Shown piece by piece: positions 1 to 64,000 of a stretch of 64,000 bases of DNA. Both the position numbers and the translations under genes were made by a program. A model generated the notes under the pieces. It was not told the origin of the DNA. It did no database searches and was given only the letters and a program-made list of their open reading frames with translations. The stretch comes from Candidatus Marithrix sp. Canyon 246 (GTDB lineage Bacteria > Pseudomonadota > Gammaproteobacteria > Beggiatoales > Beggiatoaceae): assembly GCF_001723685.1 (NCBI RefSeq), contig NZ_MCBX01000012.1:1-64000 (forward strand). The letters run 5' to 3'. How positions within the stretch are numbered: the first letter of the stretch is position 1; the number at the start of each line of letters is the position of its first letter.

Positions 1-3
1 CGC

Positions 4-36
4 TCGTCGGCAGCGTCAGATGTGTATAAGAGACAG
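4..36 (+). other. Illumina Nextera adapter (artefact)
   Basis: The bases from TCGTCGGCAGCGTC through AGATGTGTATAAGAGACAG match the Nextera Read 1 adapter plus Tn5 mosaic end. This is library-preparation sequence, not biology. The genomic sequence starts at 37, inside a palindromic repeat, so the contig probably ended at a repeat and kept an untrimmed read end. Confidence 0.97.
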
Positions 37-112
37 AGGGTGGGTATAGCGACAGCGAAACCCACCGATCATAATACCAAATGGTGGGTTTCGCTGTCGC
101 TCTACCCACCCT
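37..112. repeat. Palindromic repeat, AGGGTGGG family, copy 1
   Basis: An inverted repeat with 30-base arms (37-66 and 83-112), one mismatch and a 16-base loop. It starts AGGGTGGGTA and its centre carries GCGAAACCCACC. A closely related copy lies at 12611-12689. Elements of this kind are dispersed, non-coding, REP/MITE-like repeats in many bacterial genomes and often show up in translated genes as a WVERSETHQ-type peptide. The left end is cut by the adapter. Confidence 0.85.
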
Positions 113-158
113 ACAAATATAAGTACAAGTAATCTTTCATAAAAATAAAAACTATCAG

Positions 159-169
159 ACCTGACAGGT
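159..169. repeat. Half-copy of the ACCTGACAGGT palindrome
   Basis: The 11-base palindrome ACCTGACAGGT is one half of the 33-base element found complete at 5741, 6042 and 47675. It lies 17 bases before the start of the next gene. It may be a decayed copy or chance. Confidence 0.4.
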
Positions 170-185
170 ATTTAGGCAAAACTCT

Positions 186-815
186 ATGAAAACACTAACA
201 AATACCTCATATGCTTGGACATGCGGGCAAACATGCCCATCAAACTCCAAACAATTAGAATGTGAACTCTACCAATTAATATGTAAACAAAATTTCAATA
301 CCAATTTACTACCAACATGGGGAAAGAAATTTTTTCCGATCTTTGCTAAAGACATATTTAAGCAAAATATAAATCAACACAATAAAAAACTACAACGACT
401 CACTAAATGGCAACGTAAATGGTTGGGTCCATTTTTAAAACAATGGAAACTCAATCCCTATCAAATACGTATAGTTTATGAAGCCAAGTTATTAAATAAA
501 CATAAAATTTTAAAAAATTGGCCCATAAGTATAATGGATGATACACTTGCTCAAACCTTTGGAAATATAATATACATAAAAAGAGCCTATAAACCACGTA
601 ATGGTGGATTATTAACCTTACTCAGCCATGAAATTTATCATGTAAAGCAATATCAAGAACTACAATCAATTAGCAATTTCGGTGCAGAATACGCAAAACA
701 TTTTATAAATGGTGGATTTAGTTATGATAATAATAAAATGGAAGTAGAAGCTTATCAAGCTGAAGCTACATTTAGAAAATGGCTATGTAAACATAGTTAT
801 TGGCGATGTAATTAA
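186..815 (+). CDS. Small HEXXH-type protein, DUF4157-like
   Basis: A 209-residue protein without a signal peptide. Residues 145-153 read LLSHEIYHV, so H148-E149-x-x-H152 forms a zinc-metallopeptidase-type motif, followed by KQYQ. A downstream acidic stretch MEVEAYQAEA (185-194) supplies a possible third ligand (E186 or E188). This pairing of an HEXXH helix with a later E-x-E-A-Y is the pattern of the DUF4157 domain seen in toxins and contractile-injection cargo. The N-terminal half has scattered cysteines (C13, C17, C26, C33) and many Lys and Trp residues, and I do not recognise it. No toxin or injection genes lie nearby. Peptidase activity is inferred from the motif only. Confidence 0.6.
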   Translation: MKTLTNTSYAWTCGQTCPSNSKQLECELYQLICKQNFNTNLLPTWGKKFFPIFAKDIFKQNINQHNKKLQRLTKWQRKWLGPFLKQWKLNPYQIRIVYEAKLLNKHKILKNWPISIMDDTLAQTFGNIIYIKRAYKPRNGGLLTLLSHEIYHVKQYQELQSISNFGAEYAKHFINGGFSYDNNKMEVEAYQAEATFRKWLCKHSYWRCN

Positions 816-888
816 TTATTAGATACATCTGATATAATAATATTCGTATCACATCAAAAGAACTACATAAGCTAACAAGGGTAACATT

Positions 889-2907
889 GTGACAGAATTT
901 GAAGGTCAAATTTGGGTGGCTCAAGATAATGATAATGTTTATTTTATCTGCACTACTAAACGAATAAAGAAAAAAATTCAAGGGATTAATGAGAAAGGGC
1001 GCGATTTACGTTTATCTGAAGAAAAATTATTATGGCAACATCCTAGTTTAGCACATGATGTAGAAGATTGGCAACTCAAAATCAGTACCATTCATAGCGA
1101 AGTCAATTCATTAACTAAGGAAATTGACATTGAACTTTTATGGGAAAACGCTTTAGAATTAGAAATTTCAGAGATTAAGGAATTAGCCGATTTATACTTT
1201 GGTGGAGAAATTACTACTGAACATTTAATGGCTATTTGGCGTGGCATTGCTGATGATCGTTTACATTTTAAGCGTCGTAGTCGCAATTGGGAACCGCGTG
1301 CCGCTGAACAAGTTCAGGAATTAAAACAACAACGTGAACGTGAAGAAGCACGAGTTCGTGCCATAAAGTTAGCCCAAGATTGGTTACAAAAAATGGCTAA
1401 ACTGCCATTGCCAATTTTTTTACATTTATCTAAGGATCAGGAAGTTGATAAGTTTCAAGTCACTGCTATATCTGATGATATTTTACCGTTTGTTGAACGC
1501 TTAGAAGCTTGGTTAAGAGGCGATGCTGATAAAGAAGTTGATGAATTAATTCGTCCAACTGCTGCACTGGCTAAACTTACTGAACGCGAATTAGTATTTG
1601 AAATTTTGCAAAAGATTGGGCGTTTGCCAATAGATGCTGATCGTGATGTTATTATAGCAGGTTTAAAACCTGAATTTTCTAGTGCTGTTAATGCAGCGGC
1701 TCAAGCTTTACAAGTTGCCAGTGATGAATCAATTACTGAAATATCATTTAGTATTGATGATGAAGACACTCGTGAAGTTGATGATGCTTTAGCTATTGAA
1801 CGCGATGGTTCAAACTGGAAAATTAGTATTGCTATTGCTGATCCTGCTAATTTAATTAAGCGAGGTGATAGTTTAGATAAAGAGGCTATGCGACGTGGTA
1901 CTACGGTTTATTTACCTACGCAACATCTTTTAATGTTACCGCCATATCTTTCTTGCGATGTTGCTAGTTTAACCGCTGGAGAAGCTCGTTCATCTATTAT
2001 AATTAGGGTATGGTTGGATGATCAGGGTGACATAACTAATAGTACAATTAGTCGAGAAACAGTTAAAGTATTAAAACGTTTACATTATAGTGATGCTGAT
2101 AAATTAATAGCTGAATCTGAAGATCAAATGGCTGATGATTTGCGTAATTTGTTAGATTGTGCCAAAAATGTACAGAATAAGCGTATAGATAATGGTGCAT
2201 TTAATTTACAGCGGCAAGAATATAAAATTGGTGTTGAAAATAATGAAATTAAATTGGCAGTGCTTGAACGAAATTCGCCAAGTCGCACCTTAGTTTCAGA
2301 AATGATGGTATTGGCTAATCATGTAGCGGCTAAATATGCAGATAAACATCAAGTGCCTTTGATATATCGTGTTCAAACGCCTCCATCAGAACCAATTAGT
2401 AAAGAAATGATGACTGATCCTTTGGGTTTTCATAAGGTTCGTAAATTCTTAGGGCGTTCTTCATTATCCTTACAGGCAGGGCAACATAGTGGTTTAGGCT
2501 TATCTATGTACACCCAATTCACATCACCTTTGCGCCGCTTTGCAGATTTGGTAATGCAACGACAATTAATTGCTCATAGCACTGGTGAAGAAATTCCTTA
2601 TAATGAAGAAGAATTATTTCAGGTTTTAGAAACAGCAGAACGAACAGCGCGTGAATCTCGTGGTTTAGAAGGTGAAGCCAAAAAACGTTTATTAATGCTA
2701 TATTTAAAACAAGATTGGGGTTCTAAACCTATAGAAGCACTTATCATTACAGAAGTAAAAGGTGGTTATAAAGTTGAAATGCAGCCTTGGGGTGCTGACG
2801 CTTATTTAGCAACTGGTAGTAGTTTTGAAATGGGTGATAGTGTAACTACATATGCTGAAAGAATTCGTGTAAAAGCTGGTACAATTCGTTTAAAATTATT
2901 AAGATAA
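889..2907 (+). CDS. RNase II family 3'-5' exoribonuclease
   Basis: A 672-residue RNB-domain exoribonuclease that would degrade RNA from the 3' end using Mg2+. The catalytic loop at about 288-300 reads SIDDEDTREVDDA; D290, D298 and D299 align with E. coli RNase II D201, D209 and D210, and E296 stands where D207 is. Further RNB blocks (RGTTVYLP, the LTAGEARSS region, FTSPLRRFADL) are intact. The N-terminal part is long and acidic rather than a clear cold-shock domain, and a short S1-like tail ends the protein. The start is GTG at 889, with AAGGG at 877-881. It is the first gene of a tight run with moaB, the fusion protein and ilvE. It could be named rnb or rnr-like; the exact subfamily is not clear. 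Confidence 0.88.
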   Translation: MTEFEGQIWVAQDNDNVYFICTTKRIKKKIQGINEKGRDLRLSEEKLLWQHPSLAHDVEDWQLKISTIHSEVNSLTKEIDIELLWENALELEISEIKELADLYFGGEITTEHLMAIWRGIADDRLHFKRRSRNWEPRAAEQVQELKQQREREEARVRAIKLAQDWLQKMAKLPLPIFLHLSKDQEVDKFQVTAISDDILPFVERLEAWLRGDADKEVDELIRPTAALAKLTERELVFEILQKIGRLPIDADRDVIIAGLKPEFSSAVNAAAQALQVASDESITEISFSIDDEDTREVDDALAIERDGSNWKISIAIADPANLIKRGDSLDKEAMRRGTTVYLPTQHLLMLPPYLSCDVASLTAGEARSSIIIRVWLDDQGDITNSTISRETVKVLKRLHYSDADKLIAESEDQMADDLRNLLDCAKNVQNKRIDNGAFNLQRQEYKIGVENNEIKLAVLERNSPSRTLVSEMMVLANHVAAKYADKHQVPLIYRVQTPPSEPISKEMMTDPLGFHKVRKFLGRSSLSLQAGQHSGLGLSMYTQFTSPLRRFADLVMQRQLIAHSTGEEIPYNEEELFQVLETAERTARESRGLEGEAKKRLLMLYLKQDWGSKPIEALIITEVKGGYKVEMQPWGADAYLATGSSFEMGDSVTTYAERIRVKAGTIRLKLLR

Positions 2908-2911
2908 TACA

Positions 2912-3427
2912 ATGCAAAGAAATTTTATTCCATTAAATATTGCGGTAATGACTATTTCAGATAGCCGCACAGAAGACAATGATAAATCTGGTAATTCGCT
3001 AGTTGAAAATTTAACAGCCGCTGGGCATAATCGCGCTGATAAGCTGATAGTGCCTGATGATATTTATCAAATGCGAGCAGCAGTATCAACTTGGATTGCC
3101 AACCCAGAAATTAATGCTATTATTACTACTGGGGGTACTGGTGTAACTGGCAGAGATAGCACACCTGAAGCTATTAAGCCACTATTCGATAAAGAAATTG
3201 AAGGTTTTGGTGAACTATTTCGTGCAATTTCTTATGAAGAAATTAATACTTCAACTTTACAATCTCGTGCTTTAGCAGGAGTAGCAAATGCTACTTATAT
3301 ATTTTGCTTACCCGGTTCATCTGGAGCTTGTAAAACTGGCTGGGAAAAAATCATTCAATTCCAATTAGATTATCGTACACGCCCCTGTAATTTAGTAGAA
3401 TTGATGCCACGTTTATTAGAACAATAA
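2912..3427 (+). CDS. moaB: Molybdenum cofactor biosynthesis protein B
   Basis: A 171-residue MoaB/Mog-family protein acting in molybdopterin cofactor synthesis (adenylylation of molybdopterin in relatives). The signature TTGGTGVTGRD is at 72-82, followed by STPEAIKPLFDKEIEGFGELFR, the usual substrate-binding segment. The length is normal for MoaB. It starts 4 bases after the exonuclease stop and its own stop overlaps the next start (TAATG at 3425-3429), so it is translationally coupled. No other molybdenum cofactor gene is visible in the window. Confidence 0.93.
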   Translation: MQRNFIPLNIAVMTISDSRTEDNDKSGNSLVENLTAAGHNRADKLIVPDDIYQMRAAVSTWIANPEINAIITTGGTGVTGRDSTPEAIKPLFDKEIEGFGELFRAISYEEINTSTLQSRALAGVANATYIFCLPGSSGACKTGWEKIIQFQLDYRTRPCNLVELMPRLLEQ

Positions 3428-4809
3428 TGCCTCAACTTTTAAGTTTATCCAGAGCAGCGCGTTTAGTGGGTGTGACGCGCAGCAAAATTCAAAAAAAAAT
3501 CCAAAACGGTGAATTATCTACATTTGAGGGCAAATTACAAGTCACAGAATTATTACGTGCTTATCCAGAAACTCAAATAGATGATACTCATATGTTAGAG
3601 CGGGTTAAACAGATTAAAGCCGCTGCTACATTTACAAGCTCACGAGAACATGAATCTGCTTTGCCAAGTCAAGACGTTCTAATAGCTCGTTTAATTAAGT
3701 TGGGTAAAGAATTAGTAGAAGTAAAATCAGCATTTAACAGGCAAAGTGAATTACTTGATACTATCAATAATAAATTAGCTGAATTTGGTGATGATAGTTT
3801 ACATCAATGGCTAAGTACTGAAATACAACGTAGCCCAAAATTAGAACCAGCAGCTCAATTATTAGCTAACGATACTGTATTACGTATCATAGCTGCTCAA
3901 GTAAAAGTAATTCCTAGTGGGCATGATTTTTTTGTTGAAGGTAAAGATTCTATTTTAGAAGCGGCACTACGAGCAGGGTTAGCTGTAAATTATGGATGCG
4001 AAAATGGTAATTGTGGTGCTTGTAAAGCCAGAATAGTTTCAGGAGAAGTACAAACAATTCGTAACCACGATTATGTTTTTACCGATTTAGAAAAGCAAAT
4101 GAATTATCAGCTATTATGCAGTTGTACAGCAATAACTGATTTAACCATTGAAGCCGCTGAAGCTCATAATCCTGAAGATATTCCATTACAACAAGTTGAT
4201 ACTAAAGTCAAAAAGCTTGAACAATTAAATGAAGATCTATTCTTATTGCGTCTGCAAACACCGCGCACTAAGACTCTACGTTTTTTAGCCGGGCAATATG
4301 CAACATTGCAATTTGATAATACTGAAATTCAAGCTTTTATTGCCAGTTGCCCTTGTGATGGACGTAATTTAGAATTTCATTTAAGTTGCAAATTTAAGAA
4401 AAATTTAAAGCTTAATCAAATAGTTAAACTAGAAGCACCACATGGTGATTTTGTTCTGCAAGAGGATTTAAAACGCCCAGCATTATTTATTACTGATGAT
4501 AAAGGTTTTCCACCAATTAAAAGTCTGATTGAACATGTTATAGCTTCAGACAATGAGACTATCAATCATTTATATTGGATAACTAATGATGAAACAGAAC
4601 CCTATCAACATAACCTATGCCGCTCTTGGGTGGATGCCCTAGATGATTTAAAATATACAAGAACACAAACTATCAATCAAATAGTGACAGATTATCCAGA
4701 TTTAAGTAACTTTGAAGTTTATATAGCAGGGTCTGATGATTTAATCTCAGCAGCAGCTAAAGTATTAACAAACAAATATCATATTGCGAAATTAAGAGGA
4801 GAGAAATAA
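3427..4809 (+). CDS. HTH / 2Fe-2S ferredoxin / reductase-like fusion
   Basis: A 460-residue fusion. Residues 4-46 look like an excisionase/MerR-type DNA-binding helix pair (LSRAARLVGVTRSKIQKKI). Residues 85-140 are a helical linker. Residues about 158-245 are a plant-type 2Fe-2S ferredoxin with C191, C196, C199 and C231 (C-x4-C-x2-C...C). Residues 255-455 follow the ferredoxin-NADP reductase fold (FLAGQYATLQF at 286-296, APHGDF at 337). The usual FAD signature RxYS reads FIAS and the NAD(P) glycine loop reads DKGFPP, so flavin or nucleotide binding may be weakened. The start and stop overlap moaB and ilvE. Its role is unknown; a redox-sensing or electron-transfer partner is an inference. Confidence 0.8.
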   Translation: MPQLLSLSRAARLVGVTRSKIQKKIQNGELSTFEGKLQVTELLRAYPETQIDDTHMLERVKQIKAAATFTSSREHESALPSQDVLIARLIKLGKELVEVKSAFNRQSELLDTINNKLAEFGDDSLHQWLSTEIQRSPKLEPAAQLLANDTVLRIIAAQVKVIPSGHDFFVEGKDSILEAALRAGLAVNYGCENGNCGACKARIVSGEVQTIRNHDYVFTDLEKQMNYQLLCSCTAITDLTIEAAEAHNPEDIPLQQVDTKVKKLEQLNEDLFLLRLQTPRTKTLRFLAGQYATLQFDNTEIQAFIASCPCDGRNLEFHLSCKFKKNLKLNQIVKLEAPHGDFVLQEDLKRPALFITDDKGFPPIKSLIEHVIASDNETINHLYWITNDETEPYQHNLCRSWVDALDDLKYTRTQTINQIVTDYPDLSNFEVYIAGSDDLISAAAKVLTNKYHIAKLRGEK

Positions 4810-5732
4810 TGGGAATGGAAGACCAAGATGGTGTAATTTGGTTTGATGGAAAAATGGTAGATTGGCGTGATGCAAAAGTACACGTTTTAACACATACCTT
4901 ACATTATGGAATGGGAATATTTGAAGGCATTCGCGCGTATAAAACTGATCAGGGTGCAGCAATTTTCCGTTTAAAAGAACATACACGCCGCTTATTTGAT
5001 TCAGCGCATATCTTGAATATGTCTATTCCTTACGATCAAGACACGATCAATGAAGCTATTATTGCATCAGTTCGCGACAATAATTTAGAAAGTGGCTACA
5101 TTCGCCCACTATGTTTTTATGGTTCAGAAGGTATGGGGTTACATACAGATGCTTTAAAGGTTCACGTAAGCATTGCAGCGTGGTATTGGGGAAGTTATTT
5201 AGGAGCAGAAGGATTAGAAAAAGGCATTCGCATCCGCACCTCTTCCTATACACGTCACCATGTAAACATAACCATGTGTAAAGCCAAGGCAGTAGGCAAT
5301 TACATGAATTCTTTACTAGCGGTACAAGAAGCCGTAAGTTGTGGCTACGACGAAGCTCTATTATTAGATACAGAAGGCTATGTAGCCGAAGGTAGCGGAG
5401 AAAATATTTTCATAGTACGCGATGGAATTGTATATACACCAGAAATAACTTCAGCACTAAATGGAATCACCAGAAACACGATTTTTAAGTTAGCAAAAGA
5501 CATAGGATTAACAATATGTGAAAAACGCCTAAGTCGCGACGAAGTATATATAGCAGACGAAGCATTTTTCACCGGCACAGCGGCAGAAGTAACTCCAATC
5601 AGAGAACTAGATGACCGTACAATAGGCAATGGAAAAAGAGGACCAATAACAGAACGACTGCAAAGTCTGTATTTTGATGCAGCTCATGGGCGTAATGATA
5701 AATATAAAGATTGGTTGACATTGGTTAAATAA
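4809..5732 (+). CDS. ilvE: Branched-chain amino acid aminotransferase
   Basis: A 307-residue class IV, PLP-dependent aminotransferase that interconverts Val, Leu and Ile with their 2-oxo acids. K160 in AKAVGNYMNS is the PLP lysine, matching E. coli IlvE. HYGMGIFEGIRAY (32-44) and EGSGENIFIV are further family signatures. The start overlaps the preceding stop (TAATG at 4807-4811) and has the strong ribosome site AAGAGGAGAG just upstream. Its pathway partners ilvB, ilvH and ilvC are about 27 kb away in this window on the other strand. The palindromic repeat directly after the stop is a possible terminator. Confidence 0.96.
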   Translation: MGMEDQDGVIWFDGKMVDWRDAKVHVLTHTLHYGMGIFEGIRAYKTDQGAAIFRLKEHTRRLFDSAHILNMSIPYDQDTINEAIIASVRDNNLESGYIRPLCFYGSEGMGLHTDALKVHVSIAAWYWGSYLGAEGLEKGIRIRTSSYTRHHVNITMCKAKAVGNYMNSLLAVQEAVSCGYDEALLLDTEGYVAEGSGENIFIVRDGIVYTPEITSALNGITRNTIFKLAKDIGLTICEKRLSRDEVYIADEAFFTGTAAEVTPIRELDDRTIGNGKRGPITERLQSLYFDAAHGRNDKYKDWLTLVK

Positions 5733-5740
5733 TGGTCTAA

Positions 5741-5773
5741 AAACCTGACAGGTTTTTAAAACCTGTCAGGTTT
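5741..5773. repeat. 33-base nested palindrome, copy 1
   Basis: AAACCTGACAGGTTT, a TT spacer and AAAACCTGTCAGGTTT. The whole element is palindromic, and each half is palindromic too. The same sequence is at 6042-6074 and 47675-47707. Copies 1 and 3 lie between convergent genes, so they may act as two-way terminators; this is inferred from position and folding only. Confidence 0.9.
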
Positions 5774-5843
5774 GGTTTCTTAATTAACCCCGATGGCATT
5801 AATACCCAACATTAAAATCAATATAGCATTGGCACTGATTGCT
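5774..5843 (-). repeat. Truncated extra copy of the nuoN 3' end
   Basis: Read on the minus strand, this segment repeats the last codons of nuoN. Bases 5791-5843 parallel 6123-6173 (GATGGCATTAAT, CATTAAAATCAATATAGCAT), and both run into GGTTTCTTAATTAACCCC and then the palindrome. The copy lacks about 29 bases present in the real gene (the AAAGCCCCCAAACAAAGCG part) and has several point differences. The palindrome plus nuoN tail therefore forms a direct repeat on both sides of the toxin-antitoxin remnant. Confidence 0.85.
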
Positions 5844-6041
5844 AGGTGCTTTAAAAGTGTACCAACGAATTTCACCTCGTTTCATTCATTACCCCATACT
5901 GAGAATTCATTTTTTTCTATAGGCTGACGAAGATATCCTTGACGATGTTTTTCTATGAGTTTGCGTTCATGATAATATTCTAGTGCTTTTTGTAAAGCGT
6001 CATGAATGAAAGCGGGGCGGTTGGTGTTGTTTATATATATA
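5844..6041 (-). pseudogene. Broken antitoxin / MazF-PemK-type toxin remnant
   Basis: On the minus strand an open frame running from the palindrome to a TGA at 5884-5882 encodes the last ~50 residues of an antitoxin (NRPAFIHDALQKALEYY, then HERKLIEKHRQGYLRQP and EFSVWGNE). This is the C-terminus of ribbon-helix-helix antitoxins that pair with MazF-type toxins. An ATG at 5885-5883 overlaps that stop (ATGA) and begins MKRGEIRWYTFKAP, the N-terminus of a MazF/PemK endoribonuclease. The toxin frame is lost after 14 codons, where the duplicated nuoN tail begins. The antitoxin's DNA-binding N-terminus is missing as well. Neither gene can be functional. Confidence 0.8.
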
Positions 6042-6074
6042 AAACCTGACAGGTTTTTAAAACCTGTCAGGTTT
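6042..6074. repeat. 33-base nested palindrome, copy 2
   Basis: Identical to the element at 5741-5773. It lies 7 bases past the nuoN stop codon and may act as the nuo operon terminator. Confidence 0.9.
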
Positions 6075-6080
6075 GGTTTC

Positions 6081-7520
6081 TTAATTAACCCCCAAAGCCC
6101 CCAAACAAAGCGAAATCAACCCAGATGGCATTAATCCCAGCATTAAAATCAATATAGCATTTGCGCTAAGTGCTATTTTCATATCTGTATTAGCTGTAAT
6201 CGGAGTTAAATCTTCTGCATCGTCAAAATACATAAGCTTAATTACTCGCAAATAGTAAAACACGCCAATTATTGCAAATATTACTGCTATTATTGCCAAC
6301 CATACTAAGCCCGCTTGTACTACTTGTGCTAATACTGCCCATTTTGCCCAGAAGCCTAACATTGGTGGTATGCCTGCCATTGATAACATTAGTATTAGCA
6401 TTACTGCTGCATACCAAGGATTTCTTTGGTTTAAGCCTTTAAAGTCTTCTAATCTTTCTGCTTCAAAGCCAGCTCTACTTAATAACAATATCATGCCAAA
6501 TCCACCAACTGTCATTAATGTATAAACTAATACATAAAACATGGAAGCGGCATAGCCATCTTTTGTGCCTGTCAAGATTCCAAGCAATAAATAGCCAACG
6601 TGAGCAATTGTAGAATAGGCTAACATGCGTTTAATATTAGTTTGAGCAATCGCGATAATATTACCAATTGCCATTGATAGAATTGATAATAAAATCAATA
6701 TATTTTGCCAATCGCCATGTAAACTTTGCATTCCATCAGCAAGTAAACGGATTAACATTGCAAATGCTGCAATTTTCGGGGCACTTGCTATAAATAAAGT
6801 AACTGCTGTTGGTGCGCCTTGATAAACATCTGGAATCCAAACATGAAATGGTACTGCGCCTAATTTAAATGCTAAGCCTATGACTATAAATACTAATCCA
6901 AATACTAATATAGTTTTATGTTCAGTTGTTTGACTGATAGCTTGAGCAATTGCATTTAAATCTAAGGTTCCGGTAACGCCATATATAATTGACATTCCAT
7001 ATAACAACATACCAGAAGCTAAAGCACCTAAAACAAAATATTTCATTGCCGCTTCAGAGGCTTGTTGTGAATCGCGATTTATGGCAACCATTGTGTATAA
7101 TGATAAAGATAATAGTTCTAAACCTAAATAGATTGTTAATAGGCTATTAGCGGATACCATTATCATCATACCCAAGGTGGCAAATAAACCTAATACTAAA
7201 TATTCACCTTTTAAAAGTTTACGATCCTGTAAATATTGTCGTGAATATAGAAATGCTAAAAAAACTATTAATAAAATAAAGAGTTTTAAAATAGTACTCA
7301 TAACATCGTTGACAAACATGCCATTCATAGCCAATTCTGATTTCTCAGGATAAGTAGCAAAAATTAAGATGGCGGTAGCGATTAAAGTACCTTGAGTTAA
7401 TTGATAAGTTAAATTTTTTAAGTTTTTAGGTAAATAAGCATCAAGGACTAGTATGACACAAGCCATTGTTAGCATTATTATTTCTGGTAAAATTAATGTT
7501 GTATTTAATGTTAGGGTCAT
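6081..7520 (-). CDS. nuoN: NADH-quinone oxidoreductase subunit N
   Basis: A 479-residue, polytopic inner-membrane subunit of complex I and one of its three antiporter-like proton channels. About fourteen hydrophobic segments are visible. The core motif [38 protein letters not shown] and [10 protein letters not shown] are family hallmarks. It is the last gene of the nuo run. Unlike the other junctions, which are 1-15 bases, it is separated from nuoM by 68 bases containing a hairpin. Its 3' end is duplicated downstream next to a toxin-antitoxin remnant. Confidence 0.97.
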
Positions 7521-7545
7521 TTTTTTATTTGCTGTCGTTAAAAAC

Positions 7546-7574
7546 TGGAGTTCAAAGCTAAGCTTTGTACTCCA
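7546..7574. repeat. Hairpin between nuoM and nuoN
   Basis: TGGAGTTCAAAGCT (7546-7559) pairs with AGCTTTGTACTCCA (7561-7574), with one mismatch and almost no loop. It lies in the only sizeable gap of the nuoG-N run. It could be a dispersed palindromic repeat or an mRNA-processing or attenuating hairpin. No T-run follows on the minus strand, so a classical terminator is unlikely. Confidence 0.6.
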
Positions 7575-7588
7575 AAATAAAGAAGAAA

Positions 7589-9076
7589 TTAATTTGGTAT
7601 TTTAGATATACCAATATGTTGAACCAAATGCTCAACAGTGCTGTGCATCACATCTAGCATTGGTGCTGGATAAATACCAAAGAATAATACTATTATTGCT
7701 AACGTAGCTAAAATGAAGGTTTCGCGTCCATTTATATCTTTTAAAGCAGCTACTCCTTCATTGCCGATTTCTCCATAGAATACTCGTTTTATCATCCATA
7801 AAGTATAAGCGGCTCCAAGGATCATTATAGTAGCAGCGGCAAAAGCTATCCAAAAGTTTACTTTAAATGATGCTAGAATTATTAGGAATTCTCCGACAAA
7901 TCCAGAAGTTGCTGGTAAGCCACTGTTTGCCATTGCAAATAGTACTGCAAACATTGCAAATTTAGGCATAGTATTAGCAACTCCACCATAATCCTTAATT
8001 TGACGGCTATGTAAGCGATCATAAAGTACTCCCACAGATAGAAATAAAGCTCCTGAAATAAAACCATGTGAGATCATTTGTACCATGCCGCCTTCTATTC
8101 CCATTACACTACTACCAAGGAAAAAGCCTAATGTCGCAAATCCCATGTGTGAAATAGAGGAATAAGCAATGAGTTTTTTCATGTCTTGCTGTACTAAAGC
8201 GACAAATGATATATAAACAATGGCTATTAGCGATAAGCTTATCATGAGCCAAGCTAATTCCTGACTTGCATCAGGTGTAATAGGCAAGCTAAAGCGTAAG
8301 AAGCCATAACCACCCATTTTTAACATGATTGCGGCTAAGATTACTGAACCACCAGTTGGTGCCTCAACGTGAGCATCTGGCAACCAAGTATGCACAGGCC
8401 ACATTGGAACCTTAACAGCAAATGCGATCAAAAATGCTAAAAATATCAGAATCTGAGCTGTCATCGGTATCGCTAACTTATGATAATCCAGAATTGCAAA
8501 GCTATTTGATTGTGAATATAAATATAACAATGCAATTAGCATAAATACTGAACCTAAAAAGGTATAAAGGAAGAACTTAATAGTAGCATAAACGCGGTTT
8601 GGTCCACCCCAAATACCAATTATGAGAAACATTGGTATCAACATAGCTTCCCATAGCACATAGAACAGGATTGCATCTAAAGCGGCAAATACCCCAACCA
8701 TTAAGCCATTCATAATTAGGAAGGCAGCCATATAATGAGCCGCTTTATCTTGAATCACTTCCCAACCAGCTACTATTACTAATACAGTAGTAAAAGTTGT
8801 TAAGATAATCAATGGCATAGATATACCATCTACACCTAAAGAATATTGGATATTAAAAGCAGGTATCCAAGACAGTGTCTCAGTAAACTGCATAGCAGGA
8901 GTTGTAGTATCAAATCCAAAATATAGAATTAGTGACAATAAAAATGTCACTAATGACACTGCCAAAGCAATCGGGCGAGCAATTGAGGCTTGATTGTTTC
9001 CAAGGATGATTACCCAAATACCACCTAGTATTGGTAACCATATTAATAGACTTAGTAATGAAAAATCAGTAAACAT
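7589..9076 (-). CDS. nuoM: NADH-quinone oxidoreductase subunit M
   Basis: A 495-residue antiporter-like membrane subunit of complex I that carries one proton path. The sequence shows [19 protein letters not shown] with the conserved channel glutamate, the broken-helix segment [23 protein letters not shown], and [18 protein letters not shown]. Length is typical. It follows nuoL by 5 bases. Confidence 0.97.
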
Positions 9077-9081
9077 ATCAG

Positions 9082-11025
9082 TTATAATTTAGCTCCAAAG
9101 ACGAAAATTCCTAATAATACTGCCAAGCCTAAAATCATGGCAAAGGCGTAATGATATAAGAAGCCAGTTTGAGTCTGGCGAATGACGCTAGATAGCCAAA
9201 TTACCATCTTAGCAAGACCGTTTACTATACCTTCAATGATTTTGATGTCACCTATTTTCCAGAAGATGTTACCAATTTTACGTGTACCACCTGCAAAGAA
9301 CCAATCATTGAATCTATCAAAGCCATATTTATCCAATAGGATTTTATGAAACAGATTACAACGATATGTAATTTGTTCAGGAATGTGAGGTGCTTTCATA
9401 TATAAATAATAGGCTGTTCCTACACCTGCCATTGCTAACCAAAATGGTGGTTGTAACATTCCATGTATCATAAATCCTATTACGCCATGATAGTCTTCTG
9501 CATTGAAAGGATTATGTGCTATTACACCCTTGAAATATTCACCAAATAACATTGGTTCTATTGTCAACATTCCTATGAATACGGATGGTATTGCTAATAA
9601 AATCAACGGAATGGTAACAACTTTTGGACTTTCATGTAGGTGACTACGTGTATGTTCATCCATACGTTCTTTGCCGTGGAAGGTTAAGAAGAACATGCGG
9701 AAACTATATAGAGCTGTAATGAATACACCTAATAAAACTGCATAATAGGCAAAACCAGCACCAGCGCGTTCTGCTTCATAGGCATGATGAGTGGCTTCTA
9801 TAATAGCATCTTTGGAGAAAAAGCCAGAGAAGCCGGGGAATCCAATCAATGCTAATGAGCCTATTAACGCTGTCCAATAGGTAATTGGTAGATATTTTTT
9901 CAGCCCACCCATTTTACGCATATCTTGTTCATGGTGCATAGCAATAATCACTGAACCTGCACCTAAGAATAATAAAGCTTTAAAAAACGCATGTGTCATC
10001 AGATGGAAAACACCAGCAGCATAAGCTGAGGCTCCTAAAGCTACAGTCATATAACCTAATTGTGACAGAGTTGAGTAAGCTACAACTCGTTTGATGTCAT
10101 TTTGTACCAAGCCTAATAAACCCATAAATAAGGCTGTAATAGCACCAATTATCATCACAAAACTGAGTGCAGTTGTACTTAATTCAAACAATGGAGACAT
10201 ACGCGCTACCATAAAGATACCTGCTGTTACCATTGTTGCTGCATGGATTAAGGCTGAAATAGGTGTAGGACCTTCCATAGAATCTGGCAACCAGACATGT
10301 AATGGAAATTGTGCAGATTTACCCATAGCACCGATAAACAGTAAAATACAGATAACAGTCATAACTGACCAATCCAAGCCCGGAATTATTTGCATCATAG
10401 TATCTTTATGTTCATTAGCGTGGCTAAAGACTTCAACATAGTTCAGACTATTAAAATACATTAAAACTGCTGCAATTCCTAAAATAAAACCAAAATCACC
10501 AACGCGATTAACTAAGAAAGCTTTTAAGTTCGCATAAATTGCAGATTCTCTGGTAAACCAGAAACCGATTAACAAATAAGAGACTAAACCTACCGCTTCC
10601 CAGCCAAAAAATAACTGCATAAAGTTATTTGACATCACTAACATCAGCATGGCAAAAGTGAATAAGGAAATATAGCTAAAAAAGCGATTATAACCCGGAT
10701 CATCGCGCATATAACCAACAGTATAAATATGTACCATCCAGGATACGAAGGTGACAACCAACATCATCATAGCAGTAAGTGAATCAACCATAAAGCCGAT
10801 TTCAAACTTTATCGCACCAACTTCTAACCATATATAAAGAGTTTCATTAAAACCGGCTTCTCCTAATATAACTATCTTATAAAATACACATACAGATAGA
10901 ACAAAGGATAAACCAACGGCGCCAATTGTGACTGAATGAGCAACGCGCTTGCTAACTGGGAATAATCCCGCAATAATGGCTCCAAATAGTGGAGCTAATA
11001 CAATCGCAAGAGAAATATTTTGCAT
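9082..11025 (-). CDS. nuoL: NADH-quinone oxidoreductase subunit L
   Basis: A 647-residue antiporter-like subunit, the most distal proton channel of complex I. It shows GWEAVGLVSYLLIGFW, SMEGPTPISALIHAATMVTAG and KRVVAYSTLSQLGYM. The C-terminal region contains the extra long helix plus a final membrane segment typical of NuoL and absent from NuoM and NuoN (WLSSVIRQTQTGFLYHYAFAM). It is 4 bases from nuoK. Confidence 0.97.
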   Translation of the reverse strand: MQNISLAIVLAPLFGAIIAGLFPVSKRVAHSVTIGAVGLSFVLSVCVFYKIVILGEAGFNETLYIWLEVGAIKFEIGFMVDSLTAMMMLVVTFVSWMVHIYTVGYMRDDPGYNRFFSYISLFTFAMLMLVMSNNFMQLFFGWEAVGLVSYLLIGFWFTRESAIYANLKAFLVNRVGDFGFILGIAAVLMYFNSLNYVEVFSHANEHKDTMMQIIPGLDWSVMTVICILLFIGAMGKSAQFPLHVWLPDSMEGPTPISALIHAATMVTAGIFMVARMSPLFELSTTALSFVMIIGAITALFMGLLGLVQNDIKRVVAYSTLSQLGYMTVALGASAYAAGVFHLMTHAFFKALLFLGAGSVIIAMHHEQDMRKMGGLKKYLPITYWTALIGSLALIGFPGFSGFFSKDAIIEATHHAYEAERAGAGFAYYAVLLGVFITALYSFRMFFLTFHGKERMDEHTRSHLHESPKVVTIPLILLAIPSVFIGMLTIEPMLFGEYFKGVIAHNPFNAEDYHGVIGFMIHGMLQPPFWLAMAGVGTAYYLYMKAPHIPEQITYRCNLFHKILLDKYGFDRFNDWFFAGGTRKIGNIFWKIGDIKIIEGIVNGLAKMVIWLSSVIRQTQTGFLYHYAFAMILGLAVLLGIFVFGAKL

Positions 11026-11029
11026 CTAG

Positions 11030-11335
11030 TTATCCTTTCATCGTATTAATGTCATCGACATTAATGCTGTATTTATTACGAAATAATATTATTAATATCG
11101 CTAAACCAATAGCAGATTCCGCCGCTGCTACAGTTAGGATAAAAAATACAAATACTTGCCCTGCTAAATCAGCATTAAAATAAGAAAATGCAATAAAGTT
11201 CATGTTGACTGATAACAACATTAATTCAATACACATAAGTATAATTAGGAGATTTTTCCGATTTAGAAAAATACCAGCGGCACTAATGCAAAATAATACC
11301 GCTGCTACAATTAGAAATTCATTTAATTCTGGCAT
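11030..11335 (-). CDS. nuoK: NADH-quinone oxidoreductase subunit K
   Basis: A 101-residue, three-helix membrane subunit of complex I. Helix 2 carries the conserved glutamate in [14 protein letters not shown] and helix 3 the second one in [11 protein letters not shown]. Both glutamates are part of the buried proton path. Length is standard, and spacing to nuoJ is 2 bases. Confidence 0.97.
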
Positions 11336-11337
11336 AA

Positions 11338-11919
11338 TTAATCCTTTGTTTCCGCGTCCATTTTGATAATTCTTAGTCTATCTTCACGACGTACCTTAAC
11401 CTGTTGTTCTGGTTTTTGGTATTTAGCTCGTGTGTGTGGGCGCATGGTTAAAGCAATTGCTGCTATCATTGCAACCAATAAAATTGCCGCTGCAATTTCA
11501 AAAGGATAAACATATTCAGTATATAATATTGATCCTAAAGCGGCAGTATTACTACCGGCGGCAACTTCTGTTGGCATAGCATGATCCCATGCACCAACTA
11601 CTAAAACCATTTCTGCCAAAATCACTAAGCCAACGAAGATAGCTAGTGGCAAATGACGTACAAAACCTTCACGTAAAGTATCAAAATTAATATTTAACAT
11701 CATTAATACAAATAAAAACAACACCATTACAGCGCCAACATAAACTAAAATGAGTACCATTGCGAGAAATTCTGCTTGCAACAATAGCCAAATTGCAGCC
11801 GAAGAGAAAAACGTTAATACTAAAAATAAAGCGGCATGAACCGGATTTTTAACTGTAATAACGCGACTAGCGGCAAAAATTAAAACAAGTGAAAATAAGT
11901 AAAAAGTAAATTTTATCAT
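11338..11919 (-). CDS. nuoJ: NADH-quinone oxidoreductase subunit J
   Basis: A 193-residue membrane subunit with five hydrophobic segments. [47 protein letters not shown] is typical, including the conserved tyrosine in the [10 protein letters not shown] helix. A hydrophilic, basic C-terminal tail ([22 protein letters not shown]) faces the cytoplasm. It starts 15 bases after the MORN-repeat gene that interrupts the usual nuoI-nuoJ junction. Confidence 0.96.
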
Positions 11920-11933
11920 GAGTTTATTACCAA

Positions 11934-12710
11934 CTAATCAAACATATATATCCATCGTAACCAAGGTCTAATTTTGTTTCTTTTGACCATTTCATCTTCG
12001 GTATAATACCTAATTGCCATCAAGTTACCTTCTTTATCATATTCCTTACTAGTACCATTTAAATGACCGTTGTCATCAAAAATATGTTGCAACCATTTTT
12101 CTCCAGAATTATAAAAAATAATTGCCGAAACTGGTTCACCATTTTTAAATACCCAGTCACCTTGTAAATTACCATTATAATGATAACCTTTGGCACTACC
12201 ATCTTTTTTACCATTTACATAATTACGTTCTGCTTTTTTATTAGCATTTCGATAATAATCAATCTCTAAACCTTCTCGTTTACCATTGATTAAGTTACGT
12301 TTACGGAATAATTCTCCTGAAGTATAATATTGAAACTGGATTTCATATTTCTCATTATTTTTATATCTAAGCTCATATTCTAGCTTACCTTCCCGAGAAA
12401 AAGTTTTTTTACCAATTAAATCACCAGAACGATAATTATATTCAGCTTGTAATTCGCCAGTTTCATAAAATTCTTCAATACTACCATGCAATTTACCATT
12501 TCTATATTCATATTGAAATTGCACAGCTCCACTATCGTAATATTTTTTATCAATATCTTCTGCTTGAACTGATGATACTAATAGCATCATCATCACAATC
12601 ATCAAATTTTGTAGGGTGGGTAGAGCGAAGCGAAACCCACCATTGATAGCACTATTTTGGTGGGTTTCGCTCCGCTCTACCCACCCTACGATAAAATACA
12701 TGATTTTCAT
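11934..12710 (-). CDS. Secreted MORN-repeat protein inside the nuo operon
   Basis: A protein made largely of tandem ~20-residue MORN/YwqK-type units (GKLHGSIEEFYETGELQAEY, GKREGLEIDYYRNANKKAER, GKKDGSAKGYHYNGNLQGDW, GHLNGTSKEYDKEGNLMAIR). It sits between nuoI and nuoJ on the same strand, an unusual place. A palindromic repeat (12611-12689) lies in the 5' part and is translated in frame as VGWVERSETHQNSA and GGFRFALP. Possible starts are 12737 (inside nuoI), 12710 (used here, just after the nuoI stop) and 12602, downstream of the repeat, which gives MIVMMMLLVSSVQA-ED, a short signal-peptide-like start. None has a clear ribosome site. Its function is unknown; a link to complex I is only suggested by position. 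Confidence 0.75.
   Translation of the reverse strand: MKIMYFIVGWVERSETHQNSAINGGFRFALPTLQNLMIVMMMLLVSSVQAEDIDKKYYDSGAVQFQYEYRNGKLHGSIEEFYETGELQAEYNYRSGDLIGKKTFSREGKLEYELRYKNNEKYEIQFQYYTSGELFRKRNLINGKREGLEIDYYRNANKKAERNYVNGKKDGSAKGYHYNGNLQGDWVFKNGEPVSAIIFYNSGEKWLQHIFDDNGHLNGTSKEYDKEGNLMAIRYYTEDEMVKRNKIRPWLRWIYMFD
12611..12689. repeat. Palindromic repeat, AGGGTGGG family, copy 2
   Basis: Two 31-base arms (12611-12641 and 12659-12689), one mismatch, 17-base loop. It begins GTAGGGTGGG and ends CCCACCCTAC. It is nearly the same as the element at 37-112, which has one extra base per arm (GCGACAGCG versus GCGAAGCG). It is inserted in the start region of the MORN-repeat gene and leaves the frame open. 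Confidence 0.92.
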
Positions 12711-12717
12711 TAATAAT

Positions 12718-13206
12718 TTAACGATATTTAGCATCATAAGCTCTATCTGCTGCTAATTGTGGTTCCAATTTGTCTCCCAATGCTAATAATTTTTCTTTAG
12801 TCATTACTAAATCACCATGCTCTTCACCATGATATTCAAAGTGTCTGGTTTCAACAATGGAATCAACTGGGCAAGATTCTTCACAAAATCCACAAAAAAT
12901 ACATTTTGTTAAATCTATATCATAACGAGTTGTACGACGTGTACCATCTGCGCGTTGTTCTGCTTCAATGGTAATTGCTAATGCAGGGCAAACTGCTTCA
13001 CATAGTTTACAAGCAATACAACGTTCTTCGCCATTTGGATAGCGGCGTAGTGCATGATGCCCTCGAAAACGATGAGATTGTGGAGTTTTTTCTTCTGGAT
13101 ATTGGACGGTTATTTTTTTCTTAAATAAATAACGCCCGGTAATGTTTAAACCTTTAAACATTTCCAACAGAAATAGTCTCTTAATATAATCTTTTATTGC
13201 GTGCAT
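12718..13206 (-). CDS. nuoI: NADH-quinone oxidoreductase subunit I
   Basis: A 162-residue ferredoxin-like subunit carrying the two 4Fe-4S clusters N6a and N6b on the peripheral arm. The clusters are C63-C66-C69 with C73 ([12 protein letters not shown]) and C102-C105-C108 with C112 ([12 protein letters not shown]). The N-terminal amphipathic helix ([21 protein letters not shown]) anchors the protein to the membrane arm. It starts 1 base after the nuoH stop. Confidence 0.97.
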
Positions 13207-13207
13207 T

Positions 13208-14227
13208 TTAATTAAACCAAGGTGGTAGTTTAGCTAGTATGGCAATACCAATAACAACTATCCATACTAATGTAATAGGAATAAAGACTTTCCAACCTAA
13301 ACGCATGATTTGATCATAACGGTAACGTGGAAAAGTAGCTCGCAGCCATAAAAATGAAAATAAAATAACAGATATTTTCAAGAAAAACCAAAATATACCG
13401 GGTATCCATGCAAATGCTGCTTCTAAAAATGTGCCTTGAAATGGTGATAGCCAACCACCTAAAAACATAATAACAGTTAATGCTGCTATTAATATCATAT
13501 TGGCATATTCTGCTAAGAAGAAGATGGCAAATAATAAGCCGCTGTATTCAACATGAAAACCAGCAACAATTTCTGATTCACCTTCTGCAACATCAAACGG
13601 GGCGCGATTGGTTTCTGCTATTCCTGAGATTAAATAGACCATAAATAATGGTAATAGTGGCAACCAATACCAATGTAATAGTCCACCACTTTGTGCGGAT
13701 ACAATCGCGCTTAAATTTAAACTACCAGCAGCCATTAATACACCGACTAAAGCAAATCCCATAGCTATTTCATAAGAAATAATTTGTGCCGCTGAACGTA
13801 GTGTTCCTAATAAGGCGTATTTGGAATTTGAAGCCCATCCTGCGATTAGAACTCCATATACTCCTATAGATGTCATTGCTAAAATATATAATAAGCCAGC
13901 ATCAATATTGGCTAATACCCAACCATCAGCAAAGGGTATAACTGCCCATGCAGCTAAGGCAGGTGCCAAAACTAACATTGGTGCAATTACAAATAAGAAC
14001 CAATTGGCTTTGGTAGGAATAATGATTTCTTTGAATGCTAATTTGACAAAATCAGCAATCGGTTGTAACCATCCACGAGGTCCTACGCGATTTGGTCCAA
14101 TACGTACTTGCATGTAGCCTATGACTTTGCGTTCTAAATAAGTCAAATAGGCAACAGATAATAATAATGGCACTAAAATTACTACAATTTTTAATATAGT
14201 AATAATTAAATACATTAATGTTTCCAT
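13208..14227 (-). CDS. nuoH: NADH-quinone oxidoreductase subunit H
   Basis: A 339-residue membrane subunit that forms the quinone-binding chamber with NuoB and NuoD. It has eight hydrophobic segments, plus the signatures [21 protein letters not shown] and [22 protein letters not shown], whose acidic residues belong to the quinone-coupled proton path. Length is typical. It follows nuoG by 2 bases. Confidence 0.97.
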
Positions 14228-14229
14228 AA

Positions 14230-16605
14230 TTAAGCTTTTCCTTCTGTAGTAGCACTTAATTCAACTTGCCCATGCCAGCCAGCAGTAATATTTTGCCCAG
14301 CATAAATTAATACAGCATTATCAGGTAGTTGATCATTAATTGTGACTGCTAATGTGAACATAATTTCATCCTGTTTAACTTGGATATAACTAGTTTCATT
14401 TACATTTAATTGATTTGCCAGTTTAGCATTGATATGCGCAGTCTTAGTGATTTTCGCGTCGATGGTGTTTTGTAAAGCATCAGCGCGACGTACTAAAGCA
14501 TCTACTGAGTAAATTGGCATTTCTGTAATGCGTTGTATTCCTTCTGCTTTTTGTGTTTCAAGTTTTTCAGGAATTTGCCAACCCATTTTGTTATTTGCTA
14601 CTTTGTCACCAATTATGTAACTTAATTCATCACTGATTTCATCAGAACTGGTATATTCAAAGCCTTCTAATTCAAATAAATTGCCTAAAACTCGTAAAAT
14701 TTTCCAAGCTGGGCGAGCATCACCGGGTGGTGGTACTATGCCCTTGAAGCTTTGCCAATCACCTTCTACATTTACATAGGTTCCTGATGTTTCAGTAAAT
14801 AAACCGATAGGTAGCATGACATCTGCATATTCTTCCATTGCCGTGGTTTTATAGCCGCTTAATGAAACTACAAATTCTGCTTGTTTTAAGCTATTTAGGG
14901 CTGTGACACCATTCCAGTTATCTAATTCTGGTTCAAGACCCAATAAAATATAGCCCTTTAATCCTTGAGTAAACATAGCTTGAGCATCTAATCCTGCGGT
15001 TTCTACTGCTTCACCACCAGCGGTTCTATGTGGTAATGCACCCGCTAACCATGCTCCTGAAGTATTACAGGCATCTCCGCAATAGCCAAAATTAGCATCA
15101 CTTAATTTAGCAATGATAGCGGCTAAGCTACGAATATTGGCAAATTGTGGATTAGCAGTTGCTAAATTACCTAATAATATTGTGCCTTTCTTACTTGCAG
15201 ATAAAACTTTTGCAATGGCGCGTTGTGGTTCAGTAATAGTAACTTCTGCTAATAATGCTTTTACTTCTACTGGTAATAAGGTTGCTTCTGTTTCTAATAA
15301 GGCTTTGGCAATTCCAGCTAAATTTTCTACCCATGTAGTTGTAATGATTTTTTCGGCTATTTTGAAATTAAATTCATAATCTATAGGGTTAAACAGCATT
15401 ATTTTGGCACCGTTTAAGCTTGCCTTACGTATGCGATGATTTAATAGCGGCTGTTCTTTGCGTAAATGTGAACCTATAATTAATACGGCATCAGAATTTT
15501 CTAAATCAGCAATGTCTTGTCCTAAGTATGGGAATAACGGTGCATCATTTTGATCGCTAAAATCTACTTGGCGCAGACGATGATCAATATTTTGACTGCC
15601 AATACCGCGCATAAATCTTTGTAATAAATACAGTTCTTCTATAGTAGAAGTCGCTGAAGCTAAAGCTCCAATGTTATTGCTTTCAAGCTTTTTCAAATTT
15701 TCAGTTGTAAAAGCTAAGGCTGTTTCCCAATCTGTTTCTTGCCAATTACCATCTTTTTTAATCATTGGTGCGGTTAAACGATCATCAGCAGTTAAGCCTT
15801 CATAACTAAAACGGTCACGATCAGAAATCCACACTTCATTTATGGCTTCATTTTCTTTAGGTGCTACACGCATGAGCTGATTGCTACGTAAATGCACATA
15901 AAGGTTAGAACCCACAGCATCATGAGGTGCAATTGTCTCAGCTTGTTGCATTTCCCAAGCACGAGCTTTAAATCTAAATGGTTTAGAAGTTAATGCGCCT
16001 ACTGGACATAAGTCAATTATATTGCCTGATAATTCAGAACTAAGACTGTGTTCAATATAAGTTCCAATTTGAGTATGTTCACCACGCCCAGTTGCACCTA
16101 ACTCGTGAATGCCGCCAATTTCTTGACCAAAACGCACACAACGAGTGCAATGAATGCAACGAGTCATTTCAGTCGCAATCAATGGACCGATATTTTTATT
16201 AAAAACAACGCGCTTAGCTTCTTGATAACGCGAGAGATCTTTACCATAGCCAATAGCTACATCTTGCAATTCACACTCACCACCTTGATCACAGACTGGA
16301 CAATCTAAAGGGTGATTGATAAGTAAGAATTCCATTACAGACTTTTGGGCTATAAGGGCTTTTTCAGAACGGGTGAATATTTTCATCCCATCCATAATAG
16401 GGGTTGCACATGCTGGTAAAGGTTTAGGAGCTTTCTCAACATCAACCAAACACATGCGACAATTTGCTGCAACTGATAACTTTTTGTGATAACAGAAACG
16501 AGGAATATGAATTCCATGATTATCTGTTACTTCAATAAGCATTTGACCAGCTTCAGCTTGGTATGATTTACCATCTATTTCAATAGTTACCATATGAGTC
16601 ATCAA
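14230..16605 (-). CDS. nuoG: NADH-quinone oxidoreductase subunit G
   Basis: A 791-residue Fe-S subunit of the NADH-oxidising arm. 2Fe-2S ligands are C38, C49, C52 and C66. The next cluster has H98, C102, C105 and C111, and then a 4Fe-4S cluster has C150, C153, C156 and C200. A molybdopterin-oxidoreductase-like domain without cofactor follows. The start at 16605 may instead be the Met at 16593. It is the first nuo gene here: nuoA-F would normally precede it, but upstream there are only a repeat and a decayed GNAT gene on the other strand, so the complex I genes are split in this genome. Confidence 0.96.
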
Positions 16606-16666
16606 AATACGGTTTCAAAATTCTTTATTTTAGCATAACTTTGTTTCTAAAATGTCATTAAATTAC

Positions 16667-16718
16667 AAGCCCTGAAGGGGCGACATAATATAGCCTAGGG
16701 CAACGCCCTAGGTTTCAT
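16667..16718. repeat. Dispersed-type repeat with CCTAGGGC hairpin
   Basis: The segment reads GCCCTGAAGGGGCGACATAA, then a hairpin CCTAGGGC (16694-16701) / GCCCTAGG (16705-16712). Such GCCCTGAAGGG...CCTAGGG units are common dispersed repeats in AT-rich bacterial genomes, from general knowledge; only one copy was noticed here. It abuts the broken 5' end of the GNAT gene that follows. Confidence 0.5.
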
Positions 16719-17093
16719 ATTGATTTATTTTACAAAGAAAATCTAGTTATAGAATTATCAAAAAATCCCGATGCTTTTAGTGTGATTTGCTATATTGATG
16801 ATAAACCAGCAGGTTTAGCAAACTGTTTTCAAGCTTTCTCAACTTTTAAATGTAAACCTCTTATCAATATACATGATGTAGTAGTGGCAATTAAATTTCG
16901 TGGCTTGGGAATTAGTCAACTTCTATTGGCTAAAGTGGAAGAACGCGCTAAAGAAATTGGCTGCTGTAAAATAACCTTAGAGGTTTTAGAAGGTAATGAA
17001 ACTGCTAGAAAATCATATAATAAATTTGGATTTGAAGGGTTTGAATTGGATCCTGAAGTTGGTAAGGCACTTTTTTGGCAGAAGACATTATAA
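16719..17093 (+). pseudogene. 5'-truncated GNAT acetyltransferase
   Basis: The frame is open from the repeat at 16718 and reads DLFYKENLVIELSKNPDAF, then KPAGLANCFQAFSTF, INIHDVVVAIKFRGLGISQLL (the acetyl-CoA loop) and KITLEVLEGNETARKSYNKFGFEGFE. This matches the C-terminal two thirds of a GNAT N-acetyltransferase. The first ~40 residues expected in the family are missing, and the homologous part begins exactly where the palindromic repeat ends. A GTG at 16782 could still start a 103-residue protein, but without the N-terminal strand and helices it is probably inactive. Confidence 0.7.
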
Positions 17094-17163
17094 AATATCT
17101 TGGGATATAATTGTCAGAATCAGAATTTACAGAATTTTAGAATTATCAGAAACAGTTTAACCG

Positions 17164-17187
17164 TTAGTCTAAAAGATAAACAAATTT
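17164..17187 (+). repeat. 24-base direct repeat, copy 1
   Basis: TTAGTCTAAAAGATAAACAA followed by ATTT occurs here and, with one change, at 18094-18117. The two copies bracket the small membrane protein and the intact GNAT gene. The second overlaps the GNAT stop codon. Confidence 0.6.
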
Positions 17188-17233
17188 GAAATTAAAGCCA
17201 ACTTAATTACTTACATACTAAGGAAACTAATTT

Positions 17234-17485
17234 ATGCTGATTATAACTTCAAATATTGGAGCTACGATAAGTTTAATTTTAGGCATTTCTCTTTTTGGAA
17301 TTGTCACACAAAACTCTCAGGCATTCGCGTTGTTAGGTTGTGGATGGCTCAGTGCTGCTATTGTGCGTTTAATGACCTTATTTTTCGGTTTTGCGACACC
17401 CAAAAATATTGGCGGTGTTATCTTTGAGCTGCTTATTGGTTTATTATGTATTTCATCACTATTCACACAATTAAAGATAATTTAA
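17234..17485 (+). CDS. Small membrane protein, DUF4345-like
   Basis: An 83-residue hydrophobic protein with three likely membrane helices (residues 3-24, 28-50 and 60-80). ARLxSL-type DUF4345 proteins have a similar helix pattern (here VRLMTLFFGFATPKN then GGVIFELLIGLLCI), but are usually about 120 residues, so this may be short or only distantly related. The start has AGGAA at 17221-17225. Function unknown. Confidence 0.5.
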   Translation: MLIITSNIGATISLILGISLFGIVTQNSQAFALLGCGWLSAAIVRLMTLFFGFATPKNIGGVIFELLIGLLCISSLFTQLKII

Positions 17486-17584
17486 AAAACAGGGCAAAGC
17501 ACTTACGCAGGCGTTTTCTAGTTACCCCGCGTCTACGGGATACTTAGTCATAAATAAGTTTTCAGACTTATTGGAGTCCAAAAT

Positions 17585-18097
17585 TTGAAATTAGAATTAG
17601 CAAGACTAGAACATATTGACCAAATATCAAATTTGGTTAATCAAGCATACAGAGGTAAAACAGGATGGACCAAAGAAACTGATTTAGTTCAAGGCAATAG
17701 AATTACACCAAATGAGATCAAATCTATTATTTTAAATCCAAATACTCATTTATTAATTTATCCTGATAAAAATAACATCATAGCTTGTATTTGTATAGAA
17801 AAGATCAATCATGATGCTTATATTGGTTTATTTGCAGTAACACCAAAGAACCAAAGCAAAGGTATTGGAAAACTAGTTTTACAACTAGCAGAACAATATG
17901 CTATAAACAAATTTACAATTGATAAATTTGTGATGGTTGTAGTATCCCAAAGAAAAGAACTAATTTCATATTATCAACGAAGAGGATACACTAGAATTGG
18001 AAAAATTAAAAAATATCCTATAAATATTAATGTAGGAACCCCTAAAGTTGCAAACTTAACCATTGAATATTTAGAAAAAAACCTAAGTATTAATTAG
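17585..18097 (+). CDS. GNAT family N-acetyltransferase
   Basis: A 170-residue GNAT acetyltransferase that would move an acetyl group from acetyl-CoA to an amine of an unknown substrate. Residues 82-99 (LFAVTPKNQSKGIGKLVL) carry the Q-x-x-G-x-G acetyl-CoA loop at 90-95. VSQRKELISYYQRRGYTRIG is the usual C-terminal half. The start is TTG at 17585, with GGAG at 17573-17576 at good spacing. A 24-base sequence at its stop (18094-18117) repeats one at 17164-17187. Confidence 0.8.
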   Translation: MKLELARLEHIDQISNLVNQAYRGKTGWTKETDLVQGNRITPNEIKSIILNPNTHLLIYPDKNNIIACICIEKINHDAYIGLFAVTPKNQSKGIGKLVLQLAEQYAINKFTIDKFVMVVVSQRKELISYYQRRGYTRIGKIKKYPININVGTPKVANLTIEYLEKNLSIN

Positions 18098-18117
18098 TCT
18101 AAAAGGTAAACAAATTT
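18094..18117 (+). repeat. 24-base direct repeat, copy 2
   Basis: Matches 17164-17187 with one difference (AAAAGG for AAAAGA). The following 145 bases up to the HPP gene hold nothing recognisable. Confidence 0.6.
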
Positions 18118-18261
18118 TAGAAAATATTTATCAGGATAAAAATTAGTTATTTTTTCTCTGTTATCTAACAACTTATTCTTTAGCATCCATTTCATAAGCA
18201 TTTCATGGTGATCTATGTACGACATTATATAACCTTTTATTTAAATTCGTATTATTTTTTT

Positions 18262-18771
18262 TTAAAACCAATAAGTTGGATAACTTATATCTTTTGATAA
18301 GTTGTTGTAAAATAACGCAACTACAACCAGCAAAATTGCTCCTAACAAGGTTGGGGTCAATAAAAATTCCCAATTTGCTCCCACTAAAAACACAATGAAT
18401 GGATTTGAACCCGCTGGAGGATGAGGAACATTTAAAATTTGCATTAAAGATAATGCAGTAGCTAATGATAATGCCATGCTCCACCACTGAGGACTGACCA
18501 AATGGAAAAATAGTAATCCAACAAGTGTTGAAATGAAGTGACCACCAATAATATTACGAGGTTGAGCAAATGGTGTATCAGGTAATATAAATATTACAAA
18601 TATTGATGCACCGAACGATAATTAAACTAACGGTTGTTTGGTAAAAAATGCCAAAAAACCGACTACAACTGCTGCTAAAAAACCTCCTAACCATACAAAT
18701 CCAACTACTTTTAATGGTGGACTAGGCGGTATTGGTTTAGATAAACCTTTAAATTTTTGAAAATATAGCAT
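18262..18771 (-). pseudogene. HPP-family membrane protein with one internal stop
   Basis: The minus strand encodes a full-length (169-codon) HPP-family, four-helix membrane protein: MLYFQKFKGLSKPIPPSPPL, WLGGFLAAVVVGFLAFF, then SFGASIFVIFILPDTPFAQP, NIIGGHFISTLVGLLF, HPPAGSNPFIVFL and the C-terminal LLGAILLVVVALFYNNL. One TAA at 18624-18622 interrupts it between PLV and LSFGAS; a single base change from TTA (Leu) would explain it. AAGGAG (18778-18783) gives a good start at 18771. It is either a very recent pseudogene or a sequencing error. HPP proteins are putative transporters, nitrite in cyanobacterial relatives. The neighbouring TetR regulator is on the same strand upstream. Confidence 0.8.
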
Positions 18772-18800
18772 TTATTTCTCCTTAAAAATAATAAAAAATA

Positions 18801-19358
18801 TTAAGACAAAAGTTTTTTTATTTCATTATTCTGGTTTTTGAATGTATGTGGCGAATCATATAGTCTCATCATCATAATGCTACCCTGAGTACTAGCTATA
18901 ATCTGCTTTGCTTTCTCTTGAGCTACTTGTTCGATAAATTTTGATTTTAATATTTCACATAATGCTTCCTCCCAATGATCAAAATAACTCTTTATTTCTT
19001 TTTTCAAAGACGGTATATTGTTAGATATTTCAAGTGCAAAATTACCTAATAAACAACCACCTTCGCTATTTAATAAATATGTTTCAACCGCCTTTGTAAA
19101 TGCTTCTAGTTTATTTGAAGACGACATATTCTTTCGATATGCGATAGAAAATATTTCTGTATTAAAATATTCATGAATGTATCTCAAACATCCAAAAGCT
19201 AGAGCTTCTTTGCTTTTAAAATGATGATAAATGCTACCTTTTATTAAACCACAGGTATCACCTATATTTGCCATAGTAGTGTTGTAATAGCCATGAACTT
19301 TGAACAGATGAATACTTTTTTTAATGATTGTTTCTTTATCCGTCTTCGTAACTGGCAT
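18801..19358 (-). CDS. TetR/AcrR family transcriptional regulator
   Basis: A 185-residue repressor-type protein. The N-terminal helix-turn-helix spans about 27-50 (NTTMANIGDTCGLIKGSIYHHF) with the family's typical YHHFKSKEAL. The C-terminal ligand domain (GGCLLGNFALEISN, IIASTQGSIMMMRL) resembles the TetR C-terminal type found in AcuR/NemR-like regulators. It lies 29 bases upstream of the HPP gene on the same strand, so the two are probably one transcript. The ligand is unknown. Confidence 0.88.
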   Translation of the reverse strand: MPVTKTDKETIIKKSIHLFKVHGYYNTTMANIGDTCGLIKGSIYHHFKSKEALAFGCLRYIHEYFNTEIFSIAYRKNMSSSNKLEAFTKAVETYLLNSEGGCLLGNFALEISNNIPSLKKEIKSYFDHWEEALCEILKSKFIEQVAQEKAKQIIASTQGSIMMMRLYDSPHTFKNQNNEIKKLLS

Positions 19359-19748
19359 GACATTATTCCTACCGTTTGTTTGATAAAAAGAGTAATAATA
19401 TTTTTTATTACAAAGTAAATATAAACTTTGGCTTATAGGGTAAGCAAAAAATGTTTAATGTTATTAATTAATATTAGTGGAGAACTTTTATAGGCACAAT
19501 GTAACACCCATAAAATCATCCTGTCAAGCATTAAATTCAATTAAAAACTATTTGGATAAATGTTCAATTTTAATATTACTGATATAGTAAAAACGATCAA
19601 TATTTTATACTTATTTATTAACAGAAAAAATTATAGCAGCACAAAAAGATCAAACTAAATACTAAAGCTGTTCCACAAGAAGATATTGTATTAGGCTTTC
19701 ATTCACCTTATATGCGATAATTTATCGAATTTGCACTGAACTAAACCA
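19359..19748. other. 390-base gap, regulatory region and gene debris
   Basis: The part next to the TetR start has an inverted repeat GTAATAA (19392-19398) / TTATTAC (19405-19411), a candidate operator for the TetR protein. Near the right end, on the plus strand, a short frame KAVPQEDIVLGFHSPYMR, a stop, then FIEFALN looks like debris of a gene I cannot name. Nothing else is recognisable. Confidence 0.35.
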
Positions 19749-22700
19749 ATGACATTAAATCAAACCCCACGTATTCGTGAAATACCATATAATTATACAT
19801 CCTTTTCTGATAGGGAAATAGTAATTCGTTTCCTCGGTGAAAAAGGTTGGCAAATCATTGAGCAATTGCGTAATCAGCGGCGTACTGGGCGTTCTGCGCG
19901 TATGCTATTTGAGGTGCTTGGCGATATTTGGGTTATTCAACGTAATCCCTTTATTCAAGACGATTTATTAGAGAATCCTAAACGTTTTTCGCTTATACGT
20001 CAGGCTTTATATCATCGGCTTGATCAAGTTGTTGCTCGCGCTGATGGTAATGATCATGCTTTGGAATTAGAACGTGAAACTCGGCAGGCTGTGGTTCAGT
20101 TTGAGCAAAGTTTGCTGGAACAAAAGCAATTACGTGAACAATTAACTAAGCGTCTGGATTCTGATAATATATCTTTTGATGGTTTAGCACGAGTTTCTCA
20201 TGCCACCGACGCTACTGATTGGCGAGTAGAAATGCCTTTGGCAGTTTTAAATCCTGATTCTGATACCGAAATTCATGCAATGGTACAAGTTTGTATTGAT
20301 TTGGATTTGCCTATTATTCCACGTGGTGGTGGTACAGGATATACTGGTAGTGCCGTACCTTTGTATGCAAATAGCGTAGTAATCAATACCGAAAAACTCG
20401 ATTTTCTTGAGCCTGTAGAATTCCATGATGATATGACGACAATTCGAGTCGGTGCAGGTGTCGTTACTAGGCGAGTTGCAGAAGCGGCTGAAAAAGTCGG
20501 TTATGTGTTTGCAGTTGATCCAACTTCGCAAGACGCATCAACTATTGGTGGCAATATTGCCATGAATGCCGGTGGTAAAAAAGCAGTACTTTGGGGTACG
20601 ACTTTAGATAATCTTGCCGCTTGGGAAATGGTTATGCCAGATGGAAACATCTTAAAAGTTGAGCGTCTGAATCATAATTTTGGCAAAATTCATCATCAAC
20701 AAATGGTTGAATTTCGTATTACTTCTGAAGGCAAAGACAGAATTTTAAAAATTCCCGGACAATCATTACGTAAAGTTGGATTAGGTAAAGATGTTACCGA
20801 CAAAACACTATTTGAATTACCCGGCGTACAAAAAGAAGGTTGTGATGGCTTAATAACTTCAGCCGTATTTGTGCTGCATAAACAAGCTAAATATACCAGA
20901 ACCGTATGTTTAGAATTTTTTGGAGCAGTAAAAGATGCCGTACCTGCAATCGTTGAAACCATCGAATATATAGAAAATACACCCAAAGTATTATTAGCTG
21001 GCTTAGAGCATTTAGATGAACACTATGTAAAAGCGGTAAAATATGAAACCAAAGCTGCTCGCCCTCATTTACCTAAAATGATCTTATTAGCAGACATTAT
21101 AAGTGATGATGAAACTGCTTTAAATGCCGCCGCTGAACAAATAGTAGAATTAGCATCAGCGCGACAAGCTGAAGGTTTTATTGCATACACAGCAGCAGAA
21201 CGTAAACGATTTTGGGCTGAACGCGCTCGCACAGCGGCAATTGCTGCACATACTAATGCCTTTAAAATCAATGAAGACGTAGTTATTCCTTTACCTCGCT
21301 TAGGTGAATATCATGAGGGCATTGCAGAAATTAATCGTGAACAAGCGATAAAAAATGATCAAGCCATATTAGCGGCAATAAAATCTTATATAGAAACTCT
21401 GGAAATTACAGAAACTAAGCGTCAATTAGCATTAGATTTAGTAGATATAGCTCAAATAAAAAAATTATTTCCAGAGCATGAAACTAAAATAGATGAAATT
21501 TATCAGCGCATATATGCCAGCCGCTTACTAGTGGCAACTCATATGCACGCAGGCGATGGTAATGTACACACCAATATTCCAGTACATTCTAACGACTACG
21601 CCATGATGCACGAAGCTGAAATAGTTGTAGCGCGTATAATGAAATTAGCCGAATCCTTAGATGGAGTAATTTCTGGAGAACATGGAATTGGCATTACTAA
21701 ATACCAATTTTTATCAGCCGACAAGCGCGAAAATTTCACTAAATACAAACAACATATTGATCCAAAAGGAATATTTAATAGAGGCAAATTATTAGCTGGC
21801 GCGACATTAGAAAATGCCTATACCCCATCACTACGCTTAGTAGCACAAGAAGCCCTAATTTTAGAAGCAACCGATTTAGGCGAATTAAACGACGAAATCA
21901 AAGATTGCCTACGCTGTGGAAAATGCAAACCAGTATGTACAACCCATGTGCCACGCGCTAATTTATTATATTCTCCACGTAACAAAATTTTAGCCACAGG
22001 CTTATTAATAGAAGCTGTACTATATGAAGAACAAACTCGACGCGGAATTTCATTAGATCATTATGCAGAACTGAACGATATAGCAGATCATTGTACAGTT
22101 TGTCATCGTTGTTTAAGCCCTTGCCCAGTTAATATTGACTTTGGCGAAGTTACAATAAAAATGCGAGAAATTTTACGCGCTCAAGGCAAAAAATCATCAA
22201 ATCCAGCCACTTGGCTATCAATGCAATTTCTAAACATCACCAATCCACGCGCGATTAGCTTAATGCGCAATTTATTGATTAAGGGCGGATATGCAGGGCA
22301 AAGATTAGGCTATAAAACCGCCAAACTATTAGGATTAACCAAAGCACAAACTCCCCGTGCCACCACCAAAACCCCAAATGTACCAACTCAAATAATAAAC
22401 TTTGTCAACAAACCTCTGCCTAAAAAAGTACCTCCCAAACCAATGCGTAGCTTACTAGGCTTAGACAGCGACAAATACATACCAATCCTAGGAGATCCCA
22501 AAAAAGATCAAACAGAAACAGTATTCTACTTCCCCGGCTGCGGCTCAGAACGTTTATTCAGTCAAATTGGATTAGCGACACTAGCAATGTTATATGAAGT
22601 TGGAGTACAAACAGTATTACCACCGGGTTACTTATGTTGTGGCTATCCACAAACGGCTAGCGGCGACAAAGAAAAAGGACAAGCAATATCCACACAAAAC

Positions 22701-23264
22701 CGCATATTATTCCATAGAATAGCCAACACTCTAAACTACTTAGACATAAAAACAGTAATAGTATCCTGCGGCACTTGCTTAGATCAACTACTAAAATACG
22801 AATTCCAACAAATATTCCCCGACTGCCGCCTACTAGACATTCACGAATTACTAATGGAAAAAGGCATAGCATTAGAAGGAGTAAAAGGCGTAGAATACCT
22901 ATACCACGATCCCTGCCACACTCCAATGAAAATTCATGACCCATTAAAAGTAGCAAGCACCCTAATGGGAAAAAATATAGAACTATCAGATAGATGCTGT
23001 GGAGAAGCCGGAACCTTCGCAGTATCAAGACCAGATATAGCTACCCAAGTGCGCTACCGTAAACAAGAAGAAATAAAAAAAGGGGTAAAAATCCTAACCA
23101 GCTGCCCAGCCTGCCAACAAGGCTTAGCCCGCTACAGCGATGAAACTGGCACAGAACCAGACTACATAGTAGTAGAACTCGCCAAATACCATTTGGGAGA
23201 GGATTGGGAAATGGAATTTGTTGATAAAGTTCAATTGGATGGGGTTGAGAGGGTGTTATTGTAG
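19749..23264 (+). CDS. FAD/Fe-S D-lactate dehydrogenase-type oxidoreductase
   Basis: A 1171-residue multidomain enzyme that would oxidise a 2-hydroxy acid such as D-lactate or glycolate and pass electrons to the respiratory chain. A DUF3683-type N-terminus (1-150) precedes an FAD-binding PCMH domain with [10 protein letters not shown] from about 187. The C-terminal FAD-oxidase part has [12 protein letters not shown] and [14 protein letters not shown]. Two 4Fe-4S motifs follow ([11 protein letters not shown] from C720, [12 protein letters not shown] from C782). Two CCG cysteine-rich domains end the protein (PGCG near 930, CCGYPQ, DPCH, CCGEAG, CPAC). The exact substrate is not determinable. 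Partial copies of its 3' end recur at 26751-26851 and 28683-28707. Confidence 0.9.
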
Positions 23265-23321
23265 TTTAATATTTATTCAAAATATCTGTAATCCATGCTA
23301 AAATAGTGATTTTTATGAAAT

Positions 23322-24323
23322 ATGACAAATTCAGAACTTATCAAACAACTATTCTTGTCATTTAACAATAAAGACAATGATACTTTTATACAGACAGCAA
23401 GGGAATACATTGAACGGGAAAAACGTAAAAAGCATACTATTGTTGCCAAGGGATTGGAAAAAGCCTTATTTCAAACTGTGGGAACGGCTAACACTCAAAG
23501 GCGTTTCAAGCAAAGTATGCCGATTCCTAGAGATACAGAAAAAGGCTTTCCATTGCTGGAAATTCAGCATTTTGAGCATAATTTTGACAGCCTGATATTA
23601 TCTCAGGATACCAAAGCCCAACTTGAACGGATTATCCGTGAATTCAAAGATGCCGATATTTTAGCTACTTATAATTTGAGCTATAAAAAGAAAATTTTGC
23701 TCTGCGGCAAGCCCGGAACAGGCAAAACCTTTTCAGTGCAAATTATAAGTTCTATTCTGAATATACCTTTAGTTTATATTCGTTTTGACGCAATTATCTC
23801 CTCCTATCTTGGCGAAACTGCGGGTAATTTACGCAAGGTGTTTGATTTTATTGAAAACGGCACTTGGATAGTATTATTTGATGAGTTTGATATTATTGGT
23901 AAAAATCGCGATGACAATCACGAACACGGCGAAATCAAACGAGTGGTGAATAATTTTCTGCAAATGTTGGATAATTTCAAAGGTGATAGCATCCTATTTG
24001 CCGCTACCAATCATCAAAATATGCTTGATAGTGCGATATGGCGACGCTTTGATGCAGTAATTAATTATGAATTACCTGATGAACTGACTCGTAAACAACT
24101 TTTTCAACATTATTTACGCTCAATTAAGCATGATAAAAAAATCAATTTTGAAAAAGTGGCAACAGATAGTAAAGGTTTATCACCAGCAGATATTAAAATG
24201 ATTGCAATTGAAGCTATGAAAACTGCCATTCTTGATAGCAGAGATACATTATCTATGAATGACTTGGAAACCTCTATTAAACAATTTATAGCTAGGGAAA
24301 CAATAAAATTGGGAAATAAATAA
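23322..24323 (+). CDS. ietA: IetA-type AAA ATPase
   Basis: A 333-residue AAA+ ATPase. Walker A is GKPGTGKT (129-136), Walker B VLFDEFD (184-190), sensor 1 is in FAATNHQN, and arginine-finger residues are in IWRRFD. The N-terminal ~90 residues are helical and basic. It overlaps the next gene by one base (TAATG at 24321-24325), which encodes a large subtilisin-like protease. AAA ATPase plus subtilase in this order is the IetAS system, first described from an Agrobacterium plasmid stability locus and later shown to protect against phage. The ATPase probably controls the protease. No clear ribosome site is visible. The gene begins 57 bases after the dehydrogenase stop. Confidence 0.8.
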   Translation: MTNSELIKQLFLSFNNKDNDTFIQTAREYIEREKRKKHTIVAKGLEKALFQTVGTANTQRRFKQSMPIPRDTEKGFPLLEIQHFEHNFDSLILSQDTKAQLERIIREFKDADILATYNLSYKKKILLCGKPGTGKTFSVQIISSILNIPLVYIRFDAIISSYLGETAGNLRKVFDFIENGTWIVLFDEFDIIGKNRDDNHEHGEIKRVVNNFLQMLDNFKGDSILFAATNHQNMLDSAIWRRFDAVINYELPDELTRKQLFQHYLRSIKHDKKINFEKVATDSKGLSPADIKMIAIEAMKTAILDSRDTLSMNDLETSIKQFIARETIKLGNK

Positions 24324-26740
24324 TGGAAAAACACCAACATCTGAAACTTCCTTTATTTGAAAGTAATGTTGAACGTAAAAAACGTGGTGGCGGTGGTGGT
24401 TTCTCATTACCACAAGGTAGAAATAAAGCTCAGTTTTCACAAAAAGCATGTCAGCAAGCTCAACAATTGAGTAATGAATTTCTATCCTCAAAAACACAAC
24501 TCTTAGGCAGTATTGATCCAAGTCTTATTTTTGAAATAGAAATCAACCAAGGTGTTTCCACAGAAGCCTTTGAACAAACACTTGCCTCTATGGGAATTCA
24601 TGTTTTATCCATTGCCGAGGATAAAAAAGGTTATTGGATTGTGTTTAGTGAGGATGAATATTTAAAACAATTTCAAAAAAAACTTGAAACTTATGGTTCA
24701 CAAACGGGTGCAAACTATGATTTTTTCAATGCCATTGAATCCTTTCAAGATATTCCAGTTGAAAAGAAAATTGGTAAACAATTAGCCAATCAACCATTAG
24801 CGAATACTGCTGATTTTATTGACTTAGAATTATGGAAAATGGATGATCCAGAAAAAAATGAAAAATTTATAGAACAATTAAAAAACCATTATTCTTTTTC
24901 TCAGTTAAGAATTACAGATCAACTTATTACAAAATCTTTTGTTTTGCTCCGAGTAAAACTCAACAAAACAGTATTTGATGAAATTATTCAATTAAAAGAA
25001 ATTGCAAGAGCAGATAGACCATCAACCGTTCAGTTTAATCCATTTCCAATGATGCAACCCAATGTAACAGACATTGAATTTAATGCTCCTGAAGAAACTG
25101 CCACAGGCATATTGGTTATTGATTCTGGGATTGTATCTAATCATCCTATGTTAGAAAAGTGCGTTGGTGGCGAAGAAAATTTTCAATCAGGTGAAAGTAA
25201 ATTACAAGATACAGTTGGACATGGTACAGCAGTGGCTGGTTGTGCTGTTTATGGTAATATTGAAGAAAGCTTAAATAAGAAAAACTTTACCCCATTCTTG
25301 TGGTTGTTTTCTGCCAAGGTAATGTATGCAGAAAAAGATTTTAATGGAAATCCTATCAATGCTACTTATGACCAACAAAAATTAATTGAACATCAGTTTA
25401 AAGATGCAGTAGAGAGTTTTTTATCCAATCCTGAGTACCACATCAAAGTGGTAAATATTTCTTTGGGTAATAGTAACGAAATTTGGCATAAGCACTATTC
25501 CCGTCAATTGCCATTAGCCGCTTTGATTGATGAACTAGCTTTTGATTTCCAAGATGTTGTTTTTATAGTATCTACTGGTAATCAATCACCACTGACAGAT
25601 TATGAATCTATTTCTGAAATAATAGAAAATTATCCTAGTTATCTCATCAAAAATGATGATTTTAGAATAATCAATCCAGCCACTTCTGCTTTAGCTCTTA
25701 CTATCGGCTCAATAGCTGGTGAAGAGAGGATTGAGCAAGAGCGTGATGGTGCAGAAAAAATAAAAACACCTATTGCTCAAGTACATCAACCATCACCCTT
25801 TACACGAACTGGCTTCGGTATCAATGGTATGATTAAACCAGAACTGGTTGAATATGGCGGAAATATGATTTTATCTGAGCAATATAGTCGTATTGTTGAG
25901 GATAAAGGTGGCAAACTAACGCTGTTAAATAACAAAGTTATGGAGGATATTATTAAATTTGATGTTGGCACAAGTTTTTCTGCTCCAAAAGTTGCTCATC
26001 TTGCAGGAAAAATTGCCAATAAATTTCCTGATAAATCAGCTAATTTTATTAAAAATATGTTATTACTAGGTGCGGATTATCCTTTTTTGCCAACTAAAGA
26101 CTTTTACAATACAAAAAATAAGAAAAAAGCGGAGCAATGTCATTTATCTGTTTGTGGTTATGGTTTAAGTCACTATGAAAAATCCATCAACTCCTTTGAT
26201 AATAGAACAGTGCTTTGGAATGAAGGACAAATTGCCCTCAATCAAATTAAGGTCTATTCACTACAACTACCGGAACTGTTTTTTGAAGAATCTGGTAATA
26301 AAAAGATAATCGTCACGCTCACATTCACACCTGAAACTCGTGCTACTCGTGGTGATAGTTATCTGGGTAATCGTATGGAATTTCATCTATTTCATTCAGT
26401 TGATCCACAAATATTAATAGAAAAATATGGTGTAATTAATGATGATGTTGAACAAACAGGTGCGCCTGATGATTTAAAGAAATTTGAAATTGATTTTTTT
26501 CCCGGTGCAAACACCCGAAAAGCAGGATGCCATCAAAAGGCACGGAAGATATACCAAAAAAAACCTAAAAACAAACCAAACTCCCCTATATCTCTGGTTA
26601 TTTTAAATGTTAATAAATGGATAACTGATCAGACAAAAATGCAGGATTATTGTATTTCAGTTACATTTGAGCATGAAAAAGAGATTAAACTTTATAATGC
26701 TATTAGAGCAAATATCCAGACTAGAACAAGGGTAAGGTGA
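24323..26740 (+). CDS. ietS: IetS-type subtilisin-like serine protease
   Basis: An 805-residue S8-family peptidase. The catalytic triad is visible: D267 in LVIDSG, H300 in GHGTAVAG, S551 in GTSFSAP. VVNISLGN is the usual strand before the oxyanion Asn region, and N-x-SP-like NQSPL occurs nearby. There is no signal peptide, so it should act in the cytoplasm, as known for IetS. The N-terminal ~240 residues are specific to this subtilase group and may sense the trigger or bind the ATPase. The C-terminal ~230 residues may bind target. The gene appears complete. Partial dehydrogenase 3' sequence follows 10 bases after the stop. Confidence 0.82.
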   Translation: MEKHQHLKLPLFESNVERKKRGGGGGFSLPQGRNKAQFSQKACQQAQQLSNEFLSSKTQLLGSIDPSLIFEIEINQGVSTEAFEQTLASMGIHVLSIAEDKKGYWIVFSEDEYLKQFQKKLETYGSQTGANYDFFNAIESFQDIPVEKKIGKQLANQPLANTADFIDLELWKMDDPEKNEKFIEQLKNHYSFSQLRITDQLITKSFVLLRVKLNKTVFDEIIQLKEIARADRPSTVQFNPFPMMQPNVTDIEFNAPEETATGILVIDSGIVSNHPMLEKCVGGEENFQSGESKLQDTVGHGTAVAGCAVYGNIEESLNKKNFTPFLWLFSAKVMYAEKDFNGNPINATYDQQKLIEHQFKDAVESFLSNPEYHIKVVNISLGNSNEIWHKHYSRQLPLAALIDELAFDFQDVVFIVSTGNQSPLTDYESISEIIENYPSYLIKNDDFRIINPATSALALTIGSIAGEERIEQERDGAEKIKTPIAQVHQPSPFTRTGFGINGMIKPELVEYGGNMILSEQYSRIVEDKGGKLTLLNNKVMEDIIKFDVGTSFSAPKVAHLAGKIANKFPDKSANFIKNMLLLGADYPFLPTKDFYNTKNKKKAEQCHLSVCGYGLSHYEKSINSFDNRTVLWNEGQIALNQIKVYSLQLPELFFEESGNKKIIVTLTFTPETRATRGDSYLGNRMEFHLFHSVDPQILIEKYGVINDDVEQTGAPDDLKKFEIDFFPGANTRKAGCHQKARKIYQKKPKNKPNSPISLVILNVNKWITDQTKMQDYCISVTFEHEKEIKLYNAIRANIQTRTRVR

Positions 26741-26750
26741 TTTTTATCAC

Positions 26751-26851
26751 CCAACAAGGCTTAGCCCGTTACAGCGACGAAACTGGCATAGAACCAGACG
26801 GCAAATGGGATTGTTCAACTGGATGGAGTTGAAAGGGTGTTGTTGTAAGTT
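26751..26851 (+). repeat. Partial copy of the dehydrogenase 3' end (copy 2)
   Basis: Bases 26751-26799 match 23114-23162 with 3 changes (CCAACAAGGCTTAGCCCG...). Bases 26813-26851 match 23229-23267 with several changes (GTTCAACTGGATGG, GGGTGTTGTTGTAAGTT). The ~66 bases between those blocks in the real gene are replaced by 13. The copy separates the IetAS module from the RloAB module. Confidence 0.92.
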
Positions 26852-26871
26852 AAAGAATTGATATCATAAAT

Positions 26872-28220
26872 ATGCTAATTAGATTTACTGTAGAAAACTT
26901 TTTATCTTTTAAAGAACGTGTTGAATTTTCAATGATTCCTGCAAAAAAGCAGCAATTAAATGATCACATAATTAAAGATGAAGACATCAATGTGTTAAAA
27001 ACGGCTGTTATATATGGCGCAAATGCCGCTGGCAAGTCTAATTTAATTAAAGCTATGTCATTTGCTAAACAATTAATTGTCAAAGGAACCGCGCCTAATA
27101 AATTCATTCCTATCAAACCATTTAAACTAGATAAAACCAGTCTGAATAAACCTTCACGTTTTGAATTTGAATTCAAACATGGTGGTAAAAATTATGCATA
27201 TGGTTTTGTTTTAAATAATAAATGGATTCTTGAAGAGTGGCTTTATGAAATAAATCAAGTGGATGAACAAGCGATATTTGAAAGACAGACACTTTCAGAA
27301 GAACAAATAATTATAACTCCGGGTAACAAACTTGAATTTTTAAATGAAGAACAAAAAGGTATATTTAAATATACTGGCAATATCAGCACTAGAGCAAATC
27401 AATTATTTCTGACTGAAGTTTCTAAAATCAATACTAAAAAAATTAAAATACCTGCTTTATTAGATGCTTATCAATGGTTTAATCAAGTATTAACAATAAT
27501 ATTTCCAGATAATTTAAGCTTTGAAATAAATTCAGAACATATTATTCATAATAATTTATTAAATTTACTCCAAGTATTTGACACTGGAATTCTAGGAATT
27601 AAAACAATAGAAGTTGATTTTGAAAATGAAGTGAAAGACTTAACTCAGGAAAATAAAGATAAGATAATCTTGAATTTAGAAGAGAATGAAAGCCGTTTAA
27701 TTCATGCTAATAATAACAGACAATATGTTATTTTTAGAAAAGATAATCAAATCAAAGCATTTAAGCTAATGACAGAACATTCTACTCAAGATGGATTAAA
27801 AGCTTTGTTTGAAATAAGTGAAGAATCTGAAGGTACACAGCGAATAATTGATTTAATACCAACTTTTATAATATTACTGGAATCAGAAAAAGTTATAGTT
27901 ATAGATGAACTAGAACGCAGCTTACATCCCCGTTTAACAACAACATTATTAGAATTATTTTTAACTTATTCTAAAAAAGTAAAAAGCCAATTAATATTCT
28001 CAACTCACGAATCGGAATTGCTGAATTCAGACAACTTACGAAGCGATGTTGTTGGTTTATAGAAAAAAACCAAAAAGAAGAATCTTCAGTATATTCATTA
28101 GAAGAATTTAAACCTAACTATCATAATGAAATTAAAGAAGGTTACTTATTAGGGAGATTTGGTGCAGTTCCGATGATTAGAAATAATTTATTTCAATCAT
28201 CAAAGGTTAAAAATGGCTAG
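26872..28220 (+). pseudogene. RloA-type AAA ATPase with a frameshift
   Basis: An AAA15/RloA-type ATPase of the OLD/SMC-like class. MLIRFTVENFLSFKERVEFS is the usual start. Walker A is GANAAGKS (49-56), Walker B with signature is VIVIDELERSLHPRL, and the D-loop/H-switch region is LIFSTHESELL. The annotated frame stops at 28062 after SDVVGL (396 residues). Another frame continues without a break as WFIEKNQKEESSVYSLEEF and GYLLGRFGAVPMI to a TAG at 28218-28220, the normal end of this family. One T missing near 28048-28053 explains it. With its neighbour it forms the RloA-RloB pair known from restriction-linked and abortive-infection loci. It is a pseudogene or sequencing error. Confidence 0.8.
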
Positions 28221-28665
28221 AGAACGAAAAAAACTTGAAAGAATTTCTGCTGTTAGAGATGCCAGACTGTTTATAATTGCAACCGAAGGAGAACAAACTG
28301 AAAAACAGTATTTTGAAGATTTAGTATCTAAAAATTGGTATGGATATTTTTTAGCATTAAGTAATCCTTGTTTTGAGTTATGGCTATTGCTTCACATTAA
28401 ATCCCTAGAAGAATATCCTGACAATGCTTTAGATGAATTTTTAGAAAATAAAAAAGTAAGTTCCAGTAGAACCCGATTGGAAGCTGAACTAATAAATTTA
28501 TTAAATAGCTATAATAAATCTAACTTAGATACAGCTCAATTTTTACCCTTTGTGAAACAAGCAATTGAAAGAGCTAAAAAACTTGATACTAATCCTAAGC
28601 AAAGATGGTCGAATGGATTAGGAACAAGGGTTTATCAATTGGTAGAAAAAATTATTGTAGGATAA
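28213..28665 (+). pseudogene. RloB-like protein with internal deletion
   Basis: A 150-residue frame that starts with the RloB-type N-terminus (RDARLFIIATEGEQTEKQYFEDL) and ends with the typical C-terminus (SNPCFELWLLLH, then KRAIERA-like and NG-GTRVYQLVEKI). The family is usually around 200 residues, and the acidic DxD-containing middle expected between EKQYFEDL and SNPCFELW is absent; the junction lies at about residues 40-48 (LVSKNWYGYFLALSNP). The Toprim-like catalytic part is therefore probably gone. Its ATG overlaps the repaired rloA end by 8 bases. Confidence 0.65.
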
Positions 28666-28682
28666 GTGGGAAAATGTGCAGA

Positions 28683-28707
28683 GTAAAAATCCTAACCAGC
28701 TGCCCAG
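28683..28707 (+). repeat. Partial copy of the dehydrogenase 3' end (copy 3)
   Basis: Twenty-five bases (GTAAAAATCCTAACCAGCTG then CCCAG) are identical to 23085-23109 inside the dehydrogenase gene. The copy lies between the RloAB remnant and the BrnT gene. It carries a segment just upstream of the one duplicated at 26751, so copies 2 and 3 are different pieces of the same 3' region. Confidence 0.88.
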
Positions 28708-28753
28708 TATGCAAAAGCATAGTATTATAAATATATAAATACAAATTAGATAA

Positions 28754-29017
28754 ATGAAAAATGAAACTAATTTTGAATGGGATGAAAACAAAAATCATAA
28801 TGTTTCATTTGAAACTGCACAATATGCTTTTGCTGATCCAAATCGTGTTTTAGCAGAAGATATTAATCATAGTCAAAATGAAAAACGTTATTATTGTTTT
28901 GGAAAAATTGAAGGCAAAATATTAACAGTTAGATTTACATATAGAAATAATATTATTCGTATTTTTGGTGCTGGTTATTGGAGAAAAGGAAAAAATATTT
29001 ATGAACAAACAAATTGA
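28754..29017 (+). CDS. brnT: BrnT family toxin
   Basis: An 87-residue toxin of the RelE-like BrnT family, an RNase that inhibits translation in known members. FEWDENKNHNV is the family signature, followed by FETAQYAFADPNRV, EKRYYCFGKIEGKILTVRFTYR and IRIFGAGYWRKGKNIYEQ. All conserved blocks are present. The antitoxin gene overlaps its end at 29001 but is cut short, so the toxin may be uncontrolled, inactive or unexpressed. Confidence 0.85.
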   Translation: MKNETNFEWDENKNHNVSFETAQYAFADPNRVLAEDINHSQNEKRYYCFGKIEGKILTVRFTYRNNIIRIFGAGYWRKGKNIYEQTN

Positions 29018-29126
29018 ATATACTGATGAACCATTAGGTGAATTAAATATTGTGGCAGATTTTTTACCTCTTCCTCAAGAATTAGTGTTTAAAGAGGAAA
29101 ATGTGGAAGTAACTTTCACTACTTAA
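29001..29126 (+). pseudogene. Truncated antitoxin for BrnT
   Basis: A 41-residue frame (MNKQIEYTDEPLGELNIVAD, then LPLPQELVFKEENVEVT). It matches the N-terminal segment of the CopG/BrnA-type antitoxins usually found beside BrnT. The ribbon-helix-helix part that should follow VxVT is missing: the frame ends at 29124-29126 where a nuclease fragment begins. The overlap with brnT (29001-29017) is the normal toxin-antitoxin arrangement. Confidence 0.7.
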
Positions 29127-29408
29127 ACGTTGGTATAATGGCTACAATTTTTTAGGTAGTTTTGATATAGATAGAATTGAATTAGAAACAATTTTATTTC
29201 AAACTGGCTATTTAACCATTACAGGAACAAAGAAGTTAGGTTCTAAAGAAATTTATAAACTATCTTATCCTATTGAGCTTTAGAGCAAATAAAACAGCGG
29301 CGTTATTTTGAAAAGTATCAAGATGAACAAGCCGCTATTTATTTGATTGGTGTCGAATTTAATCCTGATGATAAAAATATTGATTCATTTGAATGGGAAC
29401 AAATGTAG
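29118..29408 (+). pseudogene. Remnant of AAA-like / PD-(D/E)XK nuclease family protein
   Basis: Two fragments in different frames. The first (29122-29283) reads LKRWYNGYNFLG, then FDIDRIELETILFQTGYLTI and a stop after LSYPIEL. The second (to TAG at 29406-29408) reads EQIKQRRYFEKYQDEQAAIY, LIGVEFNPDDKNI, FEWEQM. These are the middle and the C-terminal end of the DUF1703-type AAA-ATPase-like/PDDEXK_9 proteins, which are about 500 residues when whole. The ATPase N-terminus and most of the nuclease core are missing. Confidence 0.75.
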
Positions 29409-29509
29409 ATTTTTTCTAATACTATTACTATAGGGATTGCATACGCATATGTCTTACTCTTGTGTCAGTTCAAGTTGTATCAAATACAAAGCCTGATGAA
29501 GATCTAAGG

Positions 29510-29653
29510 TCAAAAGTGGTTTTTAAGCTTTTTGGTAAGCCATCTTGTAGAGTTGTATGATGGCCCTGCCACAGTGAAAGTCACAATATTATGTTGAACC
29601 AAACAGGCAATAACTGCTTTGTAGTCGCCTTTACGCCCTACAATTTCCTTCGT
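29510..29653 (-). other. Unassigned short frame in a decayed gap
   Basis: The stretch 29409-29696 has no clear gene. On the minus strand a 47-codon open frame reads TKEIVGRKGDYKAVIACLVQ and on to TVAGPSYNSTRWLTKKL before a stop. It has two stops close upstream. It looks more like coding debris than chance, but I do not recognise the family. Confidence 0.25.
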
Positions 29654-29696
29654 TCATGGAATCTTTGGCTGGAGTCATGCAATCTGCACCATAGTT

Positions 29697-31007
29697 TTAT
29701 TTATTGTCATCAGCAGCCTTCAATCCATCAGGATTGGCAAAAGTATTATTTAATTCTTGTACATGGTGATTTACTTTGCTTAAGACTCCTGCAATACGGC
29801 TACGCATTTTATTACCCCAAGCAACTGGTTTATCTATAAAGATCATAAATAATGATCGGCTTGTACCTGTATTTTTCAAAAACGCCTGTGCTAAAGCATT
29901 ATTGTTAGTTCTTTTCAGAATATGGTTGGCTGTCAGTTTAGCTATATTCAGATGTAATGATATTAGTAAAATAAAAGTTCCTGTAGCAAATAAGCCTAAA
30001 ACTATCGGGTTTTGAGCCGCTAAAGCAATTTCACTATTATTTAACCATGTTCTTATGACAACTGCTAAAGTTACAAATAATATACCATCAATAACCAGAA
30101 CACGTTTTTTCCAACGTTTAAGTAAGTTTTGTAATTGTGGTATTAAGTTATTCTGTATATCTTTTGCTGTATCTTCGATAATCGCAATTAGTCGATAGGT
30201 TCGTTCTATTTCTATATTGTCCATGCGTTTATGAATTTCTTGCATGTCTGTTTGAGATTTTTTCTCTAAACGTTTTAGGGCATTTTGATCTTCAACTTCT
30301 ATTGCAGCGTCAGGATTATATATTCTATAAAAATGTTTTCCTGTTAATCCAGCTTCTGCTAAGGCTGCTTGCCAAGCAGCTACTACGTCTTCAGGATTAT
30401 CATCTTTAGCTGTGGTGTCCATTTGATTCAAAATGAACATAAATTTATTAAAATCTGGGCGATTAATAGTTTCTGCAACTAAGTGCTTTAAAGTATCTGG
30501 CATTGATCCGGGTTCAGGGCGACGCGCATCAAAAAATACTAATACTAAGTCTGATAAATCAAGAATATGCTGGGTTACTTCTAAAGTAGCAGTACGTTGT
30601 TGATCTGCATCAAATCCGGGAGAGTCAATTAATATTTTGCCTTTTAATCGTTCAATTGGACAGCTTTTTAATTGTAAATATGCGGTAATTTGTTTACCTA
30701 TTTTATAGAACGGAAAACGCGGATCTGCGTCTAAAGCTAAGCTGGGTAGTTGATTGCTTTCGTCATCACTAAAACAAATAACAGTAAATTTATCATCAAC
30801 TGCTTGCATACCTGAACGTTGTAATTCTGTTTGTCCAAGGTAGTGATTTATAAAACTTGATTTACCTGCTGAATAGACTCCAAGTATTGAAATCATGGGC
30901 CACACTGAAATCTTATCGGTATAAGATTGTTCTGGAGATAAAAAGCCTAATTTCTGAGCTATGTTATCTAATTCGCTGAATGTTTCATTAATGCTAGTAT
31001 CTGCCAT
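29697..31007 (-). CDS. Dynamin-like GTPase with membrane segments
   Basis: A 436-residue GTP-binding protein of the bacterial dynamin/EHD-like group. The P-loop is GVYSAGKSS (43-51), switch/G3 is DSPGFD (128-133) and G4 is NQMD (194-197). After a helical stretch there are two membrane helices at about 307-325 and 340-362, followed by a helical tail. Such proteins bind and may reshape the inner membrane. It is the last gene of the ilv-pssA-ribF run, 11 bases after ribF; a tie to phospholipid synthesis (pssA) is an inference from position. Confidence 0.8.
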   Translation of the reverse strand: MADTSINETFSELDNIAQKLGFLSPEQSYTDKISVWPMISILGVYSAGKSSFINHYLGQTELQRSGMQAVDDKFTVICFSDDESNQLPSLALDADPRFPFYKIGKQITAYLQLKSCPIERLKGKILIDSPGFDADQQRTATLEVTQHILDLSDLVLVFFDARRPEPGSMPDTLKHLVAETINRPDFNKFMFILNQMDTTAKDDNPEDVVAAWQAALAEAGLTGKHFYRIYNPDAAIEVEDQNALKRLEKKSQTDMQEIHKRMDNIEIERTYRLIAIIEDTAKDIQNNLIPQLQNLLKRWKKRVLVIDGILFVTLAVVIRTWLNNSEIALAAQNPIVLGLFATGTFILLISLHLNIAKLTANHILKRTNNNALAQAFLKNTGTSRSLFMIFIDKPVAWGNKMRSRIAGVLSKVNHHVQELNNTFANPDGLKAADDNK

Positions 31008-31018
31008 TGATTTTGTTC

Positions 31019-31942
31019 CTAAGAAAGTAATAAAATCTGTTTAGCTATCTTTACATCTAGTTTAATTCTTTGTTTTAATTGTTCTAGGTTTGGAAAATTT
31101 TCTTCATCACGTATTTTTTGGATAAATTCGATTTCAATATAGCATCCATAAATATTTTGATCAAAATTAAAAATATGCACTTCTAATAGCAATTCTTTAC
31201 CGTTCACAGCAGGATTTGTTCCAATACTTGCTGCTCCTAATAATGGTTTTTCTGTAATACCATGTATTTTAACGGCAAATATACCCTTTAATGGAGATAT
31301 TCTATTATGTAGAACAATATTAGCGGTAGCAAATCCAATTGTTCTACCTAGTTGTTTTCCATAAGCAATACGTCCACACATTGTAAAAGGACGACCTAAT
31401 AATTTACTAGCTTCTTTAAAATTATCTTGTTTTAATGTTTGACGAATGCGAGTACTGCTAACTCGTTGGTCATCTATTTTAAATGTATAACTATTTTCGA
31501 CGGTAAAGCTGCTATATTTTTGTAATAACTTAAAGTCACCTTTACGTTGTTTCCCAAAACGAAAATCATCACCTATAACTAAATGTTGTATTTTTAAGCC
31601 ATCTACTAAAACTTGTTGAATAAAATCCTCGGCAGATAAAGTTGCAAATTTTTTATTAAAATTTAAACATAATACTTGATCAATACTGGTGTATCGGCGC
31701 AATGCTAGGAGTTTTTCACGTAATCTGGTTAAACGGGCGGGTGCTTTATCTGGGAGAAAAAATTCTTGAGCTTGTGGCTCAAAAATCATGGCTACCATTG
31801 GGAGTTGTAATTCTGCGGCTTTAGTTGCTAATTGTTTAAAAACTGCTTGATGACCTAAATGTACGCCATCAAAATTACCTATTGTGGCAACACAGTTTTG
31901 ATGATGTTTGCGTAGTTGGGAAATGCTTCTAATAAATTTCAT
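31019..31942 (-). CDS. ribF: Bifunctional riboflavin kinase / FAD synthetase
   Basis: A 307-residue RibF, which phosphorylates riboflavin to FMN and adenylylates FMN to FAD. The N-terminal nucleotidyltransferase has TIGNFDGVHLGHQAVF (20-35), VIGDDFRFGKQRKGD and SSTRIRQTL. The C-terminal kinase domain has GRIAYGKQLGRTIGFATANI and AASIGTNPAVNG. Length is typical. It starts immediately after the pssA stop. Confidence 0.96.
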   Translation of the reverse strand: MKFIRSISQLRKHHQNCVATIGNFDGVHLGHQAVFKQLATKAAELQLPMVAMIFEPQAQEFFLPDKAPARLTRLREKLLALRRYTSIDQVLCLNFNKKFATLSAEDFIQQVLVDGLKIQHLVIGDDFRFGKQRKGDFKLLQKYSSFTVENSYTFKIDDQRVSSTRIRQTLKQDNFKEASKLLGRPFTMCGRIAYGKQLGRTIGFATANIVLHNRISPLKGIFAVKIHGITEKPLLGAASIGTNPAVNGKELLLEVHIFNFDQNIYGCYIEIEFIQKIRDEENFPNLEQLKQRIKLDVKIAKQILLLS

Positions 31943-32713
31943 CTATAAATTACGAGTAGCACGGCGTTTTTTTAATTCGATTAAGGTTAATATAGGTCCA
32001 GATATTGCGTAAATTAAAAATACTAAAAATATCATTTGCGATGGGTCAATTGCAATTAGTACGAATAGCATTATTAACATCGGAATCGTTATAAAAGGTA
32101 CTTTGTCTTTGAGGTCAAAGTTTTTAAAACTATTATAACGTACTTTGCTAACCATTAAAAAGCCGCTAGCTAGAGTTATAAATAATGCTGGTATGACTAA
32201 TGTGGAACCTTCAATTTGATAGTCTGTACCTAGCCATACAAATCCAGCCATTAAAGCGGCAGCCGATGGGCTAGCTAATCCTTGAAAGTAACCTTTACTT
32301 TCTTCTAATTCTACTTGGGTATTAAAACGAGCTAAGCGTAATGCTGTCGCAGCAGTATAAATAAAAGCAGCTAACCAACCTATTTTGCCAAGAATATTAG
32401 AGGTTTCAATTAAGGATGATAATGACCATTGATACATAAGTAAAGCGGGGGCTAAACCAAAAGAGATTAAGTCTGAAAGACTGTCGTATTCAGCCCCAAA
32501 TGCACTTTCACTACTGGTCAAGCGGGCAACGCGCCCATCGAGACCATCAAGTATCATGGCAATAAAAATTGCAATAGCTGCTGCTTCAAAGTGATTCTGA
32601 ATAGCGGCAACTATTGCATAGAAACCAGAAAATAAAGCGGCAGATGTAATTAAGTTAGGTAGTAAATAAATACCTCGACGCCGCTTTTCTGGGGTTTCAA
32701 TTTCATTGCTCAT
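31943..32713 (-). CDS. pssA: CDP-diacylglycerol-serine O-phosphatidyltransferase
   Basis: An integral membrane enzyme that makes phosphatidylserine, the precursor of phosphatidylethanolamine. The CDP-alcohol phosphotransferase motif is complete: DG, AR, G, then D-x3-D (DGRVARLTSSESAFGAEYDS, LSD). It has about eight membrane helices. The frame is open from a TTG at 32740 inside ilvC, but the ATG at 32713 (MSNEIETPEKRRRG) lies just after the ilvC stop and is preferred; neither has a strong ribosome site. It is co-directional with ilvC and ribF. Confidence 0.93.
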   Translation of the reverse strand: MSNEIETPEKRRRGIYLLPNLITSAALFSGFYAIVAAIQNHFEAAAIAIFIAMILDGLDGRVARLTSSESAFGAEYDSLSDLISFGLAPALLMYQWSLSSLIETSNILGKIGWLAAFIYTAATALRLARFNTQVELEESKGYFQGLASPSAAALMAGFVWLGTDYQIEGSTLVIPALFITLASGFLMVSKVRYNSFKNFDLKDKVPFITIPMLIMLFVLIAIDPSQMIFLVFLIYAISGPILTLIELKKRRATRNL

Positions 32714-32720
32714 AGTTGAG

Positions 32721-33737
<1,017 letters not shown>

Positions 33738-33755
33738 TTAATGTTCCTTTTGTTG

Positions 33756-34247
33756 TTATAAATGTAAATTTTTATCACCACGCCCAATACCTAAAATACC
33801 TGAACGTACTACTTCTTGTATTTTCATATTTTCTAGTGCCTTAATAAAAGCATCTAATTTGTGAGGTGTTCCTGTTAGTTCAACTGTATAGTTATTGCTT
33901 ACATCAATAATTTTACCACGAAAAATATCAACTAAACGTTTGATTTCTTCGCGTTGATTAGATGTTGGCACATTAATTTTAACTAACAGTAATTCGCGTT
34001 CTATATGCAGACCTTCTGTTAAATCAATCAGTTTGATCACATCAACTAGTTTATTTAGTTGTTTGGTGATCTGTTCAATGATGTTATCAGAACCTCTGGT
34101 TACCAAAGTCATCCTTGAAACTGTAGGATCTTCGGTTGCTGCAACGGTTAAAGATTCGATATTATAACCACGCGCTGAAAATAAACCGGAAACTCGTGAT
34201 AAGGCTCCTGATTCATTTTCTAATAAAAGTGAAATTGTATGACGCAT
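33756..34247 (-). CDS. ilvH: Acetolactate synthase small subunit
   Basis: A 163-residue regulatory subunit of acetolactate synthase. The N-terminal ACT domain (HTISLLLENESGALSRVSGL, then GYNIESLTVAATED) binds valine for feedback inhibition in relatives. The C-terminal ACT-like part ends GRGDKNLHL. It starts 2 bases after the large-subunit stop, as is normal. Confidence 0.96.
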   Translation of the reverse strand: MRHTISLLLENESGALSRVSGLFSARGYNIESLTVAATEDPTVSRMTLVTRGSDNIIEQITKQLNKLVDVIKLIDLTEGLHIERELLLVKINVPTSNQREEIKRLVDIFRGKIIDVSNNYTVELTGTPHKLDAFIKALENMKIQEVVRSGILGIGRGDKNLHL

Positions 34248-34249
34248 TT

Positions 34250-35989
34250 TTAAGCAAGTTCTCCTTCTGGGCGTAAAACCATTTCATTATGGCTTTTACC
34301 AGCAGCAACCATAGGATATACATTTTCTTTGTCGTCAATAATAATATCCATAAATACTAATTTATCTTTAATCGCTAAAGCTTCTTTTAATGCTGCTTCA
34401 ACATCGCTAGGTTTGTCGATTTTCATACCAACATGTCCATAACTTTCCGCCAATTTCATAAAGTCTGGCAAGGAATCTACATAAGAATGTGAGTAACGAT
34501 TATCATAAAACATTTCTTGCCATTGACGTACCATGCCCATGTAGCCATTATTTAGATTTATAATCTTAATAGGTAAATCGTATTGTTTACAGGTTGATAA
34601 TTCTTGTATGCACATTTGGATACTGGCTTCACCGGTAACACAAACTACTGTATCATCTGGATGGGCTAATTGTACACCCATCGCTGCTGGCAGACCAAAT
34701 CCCATTGTACCTAAGCCACCGGAATTAATCCATCGACGCGGTTGCAGAAATTTATAGAATTGTGCGACAAACATTTGATGTTGACCAACATCAGAGGTAA
34801 CGAATATTTCACCTTTAGTTAGTTCACTTAATGTTTCAATTACAAATTGTGGTTTAATTTTGTCACTATTACGATTATAAACTAAAGAATTTGTTTCTTG
34901 TTTCCAAGTTTTAATTTGTTTCCACCAAGCAGCTAAAGCATTAGCATCTGGTTTTTTATCAGTTTCTTTAATGATTTTTATAAGCGCGGTTAATACTCTA
35001 TTAACTGTTCCAACGATTGGTATGTCAACTGTTACAGTTTTAGATATTGAAGCAGGATCAATATCAATATGTATAATTTTAGCTTTAGGACAAAATTGTT
35101 CAAGATCACCTGTTACTCGATCATCAAAGCGAGCACCTATTGCGATTAATACATCAGCTTGGTGCATTGCAGTATTAGTTTCATAGGCACCGTGCATTCC
35201 TAACATTCCAATAAATAGCGGGTCATTTGCTGGATAACTACCTAAACCCATTAAAGTTTGAGTAATTGGAAAACCTAATAAGCGGGTAAATTCAATTAAT
35301 TCTTTTGAGGCATTACCTAATACAACTCCACCACCAGTATAAATAACTGGGCGTTTTGCTGATAAGATCAATTCAGCGGCGCGACGTATTTGTCCTGTAT
35401 GTCCATTAAGTATGGGTTTATAAGATCGCATTTGAATCTTTTCTGGGTATTCAAATACAGCCTTATGGGCAGTTATGTCTTTAGGTATATCTATTATAAC
35501 TGGACCGGGGCGACCAGTTGTAGCTATATAAAATGCTTTTTTAACAGTTGTCGCTAATTCTTTAACATCTTTAACTAAAAAATTATGTTTGACGCATGGA
35601 CGAGAAATACCTATAGAATCAACCTCTTGAAATGCGTCATTACCAATTAGTTTGCTAGCTACTTGCCCTGTTATAACTACCATAGGAATTGAGTCCATAT
35701 AAGCAGTAGCTATACCAGTAATGGCATTAGTTGCACCGGGTCCAGAGGTTACTAATGCAACTCCAGCTTTACCAGTAGCTCGTGCATAGCCATCGGCTGC
35801 ATGAGTTGCTCCTTGTTCATGACGAACTAGAATATGTTGTAGTTTATTTTGTTGAAATAAAGCATCATAAATATGTAATACTGCACCACCGGGATATCCA
35901 AAGATAAATTCGACACCTTCGGCAACTAAGCTATTAATTAAAATATTGGCACCAGTTATTTGATCAGCTTCATTGGCATCCTCGTTCAT
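34250..35989 (-). CDS. ilvB: Acetolactate synthase large subunit
   Basis: A 579-residue ThDP-dependent enzyme that condenses pyruvate to acetolactate, the first shared step of valine and leucine synthesis. VRHEQGATHAADGYARATGK contains the ThDP-activating glutamate. The ThDP-Mg motif reads TGEASIQMCIQELS...NLNNG, with GEA in place of the textbook GDG; Glu at this position is common in gammaproteobacteria (GEG), Ala is less usual. AGAGGA (35995-36000) precedes the start by 5 bases. It is the first gene of ilvB-ilvH-ilvC-pssA-ribF. No attenuator or leader peptide is visible in the 27-base gap upstream. Confidence 0.96.
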   Translation of the reverse strand: MNEDANEADQITGANILINSLVAEGVEFIFGYPGGAVLHIYDALFQQNKLQHILVRHEQGATHAADGYARATGKAGVALVTSGPGATNAITGIATAYMDSIPMVVITGQVASKLIGNDAFQEVDSIGISRPCVKHNFLVKDVKELATTVKKAFYIATTGRPGPVIIDIPKDITAHKAVFEYPEKIQMRSYKPILNGHTGQIRRAAELILSAKRPVIYTGGGVVLGNASKELIEFTRLLGFPITQTLMGLGSYPANDPLFIGMLGMHGAYETNTAMHQADVLIAIGARFDDRVTGDLEQFCPKAKIIHIDIDPASISKTVTVDIPIVGTVNRVLTALIKIIKETDKKPDANALAAWWKQIKTWKQETNSLVYNRNSDKIKPQFVIETLSELTKGEIFVTSDVGQHQMFVAQFYKFLQPRRWINSGGLGTMGFGLPAAMGVQLAHPDDTVVCVTGEASIQMCIQELSTCKQYDLPIKIINLNNGYMGMVRQWQEMFYDNRYSHSYVDSLPDFMKLAESYGHVGMKIDKPSDVEAALKEALAIKDKLVFMDIIIDDKENVYPMVAAGKSHNEMVLRPEGELA

Positions 35990-36016
35990 TTAAGTCCTCT
36001 TTTATAAAAGTTAGTA

Positions 36017-36991
36017 TTAAAATTCTTTTTGAATTATATTTAAAAAACGTTTTCTTATGTTAAGGTTTTTACCTTTGACCCAAAAAACCACAATATTTTC
36101 ATCTGTAATACATCGAATTACGCTAAGGTATTTATTATCATTTTGTCCTGTGACCGAATAATAATTATTAATTTCTATATTATTATAAAATCCAGCTTTT
36201 TTAATTGCTAATTTGGCTTGATTTAAACATATTTCTTGGCTTAAAATAGTATCCATTTCAATTTTTGATATTAGCATGTCATGGGGTTTATCTTCTGTAG
36301 GTTCAATGTTATAATTAAACTCTTGAATTTTTTTTCGTAATATATTAGTTTGTTGTTTAATGTTTTTAAGAGTATTTGCCACAACTACAACTACAACGAT
36401 TCCTTCATGAACTAAACATTTAATAACAGCTTTATACTTATAAGATATTTTATCATGATAAGCGGCAAATAATGTTGCATTTTTTTTATATTGGATAATC
36501 TTTTCAAAGCCATGATTTTTTAGTACTTGTTTTGCTGTGATTAAACATTTTTGATTTGTAAGATCATTGATCTCTCCAACACTTATGCTAAGATAAGGTG
36601 GAATTGATGTTTTGTGATAAGATTGATTCTCTGTATTTCTTAGTCGTTTAGAACGACTTAATTTTTCAATTTGCTGACGTAACTTGTTAGCTTTTTTTAA
36701 GATATATCTAGGTGTTTGTGCTACGATAATTACTATTACTAATTTTGGTAGGCACTTGACTAGACTTTTATATTTATATTGTGGCTTATTTTTATAAGCA
36801 GCAAATAATAAATTGGCATTACCTTTGTATTGGGTTATTTTTTGAAATCTTTCAGTTTGAAGAACTTTTTTAGCAGCTATTAAGCAAGTAGATTGATTAA
36901 TATTTTTTCCGACGCTGATGCCAATATAAGGTGATACTGCAAGTAATAATTCTGAGTAAAGCATTAATAATATTAATATTATTTTTTTCAT
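36017..36991 (-). CDS. Secreted protein of three cysteine-pair repeats
   Basis: A 324-residue protein with a signal peptide (MKKIILILLMLYSELLLAVS). The mature part is three copies of a ~90-residue unit at about 21-111, 132-224 and 238-321. Each has PYIxISVG-like strands, a cysteine early (C36, C149, C255), a helix AAKKVL, a QYKxNATLFAAY segment and a second cysteine (C80, C192, C294) followed by a hydrophobic strand. The 39-44-residue spacing suggests one disulfide per unit. It is probably periplasmic. I do not recognise the family. It ends 27 bases before ilvB on the same strand. Confidence 0.75.
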   Translation of the reverse strand: MKKIILILLMLYSELLLAVSPYIGISVGKNINQSTCLIAAKKVLQTERFQKITQYKGNANLLFAAYKNKPQYKYKSLVKCLPKLVIVIIVAQTPRYILKKANKLRQQIEKLSRSKRLRNTENQSYHKTSIPPYLSISVGEINDLTNQKCLITAKQVLKNHGFEKIIQYKKNATLFAAYHDKISYKYKAVIKCLVHEGIVVVVVVANTLKNIKQQTNILRKKIQEFNYNIEPTEDKPHDMLISKIEMDTILSQEICLNQAKLAIKKAGFYNNIEINNYYSVTGQNDNKYLSVIRCITDENIVVFWVKGKNLNIRKRFLNIIQKEF

Positions 36992-37031
36992 CTACATATC
37001 CTCTGATCATTCATTTTAAAGGAGCAATTTT

Positions 37032-37490
37032 ATGGCGAATAATTCTAAAGCCAATACTAATTCATCTAATGTAACTAATTTACATGATGGGCTTGTACTT
37101 TTAGATACTACATTAAAAGCATTAGTAGATGCTGTCAATGATGTTATAACTGAAATCAATGATTTACAGCCTTTGTTAAATAACAATGTTAAAGCTAAAG
37201 CTAAGCCTAAAGCTAAACCTGCAAAGGCTGTAAAGAAAAAAGTTGTCAAAAAGCCAACACCTAAAAAATCACCATCTGAGATGTTTTTAGATACAATTAA
37301 TACTTCATCTATTGATGAGATCATAGAGAAGCTTAAACAAGCAAATGCTAGACAAAATGTTATTAAGAATATTTTAAATGAGAGGAAAAAGGATGATTTT
37401 CAAACCTTTACTTCTTTAGAAGAAGTAGTGACACGTATTAAAGGTTTGGCAACGCCAAGCTTAGATAAAATTATACAACAATGGTCTTAA
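37032..37490 (+). CDS. Histone H1-like, nucleoid-associated-type protein
   Basis: A 152-residue protein with three parts: a helical N-terminus (about 15-50), a Lys/Pro/Ala-rich linker (residues 53-84, KAKAKPKAKPAKAVKKK), and a C-terminal helical region ending in a helix-hairpin-helix-like TFTSLEEVVTRIKGLATPSLDKI. Basic linkers like this occur in bacterial histone H1-like proteins and would bind DNA. GGAG (37021-37024) gives a good start. The DNA-binding role is inferred from composition. Confidence 0.65.
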   Translation: MANNSKANTNSSNVTNLHDGLVLLDTTLKALVDAVNDVITEINDLQPLLNNNVKAKAKPKAKPAKAVKKKVVKKPTPKKSPSEMFLDTINTSSIDEIIEKLKQANARQNVIKNILNERKKDDFQTFTSLEEVVTRIKGLATPSLDKIIQQWS

Positions 37491-37500
37491 TTTGATTTTG

Positions 37501-37524
37501 GGCGAACATATAGTTCGCCTTTTT
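37501..37524 (+). terminator. Rho-independent terminator
   Basis: GGCGAAC (37501-37507), loop ATATA, GTTCGCC (37513-37519), then five T (37520-37524). It lies 11 bases after the histone-like gene. Confidence 0.9.
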
Positions 37525-37541
37525 CAATCAACCCTCCCATA

Positions 37542-38270
37542 ATGAATAATATTCCTTATTTATCAGTATTAGTACCAATATATAATGAAGCCGATAATAT
37601 TAGATTATTAGTAGGTGAAATTCGCGCTGCTTTAGATGGTTTAATAGATTATGAGTTAATATATGTTGATGATGGAAGTAGTGATGGAAGTTGGCAAATT
37701 TTGCAACAGTCGAGTCAGGATTTTAATCAACTACGAGTTATTCGTCATGGTTCTACATATGGACAAAGTATAGCTATTTTAACTGGGGTTAAAGCAGCCC
37801 TTGGTACATGGATTGTGACTTTAGATGGTGATGGTCAAAATGATCCAGCTGATATTCCACGTTTGTTAGCAGTTTTAAAACAACATCCCTCAATACAAAT
37901 GGTTGCTGGTATTAGACTTAAACGTCAAGATACTTGGCTTAAACGTATTTCTTCACGTTTGGCTAATGGAATACGTTGCCGCTTGTTGCATGATGATACT
38001 ATAGATACTGGTTGTGGGCTAAAACTATTTTCGCGTCAAGCATTTCTAACTTTACCACATTTTAATCATATGCATCGTTTTTTGGCAGCACTTTTTTTAA
38101 GAAATGGTGGTGGTATTGTGTCAATAACTGTGAATCATAGATCCAGAGTTCATGGTCAATCTAAATATGGTTTTTTTGATCGGTTGATGGTGGGAATTGT
38201 TGATTTGTTTGGTGTTATGTGGTTACAGCGTCGTGCTATAAACGCAGAAATTATCAAGGATAATAAATGA
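37542..38270 (+). CDS. Glycosyltransferase family 2 (DPM1/ArnC-like)
   Basis: A 242-residue inverting GT2 enzyme that would move a sugar from a nucleotide sugar to a polyprenyl phosphate. LSVLVPIYNEADNIRLLV, YVDDGSSDGSW and LDGDGQNDPADI (the DxD metal site) are diagnostic, as is HGQSKYGFFDRL. The two C-terminal membrane helices of E. coli ArnC are absent. It overlaps the next gene by ATGA at 38267-38270, giving a three-gene unit with an LpxB-N-domain protein and an ArnT-like transferase: the ArnC/ArnT layout for lipid A or another glycan. Confidence 0.9.
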   Translation: MNNIPYLSVLVPIYNEADNIRLLVGEIRAALDGLIDYELIYVDDGSSDGSWQILQQSSQDFNQLRVIRHGSTYGQSIAILTGVKAALGTWIVTLDGDGQNDPADIPRLLAVLKQHPSIQMVAGIRLKRQDTWLKRISSRLANGIRCRLLHDDTIDTGCGLKLFSRQAFLTLPHFNHMHRFLAALFLRNGGGIVSITVNHRSRVHGQSKYGFFDRLMVGIVDLFGVMWLQRRAINAEIIKDNK

Positions 38271-38554
38271 AGACAGAAGTTATATGGTTAATAATTGGGT
38301 TTGCAGGGCAACTGTTATTTTCATTACGTTTTTTAGTGCAATGGTGGCAGAGTGAGCGTCAAAAACGTAGTGTTATTCCAATGGAATTTTGGTATTTCAG
38401 TCTTGCTGGTGGGGTGACTTTGTTAAGTTATGCTATTTATCGTCTTGATCCTGTATTTATTGTAGGGCAATTTGCGGGATTATTTATTTATATGCGCAAT
38501 TTATATTTAATTAAAAAATATGAGCAACAAGCTTCTGAAATTCAAGCTAATTAG
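38267..38554 (+). CDS. Lipid-A-disaccharide synthase N-terminal domain protein
   Basis: A 95-residue, three-helix membrane protein of the LAB_N family (GFAGQLLFSLRFLVQWWQSE, IPMEFWYFSLAGG, GLFIYMRNLYLI). These small proteins occur beside ArnC/ArnT-type transferases and may handle the polyprenyl-linked sugar, being distantly related to SMR-type transporters such as ArnE/F. It overlaps genes on both sides. Confidence 0.88.
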   Translation: MKTEVIWLIIGFAGQLLFSLRFLVQWWQSERQKRSVIPMEFWYFSLAGGVTLLSYAIYRLDPVFIVGQFAGLFIYMRNLYLIKKYEQQASEIQAN

Positions 38555-39872
38555 CTTGTGGAGTTTATTGGTATTTATTCCCCTTTTTAGTCGTACTTTA
38601 ATACAGATTGATGAAACTCGTTATGTATCAGTTGCTTGGGAAATGTGGATACATAGTAATTGGTTGGTGCCATATCTAAATGGTGAAGTTTATCATCATA
38701 AACCTCCTTTATTGTTTTGGTTAATAAATTTAACTTGGGCAATTTTTGGTGTTAATGATTGGTCACCGCGATTAATTTCGGGTTGTTTTTCTTTGGCTAG
38801 TTTGTGGTTGCTGGTTTATTTAGCGCGTCAATTATGGCCGCAAGATTCTGAGATTGCTGAATCTGCACCTTTTATTTTGTTAGCTTGTTTGTTGTGGAGT
38901 TTATTTTCCACGGTTGCTATGTTTGATATAATGTTGGCATTTTTTACTTTGTTGGGTATGGTGGCAATCGTTAAAAATTCATGGTTGTTATTAGGCATTG
39001 CTATAGGTTTAGGTGTCCTTACTAAAGGACCGGTAATTTTGTTACATTTATTACCAGTCGCTATACTTGCTTCTTCGTGGAATAGGTGGTATTTAGGTGT
39101 GATTTTAGGAGCTGCAATTGCATTGGCTTGGGCGATTCCAGCGGCTATATATGGTGGTGATGAATTTAGAGAGGCTATATTTTGGGGGCAAACGGCTAAT
39201 CGTATTGTTAATTCTTTTGCTCATCAACATCCAATTTGGTGGTATTTACCTTTATTACCAATAATATTATTTCCTTGGTTATTTTGGAAGCCGGTTTGGC
39301 AAGCTTTATTGCAAATACCACAACATATTAGTGATTATGGGGTGCGTTTTTGTTTGATTTGGTTTTTAGTTGTTTTTGTTGCATTTTCGCTGATTAGCGG
39401 TAAACAACCACATTATTTATTACCGATAATTCCAGCGTTTGCTTTATTAATAGCTTATTTAGTAAAGCAGAAAGATAAAATTATCATAATTAGTACTGTT
39501 TCAATATTAATTAGTATTATACTTCCATTAAGTTTTATAAAGGCAACTGAACCAAGTTATGATGTACGGAATATTAGTAGCAAAATTCATGAATTGCAAA
39601 TGAATGGTGAAACCATAGCCCATTTAGGTAAATATCATGGTCAATATCAATTTTTAGGACGTTTACAACAACCCTTAGAGGTGGTAACAGAATATAATAT
39701 GTGTTCGTGGCTGATAAAAAATCCACAAGGCAAATTGGTTATATATTTAGGCAAAGAACATTTAAGTTTAAAGCAATATACAGATTATATGCAGAAATAT
39801 CGTTCTAAAAAAGTTGCAATTATTGATGCTTCATTTTTATATAGTGGCTGTTTAGTGCCTATTGTTTTTTAG
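38520..39872 (+). CDS. ArnT-like glycosyltransferase (GT39/GT83)
   Basis: A 450-residue, polytopic membrane transferase. The first periplasmic loop carries the acidic site DETRYVSVAWEM, followed by YHHKPPLLFWLINL and SGKQPHYLLPIIP, both typical for ArnT. It would take a sugar from undecaprenyl phosphate and attach it to lipid A or another surface glycan. Its start (ATG 38520) overlaps the LAB_N gene by 35 bases. The sugar is not known: genes for aminoarabinose synthesis (arnA, arnB) are not in the window. Confidence 0.87.
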   Translation: MSNKLLKFKLISLWSLLVFIPLFSRTLIQIDETRYVSVAWEMWIHSNWLVPYLNGEVYHHKPPLLFWLINLTWAIFGVNDWSPRLISGCFSLASLWLLVYLARQLWPQDSEIAESAPFILLACLLWSLFSTVAMFDIMLAFFTLLGMVAIVKNSWLLLGIAIGLGVLTKGPVILLHLLPVAILASSWNRWYLGVILGAAIALAWAIPAAIYGGDEFREAIFWGQTANRIVNSFAHQHPIWWYLPLLPIILFPWLFWKPVWQALLQIPQHISDYGVRFCLIWFLVVFVAFSLISGKQPHYLLPIIPAFALLIAYLVKQKDKIIIISTVSILISIILPLSFIKATEPSYDVRNISSKIHELQMNGETIAHLGKYHGQYQFLGRLQQPLEVVTEYNMCSWLIKNPQGKLVIYLGKEHLSLKQYTDYMQKYRSKKVAIIDASFLYSGCLVPIVF

Positions 39873-40296
39873 TAAATATAATTTTGGTGATGATTCCATT
39901 ATCATATATATAAAAAACCGTTACATTGTAATTACCTGCTAAACCATAAGATGCTTCTTTTTTTAGAAATTTATAAGCAGTTGGTGCAACACCCATTAAT
40001 AGACTCAGGGGTTCAACGCCAGTTGTGCGTTCATTAATCTTAAAATCGACTTTACCTTGCTTATCCATTACGATGCTTAACCATTTGCCTAAGCGTTCTG
40101 GAATATTATTAATTGAAATATTACCTATTATTGAAATTGTAATGGTTTCACTATTAGCTTTCATAGATTGTATAAGATCTTTATCAAATATTTCTGTGTC
40201 AATAAATCTGATATTTTCTAACTCTATTTTGCTTTTAGTGGGTGTAGAATTGCATCCTAATAATACTGGTATTATTAATGTAATTATTAGTTTCAT
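39859..40296 (-). CDS. Putative lipoprotein, unknown function
   Basis: A 145-residue protein with a lipoprotein signal (MKLIITLIIPVLLGCNS; lipobox LLGC, Cys at 15). The mature part looks like a mixed alpha/beta domain; GKWLSIVMDKQGKVDFKINERT and AGNYNVTVFYIYDNGIITKIIF are the most regular parts. I do not recognise the family. Its end overlaps the ArnT-like gene by 14 bases on the other strand. Confidence 0.65.
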   Translation of the reverse strand: MKLIITLIIPVLLGCNSTPTKSKIELENIRFIDTEIFDKDLIQSMKANSETITISIIGNISINNIPERLGKWLSIVMDKQGKVDFKINERTTGVEPLSLLMGVAPTAYKFLKKEASYGLAGNYNVTVFYIYDNGIITKIIFTKKQ

Positions 40297-40361
40297 AACA
40301 TTATCTCATTTTTAATGGTATTATATTCATATATAAATAAACATTTGTCAAGCTATAAGAT

Positions 40362-41201
40362 ATGAAAACTAAATTTAAACAATCGACTCTTGCTTACGCG
40401 CTGTTATTAGCCACAACGCCTGCATGGGCTGCTCCTAATAAAAGTGGTGGAGCCATTCCTTCAGATACTAATGAAGATGATAAATCAAAATCTTCTGCTG
40501 AAAAAAAAGCATCACCAACAAATCCATTTGCTAATAAAAGTGCTAATGGTTTACCTGCTGCTATAGCAAATAAAAAAGCAGATAATTCTAAGAAACAAAG
40601 AATTGAGATTGATGAGATCAGAATTGATCCTGCATATAGCGAACAGAAAACAAAAGGCGTTAGAAAATGCGAACAATCAAAAGTGTATCTGAAAGCACCG
40701 CGTCGCCATCCTTTATTGTCTTTATCTTTTAATCCTAATAAAAAAGAAACTGTAAGATTGCAATTCACTATGTTGGATATTCCAACCACACAGGATAAGC
40801 AATTATTATTATTACTTTATAGTCGTTGTTTATCTAATACTGCTAAAATCAAAACTACAGATTCTAAGCATAAATTGCGATTAGATACTAAAGATATTGA
40901 AATTTTGGGTACTTATGAAATACCAGCACAAAAAAAATCTGGTAAATTACCAGCAATATTTGACATTGATTTAGAAACTGATAAATTAAAACGTCAAGTT
41001 GAAGCAGGTAATGATACCTTTTACTTTCAAGGAGCTTTAATCAAAGAAAGTGATTTTAATAGCGGCAACTATGAAAGTATGCTACTTTCATCGTTAGAAG
41101 CAATTCATACTACCTTGAAATTTTGTCCAACCGATAAACAATTTGCAAGTGATATTAATAGCAATAATACCTCATGTGCATTATTGCCAAGTAAAAATTA
41201 G
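40362..41201 (+). CDS. Secreted protein, unknown function
   Basis: A 279-residue protein with a signal peptide (MKTKFKQSTLAYALLLATTPAWA-AP). Residues 25-80 are low in complexity (Lys, Ser, Ala, Asn, Asp). A folded part follows from about 80, with cysteines near 103 and 156 and two more near the end. No family recognised. It is followed by tex, 69 bases away. Confidence 0.6.
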   Translation: MKTKFKQSTLAYALLLATTPAWAAPNKSGGAIPSDTNEDDKSKSSAEKKASPTNPFANKSANGLPAAIANKKADNSKKQRIEIDEIRIDPAYSEQKTKGVRKCEQSKVYLKAPRRHPLLSLSFNPNKKETVRLQFTMLDIPTTQDKQLLLLLYSRCLSNTAKIKTTDSKHKLRLDTKDIEILGTYEIPAQKKSGKLPAIFDIDLETDKLKRQVEAGNDTFYFQGALIKESDFNSGNYESMLLSSLEAIHTTLKFCPTDKQFASDINSNNTSCALLPSKN

Positions 41202-41270
41202 AACAACGCCTATAAAACAATTTGAACAAGATGTAATGTTTTGTTCATTCCCTTCTATATATACACACAT

Positions 41271-43586
41271 ATGAAAACAATATCTCAACGTATTGCTGAA
41301 GAACTTTCAGTGCCAGAACATAAAGTACAAGCCGCAATTTTATTACTAAACGAAGGTGCAACAGTACCTTTTATTGCTCGTTATCGTAAAGAAGTAACGG
41401 GTGGTTTAGATGATATTCAATTACGTACTTTAGAAGAACGTTTACATTATTTACGTGAATTAGATGAACGTCGCGAAGTTATACTTAATAATATTCGTAC
41501 ACAAGAAAAACTCACGCCTGAATTAGAGGCTTCTATTAATGATGCTGAAACTAAAACTCGTCTTGAAGATTTATATTTACCATATAAACCTAAGCGTAAT
41601 TCTAAAGCTAAATTAGCCAAAGAAGCTGGATTAGAGCCTTTAGCATTGGCTTTATTAGAAGATCACACTCTGGTGCCAGAAGAAGCAGCAGCTAGTTATA
41701 TTAATGCCGATAAGGAAATTGATACTAGTGAAAAAGCTTTAGAAGGTGCTAGACATATTTTAATAGAAAAATTTGCTGAACAAGCAACATTGCTTGAAGA
41801 TTTACGTGCTTATTTATTTGCAAATGCTAAGCTTACATCTAAGGTAATTGAGGGCAAAGAAGAAAAAGGGGCTAAGTTTGCTGACTATTTCGATTCTCAA
41901 GAATCTTTAAAAACTATTCCTTCTCATCGCGCATTAGCTTTGTTCCGTGGGCGTAAAATTAAGATTTTGCGTTTAAGTTTAGTGGTTGAAGAGGATGATT
42001 ATTTTAAACAGAAAATTGCCGCTTATTTTAATATTGAGAATCAAGATTGGTTATTAGAAACTGTGGATTTAGCATGGCGTTTTAAAATTCGCACACATTT
42101 AGAAGCTCAATTATTAACACAAATACGTGAAAAATCTGAAGCTGAAGCGATTAAGGTTTTTGGTAGTAATTTACATGATTTGTTATTAACTGCGCCAGCA
42201 GGGCAACGAGCAACTATTGGTTTAGATCCCGGATTACGCACAGGGGTAAAAGTTGCTGTGGTTGATAAAACTGGGAAACTGGTTGATACTGCTACTATTT
42301 TTCCTAATCCACCTAAAAAGCAATGGCAACAATCAATTGATACTTTAGTTGAATTAGCACGTAAACATCAGGTAGAATTAATTAGTATTGGTAATGGCAC
42401 TGGCTCACGCGAAACTGATAAGTTGGTCACTGAATTATTAAAAGCGCATGCTGATTTGGGCTTATATAAATTAGTTATTTCAGAAGCAGGTGCGTCTGTT
42501 TATTCTGCTTCTAAACTTGCTAGTAATGAATTTCCTGATGTTGATGTGTCTTTACGTGGAGCTATATCTATCGCTAGAAGATTGCAAGATCCATTAGCTG
42601 AGTTAGTTAAAATTGAACCTAAATCAATAGGTGTAGGACAATATCAGCATGATGTCAATAAAACTCAATTAGCACGAGCATTAGAAGCGGTAGTAGAAGA
42701 TTGTGTAAACGCAGTTGGTGTTGATTTAAATACTGCGTCTGCTTCTTTATTAGGTAGAGTATCAGGTTTAAATGCTGGTTTAGCGCGTAATATAGTTGAA
42801 TATCGCGATGAACATGGTGCTTTTCCTAATAGAGAAAGTTTAAAACAAATACCGCGTTTTGGTGAAAAAAGTTTTGAACAAGCGGCTGGTTTTTTACGAA
42901 TTATGGATAGTGAAAATCCATTAGATGCTTCTGCGGTTCATCCTGAAGCTTATCCAGTTGTAGAACGTATTGTGGCTCAAACTAATAAGCCTGTTAAGGA
43001 ATTAATTGGTGAAGTTATATTTTTACGTACTATAAATGCAAAAGATTTTGTCGATGATATTTTTGGAATTCCAACAGTTAAAGATATAATTCGTGAATTA
43101 GAAAAACCGGGTAGAGATCCTCGCCCTGAGTTTAAAATGCCTCATTTTAAAGAAGGTATTGAAGATCTGAAAGATCTTGAAGCTGATATGGTGTTAGAAG
43201 GTATAATAACTAATGTCACAAATTTTGGTGCCTTTGTAGATATTGGTGTACATCATGATGGGTTAATACATATTTCTGCTTTATCAAATAGCTTTATTAA
43301 AGATCCTCGTGATGTTGTGAAAGCTGGAGATGTGGTGAAAGTCAAGATTTTAGAAATTGATTTAAAACGAAAAAGAATAGGCTTGAGTATGTATTTAGAA
43401 GAAAAGCCACGAGTTGCTAAAAAAGTTGCAACTGCGACTAAAAAGCCTAAACGTAAAAAACCACAACGCAAAAACAATAAAAAATCAGCAAGTTCTAACA
43501 AAGCACCAATGATTAGTAATAACAAACAACCTTCTGATTTTGTTGGTATTATGGCTGATGCGTTTTTAAATGCGCGTCGAGATTAA
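41271..43586 (+). CDS. tex: Tex family RNA-binding transcription accessory protein
   Basis: A 771-residue Tex/Spt6-like protein that binds nucleic acid and acts with transcription. The helical N-terminus (ISQRIAEELSVPEHKVQAAI, then FIARYRKEVTGGLDDIQLR) is followed by a YqgF/RNase H-like domain (GLDPGLRTGVKVAVVD from ~316), helix-hairpin-helix motifs (LNTASASLLGRVSGLN, LKQIPRFGEKSFEQAAGFLR) and an S1 domain (about 643-712). A Lys-rich tail follows. The frame is open from 41241, but the ATG at 41271 (MKTISQRIAEEL) is the family start. Confidence 0.96.
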   Translation: MKTISQRIAEELSVPEHKVQAAILLLNEGATVPFIARYRKEVTGGLDDIQLRTLEERLHYLRELDERREVILNNIRTQEKLTPELEASINDAETKTRLEDLYLPYKPKRNSKAKLAKEAGLEPLALALLEDHTLVPEEAAASYINADKEIDTSEKALEGARHILIEKFAEQATLLEDLRAYLFANAKLTSKVIEGKEEKGAKFADYFDSQESLKTIPSHRALALFRGRKIKILRLSLVVEEDDYFKQKIAAYFNIENQDWLLETVDLAWRFKIRTHLEAQLLTQIREKSEAEAIKVFGSNLHDLLLTAPAGQRATIGLDPGLRTGVKVAVVDKTGKLVDTATIFPNPPKKQWQQSIDTLVELARKHQVELISIGNGTGSRETDKLVTELLKAHADLGLYKLVISEAGASVYSASKLASNEFPDVDVSLRGAISIARRLQDPLAELVKIEPKSIGVGQYQHDVNKTQLARALEAVVEDCVNAVGVDLNTASASLLGRVSGLNAGLARNIVEYRDEHGAFPNRESLKQIPRFGEKSFEQAAGFLRIMDSENPLDASAVHPEAYPVVERIVAQTNKPVKELIGEVIFLRTINAKDFVDDIFGIPTVKDIIRELEKPGRDPRPEFKMPHFKEGIEDLKDLEADMVLEGIITNVTNFGAFVDIGVHHDGLIHISALSNSFIKDPRDVVKAGDVVKVKILEIDLKRKRIGLSMYLEEKPRVAKKVATATKKPKRKKPQRKNNKKSASSNKAPMISNNKQPSDFVGIMADAFLNARRD

Positions 43587-43591
43587 ATAGC

Positions 43592-43609
43592 ATCCCCCTG
43601 AGTGGGGAT
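43592..43609 (+). terminator. Possible tex terminator hairpin
   Basis: ATCCCC (43592-43597) pairs with GGGGAT (43604-43609) over a 6-base loop, 6 bases after the tex stop. The following bases are TTATGG, a poor T-run, so termination may be partial. The hairpin also lies 14 bases before the next start. Confidence 0.4.
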
Positions 43610-43622
43610 TTATGGTATTCTT

Positions 43623-44723
43623 ATGAAGAAACTATTGTTATTAGTTCTATTAGTAAATAGTAATATTTTATTTGCAGCTAAAAGCGAGACTTTTGCAACT
43701 TCATTTTCGATTGGTGAATATGCTAAAAATTATAATGATAATGTAAAACTTACTAAAAAATTGATGATTCCAGATGCCAATAGTTTAGAAGTGACTGTTG
43801 TTGGTAAGATAGAAAAAAATTATGATTATTTAATTATTAGAGATAGTAAGAAAAAAGAAATTGCGAAATTTAGTGGTGTTATAAATGAACAATTTACTGT
43901 AGAAGGTTCTGCGATTTTTGTAAGTTTTCAGTCTGATAATCGCACCAATGATAAGGGTGTGGTTGTTAAAATTTTTTCGCGTTTGTCAGGAACAATATTT
44001 AATGAAATCAAACATCAATTGATTGATGCTAGTAATATTATTTTAAAACAAGGTACGCGAGAAGCTTATATTAAGATTACAGAACATTTAAAGCAATTTA
44101 AAAGTTTACAAACTAAATTGAATCGAGAAAATGCTGAATCTTTAATGAGTGAAATAATTCAAAGCTTTATTGCTGTTGCACAAAATTATAAAAATATGGC
44201 AGCTATGAAGGCAGAATTAATGGATGTGCATGAAACACAATTTGAATTGATTACCAGTTTAGAGGGTAGAACTTTGCATAATATCGAAGGTTTAGAAAAG
44301 CAAAAACAAGCTAAATTAGTTCAACTGAAAAAGGCGCAAATTGAATTAACTAATATTGTTGATCCTTTAGAAAGGCAAAAAAAACAATTATCTATTGATG
44401 GTTATAAAAGTATTGTTGAAAGTTTATATGCACAAAAAGTTGTATGGCAGAAATTTTATAATGCACAAAATCGTCTAGAGGCAAAATTGCATAATCATTC
44501 TCAAAAAATTGAATTGCTATTGCATATGTTAAATATCAATGCAGATATTTATCAACAATCGGCTAATATAGCTTTGTTAGGTAAAACTTCTTTAGTTAGT
44601 TTAAAAAAACTTACTGATTTAAGTGAATTAAAAATTATTGTTAGGCAGATTGCAGAAAGTGAAAGTGATATTAAGCAATGGATTAAAAATCATAATTTTA
44701 AGTATAGTGGTAATATTAATTAA
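43623..44723 (+). CDS. Secreted coiled-coil protein, unknown function
   Basis: A 366-residue protein with a signal peptide (MKKLLLLVLLVNSNILFA-AK). The frame is open from a GTG at 43602 (MGIYGIL...), but the ATG at 43623 gives the signal peptide. Residues 25-135 look like a beta-rich domain. From about 140 to 350 it is almost all helical, with a long coiled-coil stretch rich in Lys, Gln and Glu (GLEKQKQAKLVQLKKAQIEL). It heads a tight run of envelope genes. No family recognised. Confidence 0.65.
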   Translation: MKKLLLLVLLVNSNILFAAKSETFATSFSIGEYAKNYNDNVKLTKKLMIPDANSLEVTVVGKIEKNYDYLIIRDSKKKEIAKFSGVINEQFTVEGSAIFVSFQSDNRTNDKGVVVKIFSRLSGTIFNEIKHQLIDASNIILKQGTREAYIKITEHLKQFKSLQTKLNRENAESLMSEIIQSFIAVAQNYKNMAAMKAELMDVHETQFELITSLEGRTLHNIEGLEKQKQAKLVQLKKAQIELTNIVDPLERQKKQLSIDGYKSIVESLYAQKVVWQKFYNAQNRLEAKLHNHSQKIELLLHMLNINADIYQQSANIALLGKTSLVSLKKLTDLSELKIIVRQIAESESDIKQWIKNHNFKYSGNIN

Positions 44724-45036
44724 CTCTGATATTACGCAAGTTAAAGTGAAGCCAATTTTTACTAAACCGCCAAAACCTCCAGAAGTATATTGGTCAATAT
44801 TAACTAAGCAAATATTAGATTTAGAAACAAAACATAGTCAAATTATTAGAGACTTAACTTCTGAATTATCAAACCAAGAAGTAAAAAATTTTAAACAATT
44901 CCCATCTGAGATAGCTTCTCCTACAGACGAAAAGCAAGATATAACTTGGTCAGATCTTGCTGATCAATTAATTAAACTTGAGCAACAACGCGATAATACT
45001 ATTAATTACTACATTAGCTTTGAAGATAAAAAATGA
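44707..45036 (+). CDS. Small envelope-associated protein, unknown
   Basis: The frame is open from a TTG at 44638 inside the preceding gene. A GTG at 44707 gives about 109 residues beginning VVILINSDITQVKVKPIFTK. The rest is helical and acidic (TKQILDLETKHSQIIRDLT, SDLADQLIKLEQQRDN). The longer start adds a hydrophobic segment (IIILSIVVILI) that could be an N-terminal anchor, so the true start is open. It overlaps the OmpA lipoprotein gene by 4 bases (ATGA at 45033). Unknown family. Confidence 0.5.
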   Translation: MVILINSDITQVKVKPIFTKPPKPPEVYWSILTKQILDLETKHSQIIRDLTSELSNQEVKNFKQFPSEIASPTDEKQDITWSDLADQLIKLEQQRDNTINYYISFEDKK

Positions 45037-45626
45037 TAATAAGAAACACTATAATTATTACTACATTAATTTTAAATGGTTGTGCTGGTGCGCCTGAAAA
45101 ACCAGATTTAAAGGCAGAGGCAGAAGCAGCAGCTCTAGCAGCAGAACAAGCTCGTATAACAGAACTTCAAGCACGTGCTGCTGTTGAAGAAGAGGAAGCT
45201 CGTAAAAAACAACAAAAACTAGCAAAATTGGAGGCAATGCGTAAACAAAACCCCAAATTAAAAAAGAAGTTAGCTAAATGGGAAAAAAGTCATAGTGGGC
45301 GTTTAGTTGTAACATTGTTAGATGAGCTGTTATTTGATGTTGATAAACGTGATATTAAAATTTTAGCTAAATTTCTGAAGCAGCATCCTAATCTAAAAAT
45401 ATCAGTGGAAGGATATACAGATAATAAGGGTAATCGTCAACATAACTTTGGTTTATCTGAACGACGCGCTACTTCAGTAAAATTTTCTTTAATGGAGCAT
45501 GGTATTGCTTCTACACGTATTACAGCAAAAGGTTTAGGTGAAAGTCGCCCAGTTGCTAGTAATCGTAAGCGAGCAGGGCGTAAGAAAAATCGTAGAGTAG
45601 AAATTATTATACATAGAGCAAATTAA
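45033..45626 (+). CDS. OmpA family peptidoglycan-binding lipoprotein
   Basis: A 197-residue outer-membrane lipoprotein: lipobox LNGC with C17, then an Ala/Glu/Lys-rich coiled coil (25-85), then an OmpA C-terminal domain. The domain shows VEGYTDNKGNRQHNFGLSERRATSV and ITAKGLGESRP, and ends with RKKNRRVEIII, so the peptidoglycan-binding Asp (TD) and Arg (NRRVEI) are there. It would link the outer membrane to the wall. It overlaps its upstream neighbour by ATGA. Confidence 0.92.
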   Translation: MIIRNTIIITTLILNGCAGAPEKPDLKAEAEAAALAAEQARITELQARAAVEEEEARKKQQKLAKLEAMRKQNPKLKKKLAKWEKSHSGRLVVTLLDELLFDVDKRDIKILAKFLKQHPNLKISVEGYTDNKGNRQHNFGLSERRATSVKFSLMEHGIASTRITAKGLGESRPVASNRKRAGRKKNRRVEIIIHRAN

Positions 45627-45628
45627 AT

Positions 45629-46426
45629 ATGGAATTAAAGAGTATTCTGATAGGCAGTGCTGGTGTTATAGTTGGTGCTACAGTACAATATGTGATCTCA
45701 ACACATTTATGGCCAAATCGTCATAAAACTTATACTTGGATTTTTGCTTTACGTAATCATAAAAATTTTGGTGAGCCGACTGAAACTAGTGTAGTACTTG
45801 ATAGGGATGGTTATAGTGTTGGTTATAGCTTTAAATATAAAGCTGCATTATGGGTATCATATATTATGTCTAAAGGTTCTGTTGGAATTAATGTAGAACG
45901 AGGAAATAATTTTTATGCTGATCCCGATATTCCAGAACTACTTAGAGTTGAACCAAATGATTTTACAAATACAGGTTATGATAAAGGTCATTTAGCTCCT
46001 AGTGCCGCTATCGATTTTAGCCGTCGAAGTAATGAGCAAACTTTTGCAATGTCTAATATTGTATTGCAAGATCCTAAATTAAATCGCCAAGCGTGGGGAA
46101 ATTTAGAGGGAAAAGTTAGAAAATGGACTCAAACCAAGGGTAAAATGCTGGTTATTACTGGTCCAATATATAATGATAATCCAGAATTGATTAATGATAT
46201 GCCAGTACCTGAGAGTTTTTATAAGGTAATTTACTCATTTAAGGATAAGCAGTGTATTGGTTTTATTTTTCCTAACAAGCCTGTCAAAGCGAGTGAATTA
46301 TGGGATAATGCAATGTCTGTAGCTGATGTTGAAGAAAAAACTGGCTATAATTTTTTTAGTAAAAAATCTAATAAAATAGATAAGAAACATTTAGATAAAT
46401 CTTATTGGGAGAAAAATAATTTATGA
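45629..46426 (+). CDS. Membrane-anchored DNA/RNA non-specific endonuclease
   Basis: A 265-residue nuclease of the NUC1/Serratia-nuclease family. The active-site motif DRGH reads DKGH (118-121), with H121 as the general base and N152 in LNRQAWGNLE as the metal ligand. An N-terminal helix (ILIGSAGVIVGATVQYVIS) without a clear cleavage site anchors it, facing the periplasm. It would cut DNA or RNA that enters the periplasm. It overlaps the cytochrome gene by ATGA at 46423-46426. The Arg-to-Lys change in the motif also occurs in other family members. Confidence 0.9.
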   Translation: MELKSILIGSAGVIVGATVQYVISTHLWPNRHKTYTWIFALRNHKNFGEPTETSVVLDRDGYSVGYSFKYKAALWVSYIMSKGSVGINVERGNNFYADPDIPELLRVEPNDFTNTGYDKGHLAPSAAIDFSRRSNEQTFAMSNIVLQDPKLNRQAWGNLEGKVRKWTQTKGKMLVITGPIYNDNPELINDMPVPESFYKVIYSFKDKQCIGFIFPNKPVKASELWDNAMSVADVEEKTGYNFFSKKSNKIDKKHLDKSYWEKNNL

Positions 46427-47013
46427 AAAAACACATATTTGCGATCTGTATTTCTATAAGTTCTATTGCGGTTATGGCTGATGCTGGTAAAGATAAATCT
46501 GCGGTGTGTGCAGCTTGTCATGGTGCTGATGGTAATAGCACTAATGCATTATGGCCTAAATTAGCTGGACAACATGAAAGTTACATTGTTCAGCAATTGA
46601 AAAATTTTCAATCTGATGATCGTCAAGATCCAAGTATGTCACCTCAAGCAGCAAATTTAAGTGAACAAGATATGCTTGATTTAGCTGCTTATTTTGCTAG
46701 TGAAACTATTAATGGAGGTAGTACTTCTAAAGATTCACTTATGCTAGGACAAAAAATTTATAGGGGCGGTAATAAAGAAACTGGTGTTAGTGCATGTATA
46801 GCCTGTCATGGTCCAAGTGGCAAGGGTAATCCCGCAGCAAAATACCCAGCTATTAGTGGTCAACATGCTGCTTATGCTTTAAAACAATTGCAAGATTATA
46901 AGAGCGGTAAACGTAAAGCCACAGGTAAAGCCGAAATTATGCGTGATATTGCTATCAGAATGTCTGAAGCAGAAATGCAAGCTGTTACAAATTACATACA
47001 AGGTTTATATTAA
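46423..47013 (+). CDS. Di-heme cytochrome c4
   Basis: A 196-residue periplasmic cytochrome with a signal peptide (MKKHIFAICISISSIAVMADA). Two c-type heme sites are present, CAACH (C29, C32, H33) and CIACH (C125, C128, H129), each followed by the GADGN/GPSGKGNP loop. Each half has a candidate axial Met (M72 in PSMSP; one in the IMRDIAIRMS region). It would carry electrons to a terminal oxidase. Cytochrome c4 followed directly by dsbA is a known gammaproteobacterial order. Confidence 0.94.
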   Translation: MKKHIFAICISISSIAVMADAGKDKSAVCAACHGADGNSTNALWPKLAGQHESYIVQQLKNFQSDDRQDPSMSPQAANLSEQDMLDLAAYFASETINGGSTSKDSLMLGQKIYRGGNKETGVSACIACHGPSGKGNPAAKYPAISGQHAAYALKQLQDYKSGKRKATGKAEIMRDIAIRMSEAEMQAVTNYIQGLY

Positions 47014-47014
47014 T

Positions 47015-47668
47015 ATGATTAAAAATACTTTTTTTATTGGTTTATTCACATTTTTTATTAGCAGCATTAGTTTTGCTGAAGATCCTTATGCTGGTCAGTA
47101 TAAGGTGTTAGATTTTCCTGAAGAAACAACAACAAGCAATGGTAAAGTGGAAGTGTTAGAATTTTTCTGGTATGGCTGCCCACATTGTTCTCATATCGAA
47201 GCACCTTTAAATAATTGGTTAAAAACTAAAGCCGATTATATAGAATTTAAACGGGTGCCTGCTGTTTTTCATCAAACTCATGGTTGGGCTTTTGGTGCAA
47301 AAGCATATTATATTGCAGATGCTTTGGATATGTTAGATACAATTCATGGTGCAATTTTTAATGCCATACATAATTCCAAACCAAAACAGTATGATATTAT
47401 TCAATCAAAAGATGGTCTTAGAAGCTTTTTTGAAAAACATGGAGTAAAGGCAAAAAAATTTAACCGAGTTTATAGGTCATTTTGGATTTATAAACAATTA
47501 AATACTGCGGTTGATACAACTGCTGCTTATGATTTAAATGGTGTGCCAGCGATTATTGTCAATGGTAAATATAAATTGCCGGGAGAGAAATTTTCTGGTT
47601 ATAAAAATATGATGAAAGTTGTTGATTATTTAGCAGCTAAAGAATATCAGGCTTCTAATAATAAGTAA
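47015..47668 (+). CDS. dsbA: Thiol:disulfide interchange protein DsbA
   Basis: A 217-residue periplasmic oxidase that introduces disulfide bonds in exported proteins. It has a signal peptide (MIKNTFFIGLFTFFISSISFA) and the active site CPHC (C55, C58) in FFWYGCPHCSHIEAPL, then the helical insert and the cis-Pro region GVPAIIVNGKYK. The frame is open from 46943 inside the cytochrome gene; the ATG at 47015 restores the signal peptide. Confidence 0.96.
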   Translation: MIKNTFFIGLFTFFISSISFAEDPYAGQYKVLDFPEETTTSNGKVEVLEFFWYGCPHCSHIEAPLNNWLKTKADYIEFKRVPAVFHQTHGWAFGAKAYYIADALDMLDTIHGAIFNAIHNSKPKQYDIIQSKDGLRSFFEKHGVKAKKFNRVYRSFWIYKQLNTAVDTTAAYDLNGVPAIIVNGKYKLPGEKFSGYKNMMKVVDYLAAKEYQASNNK

Positions 47669-47674
47669 CGAGAA

Positions 47675-47707
47675 AAACCTGACAGGTTTTTAAAACCTGT
47701 CAGGTTT
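47675..47707. repeat. 33-base nested palindrome, copy 3
   Basis: Identical to the elements at 5741 and 6042. It fills the gap between the convergent dsbA and CHAT genes, a fitting place for a two-way terminator. Confidence 0.9.
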
Positions 47708-47711
47708 AATC

Positions 47712-49163
47712 TTATATCCAATTACCAATCAACACCAAAGGTGCCCAATAAATTGGGTGATGATATATTGTATCAATGACTATTTTTTGAGCCGCTTGTA
47801 AAGCTTGTGCTTTTGATTGGTTGTTAAAATAGTTTTGATAAAATATATTTATTAGATGATAAGTCGTTAAATCATGAGCTTTCCATAGTGTCGCTAATGA
47901 GCTTATAGCTCCCGCCTTTATCGCAATTCCTGATAATCCTAAAGCTGCCCATTCTTGATCACCTTTTGCGGTATTACAAGCACTTAATGTTAATAAGTCA
48001 ATTGTTTGTTTGAATTTTATCATTGAATCTAATTCATTTAGCTTGATTTTACCGTTTTGAGTAATGATAAAACTGGCTTTTGCTTCTGATGCAAATTCTG
48101 CATGGCTGGTTATATGAACAATATTATAATTATCTTTATTTAAATAGCTTTTGAAATTTGCCGCTGTAAATTTTTCATCTAATAATTGACTAGTTTCTCC
48201 AAGTTTGCTAATTAGTTTAATTTCATTTTTTGCATAATGTAATTTGGCATAGCCTTGTGTAGCTTTAGTGATAGCGGCAACTAATATCTTTTTCTTCTGT
48301 TTATTAGTTTTAGCTATGGTTAAATTTAGACTAGGCGTAATTGCTAGCGCGTATTTTTCAATTAAAAATTGTTTACCATCATGTAATGCTGCCATTGATA
48401 ATGTGCCTAATATACCTTCAGGCACAAATACTAATGTCTTAATATTATTTAGGGTGATTGGGCGAATTAGCCAATTATATAGACGCTGTGCAGTTTTTAA
48501 ATAACTAGTATCTTCTAAATCACTACGCCCTTTTTGTATGGCTTTATTAAATGCTGTGACTGTATTATAAATTTGCTGATGCCCAACATTTACTGTAATA
48601 CGTTTCAAATCTTGATGCGGCAAACTTATTATTAATTCTAGCCGCTTTTCTAAAACGATAGGATAAATCACAGCAGTATGCCTATCTGCGATTTTGTCAA
48701 TCGACTTAGTTTTTAATAAAACACAATCTCCAAAATAACTTTTTAAATCTGCGGTTTTTAATTGTTCAACTACATCTCTAGCCTCAGCGATTGAGTTTTG
48801 TTGTAACAATAAATCAGCTAATTCAAAATATATAGGGCGTATTTTTTGATAAATATTAGATTTGGTTTTACAAAAATAATTCAAACCATCTAAGGCTTGT
48901 TGATAAGCGGCAATTGCTGGAACTATTTTATTTTGTGCTTTAAAAATTCGCCCCAATTGCCATTGCCATCGAATTAACCAAGCTGGATGATAAGCTTCTT
49001 GCGCTTTAAAAATGGCTCGGCGCGTCAACACCAAGGCTTCATCATAACGCTGCTGTTGTTCATATTTTTCTGCTAAAAAACCATAATATTTATGATCATT
49101 AGCAGTTACAATAGTGCTAATACTAATACTTAACACCAAAATTATAATTTGAAAAAACGGCAT
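47712..49163 (-). CDS. Exported TPR-CHAT domain protease-like protein
   Basis: A protein of 483 residues from the ATG at 49163 (the frame is open to 49184, inside its neighbour). A signal-like helix (MPFFQIIILVLSISISTIVTA) is followed by TPR-like repeats (YEQQQRYDEALVLTRRAIFK, AIAAYQQALDGLNYF) and a C-terminal CHAT domain. CHAT is a caspase-fold peptidase: catalytic H354 in VHITSHAEF and C396 in LTLSACNTA are present, with GLSGIAIKAGA downstream. It is the last gene of a caspase/sigma/membrane-protein/CHAT run. Substrate unknown. The signal peptide puts it in the periplasm, unlike craspases and other cytoplasmic CHAT enzymes. Confidence 0.85.
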   Translation of the reverse strand: MPFFQIIILVLSISISTIVTANDHKYYGFLAEKYEQQQRYDEALVLTRRAIFKAQEAYHPAWLIRWQWQLGRIFKAQNKIVPAIAAYQQALDGLNYFCKTKSNIYQKIRPIYFELADLLLQQNSIAEARDVVEQLKTADLKSYFGDCVLLKTKSIDKIADRHTAVIYPIVLEKRLELIISLPHQDLKRITVNVGHQQIYNTVTAFNKAIQKGRSDLEDTSYLKTAQRLYNWLIRPITLNNIKTLVFVPEGILGTLSMAALHDGKQFLIEKYALAITPSLNLTIAKTNKQKKKILVAAITKATQGYAKLHYAKNEIKLISKLGETSQLLDEKFTAANFKSYLNKDNYNIVHITSHAEFASEAKASFIITQNGKIKLNELDSMIKFKQTIDLLTLSACNTAKGDQEWAALGLSGIAIKAGAISSLATLWKAHDLTTYHLINIFYQNYFNNQSKAQALQAAQKIVIDTIYHHPIYWAPLVLIGNWI

Positions 49164-49164
49164 C

Positions 49165-49752
49165 TTATTCTGGTAATTTAACAATTATACGTACTGATCT
49201 ATTTTCAGCATCAATACCAATACGATCACATAAATCACGTAGCTTATCAGATGCTGATGTTGGCATTTCGATATCTAATTGATATGATTTTTGTTTGTTC
49301 GTTAATTTGACATCTGCACCAGCGGCAATAAATTCTTGTTTCAATTGTTCTGCTGTTTGTTTAGCAGTTGGAGATATTTTTACAATAGCTTCTGTAGAAT
49401 TAAGTGGCTGTATTTTGGGTGCAGATTTTGGTAACATCAAATCATTATTCTTTGGATTAGGTATCATTTTAACAACAATCAATCCAACAAAAGAAACAAC
49501 TACAACTAAAGGCACTAAAACTGGTGTCATTGTATTCGATGCCCACCAAAGACGCAATTTTTCTATGAAAGTTTCTTTAGGTTCTGTTTTAGTTTCAGCA
49601 GCAATTCTTGACATTAGTTTTTGTAATTGTTCTTCAGCATGAAACGCATCTCGCAAAGCTTGAGCTTCAGCTACGGTATCAGGGTTAGCATCTTCTGGCA
49701 CATTTTTACCAGCAATTGTATCTAACCAAATTTTATCATCATTATTTAACAT
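49165..49752 (-). CDS. Single-pass membrane protein, probable anti-sigma factor
   Basis: A 195-residue protein with one central membrane helix (76-95, PVLVPLVVVVSFVGLIVVKM). The N-terminal ~70 residues are acidic and cytoplasmic (DDKIWLDTIAGKNVPED, AEAQALRDAFHAEEQL). The C-terminal ~95 residues would be periplasmic and look like a compact alpha/beta domain (KQTAEQLKQEFIAAGADVKL and SVRIIVKLPE). It lies directly after the sigma factor, 27 bases away; that place plus the topology suggest an anti-sigma factor or signal relay. No anti-sigma domain is recognisable by motif. Confidence 0.6.
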   Translation of the reverse strand: MLNNDDKIWLDTIAGKNVPEDANPDTVAEAQALRDAFHAEEQLQKLMSRIAAETKTEPKETFIEKLRLWWASNTMTPVLVPLVVVVSFVGLIVVKMIPNPKNNDLMLPKSAPKIQPLNSTEAIVKISPTAKQTAEQLKQEFIAAGADVKLTNKQKSYQLDIEMPTSASDKLRDLCDRIGIDAENRSVRIIVKLPE

Positions 49753-49779
49753 AATTTTTTTCCTATTAATTATTATTTA

Positions 49780-50355
49780 TTAATTTTTATTACAATCCTC
49801 CCAACATTCTTTAAAAGAAGAAATCTGTTTGAAGGTTTTCCGACAATTCGAGAAAAAGCTTGTGGTAGCAGATAATGATCGATTAATTTTTTGAGATGTT
49901 TCTTTTATAGAATGCCCTTTGTAAAAAAACATCAGGCTATCATAGCAATTTTTATACAATGGATTTGTATTATAAGCTATGTTTGTTCTTATACAATATT
50001 GATAACAATCATCTTTTTCTAATTTTTCCATTTCTAAAAAAAATATATCAATTTCATTTTTGGCTAGTGGATTCTTGATCATAAATTTTTCCTTTCTCAA
50101 TCTTTTGCTGGTTTCTTGAATAGCCAATGTACCTAACCAAGTCAAGACACTACATTGTTCTTTAAAACCTTTAATTGTATGATGAAATTGAAAGAACGTA
50201 TCATTACAGATTTCATCTGCTGATGCTTCAGAAATCGGCTTCTTTTTTATAGATAAGATCGCCTTTCTAACTCGGCTATAATATTTTCTATGCAGAAATT
50301 CTAAGCCTTTCGGATTATTTTTACGCATTAATTCTAATGCTTCTTTGTCATTCAT
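49780..50355 (-). CDS. ECF-type sigma-70 family factor, cysteine-rich
   Basis: A 191-residue sigma factor from the ATG at 50355, which has AGGAAG (50363-50368) at ideal spacing; the longer frame to 50412 runs into the caspase gene. Region 2 is at about 10-80 (GLEFLHRKYYSRVRKAILS, DEICNDTFFQF, LTWLGTLAIQET) and a region 4-like helix pair is near 140-175 (GHSIKETSQKINRSLSAT). It has eight cysteines, most in the C-terminal third (DDCYQYC, NCYDS, NCRK, ECWEDC), unusual for the family. It would direct RNA polymerase to its own operon or to stress genes. Confidence 0.75.
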   Translation of the reverse strand: MNDKEALELMRKNNPKGLEFLHRKYYSRVRKAILSIKKKPISEASADEICNDTFFQFHHTIKGFKEQCSVLTWLGTLAIQETSKRLRKEKFMIKNPLAKNEIDIFFLEMEKLEKDDCYQYCIRTNIAYNTNPLYKNCYDSLMFFYKGHSIKETSQKINRSLSATTSFFSNCRKTFKQISSFKECWEDCNKN

Positions 50356-50362
50356 AGTTACA

Positions 50363-50368
50363 CTTCCT
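50363..50368 (-). promoter_or_regulatory. Ribosome binding site fixing the sigma-factor start
   Basis: AGGAAG on the minus strand, 7 bases before the ATG at 50355. It favours this start over the upstream one at 50412, which would overlap the caspase gene by 41 bases. The site lies just before the caspase stop, so the two genes are close to coupled. Confidence 0.6.
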
Positions 50369-50371
50369 ATT

Positions 50372-51208
50372 TCATTCAGAATACCATCTTTGTGGCTCTT
50401 GTTGAATATCACAGTTACTAGATTCTAACTTAATTTCATTAGCAGTGATTTCAAATATACCTTCAAGTGTTTTATTAGGATAAGCTTTAATATTTTTTAA
50501 AAAATAAACAGTAAAAAAACCACCCTGAGCAATTTCCCAAGCGGTTTGAGATTCCTTAGCAGCGGCATATAATACACCCTTAATTCTATTCTTTAACGGC
50601 TTAACTTCACAAGTTTTCTTGGGTAATAAGGAATTTATATAATCCATCAACCAAAATTTAGATTTGGCATTCTGACACATTTTATCGCCTCTAAACATAC
50701 CACCAGAAAAGCAAGTATCTATAACACTAATTATATTATTGGTATTAATTTGATTAACCCAATAGACAAATAAATCATCACTAATAGCTTGATACCTTTT
50801 ACCTGTAAAATCAAATGGAATCAAAGCTTCATCGACACAATTTTGTTCATCATTAGTACTATCAGGATATTGAGTGCCATGCCCAGAAAAATAAATAAAT
50901 ACCTGATCCTTTGAATCAACTATTTTAGCTAAACCTTTCAAAGAAGATTCAAATTCCCAAGATGTGACATTTTTAATCAAACATACATTAGAATTTGGTA
51001 TCTTAAAGCGTTGCTGAATGACATTGAGAAAATTTTCAGCGTCATGATTTGTGTTTTTCAAATCACCTGTATTGGCACCCATTGCTAAAATAAACTTAGC
51101 AGGTGTAGAAGAATTATATTTGAGATTGTTCCAACATGAAACAGCTGGAGAAGAAAGGAAGTGGGATATGAATATAAAAAAAACTAATCTAATCATTTTT
51201 TTTCGCAC
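50372..51208 (-). CDS. Exported caspase family (C14) peptidase
   Basis: A 278-residue metacaspase-type protease. A signal peptide (MRKKMIRLVFFIFISHFLSSPAVS) is followed directly by the peptidase domain. Catalytic H110 is in IYFSGHGTQ and C166 in VIDTCFSGG; a ~20-residue loop with DEALIPFDF is typical of prokaryotic metacaspases. No pro-domain or partner domain is attached. It is the first gene of a four-gene run with a sigma factor, a membrane protein and a CHAT protease, so both caspase-fold proteases would be exported. Such enzymes are abundant in filamentous sulfur bacteria, but their roles are unknown. Confidence 0.87.
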   Translation of the reverse strand: MRKKMIRLVFFIFISHFLSSPAVSCWNNLKYNSSTPAKFILAMGANTGDLKNTNHDAENFLNVIQQRFKIPNSNVCLIKNVTSWEFESSLKGLAKIVDSKDQVFIYFSGHGTQYPDSTNDEQNCVDEALIPFDFTGKRYQAISDDLFVYWVNQINTNNIISVIDTCFSGGMFRGDKMCQNAKSKFWLMDYINSLLPKKTCEVKPLKNRIKGVLYAAAKESQTAWEIAQGGFFTVYFLKNIKAYPNKTLEGIFEITANEIKLESSNCDIQQEPQRWYSE

Positions 51209-51266
51209 CTATTTAAATGCTTTAGTATAAAGCAAATAAATAGATGTGAAAATAAGAATAATTAAA

Positions 51267-52322
51267 TTACCAATGAACTTCAGCAGTCAACATAAATTGT
51301 GTTTCATCTTTAATACCTGCATTAAGTGAATCTGATTCATCATAATCAGTCTGTCTTACGTTAGCAATAAATCTAACTTGTTTATATAAATTATATACAG
51401 CACCAAGCAAATAATGTTTTCTATCGCCACCGCCATTTGATGCAACTGCTTGATCCCAATCATCATATCTACCAATAAACCAGAATTTATCCATTGGGCG
51501 ATATTCAAAATTCAAAGAATATCCATCACCTTCATAGACATCATTATTTCCATTATCAGCTTTTATATATTGCCCTGCAATTAAGAATTGCTTAGTGTTA
51601 TATACAGCATGTAAACCATTCAGAGTAAAATCATTATTTCCACGCTTATTATCTTCAAGACTTTTAATACCAAAATATGAAAAATTAATATAATCATTGC
51701 TTGGTTTTCTGCCTTTACTACTATCATATACATGATATGTTAAACGCGCTTCAGTAGATAAACCCTCACCATTTTCAATAGCATGGTATCCTTCACCGTT
51801 ATAAACACCAATTTCACTAGAAAAATGAGCTAATTTAGTCTTAAAATTCACACCTAAATCGGCTGAATTTATAAGATGCGCACCATATCCAGACTCTACA
51901 AAAACTTTAGAAATAGAACGAAACCACCAACCATGATGTTCTTCATAGTCAATCCAAGGGCGATGAACTTGACCCATTTCCACACCAGTATAAGGTAATA
52001 CTTCATCTAAATACAGATAAGCATATTTGACACGAGTCAACCAACTACCCTTATCTTTGTTTGAGCCTTTAGTTTCTTGAAAACTATCCAAAGTCAAACG
52101 CATATAATCTTTTTTGTTAAAATAGGCTTTGACTTGAAAATAATTACGTCTGGTTTCAAAATTACTTTCTCTATCACCACCATCTTCTTTTGAAGATGTA
52201 AAACCTAAATAATGCACACCATTAAATTTTAATTCACTTATCGCTGAAGCATTAGTTGCAACTATAATTAGACATAATGCAAGAGCTTTTAAGGTTTTCT
52301 TTTGCATATTACAAACACTCAT
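51267..52322 (-). CDS. Outer-membrane beta-barrel porin
   Basis: A 351-residue outer-membrane protein. A signal peptide (MQKKTLKALALCLIIVATNASA) follows the alternative Met at 52307. The rest is built of alternating amphipathic strands separated by charged turns (NFSYFGIKS, FLIAGQYIKAD, FWFIGRYDDWD), and the chain ends in an aromatic residue (FMLTAEVHW), the signature for barrel assembly. It resembles the phosphate-selective porin O/P type. Substrate unknown. The start is either 52322 or 52307. Confidence 0.8.
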   Translation of the reverse strand: MSVCNMQKKTLKALALCLIIVATNASAISELKFNGVHYLGFTSSKEDGGDRESNFETRRNYFQVKAYFNKKDYMRLTLDSFQETKGSNKDKGSWLTRVKYAYLYLDEVLPYTGVEMGQVHRPWIDYEEHHGWWFRSISKVFVESGYGAHLINSADLGVNFKTKLAHFSSEIGVYNGEGYHAIENGEGLSTEARLTYHVYDSSKGRKPSNDYINFSYFGIKSLEDNKRGNNDFTLNGLHAVYNTKQFLIAGQYIKADNGNNDVYEGDGYSLNFEYRPMDKFWFIGRYDDWDQAVASNGGGDRKHYLLGAVYNLYKQVRFIANVRQTDYDESDSLNAGIKDETQFMLTAEVHW

Positions 52323-52367
52323 TTATTAAAATAATGTTCAAGTATGCTTTACAAATATGACAAAATT

Positions 52368-53690
52368 ATGAAAAAACTCTATATAAAAACCTTTGGTTGT
52401 CAGATGAATGAATATGATTCATCTCGTATGGTAGATGCTTTAAAGGCATCTCATAACTTAGAACTCACAAATGACCCTGCATTAGCTGATGTTTTATTAT
52501 TAAATACCTGTTCAATTCGTGAAAAAGCCCAAGAAAAAGTATTTTCACTACTAGGAGTTTGGCGTGGCTTAAAAAAGGCAAAACCAGAAATGGTGATTGG
52601 AGTTGGCGGATGTGTTGCCAGTCAAGAAGGCGAAGCTATTCGTAAACGCGCACCCTATGTAGATTTAATTTTTGGACCACAGACTTTACATCGCCTACCT
52701 AAGATGCTAACCGAAGTACAACGCGCTCGTAAACCACTAGTTGATATTTCTTTTCCAGAAATAGAAAAATTTGATAACTTGCCAAAACCAAGTGCCAACG
52801 GTGTCAGCGCGTTTGTCTCAATTATGGAAGGTTGTAGTCATTACTGTACATTTTGCGTAGTGCCATACACACGCGGAGAAGAATTTAGTCGTCCATTTAA
52901 GGATGTACTTGCCGAAATTGCAATATTAGCAGAACAAGGCATACGTGAAGTAAACTTATTAGGGCAAAATGTAAATGGCTATCGCGGCAATATGGCTAAT
53001 GGAGAAATAGCTGATCTAGCTCTATTAATACAATATATAGCAGAAATTGACGGCATAGAAAGAATTCGTTATACCACTTCTCATCCAGTTGAATTCTCAG
53101 ACAGCCTAATTGAAGTTTATGCAGAAGTACCAAAACTAGTAAGTCATTTACATTTGCCAGTACAAAGTGGCTCAGATAGAATTTTAAGTATGATGAAACG
53201 AGGGCATACTGCCTTAGAATACAAACACAAAATACGCCGCTTAAGAGAAGTACGCCCAGATTTAAGCCTATCATCTGACTTTATAATTGGTTTTCCCGGA
53301 GAATCTGAAACAGACTTTCAAGCAACAATGCAATTAATTGAAGATATTGGTTTTGATCACTCTTTTAGCTTTATTTATAGTCAACGCCCCGGCACACCAG
53401 CATCAAATTTACCAGATGATATACCTATCAATATTAAAAAACAGCGTTTAACACAACTACAAGCGCGAATTAATGAAATGGCATCAGTGATTAGTCAATC
53501 TATGGTTGGTACAGTACAACGAATTCTAGTTGAACATCCTTCACGTAAAAACCCTCAACAAATAGCTGGGCGCACTGAAAATAATAGAGTAGTAAATTTT
53601 ACCGCTGATTCATCCTTAATTGGAACTTTTGTAAATGTTAAGATTACAGAAGCTTTACCTAACTCCTTACGAGGAGAGTTATTAACCTAA
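52368..53690 (+). CDS. miaB: tRNA-2-methylthio-N6-dimethylallyladenosine synthase
   Basis: A 440-residue radical SAM methylthiotransferase that modifies A37 of tRNAs reading UNN codons. Auxiliary-cluster cysteines are C11 (TFGCQMN), C48 (LNTCSI) and C82 (GGCVAS). The radical SAM cluster is C156, C160 and C163 ([16 protein letters not shown]). A C-terminal TRAM domain follows. The frame is open from 52344, but the ATG at 52368 ([14 protein letters not shown]) is the family start. The stop overlaps the CZB gene on the other strand. Confidence 0.97.
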
Positions 53691-54038
53691 TTTATCCAGA
53701 GCTAATAATTTTTGTACAATAATATGTGATAACTGATACATTTTAGTCATGGCAACTTTAGCTTCCTCATTATCACCAGCTTGCTTTTTATCTAATGCTA
53801 TCTTACTATTTTTATGAAATAATTCATGGGGTTCAAAAATATCATTAAAAAGTATTTTAGCATTACCATCTTTCATCTCAGCAACCTGCTTCATTCCTTC
53901 ATCATATAACCACTTGCCTAATTTACAGTCAAAATGACTAGTTCCTTGAAAATCTCCAGTACCTGCTAATGTTGCCTCAATTTTCTTCAGATATTGAATA
54001 TGATCATTTAGGCGTAGTAAAAAAAATGCTCTTTTCAT
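53682..54038 (-). CDS. CZB zinc-binding domain protein
   Basis: A 118-residue stand-alone CZB (chemoreceptor zinc-binding) domain. The 3-His/1-Cys zinc site is visible: H13 (LNDHIQYL), C38 ([12 protein letters not shown]), H71 and H75 (PHELFH). Such domains sense zinc or oxidants such as hypochlorous acid in receptors and cyclases. It is the last gene of the kinase/Roadblock/receiver/GTPase operon and starts 1 base after the GTPase stop, so it probably acts in the same pathway, as a sensor or regulator. Confidence 0.85.
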
Positions 54039-54039
54039 A

Positions 54040-54579
54040 TTACAGCCCCGGATCTAAAGCATATAATAAGGCTTGTAACAAAGTAGATATATCTTTTTTA
54101 CTACGTGCATCTATTTCAAACACTGGTAATTTTGCAATTCCCATTGTCTCTAATTCTTTATGATATGAAGCTATAGTAGGTATAGGATTAATATCCATGT
54201 GAGTCACACCAATAATCAGCCTATTAGAATCAGTAAATTCTTTAAAGAAGTTCATAAAGAAATGCATATCTTCAATTGGATCAGCTCGTGAATTATCTAA
54301 CAGTAAAATTAAACCCAAGCCACCTTCAGTCAATATTTCCCACATAAAATCAAAACGTTCTTGACCGGGAGTACCATAAAGGTGAATTTTATCTTTATTT
54401 TCTAGCGTCAAAGTTCCATAATCTAAACCGACTGTTAAGGTTTTTTTCTCATGATGATCATCATCAGGAATACTTAACTTGGCTTCAGTATGAATAACTT
54501 TAGTATCACTGATTGCTGCAACTGCCGTGGTTTTACCAGAACCCGTAGGTCCTGTAAAAATAAATTTATAATCATTCAT
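54040..54579 (-). CDS. Small Ras-like GTPase (MglA/CvnD type)
   Basis: A 179-residue GTPase. G1 is TGPTGSGKTT (9-18), G3 YGTPGQERF (68-76), G4 THMD (126-129, in place of NKxD) and G5 is near DARS. The YGTPGQERFDFMWEIL segment and LLLDNSRADP are typical for the bacterial GTPases that pair with Roadblock/LC7 proteins (MglA in Myxococcus, CvnD in Streptomyces conservons). The Roadblock partner is two genes upstream. It would switch between GTP and GDP to steer a pathway such as polarity or motility; which one is unknown. Confidence 0.88.
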   Translation of the reverse strand: MNDYKFIFTGPTGSGKTTAVAAISDTKVIHTEAKLSIPDDDHHEKKTLTVGLDYGTLTLENKDKIHLYGTPGQERFDFMWEILTEGGLGLILLLDNSRADPIEDMHFFMNFFKEFTDSNRLIIGVTHMDINPIPTIASYHKELETMGIAKLPVFEIDARSKKDISTLLQALLYALDPGL

Positions 54580-54581
54580 TA

Positions 54582-55781
54582 TTAATTAAGTAATTTTGTT
54601 AAAATCAGCTGAAATAAACCACGTTTAGCATGTTTTTTGGCAACATTAGCTGTTGTCGATGAACTTGCTTCAAAATTTGAATTAGTAGATGCTAACCTAA
54701 TTGCATGTGCAGCATTAAAAAATGCAAATACATAACGTTGTGGAATGTCCAAAATGCGTGCTGTTTCTACTAAAGAATGTGGATTAGATATCCAAAAAGC
54801 TGCAATTTTTAATGCATAAGGAGTTTTAATTAAACGAGTAAAATTCGGCCAATTCCTTAATATTACAGGTTTATTTAAATCAGTATCAGCAGGTAAACGC
54901 CCTCGTGCAGTCCATAAAGCTATAAGCCATAAAATTCCATCTAAATTATGTGGATTTAAATTATATTGTTTTTGATATTGAGCTAGTTCGGATTCATTTA
55001 AATTTACAATATTTAAACCATGCTTCTCATTTAAATGAACTTTTAATGCTTTACCATGATTTTTATCATGTCGCACAGTGATATTAGATAAAGGCAATAA
55101 AGTCATTGTCCGTAATTGATTATCATTAAAAGCATTACTACGCAGAATTCTATTCTGTCTAGCTATTAATATAACAGGACAATATAAACCTTCAATTAAT
55201 AATCCACCTGTTTCTAATTTTTGACTTAAACCAAAAGCATATTCAAAATAACCTTGCAAATATTCACTTGTATCATAAAAAAGTTTATCAATTTCTTCTT
55301 TATTATTAAGATTTATATCCTCATTATTACCATATAATTGAGTAGCATTTTGTTCTGTAAAACTTGTTTCTGTTATTAATTCAGCGTTATTAGATATTGA
55401 CTTTCGTTGATGAATTTTGCTATTAGATTCCTTCTGCACTGACTTCTGAGGGGCAGAGACAGTAGAATTTGTAATTTTGATTAAATTTTTTAGTAAATCG
55501 TTAATTTTAATTGGTTTTTTTACAAAGGTAGTGCCAGCTATATCTTTGTAATTAAGGGATAAAATGATTGTTGGTAATTTTAAATTACTATTACGATAAT
55601 CTTTCCATGATTTCATTCCCTCTAAATTATCTAAATCAAAAATACAAGCTTGAGCTTCCTCTAATTTATTGACAAGTATATAATCGCCTTTGCCGGGGCC
55701 ATCAAAAACCATTTCAAGGATTCTAAGCATTTGTTTATCCATACCAACAGTAGCAATCTTTATGGATGTTTGCTTGATCAT
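54582..55781 (-). CDS. Receiver-like signalling protein, unknown C-terminus
   Basis: A 399-residue protein. Residues 7-105 follow the response-regulator receiver pattern: IKIATVGMDKQML, IFDLD with candidate D49 or D51, TIILSLNY and VKKPIKINDLL with the conserved Lys-Pro pair. The first-strand acidic pair is missing, so phosphorylation is doubtful. Residues 108-150 are a low-complexity linker. Residues 165-385 form a helical and strand-rich domain I do not recognise (YAFGLSQKLETGGLLIEGLY, then WLIALWTARGRLPAD). It lies between the Roadblock and GTPase genes where conservons have DUF742 (CvnC), so it could replace that part. Confidence 0.65.
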   Translation of the reverse strand: MIKQTSIKIATVGMDKQMLRILEMVFDGPGKGDYILVNKLEEAQACIFDLDNLEGMKSWKDYRNSNLKLPTIILSLNYKDIAGTTFVKKPIKINDLLKNLIKITNSTVSAPQKSVQKESNSKIHQRKSISNNAELITETSFTEQNATQLYGNNEDINLNNKEEIDKLFYDTSEYLQGYFEYAFGLSQKLETGGLLIEGLYCPVILIARQNRILRSNAFNDNQLRTMTLLPLSNITVRHDKNHGKALKVHLNEKHGLNIVNLNESELAQYQKQYNLNPHNLDGILWLIALWTARGRLPADTDLNKPVILRNWPNFTRLIKTPYALKIAAFWISNPHSLVETARILDIPQRYVFAFFNAAHAIRLASTNSNFEASSSTTANVAKKHAKRGLFQLILTKLLN

Positions 55782-55834
55782 AATTATTTTCTCATAGTTT
55801 AGTTGTTTCTAAAACAACCAAACTTATAAATCGA

Positions 55835-56200
55835 TTAACTAATGATTTTACTGATAGATTCAGCAGCGCGTTTAATATCTAAAAAGATTAATCCTAGTTT
55901 AGCAGATGCTTTAGTAACAACACAAACCACAGTATCATTACCAGCACTAGTCATTAATATATACCCATTTTCACCTTTAATTAGTACTTGTTCTAACTTG
56001 CCTCGTCCTAATTCATATGAGGTTCGTTCACCTAATGATAGCATGGTTGCAGCCATAGCACCAATACGATCTTCATCCATATCAGATGATAAAATAGAGG
56101 CTATTACTAATCCATCAGTAGAAATAGCCGCTGATGCTTCTATCTCTGCTGAAGTTCCATTTAATTCACTAAGAATGGACTTAAGCATTTCTTCGCGCAT
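55835..56200 (-). CDS. Roadblock/LC7 domain protein
   Basis: A 121-residue stand-alone Roadblock/LC7 domain (MLKSILSELNGTSAEIEASA, ISTDGLVIASIL, DRIGAMAATMLSLGERTSYE, GYILMTSAGNDTVVCVVT). In Myxococcus (MglB) and in Streptomyces conservons (CvnB) such proteins act as activating or regulating partners of the Ras-like GTPase. It is one gene away from a matching GTPase here. Start and length are typical. Confidence 0.92.
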   Translation of the reverse strand: MREEMLKSILSELNGTSAEIEASAAISTDGLVIASILSSDMDEDRIGAMAATMLSLGERTSYELGRGKLEQVLIKGENGYILMTSAGNDTVVCVVTKASAKLGLIFLDIKRAAESISKIIS

Positions 56201-56231
56201 TTATTTATACTCCTTTTGTATAAGTTCTTTA

Positions 56232-57926
56232 TTATTCGCAACTTCCTAATTCAAAACAGACTTGACCTTCATGATTTTTCATGATTTCTAGTTTATATCC
56301 AGTATTAGCTAGCTGCTTAACCGCTTGATACAAACCAATACCAAAACCATCACGAGACGGTACTGGCTGCATTAATAAATTTTTCGCAATATCATCAGGA
56401 ATGATACTACCATCATCACATACACTGAAATGTAAACGACCTTTTTCAATATATAAACCTACCTTAATATACAAATTAGGTTCACGTTTACGTTTCATTA
56501 AAGCATTTTGCAACAGATTTTCTGAAACATTATCAAATAAATCTTCAGGAATCAGAACGTTTTCATCTTCTGTATAATCTGTAAATTCAATTTGACTCTT
56601 GCGATATCTAGCTAGTAAATTACCCCACCATAGATTAACAGGTACATGTGAATAGGAAAATTCTGCTGGTTTTTGTAATTTATCTAAAGTACGTTTTAAA
56701 CGTTGTGTCAAGCGTGGCATTTGACCCTGTAACAGACGTTGAGTATTACCAAACTGTGTTGGCGGATAGGTTTCTATTACTGAAGTAATTACATGCAAGG
56801 ATTGTAACAAGTTTTTAATATCATGAGTTAGTTTAGCTCCAGTTTCATGAATAGCTTGTAAATGAGCTTGCTGAGCAAAGGCTGCTTCACGACGTTTAGC
56901 TTGATGAAAATGTTCTAATAATTGTATTAATATTTTAACTTGAAAATATTGACTAGCATTAATACGGTAATTACTATAAATTATGACTTCAATAGATTGT
57001 ATAGTAATAATGACTTTATTTAAATCATTTTGATGACCTAACATTTCTTTACCATACAATGAATGCCAAGTAATACCTTCAATCCAAGATAAAGTTAAAA
57101 GTTTTTCAAAACCAAGATGTAAAAATTCTTGTGGTGTAATATTTTTATAATTACTTGGTTGTGCGACATCTTCTAACCATTGTTCCAAGGCACTACCAAT
57201 ATTATATAAATGTCGTCTCCATAAATAATCAATACCTTGAGCTTTTACTAAAATCAACCAAAACAAGCTAATAGCTAAAAATAATATTGTTACTATTAAG
57301 CACATTTGAAAAATAGCTAAGGGCAAAACAATATTACTCGAATACATCAAAACTAAACTACCTAAAGCGATAATAGTAACTATCATTACTACAATTAAGC
57401 CATGAAAAAAATCAATATAATAACGATGCTCATGACGATTATCAGTACTTATAAATAAAAATATTACAGGTATAGATAATAAACCATATTGAAATAATTG
57501 GGTATAAAGTAAGGCTAATTCATCAATATTAAATAATAAATATAAATTGATTGTAAATAAATTTAAGCTTAAAAAAATAATAGCCGCTATATTGACAAGT
57601 CTATCATGAGGTTTTACAACATCTTGACCACCTATTAAAGCTAATAAAATTAACTGCCATAATGTAATTAACCATATATTTGGAAATATTATAAAAATAG
57701 AAGTTACAATGCCGAGCAACATCATAATTCTCAAATTATATGAAGAAAACTTCTCCCATTGCCACAATACAAATAAACTAAAATGTATTATTAATATTAT
57801 TGGTAATAATATTTTTGAATAGGCTACATTAATAAAATCCCACCATAAAACACTATGTAAGCTAATTAATATTAAACCCAATAAACGATGTTGGTGTTTA
57901 GGAGGGATAATTGATTTATGAAACAT
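56232..57926 (-). CDS. Membrane sensor histidine kinase
   Basis: A 564-residue kinase from the ATG at 57926 (the frame is open to a TTG at 57962). Eight to ten N-terminal membrane helices (about 10-230) are followed by a GAF-like cytoplasmic region, a dimerisation helix with phospho-acceptor H368 (AKLTHDIKNLLQSLH) and a HATPase domain (N-box SENLLQNALM, G1 SVCDDGSIIP, G2 DGFGIGLYQAVKQL). There is no periplasmic sensor; the membrane part may sense. It opens the Roadblock/receiver/GTPase/CZB run, the place CvnA has in conservons. Confidence 0.88.
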   Translation of the reverse strand: MFHKSIIPPKHQHRLLGLILISLHSVLWWDFINVAYSKILLPIILIIHFSLFVLWQWEKFSSYNLRIMMLLGIVTSIFIIFPNIWLITLWQLILLALIGGQDVVKPHDRLVNIAAIIFLSLNLFTINLYLLFNIDELALLYTQLFQYGLLSIPVIFLFISTDNRHEHRYYIDFFHGLIVVMIVTIIALGSLVLMYSSNIVLPLAIFQMCLIVTILFLAISLFWLILVKAQGIDYLWRRHLYNIGSALEQWLEDVAQPSNYKNITPQEFLHLGFEKLLTLSWIEGITWHSLYGKEMLGHQNDLNKVIITIQSIEVIIYSNYRINASQYFQVKILIQLLEHFHQAKRREAAFAQQAHLQAIHETGAKLTHDIKNLLQSLHVITSVIETYPPTQFGNTQRLLQGQMPRLTQRLKRTLDKLQKPAEFSYSHVPVNLWWGNLLARYRKSQIEFTDYTEDENVLIPEDLFDNVSENLLQNALMKRKREPNLYIKVGLYIEKGRLHFSVCDDGSIIPDDIAKNLLMQPVPSRDGFGIGLYQAVKQLANTGYKLEIMKNHEGQVCFELGSCE

Positions 57927-57994
57927 TGTTGAATGATCTATTTGAAAGTATATGACAATCAACTAGTTTACCATATAGATTAATAAAAATAGTC

Positions 57995-58023
57995 TTGATT
58001 TTTTTATGTTATTTATATATTAT
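57995..58023 (+). promoter_or_regulatory. Sigma-70-like promoter for the pilin-like gene
   Basis: TTGATT (57995-58000), 17-base spacer, TATTAT (58018-58023). The spacing is ideal and the start of transcription would be near 58030, 35 bases before the ATG at 58065. Prediction from consensus only. Confidence 0.45.
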
Positions 58024-58064
58024 ATACTAGTCCTTATATAAACTATTATGATGGAGAATAAAAA

Positions 58065-58634
58065 ATGCAACAACAAGCAGGTTTTACATTGGTAGAAATA
58101 GCTATTGTATTGGTAATAATAGGTTTATTATTAACTGGAGTGATGAAGGGTCAAGAAATTATTACTAACGCAAAAGCAAGAAATATTGAAAATAGCTTTA
58201 AACAAGTTTCAGCGGCTATTTATACTTATCAAGATCGTTACTTTGCATTGCCCGGCGATGATAAAAAAGCAACAAGATTTGGCACATCAATCACAAAAGG
58301 TGATGGTAATGGAAAAATTGAAGGTAAATTTGATTCAAATAGTCAGAGCAATGAATCTAATTTAGTGTGGTTACATTTAAGAAATGCAGGTTTAATTGCA
58401 GGTGCAAAGGATGATTATACACAACCTAGCAATGCTTTAGGCGGAATTATAGGTATTTCTAGTGAAAATTTTAAAGGAACATTTATTGGATTTACAAATA
58501 TACCCGGAAAAGTTGCGACAATTATTGAAGCGCATATGGACGATGGAATAAGAAAATCTGGTAGTATTCTAGCTGAGCCCAGCGGTGATTTTTATGAGGA
58601 TGGAGAAATATATTCTTTATATTTTGCTATGTGA
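58065..58634 (+). CDS. Type IV pilin / pseudopilin-like protein
   Basis: A 189-residue protein with a class III signal: short basic leader, then GFTLVEIAIVLVIIGLLLTG, cut by prepilin peptidase after the Gly before Phe. The helix continues into NAKARNIENSFKQVSAAIYT, and the C-terminal domain has GDGNGKI and GEIYSL-like pseudopilin features. GGAG is at the right distance upstream. It stands alone; no pilus or type II secretion genes are nearby. Confidence 0.85.
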   Translation: MQQQAGFTLVEIAIVLVIIGLLLTGVMKGQEIITNAKARNIENSFKQVSAAIYTYQDRYFALPGDDKKATRFGTSITKGDGNGKIEGKFDSNSQSNESNLVWLHLRNAGLIAGAKDDYTQPSNALGGIIGISSENFKGTFIGFTNIPGKVATIIEAHMDDGIRKSGSILAEPSGDFYEDGEIYSLYFAM

Positions 58635-58644
58635 TGTAATAAAA

Positions 58645-58670
58645 TAATCCGCAAACAAAATTGCGGATTA
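58645..58670. terminator. Two-way terminator hairpin
   Basis: TAATCCGCAA (58645-58654) pairs perfectly with TTGCGGATTA (58661-58670) over a 6-base loop. It lies between the convergent pilin-like and cold-shock genes. T-rich sequence follows on the minus strand. Confidence 0.85.
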
Positions 58671-58684
58671 AGCATTATTCTATT

Positions 58685-58888
58685 CTACTGAGGAAAACAT
58701 TTTGTCACTTGTGGACCTTTTGGGCTATCCATAGATTCAAACTGAACTTCTTGCCCTTCTTTTAGAGTTTTAAACCCTTCACCTTGTATCTTAGAATAAT
58801 GAACAAACACATCCTTACTACCATCTGTCGGTGAAATAAAACCGAAGCCCCTTGTTTCATTAAACCACTTGACAGAACCCTGCATCAT
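58685..58888 (-). CDS. Cold-shock domain protein
   Basis: A 67-residue CspA-type protein, one OB-fold that binds single-stranded RNA or DNA. RNP1 is [11 protein letters not shown]2 is DVFVHY. The start may be either of two adjacent Met codons. It lacks the long 5' untranslated leader one would look for in cold-induced csp genes, but the 105 bases upstream were not analysed for structure. Confidence 0.94.
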
Positions 58889-58993
58889 ATCTTTACAACC
58901 TTATTGTATCTAAATAAAAAAAACTAATCAATATTCTTTTGAATACTATTCATCATAGTGTAATCAATTTTGATATAAATTACAATTAATAAA

Positions 58994-60370
58994 TTATAAA
59001 GATTTAATATTTTGTAATAATTCAGCTGCCATTTTTTGCCCGTCACCGTATAGCATACGTGTGTTATCAGCAAAAAATAAATTATTTTTAATACCAGAAA
59101 ATCCTGTACCTTCACCGCGTTTTATTACTAGAACATTTTTCGCTTTGTCAGCATTTAAAATTGGCATTCCATAAATTGGACTTTCAGGATTGGTACGTGC
59201 TACTGGATTCACCACATCATTAGCTCCAATAACTAATACCACATCTGTTTTTTCAAACTCCTCATTTATGTCATCCAAATCATAAATAATGTCATAAGGT
59301 ACACCTGCTTCTGCTAATAATACGTTCATATGCCCCGGCATCCGCCCTGCTACTGGATGAATCGCAAATTTTACAGCTACTTTATTCTCAATTAAAGTTT
59401 TTGTTAATTCCCAAATTTTATGTTGCGCTTGCGCCACTGCCATACCATAACCGGGGATTATAATTACTTGTTGAGCATAAGCCATCATTATGCCAGCATC
59501 CATAGCATCTATTGGCTTTAGACTACCTTCTGTATCATCAATTGCATTGTGACTTTGTTCATGAGAACTTGGTAATAACACATTCATTAATGAGCGATTC
59601 ATAGCTTTTGCCATTAATCGTGTCAATAAAGTACCTGCTGAACCAACCACAATACCTGCAATAATCATTGCCTCATTGCCAAGTACAAAACCTTCAAATG
59701 CTACTGCAAGCCCTGTTAAAGCATTATATAGTGAAATTACCACTGGCATATCTGCACCACCAATTGGCAAAGTCATTAATATTCCAAATATTAAGGCTAA
59801 TATAAAAAACACAGTTATCATGAACGTCAGTGCAACCATATGGGAAGGTGCCATTATGATAGCCACTCCCAATAATATTATTGTGGTAAATAATGCTATG
59901 GTGACCAATTGTTGATTATGAAAAGCCCATGATTTTTTCATTAAACCTTTCAATTTCGCATAAGCTATAATTGAACCTGAAAAAGATACACTACCAATTA
60001 AAGCACCTAATATAGCTAAAGTTTGATGATCTGTACCTTTAAACAATTCCACTGCTGCAATCGCCGCTGCGGCACCACCACCCATGCCATTATATAAGGC
60101 AATCATCTGTGGCATATCTGTCATAGCAACACGTTTGGCAAACCACCAAGCTGGTAAACCACCTAGCATTATTGCGGTAATAATTAAACCAAAATTACCG
60201 ATGTTTGGGGTTAAAAATGTCACAATAGTGGCAAGCATCATTCCGACACCAGCCCAAACAATACCGCCTCGCGCTGTTGCTGGCGAACCCATCTTTTTTA
60301 AGCCGAGTATAAACAATATAGCCGCAAGGAAATAAGCTGTTTGAATTAAAAATATTGGTAAATCGTCCAT
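58994..60370 (-). CDS. pntB: NAD(P) transhydrogenase subunit beta
   Basis: A 458-residue membrane subunit with the NADP-binding domain. Helices span about 1-270, followed by a Rossmann-like domain: VIIIPGYGMAVAQAQHKI, HPVAGRMPGHMNVLLAEAGV, DVVLVIGANDVVNPVA and VLVIKRGEGTGFSGIKN. It would use the proton gradient to pass hydride from NADH to NADP. Its start overlaps the pntA2 stop. Confidence 0.97.
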   Translation of the reverse strand: MDDLPIFLIQTAYFLAAILFILGLKKMGSPATARGGIVWAGVGMMLATIVTFLTPNIGNFGLIITAIMLGGLPAWWFAKRVAMTDMPQMIALYNGMGGGAAAAIAAVELFKGTDHQTLAILGALIGSVSFSGSIIAYAKLKGLMKKSWAFHNQQLVTIALFTTIILLGVAIIMAPSHMVALTFMITVFFILALIFGILMTLPIGGADMPVVISLYNALTGLAVAFEGFVLGNEAMIIAGIVVGSAGTLLTRLMAKAMNRSLMNVLLPSSHEQSHNAIDDTEGSLKPIDAMDAGIMMAYAQQVIIIPGYGMAVAQAQHKIWELTKTLIENKVAVKFAIHPVAGRMPGHMNVLLAEAGVPYDIIYDLDDINEEFEKTDVVLVIGANDVVNPVARTNPESPIYGMPILNADKAKNVLVIKRGEGTGFSGIKNNLFFADNTRMLYGDGQKMAAELLQNIKSL

Positions 60371-60660
60371 TATTTGGCTTCTCCTTTACTGCTTTTAAAC
60401 ATTTCTAACATACGTTCAGTGACAACATAACCACCTACAGCATTACCAGTAGCTAACATAACCCCAATAAAACCAATTATTTTTCCTAAAGTAGTATCTG
60501 CATTTCCAAGTGCTATCATTGCACCTACTAATACAACTCCATGTATGAAATTAGAACCAGACATTAAGGGCGTATGCAAAATAGCAGGTACACGCGCAAT
60601 TACTTCATAACCAGTAAAAGCCGCTAACATAAAAATATAGAGAGCTGTAAATCCTTCCAT
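60370..60660 (-). CDS. NAD(P) transhydrogenase alpha subunit, part 2
   Basis: A 96-residue, three-helix membrane protein (LYIFMLAAFTGYEVIARVPAI, IHGVVLVGAMIALG, LATGNAVGGYVVTERML). It is the membrane piece that is fused to the NAD-binding part in E. coli PntA but separate (PntAB) in Rhodospirillum and many other bacteria. It shares one-base overlaps with both neighbours. Confidence 0.95.
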   Translation of the reverse strand: MEGFTALYIFMLAAFTGYEVIARVPAILHTPLMSGSNFIHGVVLVGAMIALGNADTTLGKIIGFIGVMLATGNAVGGYVVTERMLEMFKSSKGEAK

Positions 60661-61793
60661 TATGCACTTACTCCTTCTACTAATGATTGTATGGCTGCAT
60701 GTTTGATTTCGCCTGCATGTGTTAATGCCGATTTAGCCAGAATTTCATCATCCCAATCTATTTCTAATTCACCATCTTTTATCATTAAAGATAATAAATT
60801 AAACAAATTTTTAGAATACATTTCACTAGAATTGACAGGGATTTGACTAGGGATATTTAGCGGTGCTTCGATTGTAACCGCTTGATGCACAATTGTTTCT
60901 CCCGGTTGGGTTAATTCACAATTACCACCACCTTCTGCGGCAATATCAACAATTACAGAACCGCACTTCATATTTTCAACCATTGCAGTTGTAATGATTT
61001 TTGGCGAAGCACGCCCGGGAATAGCCGCTGTAGTAATTACTACATTTGCAGCGGCAACATGTTGAGCCAATTTATTTTGTTGCTTTTGCTTCTCTTCTGC
61101 GGTTAATTCGCGTGCATAACCACCATCAGCATTGGCTTTTATATCTACATTAATAAATGTAGCTCCTAAAGATTCTACTTGTTCCTTAGTTTCAGGGCGA
61201 ATATCATAAGCTTCAACATTAGCACCTAAACGTTTTGCAGTTGCAATTGCCTGCAAACCAGCCACACCTACACCTACTACCACAACCTTAGCAGGGCGAA
61301 TTGTACCAGCCGCAGTTGTCAACATTGGAAAAAATATATTAGCTAAATCTGCTGCTCTTATTACGGCTTTATAACCAGCAACTGCCGCTTGAGAAGATAA
61401 AGCATCCATATATTGAGCGCGGGAAATTCTAGGAACTAATTCCATAGAAAAACTAGTTACTTTTTGATCACGCAATTTCACAACTCGATTTAAATCGCTA
61501 TATGGAGACATAAAACCTATTATTACTGCACCTTCTTTCATTAGTGCAATTTCAGCTTCAGTCGGTGCTTGTACTTTTAATATTACATCCGCCTGCTTAT
61601 ATATTTCTTCATTACTATCAACAAGTTGACAATTTTCATAATCAGCATCTAAAAAATAAGCGCGTTCACCAGCAGCCTTTTCAATAAAAACTTCAGCACC
61701 TAATTTTGTTAAACGCTGCAAAATGTCAGGTACTAAGGCTACACGCCGCTCTTCAGGGATTTGTTCTGTAGGTACAGCCACAGATATTGGCAT
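60660..61793 (-). CDS. NAD(P) transhydrogenase alpha subunit, part 1
   Basis: A 377-residue, soluble NAD-binding subunit (PntAA type), related to alanine dehydrogenase. The Rossmann loop is VVVGVGVAGLQAIATAKRLGA, and the mobile loop with RPETKEQVESLGA follows. AAEGGGNCELTQPGET is typical. It lacks the membrane helices, which are on the next gene. It is the first gene of a three-gene unit. Confidence 0.96.
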   Translation of the reverse strand: MPISVAVPTEQIPEERRVALVPDILQRLTKLGAEVFIEKAAGERAYFLDADYENCQLVDSNEEIYKQADVILKVQAPTEAEIALMKEGAVIIGFMSPYSDLNRVVKLRDQKVTSFSMELVPRISRAQYMDALSSQAAVAGYKAVIRAADLANIFFPMLTTAAGTIRPAKVVVVGVGVAGLQAIATAKRLGANVEAYDIRPETKEQVESLGATFINVDIKANADGGYARELTAEEKQKQQNKLAQHVAAANVVITTAAIPGRASPKIITTAMVENMKCGSVIVDIAAEGGGNCELTQPGETIVHQAVTIEAPLNIPSQIPVNSSEMYSKNLFNLLSLMIKDGELEIDWDDEILAKSALTHAGEIKHAAIQSLVEGVSA

Positions 61794-61857
61794 AATTAAT
61801 AATTCCTTTAAGGTTAATTCTAGCCATTATGTTGAGGCAATTGCAATAAGTTCAATA

Positions 61858-62436
61858 TTAGCTAAAATTTTTAGCTACAAAATCCCAATTGACTAAGTTC
61901 CAAAATGCTTCTAAGTATTTTGGACGTGCATTACGATAGTCAATATAATAAGCATGTTCCCAAACGTCACAAGTTAGCAGAGCGGTTTGCCCAGAAGTCA
62001 TAGGTGTTGCGGCATTGCTAGTGCTGGCTAATGCGATACTACCATCAGCTTCTTTTACTAACCAACCCCAACCTGAACCAAAAGTTGTGATTGAAGTTTT
62101 ACTAAATTCTTCTTTGAATTTGTCAAATGAGCCAAATTTGCTATTAATAGCGTCAGCTAAAGCACCAGTAGGTTCACCACCAGCATTAGGGCTTAAACAG
62201 TTCCAATAAAAGCTGTGATTCCAAATTTGAGCTGCATTATTAAATATACCGCCAGAAGATTTTTTGATAATATCTTCTAGTGACATATCGGCAAATTCTG
62301 TATCCTTAATAAGGTTATTAAGATTAGTAACATAAGTTTGGTGATGTTTACCATAATGAAATTCTAAAGTTTCTTTAGAAATATGTGGTTCTAAGGCATT
62401 CATTTCATAAGGTAATGATGGTAATGTATGTGTCAT
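61858..62436 (-). CDS. sodB: Iron superoxide dismutase
   Basis: A 192-residue Fe-type SOD that converts superoxide to oxygen and peroxide in the cytoplasm. Metal ligands are H27, H74, D157 and H161 ([36 protein letters not shown]). Gln at 70 before IWNH marks the iron class. There is no signal peptide. The gene stands alone. Confidence 0.97.
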
Positions 62437-62538
62437 TTATATTCCTGTTATGATGATTTGGAAGAATTTCCGAGTTATTATGTAGGTTTATTGAAATTGT
62501 TTTCAAGTGCATTGATGCTAAACATCAGCTGATAATAA

Positions 62539-63273
62539 TTAATCTAATTGCAGTTTTTTCCTCCAAGAAGTGGATTCTTTCCACTCTATTGCCCAATAAA
62601 GAAATATTGTATCAATCAGTGCGATTAAAATTTTAATTATATATTTACTCATAGCGAGAGTCATGGCTTTCCAAAAACCAACAATTGGTGCCCACACAAT
62701 AAGTGCATATAATACAGTATCCAATCCCTGAGATAAAATTGTGGAAGCATTATTTCTTAACCATAAATGACGACCATTAGTTTTTTTCTTGATAGCATGA
62801 AATATCCAAATATCAACACTTTGTGTAATTAAATATACAAATAAAGAACCAAATACAAAAATAGGGGTAAAATTGAATAAAACGCTCATTGCATTATGAA
62901 CATTTTGAGAATATACCGTTTGCGAGGGCAAAAATAATAGGCTGATATAAATCATAAGAACCATAATAATACTAATTATAAATCCAAGTAATACTGCCCC
63001 TTGTGCTTCTTTACGACCATATTTTTCACTTAATAAATCAGTTGCGAAATAAATACTAGAATAAAGTATAACCCCTAAACTGGTTTCCATACCAAAAATA
63101 ACTGTTAATTTAGGACCTTGTAGGTTACTTAACATGATATTGAAAATTACAATAGCATATAAACCCCTTTTGCCAAATAGTTTATAAAGCAATAATGTGA
63201 CAAATAAATCAAGAATAACTGTAAATAACCACAAGCCATCTTGAAATGTAAAAAAATTTATAAATTCAATCAT
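62539..63273 (-). CDS. yhhQ: Queuosine precursor transporter (YhhQ/VUT family)
   Basis: A 244-residue, polytopic membrane protein of the YhhQ family, which imports the queuosine precursors preQ0 and preQ1. FATDLLSEKYGRKEAQGAVLLG is the family signature; the second half has QSVDIWIFHAIKKKTNGRHLWLRNN and SQGLDTVLYALIVW. It has six to seven helices. It is divergent from htpG, with 159 bases between. Confidence 0.9.
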   Translation of the reverse strand: MIEFINFFTFQDGLWLFTVILDLFVTLLLYKLFGKRGLYAIVIFNIMLSNLQGPKLTVIFGMETSLGVILYSSIYFATDLLSEKYGRKEAQGAVLLGFIISIIMVLMIYISLLFLPSQTVYSQNVHNAMSVLFNFTPIFVFGSLFVYLITQSVDIWIFHAIKKKTNGRHLWLRNNASTILSQGLDTVLYALIVWAPIVGFWKAMTLAMSKYIIKILIALIDTIFLYWAIEWKESTSWRKKLQLD

Positions 63274-63319
63274 ATGATTCCATTGCGAGCTAATTTTAGT
63301 TAAAAATCCTACCGTTTGA

Positions 63320-63354
63320 AAAATCTATGAGGTTTGAGAAAACACATAGATTTT
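63320..63354. repeat. Inverted repeat upstream of htpG
   Basis: AAAATCTATG (63320-63329) pairs with CATAGATTTT (63345-63354) over a 15-base loop. It lies between the divergent yhhQ and htpG genes, just before a predicted heat-shock promoter. It could be an operator or a hairpin; its role is unknown. Confidence 0.45.
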
Positions 63355-63365
63355 ATATTTTAGTA

Positions 63366-63392
63366 TTGAAACTGCCTTTAATAACCTTATGT
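63366..63392 (+). promoter_or_regulatory. Heat-shock (sigma-32-like) promoter for htpG
   Basis: TTGAAA (63366-63371), a 13-base spacer and CCTTATGT (63385-63392) resemble the sigma-32 consensus CTTGAAA / CCCCATNT with the usual spacing. It lies about 40 bases before the htpG start. htpG is a sigma-32 gene in E. coli, which supports the call. Confidence 0.45.
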
Positions 63393-63432
63393 ATTTGGGC
63401 ATCTCAATTTTCACGCCAAAGAGAACTTTATA

Positions 63433-64000
63433 ATGACGGTTGAAACTGAAAAAGAAACACTAGGTTTTCAAACAGAAATAACACAATTATTAAACTTAAT
63501 GATAAATTCCTTGTATAGTAACAAGGAAATCTTTCTACGCGAATTAATTTCTAATGCTTCAGATGCATCTGAAAAATTACGATTTGAAGCTTTATCAAAT
63601 GATTCTTTATTTGAAGGCGACGCTGAATTAAAAATTTGGATCGACTTTGATAAAGATGCCAAGACTATTACTATACGAGATAATGGTATTGGTATGTCAC
63701 GTGAAGAAGTAATTGATCATATTGGTACGATTGCTAAATCGGGTACACAACAATTTTTCAAATCTTTAACTGGTGATCAAGAAAAAGATAGCCAACTAAT
63801 TGGTCAATTTGGGGTTGGTTTTTATTCTTCATTTATTGTCGCTGATAAGGTAACATTAATTACTCGTCGCGCTAATTTAGATTCTTCTGAAGCAGTACAG
63901 TGGGAATCTGCCGGTGAAGGAACTTACAGTCTTGAAAATATAGATCGTACACAACGCGGTACCGAAATAATTCTACATATTAAAGATGATGCTGGTGAAT
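63433..64000 (+). CDS. htpG: Chaperone protein HtpG (Hsp90), 3' end missing
   Basis: The frame runs from the ATG at 63433 to the end of the window (189 codons, about 30% of a normal HtpG). It shows the GHKL ATPase motifs: [42 protein letters not shown] and [17 protein letters not shown]. The Hsp90 start ([20 protein letters not shown]) is intact. It refolds or holds client proteins under stress. A heat-shock-type promoter is predicted upstream. Confidence 0.97.

Follow-up and report, generated by a model that had tools for sequence, protein, structure and literature searches.

The locus at positions 47712-51208 of the 64,000-nucleotide stretch of 'Candidatus Marithrix' DNA analysed here (the window) raises the question of what two exported proteases of caspase fold do beside a sigma factor. 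The locus lies on the minus strand, as do all features given below, and consists of four co-directional genes encoding an exported metacaspase, an ECF sigma factor, a single-pass membrane protein and an exported TPR-CHAT protease, in that order. A check of the open reading frames bore out both this arrangement and the intergenic gaps of 16, 27 and 1 bases that had been given in a preliminary description of the sequence. To our knowledge, the targets of bacterial metacaspases and CHAT proteins are mostly unknown.

The four-gene set is a real unit and not a chance association: the caspase clade has 28 strong loci in 42 genomes of the family, and 20 of these have a sigma gene after the caspase gene and then a relative of the membrane-protein gene, some of them damaged (the counts cover strong caspase matches and leave out weaker ones with E > 1.8e-44, apparently other, mostly longer caspase proteins). 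The full order, with the CHAT gene next on the same strand, is found at 8 of these 28 loci. Conservation among relatives had been put forward in the preliminary description as a check on the arrangement, and the arrangement passed: the caspase-sigma-membrane protein series recurs in nine genera of the family and the four-gene order in five. The sigma gene is missing from 8 of the 28 caspase loci, several loci have no CHAT gene, and one (L048) has no adjacent caspase. A second caspase of the clade in the same genome (L145; L146 in the congener) has no neighbouring sigma gene. In a sample of 369 genomes from the class, two had a match to a profile of the membrane protein's N-terminal domain, both from the same family as the window, and in a sample of 398 from the phylum two had one, although such samples can miss rare members and diverged relatives would escape the profile. 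One of the latter is the window's own genome; the other, a match at 1.8e-4, was rejected as a GC-rich locus without membrane-protein, sigma, caspase or CHAT profile matches.

The upstream region is also conserved. A block of 47 nucleotides (51206..51252) is identical between the window and a congeneric locus (L046) and ends in AGGTG. Since this sequence resembles the ribosome site of ATG 51196, and GTG 51208, the start given previously, falls inside it, translation of the caspase most likely begins at ATG 51196. The block also contains a sigma-70-like promoter match (TTTTCA-17-TATACT, 51252-51224), although the promoter scan by itself performs no better than chance (34 matches versus 28.6 ± 4.9 in shuffled sequences). 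A motif for the operon's own sigma factor was looked for upstream, as the preliminary description had proposed, but none was found; as the sole match there is sigma-70-like and no ECF site is evident, autoregulation by the ECF factor is not indicated. The CHAT gene is followed by a terminator-like hairpin of 15 pairs (47675..47707).

The first gene (50372..51196) encodes a caspase/metacaspase-type protease of 274 amino acids (PF00656, Peptidase_C14, 2e-16), with a hydrophobic N-terminus and a weak lipobox (AVSC). Its caspase domain, His-Cys dyad and DxC motif are those of a metacaspase (C14), and a profile of its family finds metacaspase-4 in the PDB (4e-9). The catalytic residues, in SGHG and DTCFSGG, are H106 and C162 when numbered from ATG 51196. 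The pairs named originally, H110/C166 here and H354/C396 in the CHAT protease (counted from its own ATG), are correct in that numbering. Of 29 aligned reading frames, 27 retain the His and 27 the Cys; both are missing from L140, and the other gaps come from the L069 gene, which is split into two halves. The last gene (47712..49163) encodes the TPR-CHAT protease of 483 amino acids, also with a hydrophobic N-terminus. Its PF12770 match (5e-50, with TPRs) scores 171 bits against a cut-off of 24 which, together with the His-Cys dyad, identifies it as a CHAT protein. Both residues are kept in 12 of 13 reading frames, the thirteenth being a 68-residue fragment.

The second gene (49780..50355) encodes an ECF-type sigma factor of 191 amino acids with eight cysteines. 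Its match to Pfam Sigma70_r2 (5e-5, 23.4 bits) lies slightly below the 24-bit cut-off. A profile of the family (24 rows) aligns with AlgU and RpoE through both regions, including region 4 (best 2e-19), and the model of region 2 superimposes on that of E. coli sigma-E (Z 13.9, rmsd 1.4, 91 aligned). Pfam region 4 has no match in the window sigma and one below cut-off in L072. A match to RpoE of entry 9n9q, which is titled as an RNA-guided transcription complex, was taken as generic ECF similarity.

The third gene (49165..49752) encodes the putative anti-sigma factor, a protein of 195 amino acids recognised by its own family profiles, with one membrane span by hydropathy. The anti-sigma-like N-terminal domain (49609..49752), predicted to be cytoplasmic, carries the motif DDxxWLxxLAGxxVPxxAxPxTVxEAxxLR in an alignment of 25 loci. 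It is followed by the transmembrane segment (residues 79-97, 49462..49518; hydropathy 2.74 over 19 residues), a juxtamembrane Pro-Lys-Ser that is a candidate site-1 cleavage motif (residues 108-110, 49423..49431) and a periplasmic domain modelled as beta-alpha-beta-beta-alpha-beta (49168..49401; AlphaFold2 pLDDT 88, pTM 0.70). The cytosolic N-terminus, single span, periplasmic tail and position of the gene next to sigma form an RseA-like layout, with the span identified by hydropathy and its orientation inferred. Structural searches placed the fold of the periplasmic domain nowhere with confidence: Foldseek reached E 0.02 at best, and the top VIA-align result, to glyoxalase/bleomycin-resistance half-domains, had Z 6.4 and an rmsd of 2.4 across 57 residues; no function was drawn from this likeness. 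The suggestion in the preliminary description that the protein is a likely anti-sigma factor gains from its position, with sigma directly upstream in 30 of 32 loci, from its topology and from fusions, newly recognised here, in which a sigma-4-like domain precedes it in a single chain (L064 and L072). It represents an anti-sigma-like family, also new here, that had no annotation, and it probably holds sigma inactive.

Two features of this protein concern the neighbouring protease. First, the tail matches the location of the partner, a relationship newly recognised here. A membrane-spanning tail occurs with an exported partner (caspase, CHAT or M48-TPR) in 23 loci, and a soluble DUF1822 tail with a cytosolic CHAT-STAND partner lacking a signal peptide in four, with zero exceptions among the loci counted. 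In sister loci L061, L063, L065 and L067, DUF1822 stands behind the same N-terminal domain. Set aside from the topology and linker counts were L062, where the contig stops after the anti-sigma gene and the partner is unseen; L073, a soluble form with a partner that matches nSTAND1 but not CHAT (E up to 0.5); L072, truncated ahead of the span; and L045, a decayed remnant in the window's own genome. The two neighbouring motif-bearing reading frames of L060 were scored as one locus. As the loci share descent, P values for such counts serve merely as guides. Ten cyanobacterial plasmid records also match the DUF1822 form; the four inspected have CHAT or CHASE2 genes adjoining DUF1822 and lack an annotated sigma gene.

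Second, the linker just outside the membrane contains Lys/Arg followed by Ser/Gly in 17 of 20 caspase/CHAT-linked loci versus 5.9 ± 1.9 in shuffled sequences, although the motif was noticed before testing, is absent in 3 of the 20, and the loci share descent. With one hand-picked representative per genus it is found in 8 of 9, and in M48-linked forms in 1 of 4, a count that still includes L062. Metacaspases cut after Lys or Arg, often in a calcium-dependent manner. The motif, newly recognised here, would fit a metacaspase cleavage site, and its conservation suggests that the membrane protein may be cut there. In one locus (L144), likewise new, there is no sigma gene, and a membrane protein of the family, with Lys-Gly in its linker, is kept beside the caspase. 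The gene in place of sigma was considered as a DNA-binding protein, a candidacy dropped when Pfam returned nothing at E up to 0.5.

The best explanation for these observations, with a probability of about 60%, is that the four genes form a switch in which proteolysis outside the membrane releases the sigma factor inside. The membrane protein would hold sigma at the inner membrane through its N-terminal domain, with its small folded domain exposed in the periplasm. An envelope signal would switch on the caspase, the CHAT protease or both, which would cut the anti-sigma factor in its short juxtamembrane linker, most likely at the conserved Pro-Lys-Ser. A site-2 protease would then clear the stump, freeing sigma to act on its presumed target genes; the genome encodes an RseP homologue (G000:C37, 2e-122). 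The position of sigma, the conserved gene order, the match of tail and partner, the linker motif, L144, the RseP gene, the fusions of a sigma-4-like domain and the precedent of Csx29 (below) argue for such a switch. Against it count the inconstancy of the proteases and of sigma beside the caspase, the caveats on the linker motif, the sigma-70-like match upstream, and the lack of a known anti-sigma domain and of a resolved interface (both below). The membrane proteins of L066, L069 and L141 also lack the N-terminal motif though sigma comes before them, and some copies are decayed: a stop interrupts sigma in L047, only region 2 of it is left in L064, the caspase is split in L054 and L069, and the membrane protein of L072 is cut short ahead of its span. 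This decay suggests that the system is not essential everywhere.

It is rather unlikely that the sigma and anti-sigma factors instead control the expression of both proteases as effectors on other envelope or surface proteins. The anti-sigma factor would then stay uncut, and sigma would be activated by DegS/RseP-style proteases or, through its cysteines, by a redox or metal cue. Sigma is indeed cysteine-rich throughout (mean 7.8 in 28 reading frames). Exoproteins with a two-partner-secretion (TPS) domain, which could be such substrates, occur near 7 of 21 loci versus 0.66 expected from genome densities, although these densities were entered by hand, six of the seven loci that the profile found had themselves been used to build it, two of the seven (L057 and L058) represent one genus, and the loci are related by descent. 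In L049, TPS is fused to CHAT. However, the window's own copy has no TPS gene alongside, and the match between tail and partner, the linker motif and the locus without sigma are left unexplained.

It is improbable that the membrane protein is a periplasmic protease inhibitor or docking partner, with sigma regulated separately. This reading draws on L144 and on the absence of a recognised anti-sigma domain: Pfam and NCBIfam hold no family for the protein (best Pfam E 0.09), and no known anti-sigma family was found in it by Pfam at E up to 1. In addition, a joined-chain model of sigma and membrane protein has low confidence at the junction (pLDDT 63, pTM 0.31) and resolves no interface. However, the cytoplasmic motif is conserved beside sigma even in forms without a membrane span, and the sigma-4-like fusions of L064 and L072 also speak against this reading. 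A suicide or defence device in which the sigma unit merely tunes the dose of killing proteases is very improbable: the sister loci whose partners are CHAT-NB-ARC or CHAT-nSTAND proteins look like published conflict systems and the genome has 36 Peptidase_C14 matches, but exported proteases seem poorly placed to kill from inside, and PADLOC returned only a generic caspase match (2e-8).

More tentatively, the proteolytic switch may be one version of a modular relay from caspases to transcription, in which a common sigma/anti-sigma chassis carries an exchangeable tail that is the substrate of the neighbouring protease. Exported caspase, CHAT and M48 enzymes would act outside and CHAT-STAND proteins inside, with sigma apparently replaceable. 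We know of no earlier case of an exported metacaspase as first cutter in a bacterial transmembrane signalling cascade, and if the modular relay is correct this would be the first known to start one. A cut outside the membrane could switch genes on in giant sulfur bacteria. As the operon brings together a probable substrate, a probable cut site and a transcriptional readout, the function of a bacterial caspase becomes testable by reporter.

Several known systems share parts of this arrangement. In RseA and RsiW systems the first cut is made on the envelope side, by DegS or PrsW. The window resembles these in its single-pass putative anti-sigma factor and the RseP homologue of its genome, but the proposed first cutter is a caspase-fold enzyme and Pfam finds no RseA-type domain. 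In the CalpL-CalpT-CalpS system of type III CRISPR a protease also cuts an anti-sigma factor to free sigma; CalpL is a cytosolic protease of the Lon type and is switched on by cyclic oligoadenylate. A caspase homologue and a sigma factor share a predicted operon in Myxococcus and others (Asplund-Samuelsson et al. 2012, PMC3501461), for which the available part of the source describes no anti-sigma factor, CHAT or export. In the ECF54 group CHAT proteins occur near ECF sigma genes, as in the window, but are described in the available portion of the account without the anti-sigma factor that is putatively present here (PMC8999054). EACC1-caspase two-gene systems (Kaur et al. 2020, PMC7159879) pair a caspase protein with a membrane protein that crosses the membrane once and has small domains on either side; the accessible text contains no occurrence of 'sigma', whereas the window has a sigma gene, and window protein P0004 matches NCBIfam caspase_w_EACC1 (1.8e-6, 27.6 bits) far under the cut-off of 140, outside that family. 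EACC2-caspase loci with an ECF sigma factor and DUF1822 (Kaur et al. 2021, PMC8195603) likewise set a caspase-fold protease next to an ECF sigma gene and an accessory protein, but where these have DUF1822 the window protein, with no DUF1822 match at E up to 1, has a span and periplasmic domain, and the window's two proteases are exported as proteins of their own. The claim that no such system had been described needs limiting: a literature search found no account of the exported double-protease form, but the metacaspase operons, the EACC2 loci and the following system are published examples of caspase-fold proteases coupled to sigma factors. In Craspase (CASP, type III-E CRISPR), as far as the available part of the source describes it, the TPR-CHAT protease Csx29 cuts Csx30, relieving inhibition of CASP-sigma (PMC10028731). 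PDB sequence searches returned no Csx29 or Csx30 match. Both systems combine a TPR-CHAT protease, an ECF sigma factor and its inhibitor, putative in the window; by the same partial account, Craspase is RNA-guided, whereas the window has exported proteases, a membrane-spanning putative inhibitor and a second caspase-fold protease. This suggests that the RNA-guided relay of Csx29, Csx30 and sigma is perhaps one instance of a wider coupling between caspase-fold proteases and sigma factors.

The operon consists of four minus-strand genes (51196 to 47712) encoding, in order, an exported caspase, an ECF sigma factor, a single-pass membrane protein and an exported TPR-CHAT protease. Gene calls bear out the preliminary description of four co-directional genes with gaps of 16, 27 and 1 bases. 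The caspase, sigma region 2 and the CHAT domain with its TPRs have Pfam matches, and the membrane protein of the window has no family match in Pfam or NCBIfam. The span was originally placed at 47712-51208; the four genes stand, but the caspase start now appears best placed at ATG 51196, because the 47 upstream bases identical in the congeneric locus L046 stop at a probable ribosome site before this codon. A terminator-like hairpin lies at the end of the operon. Directly upstream, on the same strand, is a Gram-negative porin gene (51267-52322). As L046 also has an upstream gene with a similar start, co-transcription of the porin gene with the operon is possible.

The four-gene set is real and conserved. 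A profile of the membrane protein identifies relatives in 17 of the 42 family genomes, and a genome scan finds three in named genomes (MAGs of Candidatus Marithrix, Candidatus Parabeggiatoa and Thioploca). Gene maps were read around these relatives and, independently, around caspase matches. At 20 of the 28 strong caspase loci (E <= 1.8e-44) the caspase is followed on the same strand by a sigma gene, which in turn precedes a relative of the membrane protein; these 20 include L066, L069 and L141, which are without the N-terminal motif described below, and L072, truncated before the span. The remaining eight (L140, L142, L144-L149) do not have this order. The complete four-gene order, proposed at the outset as a check in relatives and counted here where CHAT follows on the same strand, is kept at eight loci in five genera (the window, L046, L050, L051, L052, L057, L058 and L143), with spacing of up to 693 bases. 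In L071 a two-partner-secretion (TPS) exoprotein sits between the membrane protein and CHAT, L049 carries a convergent TPS-CHAT fusion, and L048 has no adjacent caspase. Some copies are decayed: the L047 sigma gene has an in-frame stop, and L054 and L069 each have a split caspase. L083, from a Thioploca MAG, is the same locus as L047, and the sigma gene is intact in relatives. The window's own genome also contains what is left of a second, decayed sigma/anti-sigma pair (L045:6992-7400, G000:C7).

Alignment reveals a cytoplasmic motif, D-D-x-x-W-L-x-x-L-A-G-x-x-V-P-x-A-x-P-x-T-V-x-E-A-x-x-L-R, common to 25 loci, behind which the tails vary with the partner. With an exported caspase or CHAT as partner (20 loci), the tail crosses the membrane once and continues through a variable linker into a small domain, predicted in the window to fold as beta-alpha-beta-beta-alpha-beta (pLDDT 88). 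With an exported M48-TPR peptidase (L059, L060, L068), the same N-terminal domain and span lead to a different outer region. Where the partner is CHAT-NB-ARC (L061) or CHAT-nSTAND (L063, L065, L067) and has no signal peptide, the tail is spanless and carries DUF1822; in the L063 partner a single hydrophobic stretch is present, at residue 852. Membrane-spanning forms therefore go with exported partners (23/23) and soluble forms with cytosolic ones (4/4), export being called by simple hydropathy (Fisher test, 6e-5 when loci are counted; 0.003 when each genus and partner type contributes a single entry).

The sigma gene lies directly upstream of the membrane protein at 30 of 32 loci, the exceptions being L144 and L060, the latter close to a contig end. 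L064 and L072, both from one genome, encode membrane proteins that carry an in-frame fusion to a sigma-4-like domain at their front end; a complete separate sigma gene accompanies the fusion in L072, and in L064 the sigma gene is cut down to region 2. L144 (genome G059; L144:390-2363) has no sigma gene at the locus, and encodes a 164-aa protein with no Pfam match, followed by the membrane protein and caspase. In its membrane protein the match to the family does not begin until residue 13; the linker contains Lys-Gly, and the periplasmic region is the same. Both arrangements fit a membrane protein joining a cytoplasmic regulator to the outside; that the 164-aa protein is this regulator is a guess. 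A joined sigma/membrane-protein model, read through stop codons, gave a good region 2 (Z 13.9 to that of E. coli sigma-E) and a good outer domain but no confident contact between the two proteins (pTM 0.31), so the claim of a putative anti-sigma factor is carried by position, fusion and topology. The sigma ORFs average 7.8 cysteines (28 ORFs), several at conserved places, making metal or redox input possible. By eye, the sigma factors of L048, L051, L061, L066 and L072 have apparent repeated sigma-4 segments (the profile matches twice in L072).

Lys/Arg-Ser/Gly occurs in the linker of 17 of the 20 caspase/CHAT-linked forms, against 5.9 +/- 1.9 after shuffling within each linker (0/5000 reach 17), and Pro-Lys/Arg-Ser/Gly in 10 of 20 (0.97 expected), the motif having been noticed before these statistics were run. 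With one hand-picked row per genus the counts are 8/9 and 6/9; as controls, Lys/Arg-Ser/Gly is found in the first 30 residues of 2/9 and the last 30 of 4/9 of the same proteins. Since metacaspases cut after Lys/Arg, the motif, in the window Pro-Lys-Ser (residues 108-110; 49423-49431, minus strand), would be a natural candidate site for the first cut. It could instead be kept by shared descent. Caspase and CHAT are both candidate cutters: the motif is kept in L048, which has no adjacent caspase, and in loci without CHAT.

The most likely mechanism, outside-in release of sigma, is a supported hypothesis. An envelope signal would activate the exported caspase/CHAT, the activated protease would cut the membrane protein at the juxtamembrane Lys, and a site-2 cut by RseP, a homologue of which is found in the genome of the window, would release sigma. 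A simple lipobox pattern occurs in 13/20 operon caspases and 4/11 CHATs, and would anchor these proteases at a membrane.

TPS exoproteins occur in the neighbourhood of 7 of 21 loci (L047, L049, L050, L054, L057, L058, L071; 0.66 expected), which suggests that surface exoproteins may be targets or regulon members of the system; none lies near the window copy. The genome of the window has a large caspase-fold set, with 36 Peptidase_C14 matches (some fragments) and 8 CHAT matches in 3.24 Mb.

The combination had been thought undescribed. Among the matches listed in open-licence full texts, no account describes exported caspase and CHAT proteases paired in one system with an anti-sigma factor in the membrane, but related systems are in print. 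Judging from the matched portions of these papers, those that come nearest in gene content are EACC2-caspase loci, which combine ECF sigma and DUF1822 (PMC8195603), along with EACC1-caspase pairs (PMC7159879), metacaspase/sigma operons (PMC3501461) and ECF54 with CHAT context (PMC8999054); in mechanism, Csx29-Csx30-CASP-sigma (PMC10028731) comes nearest.
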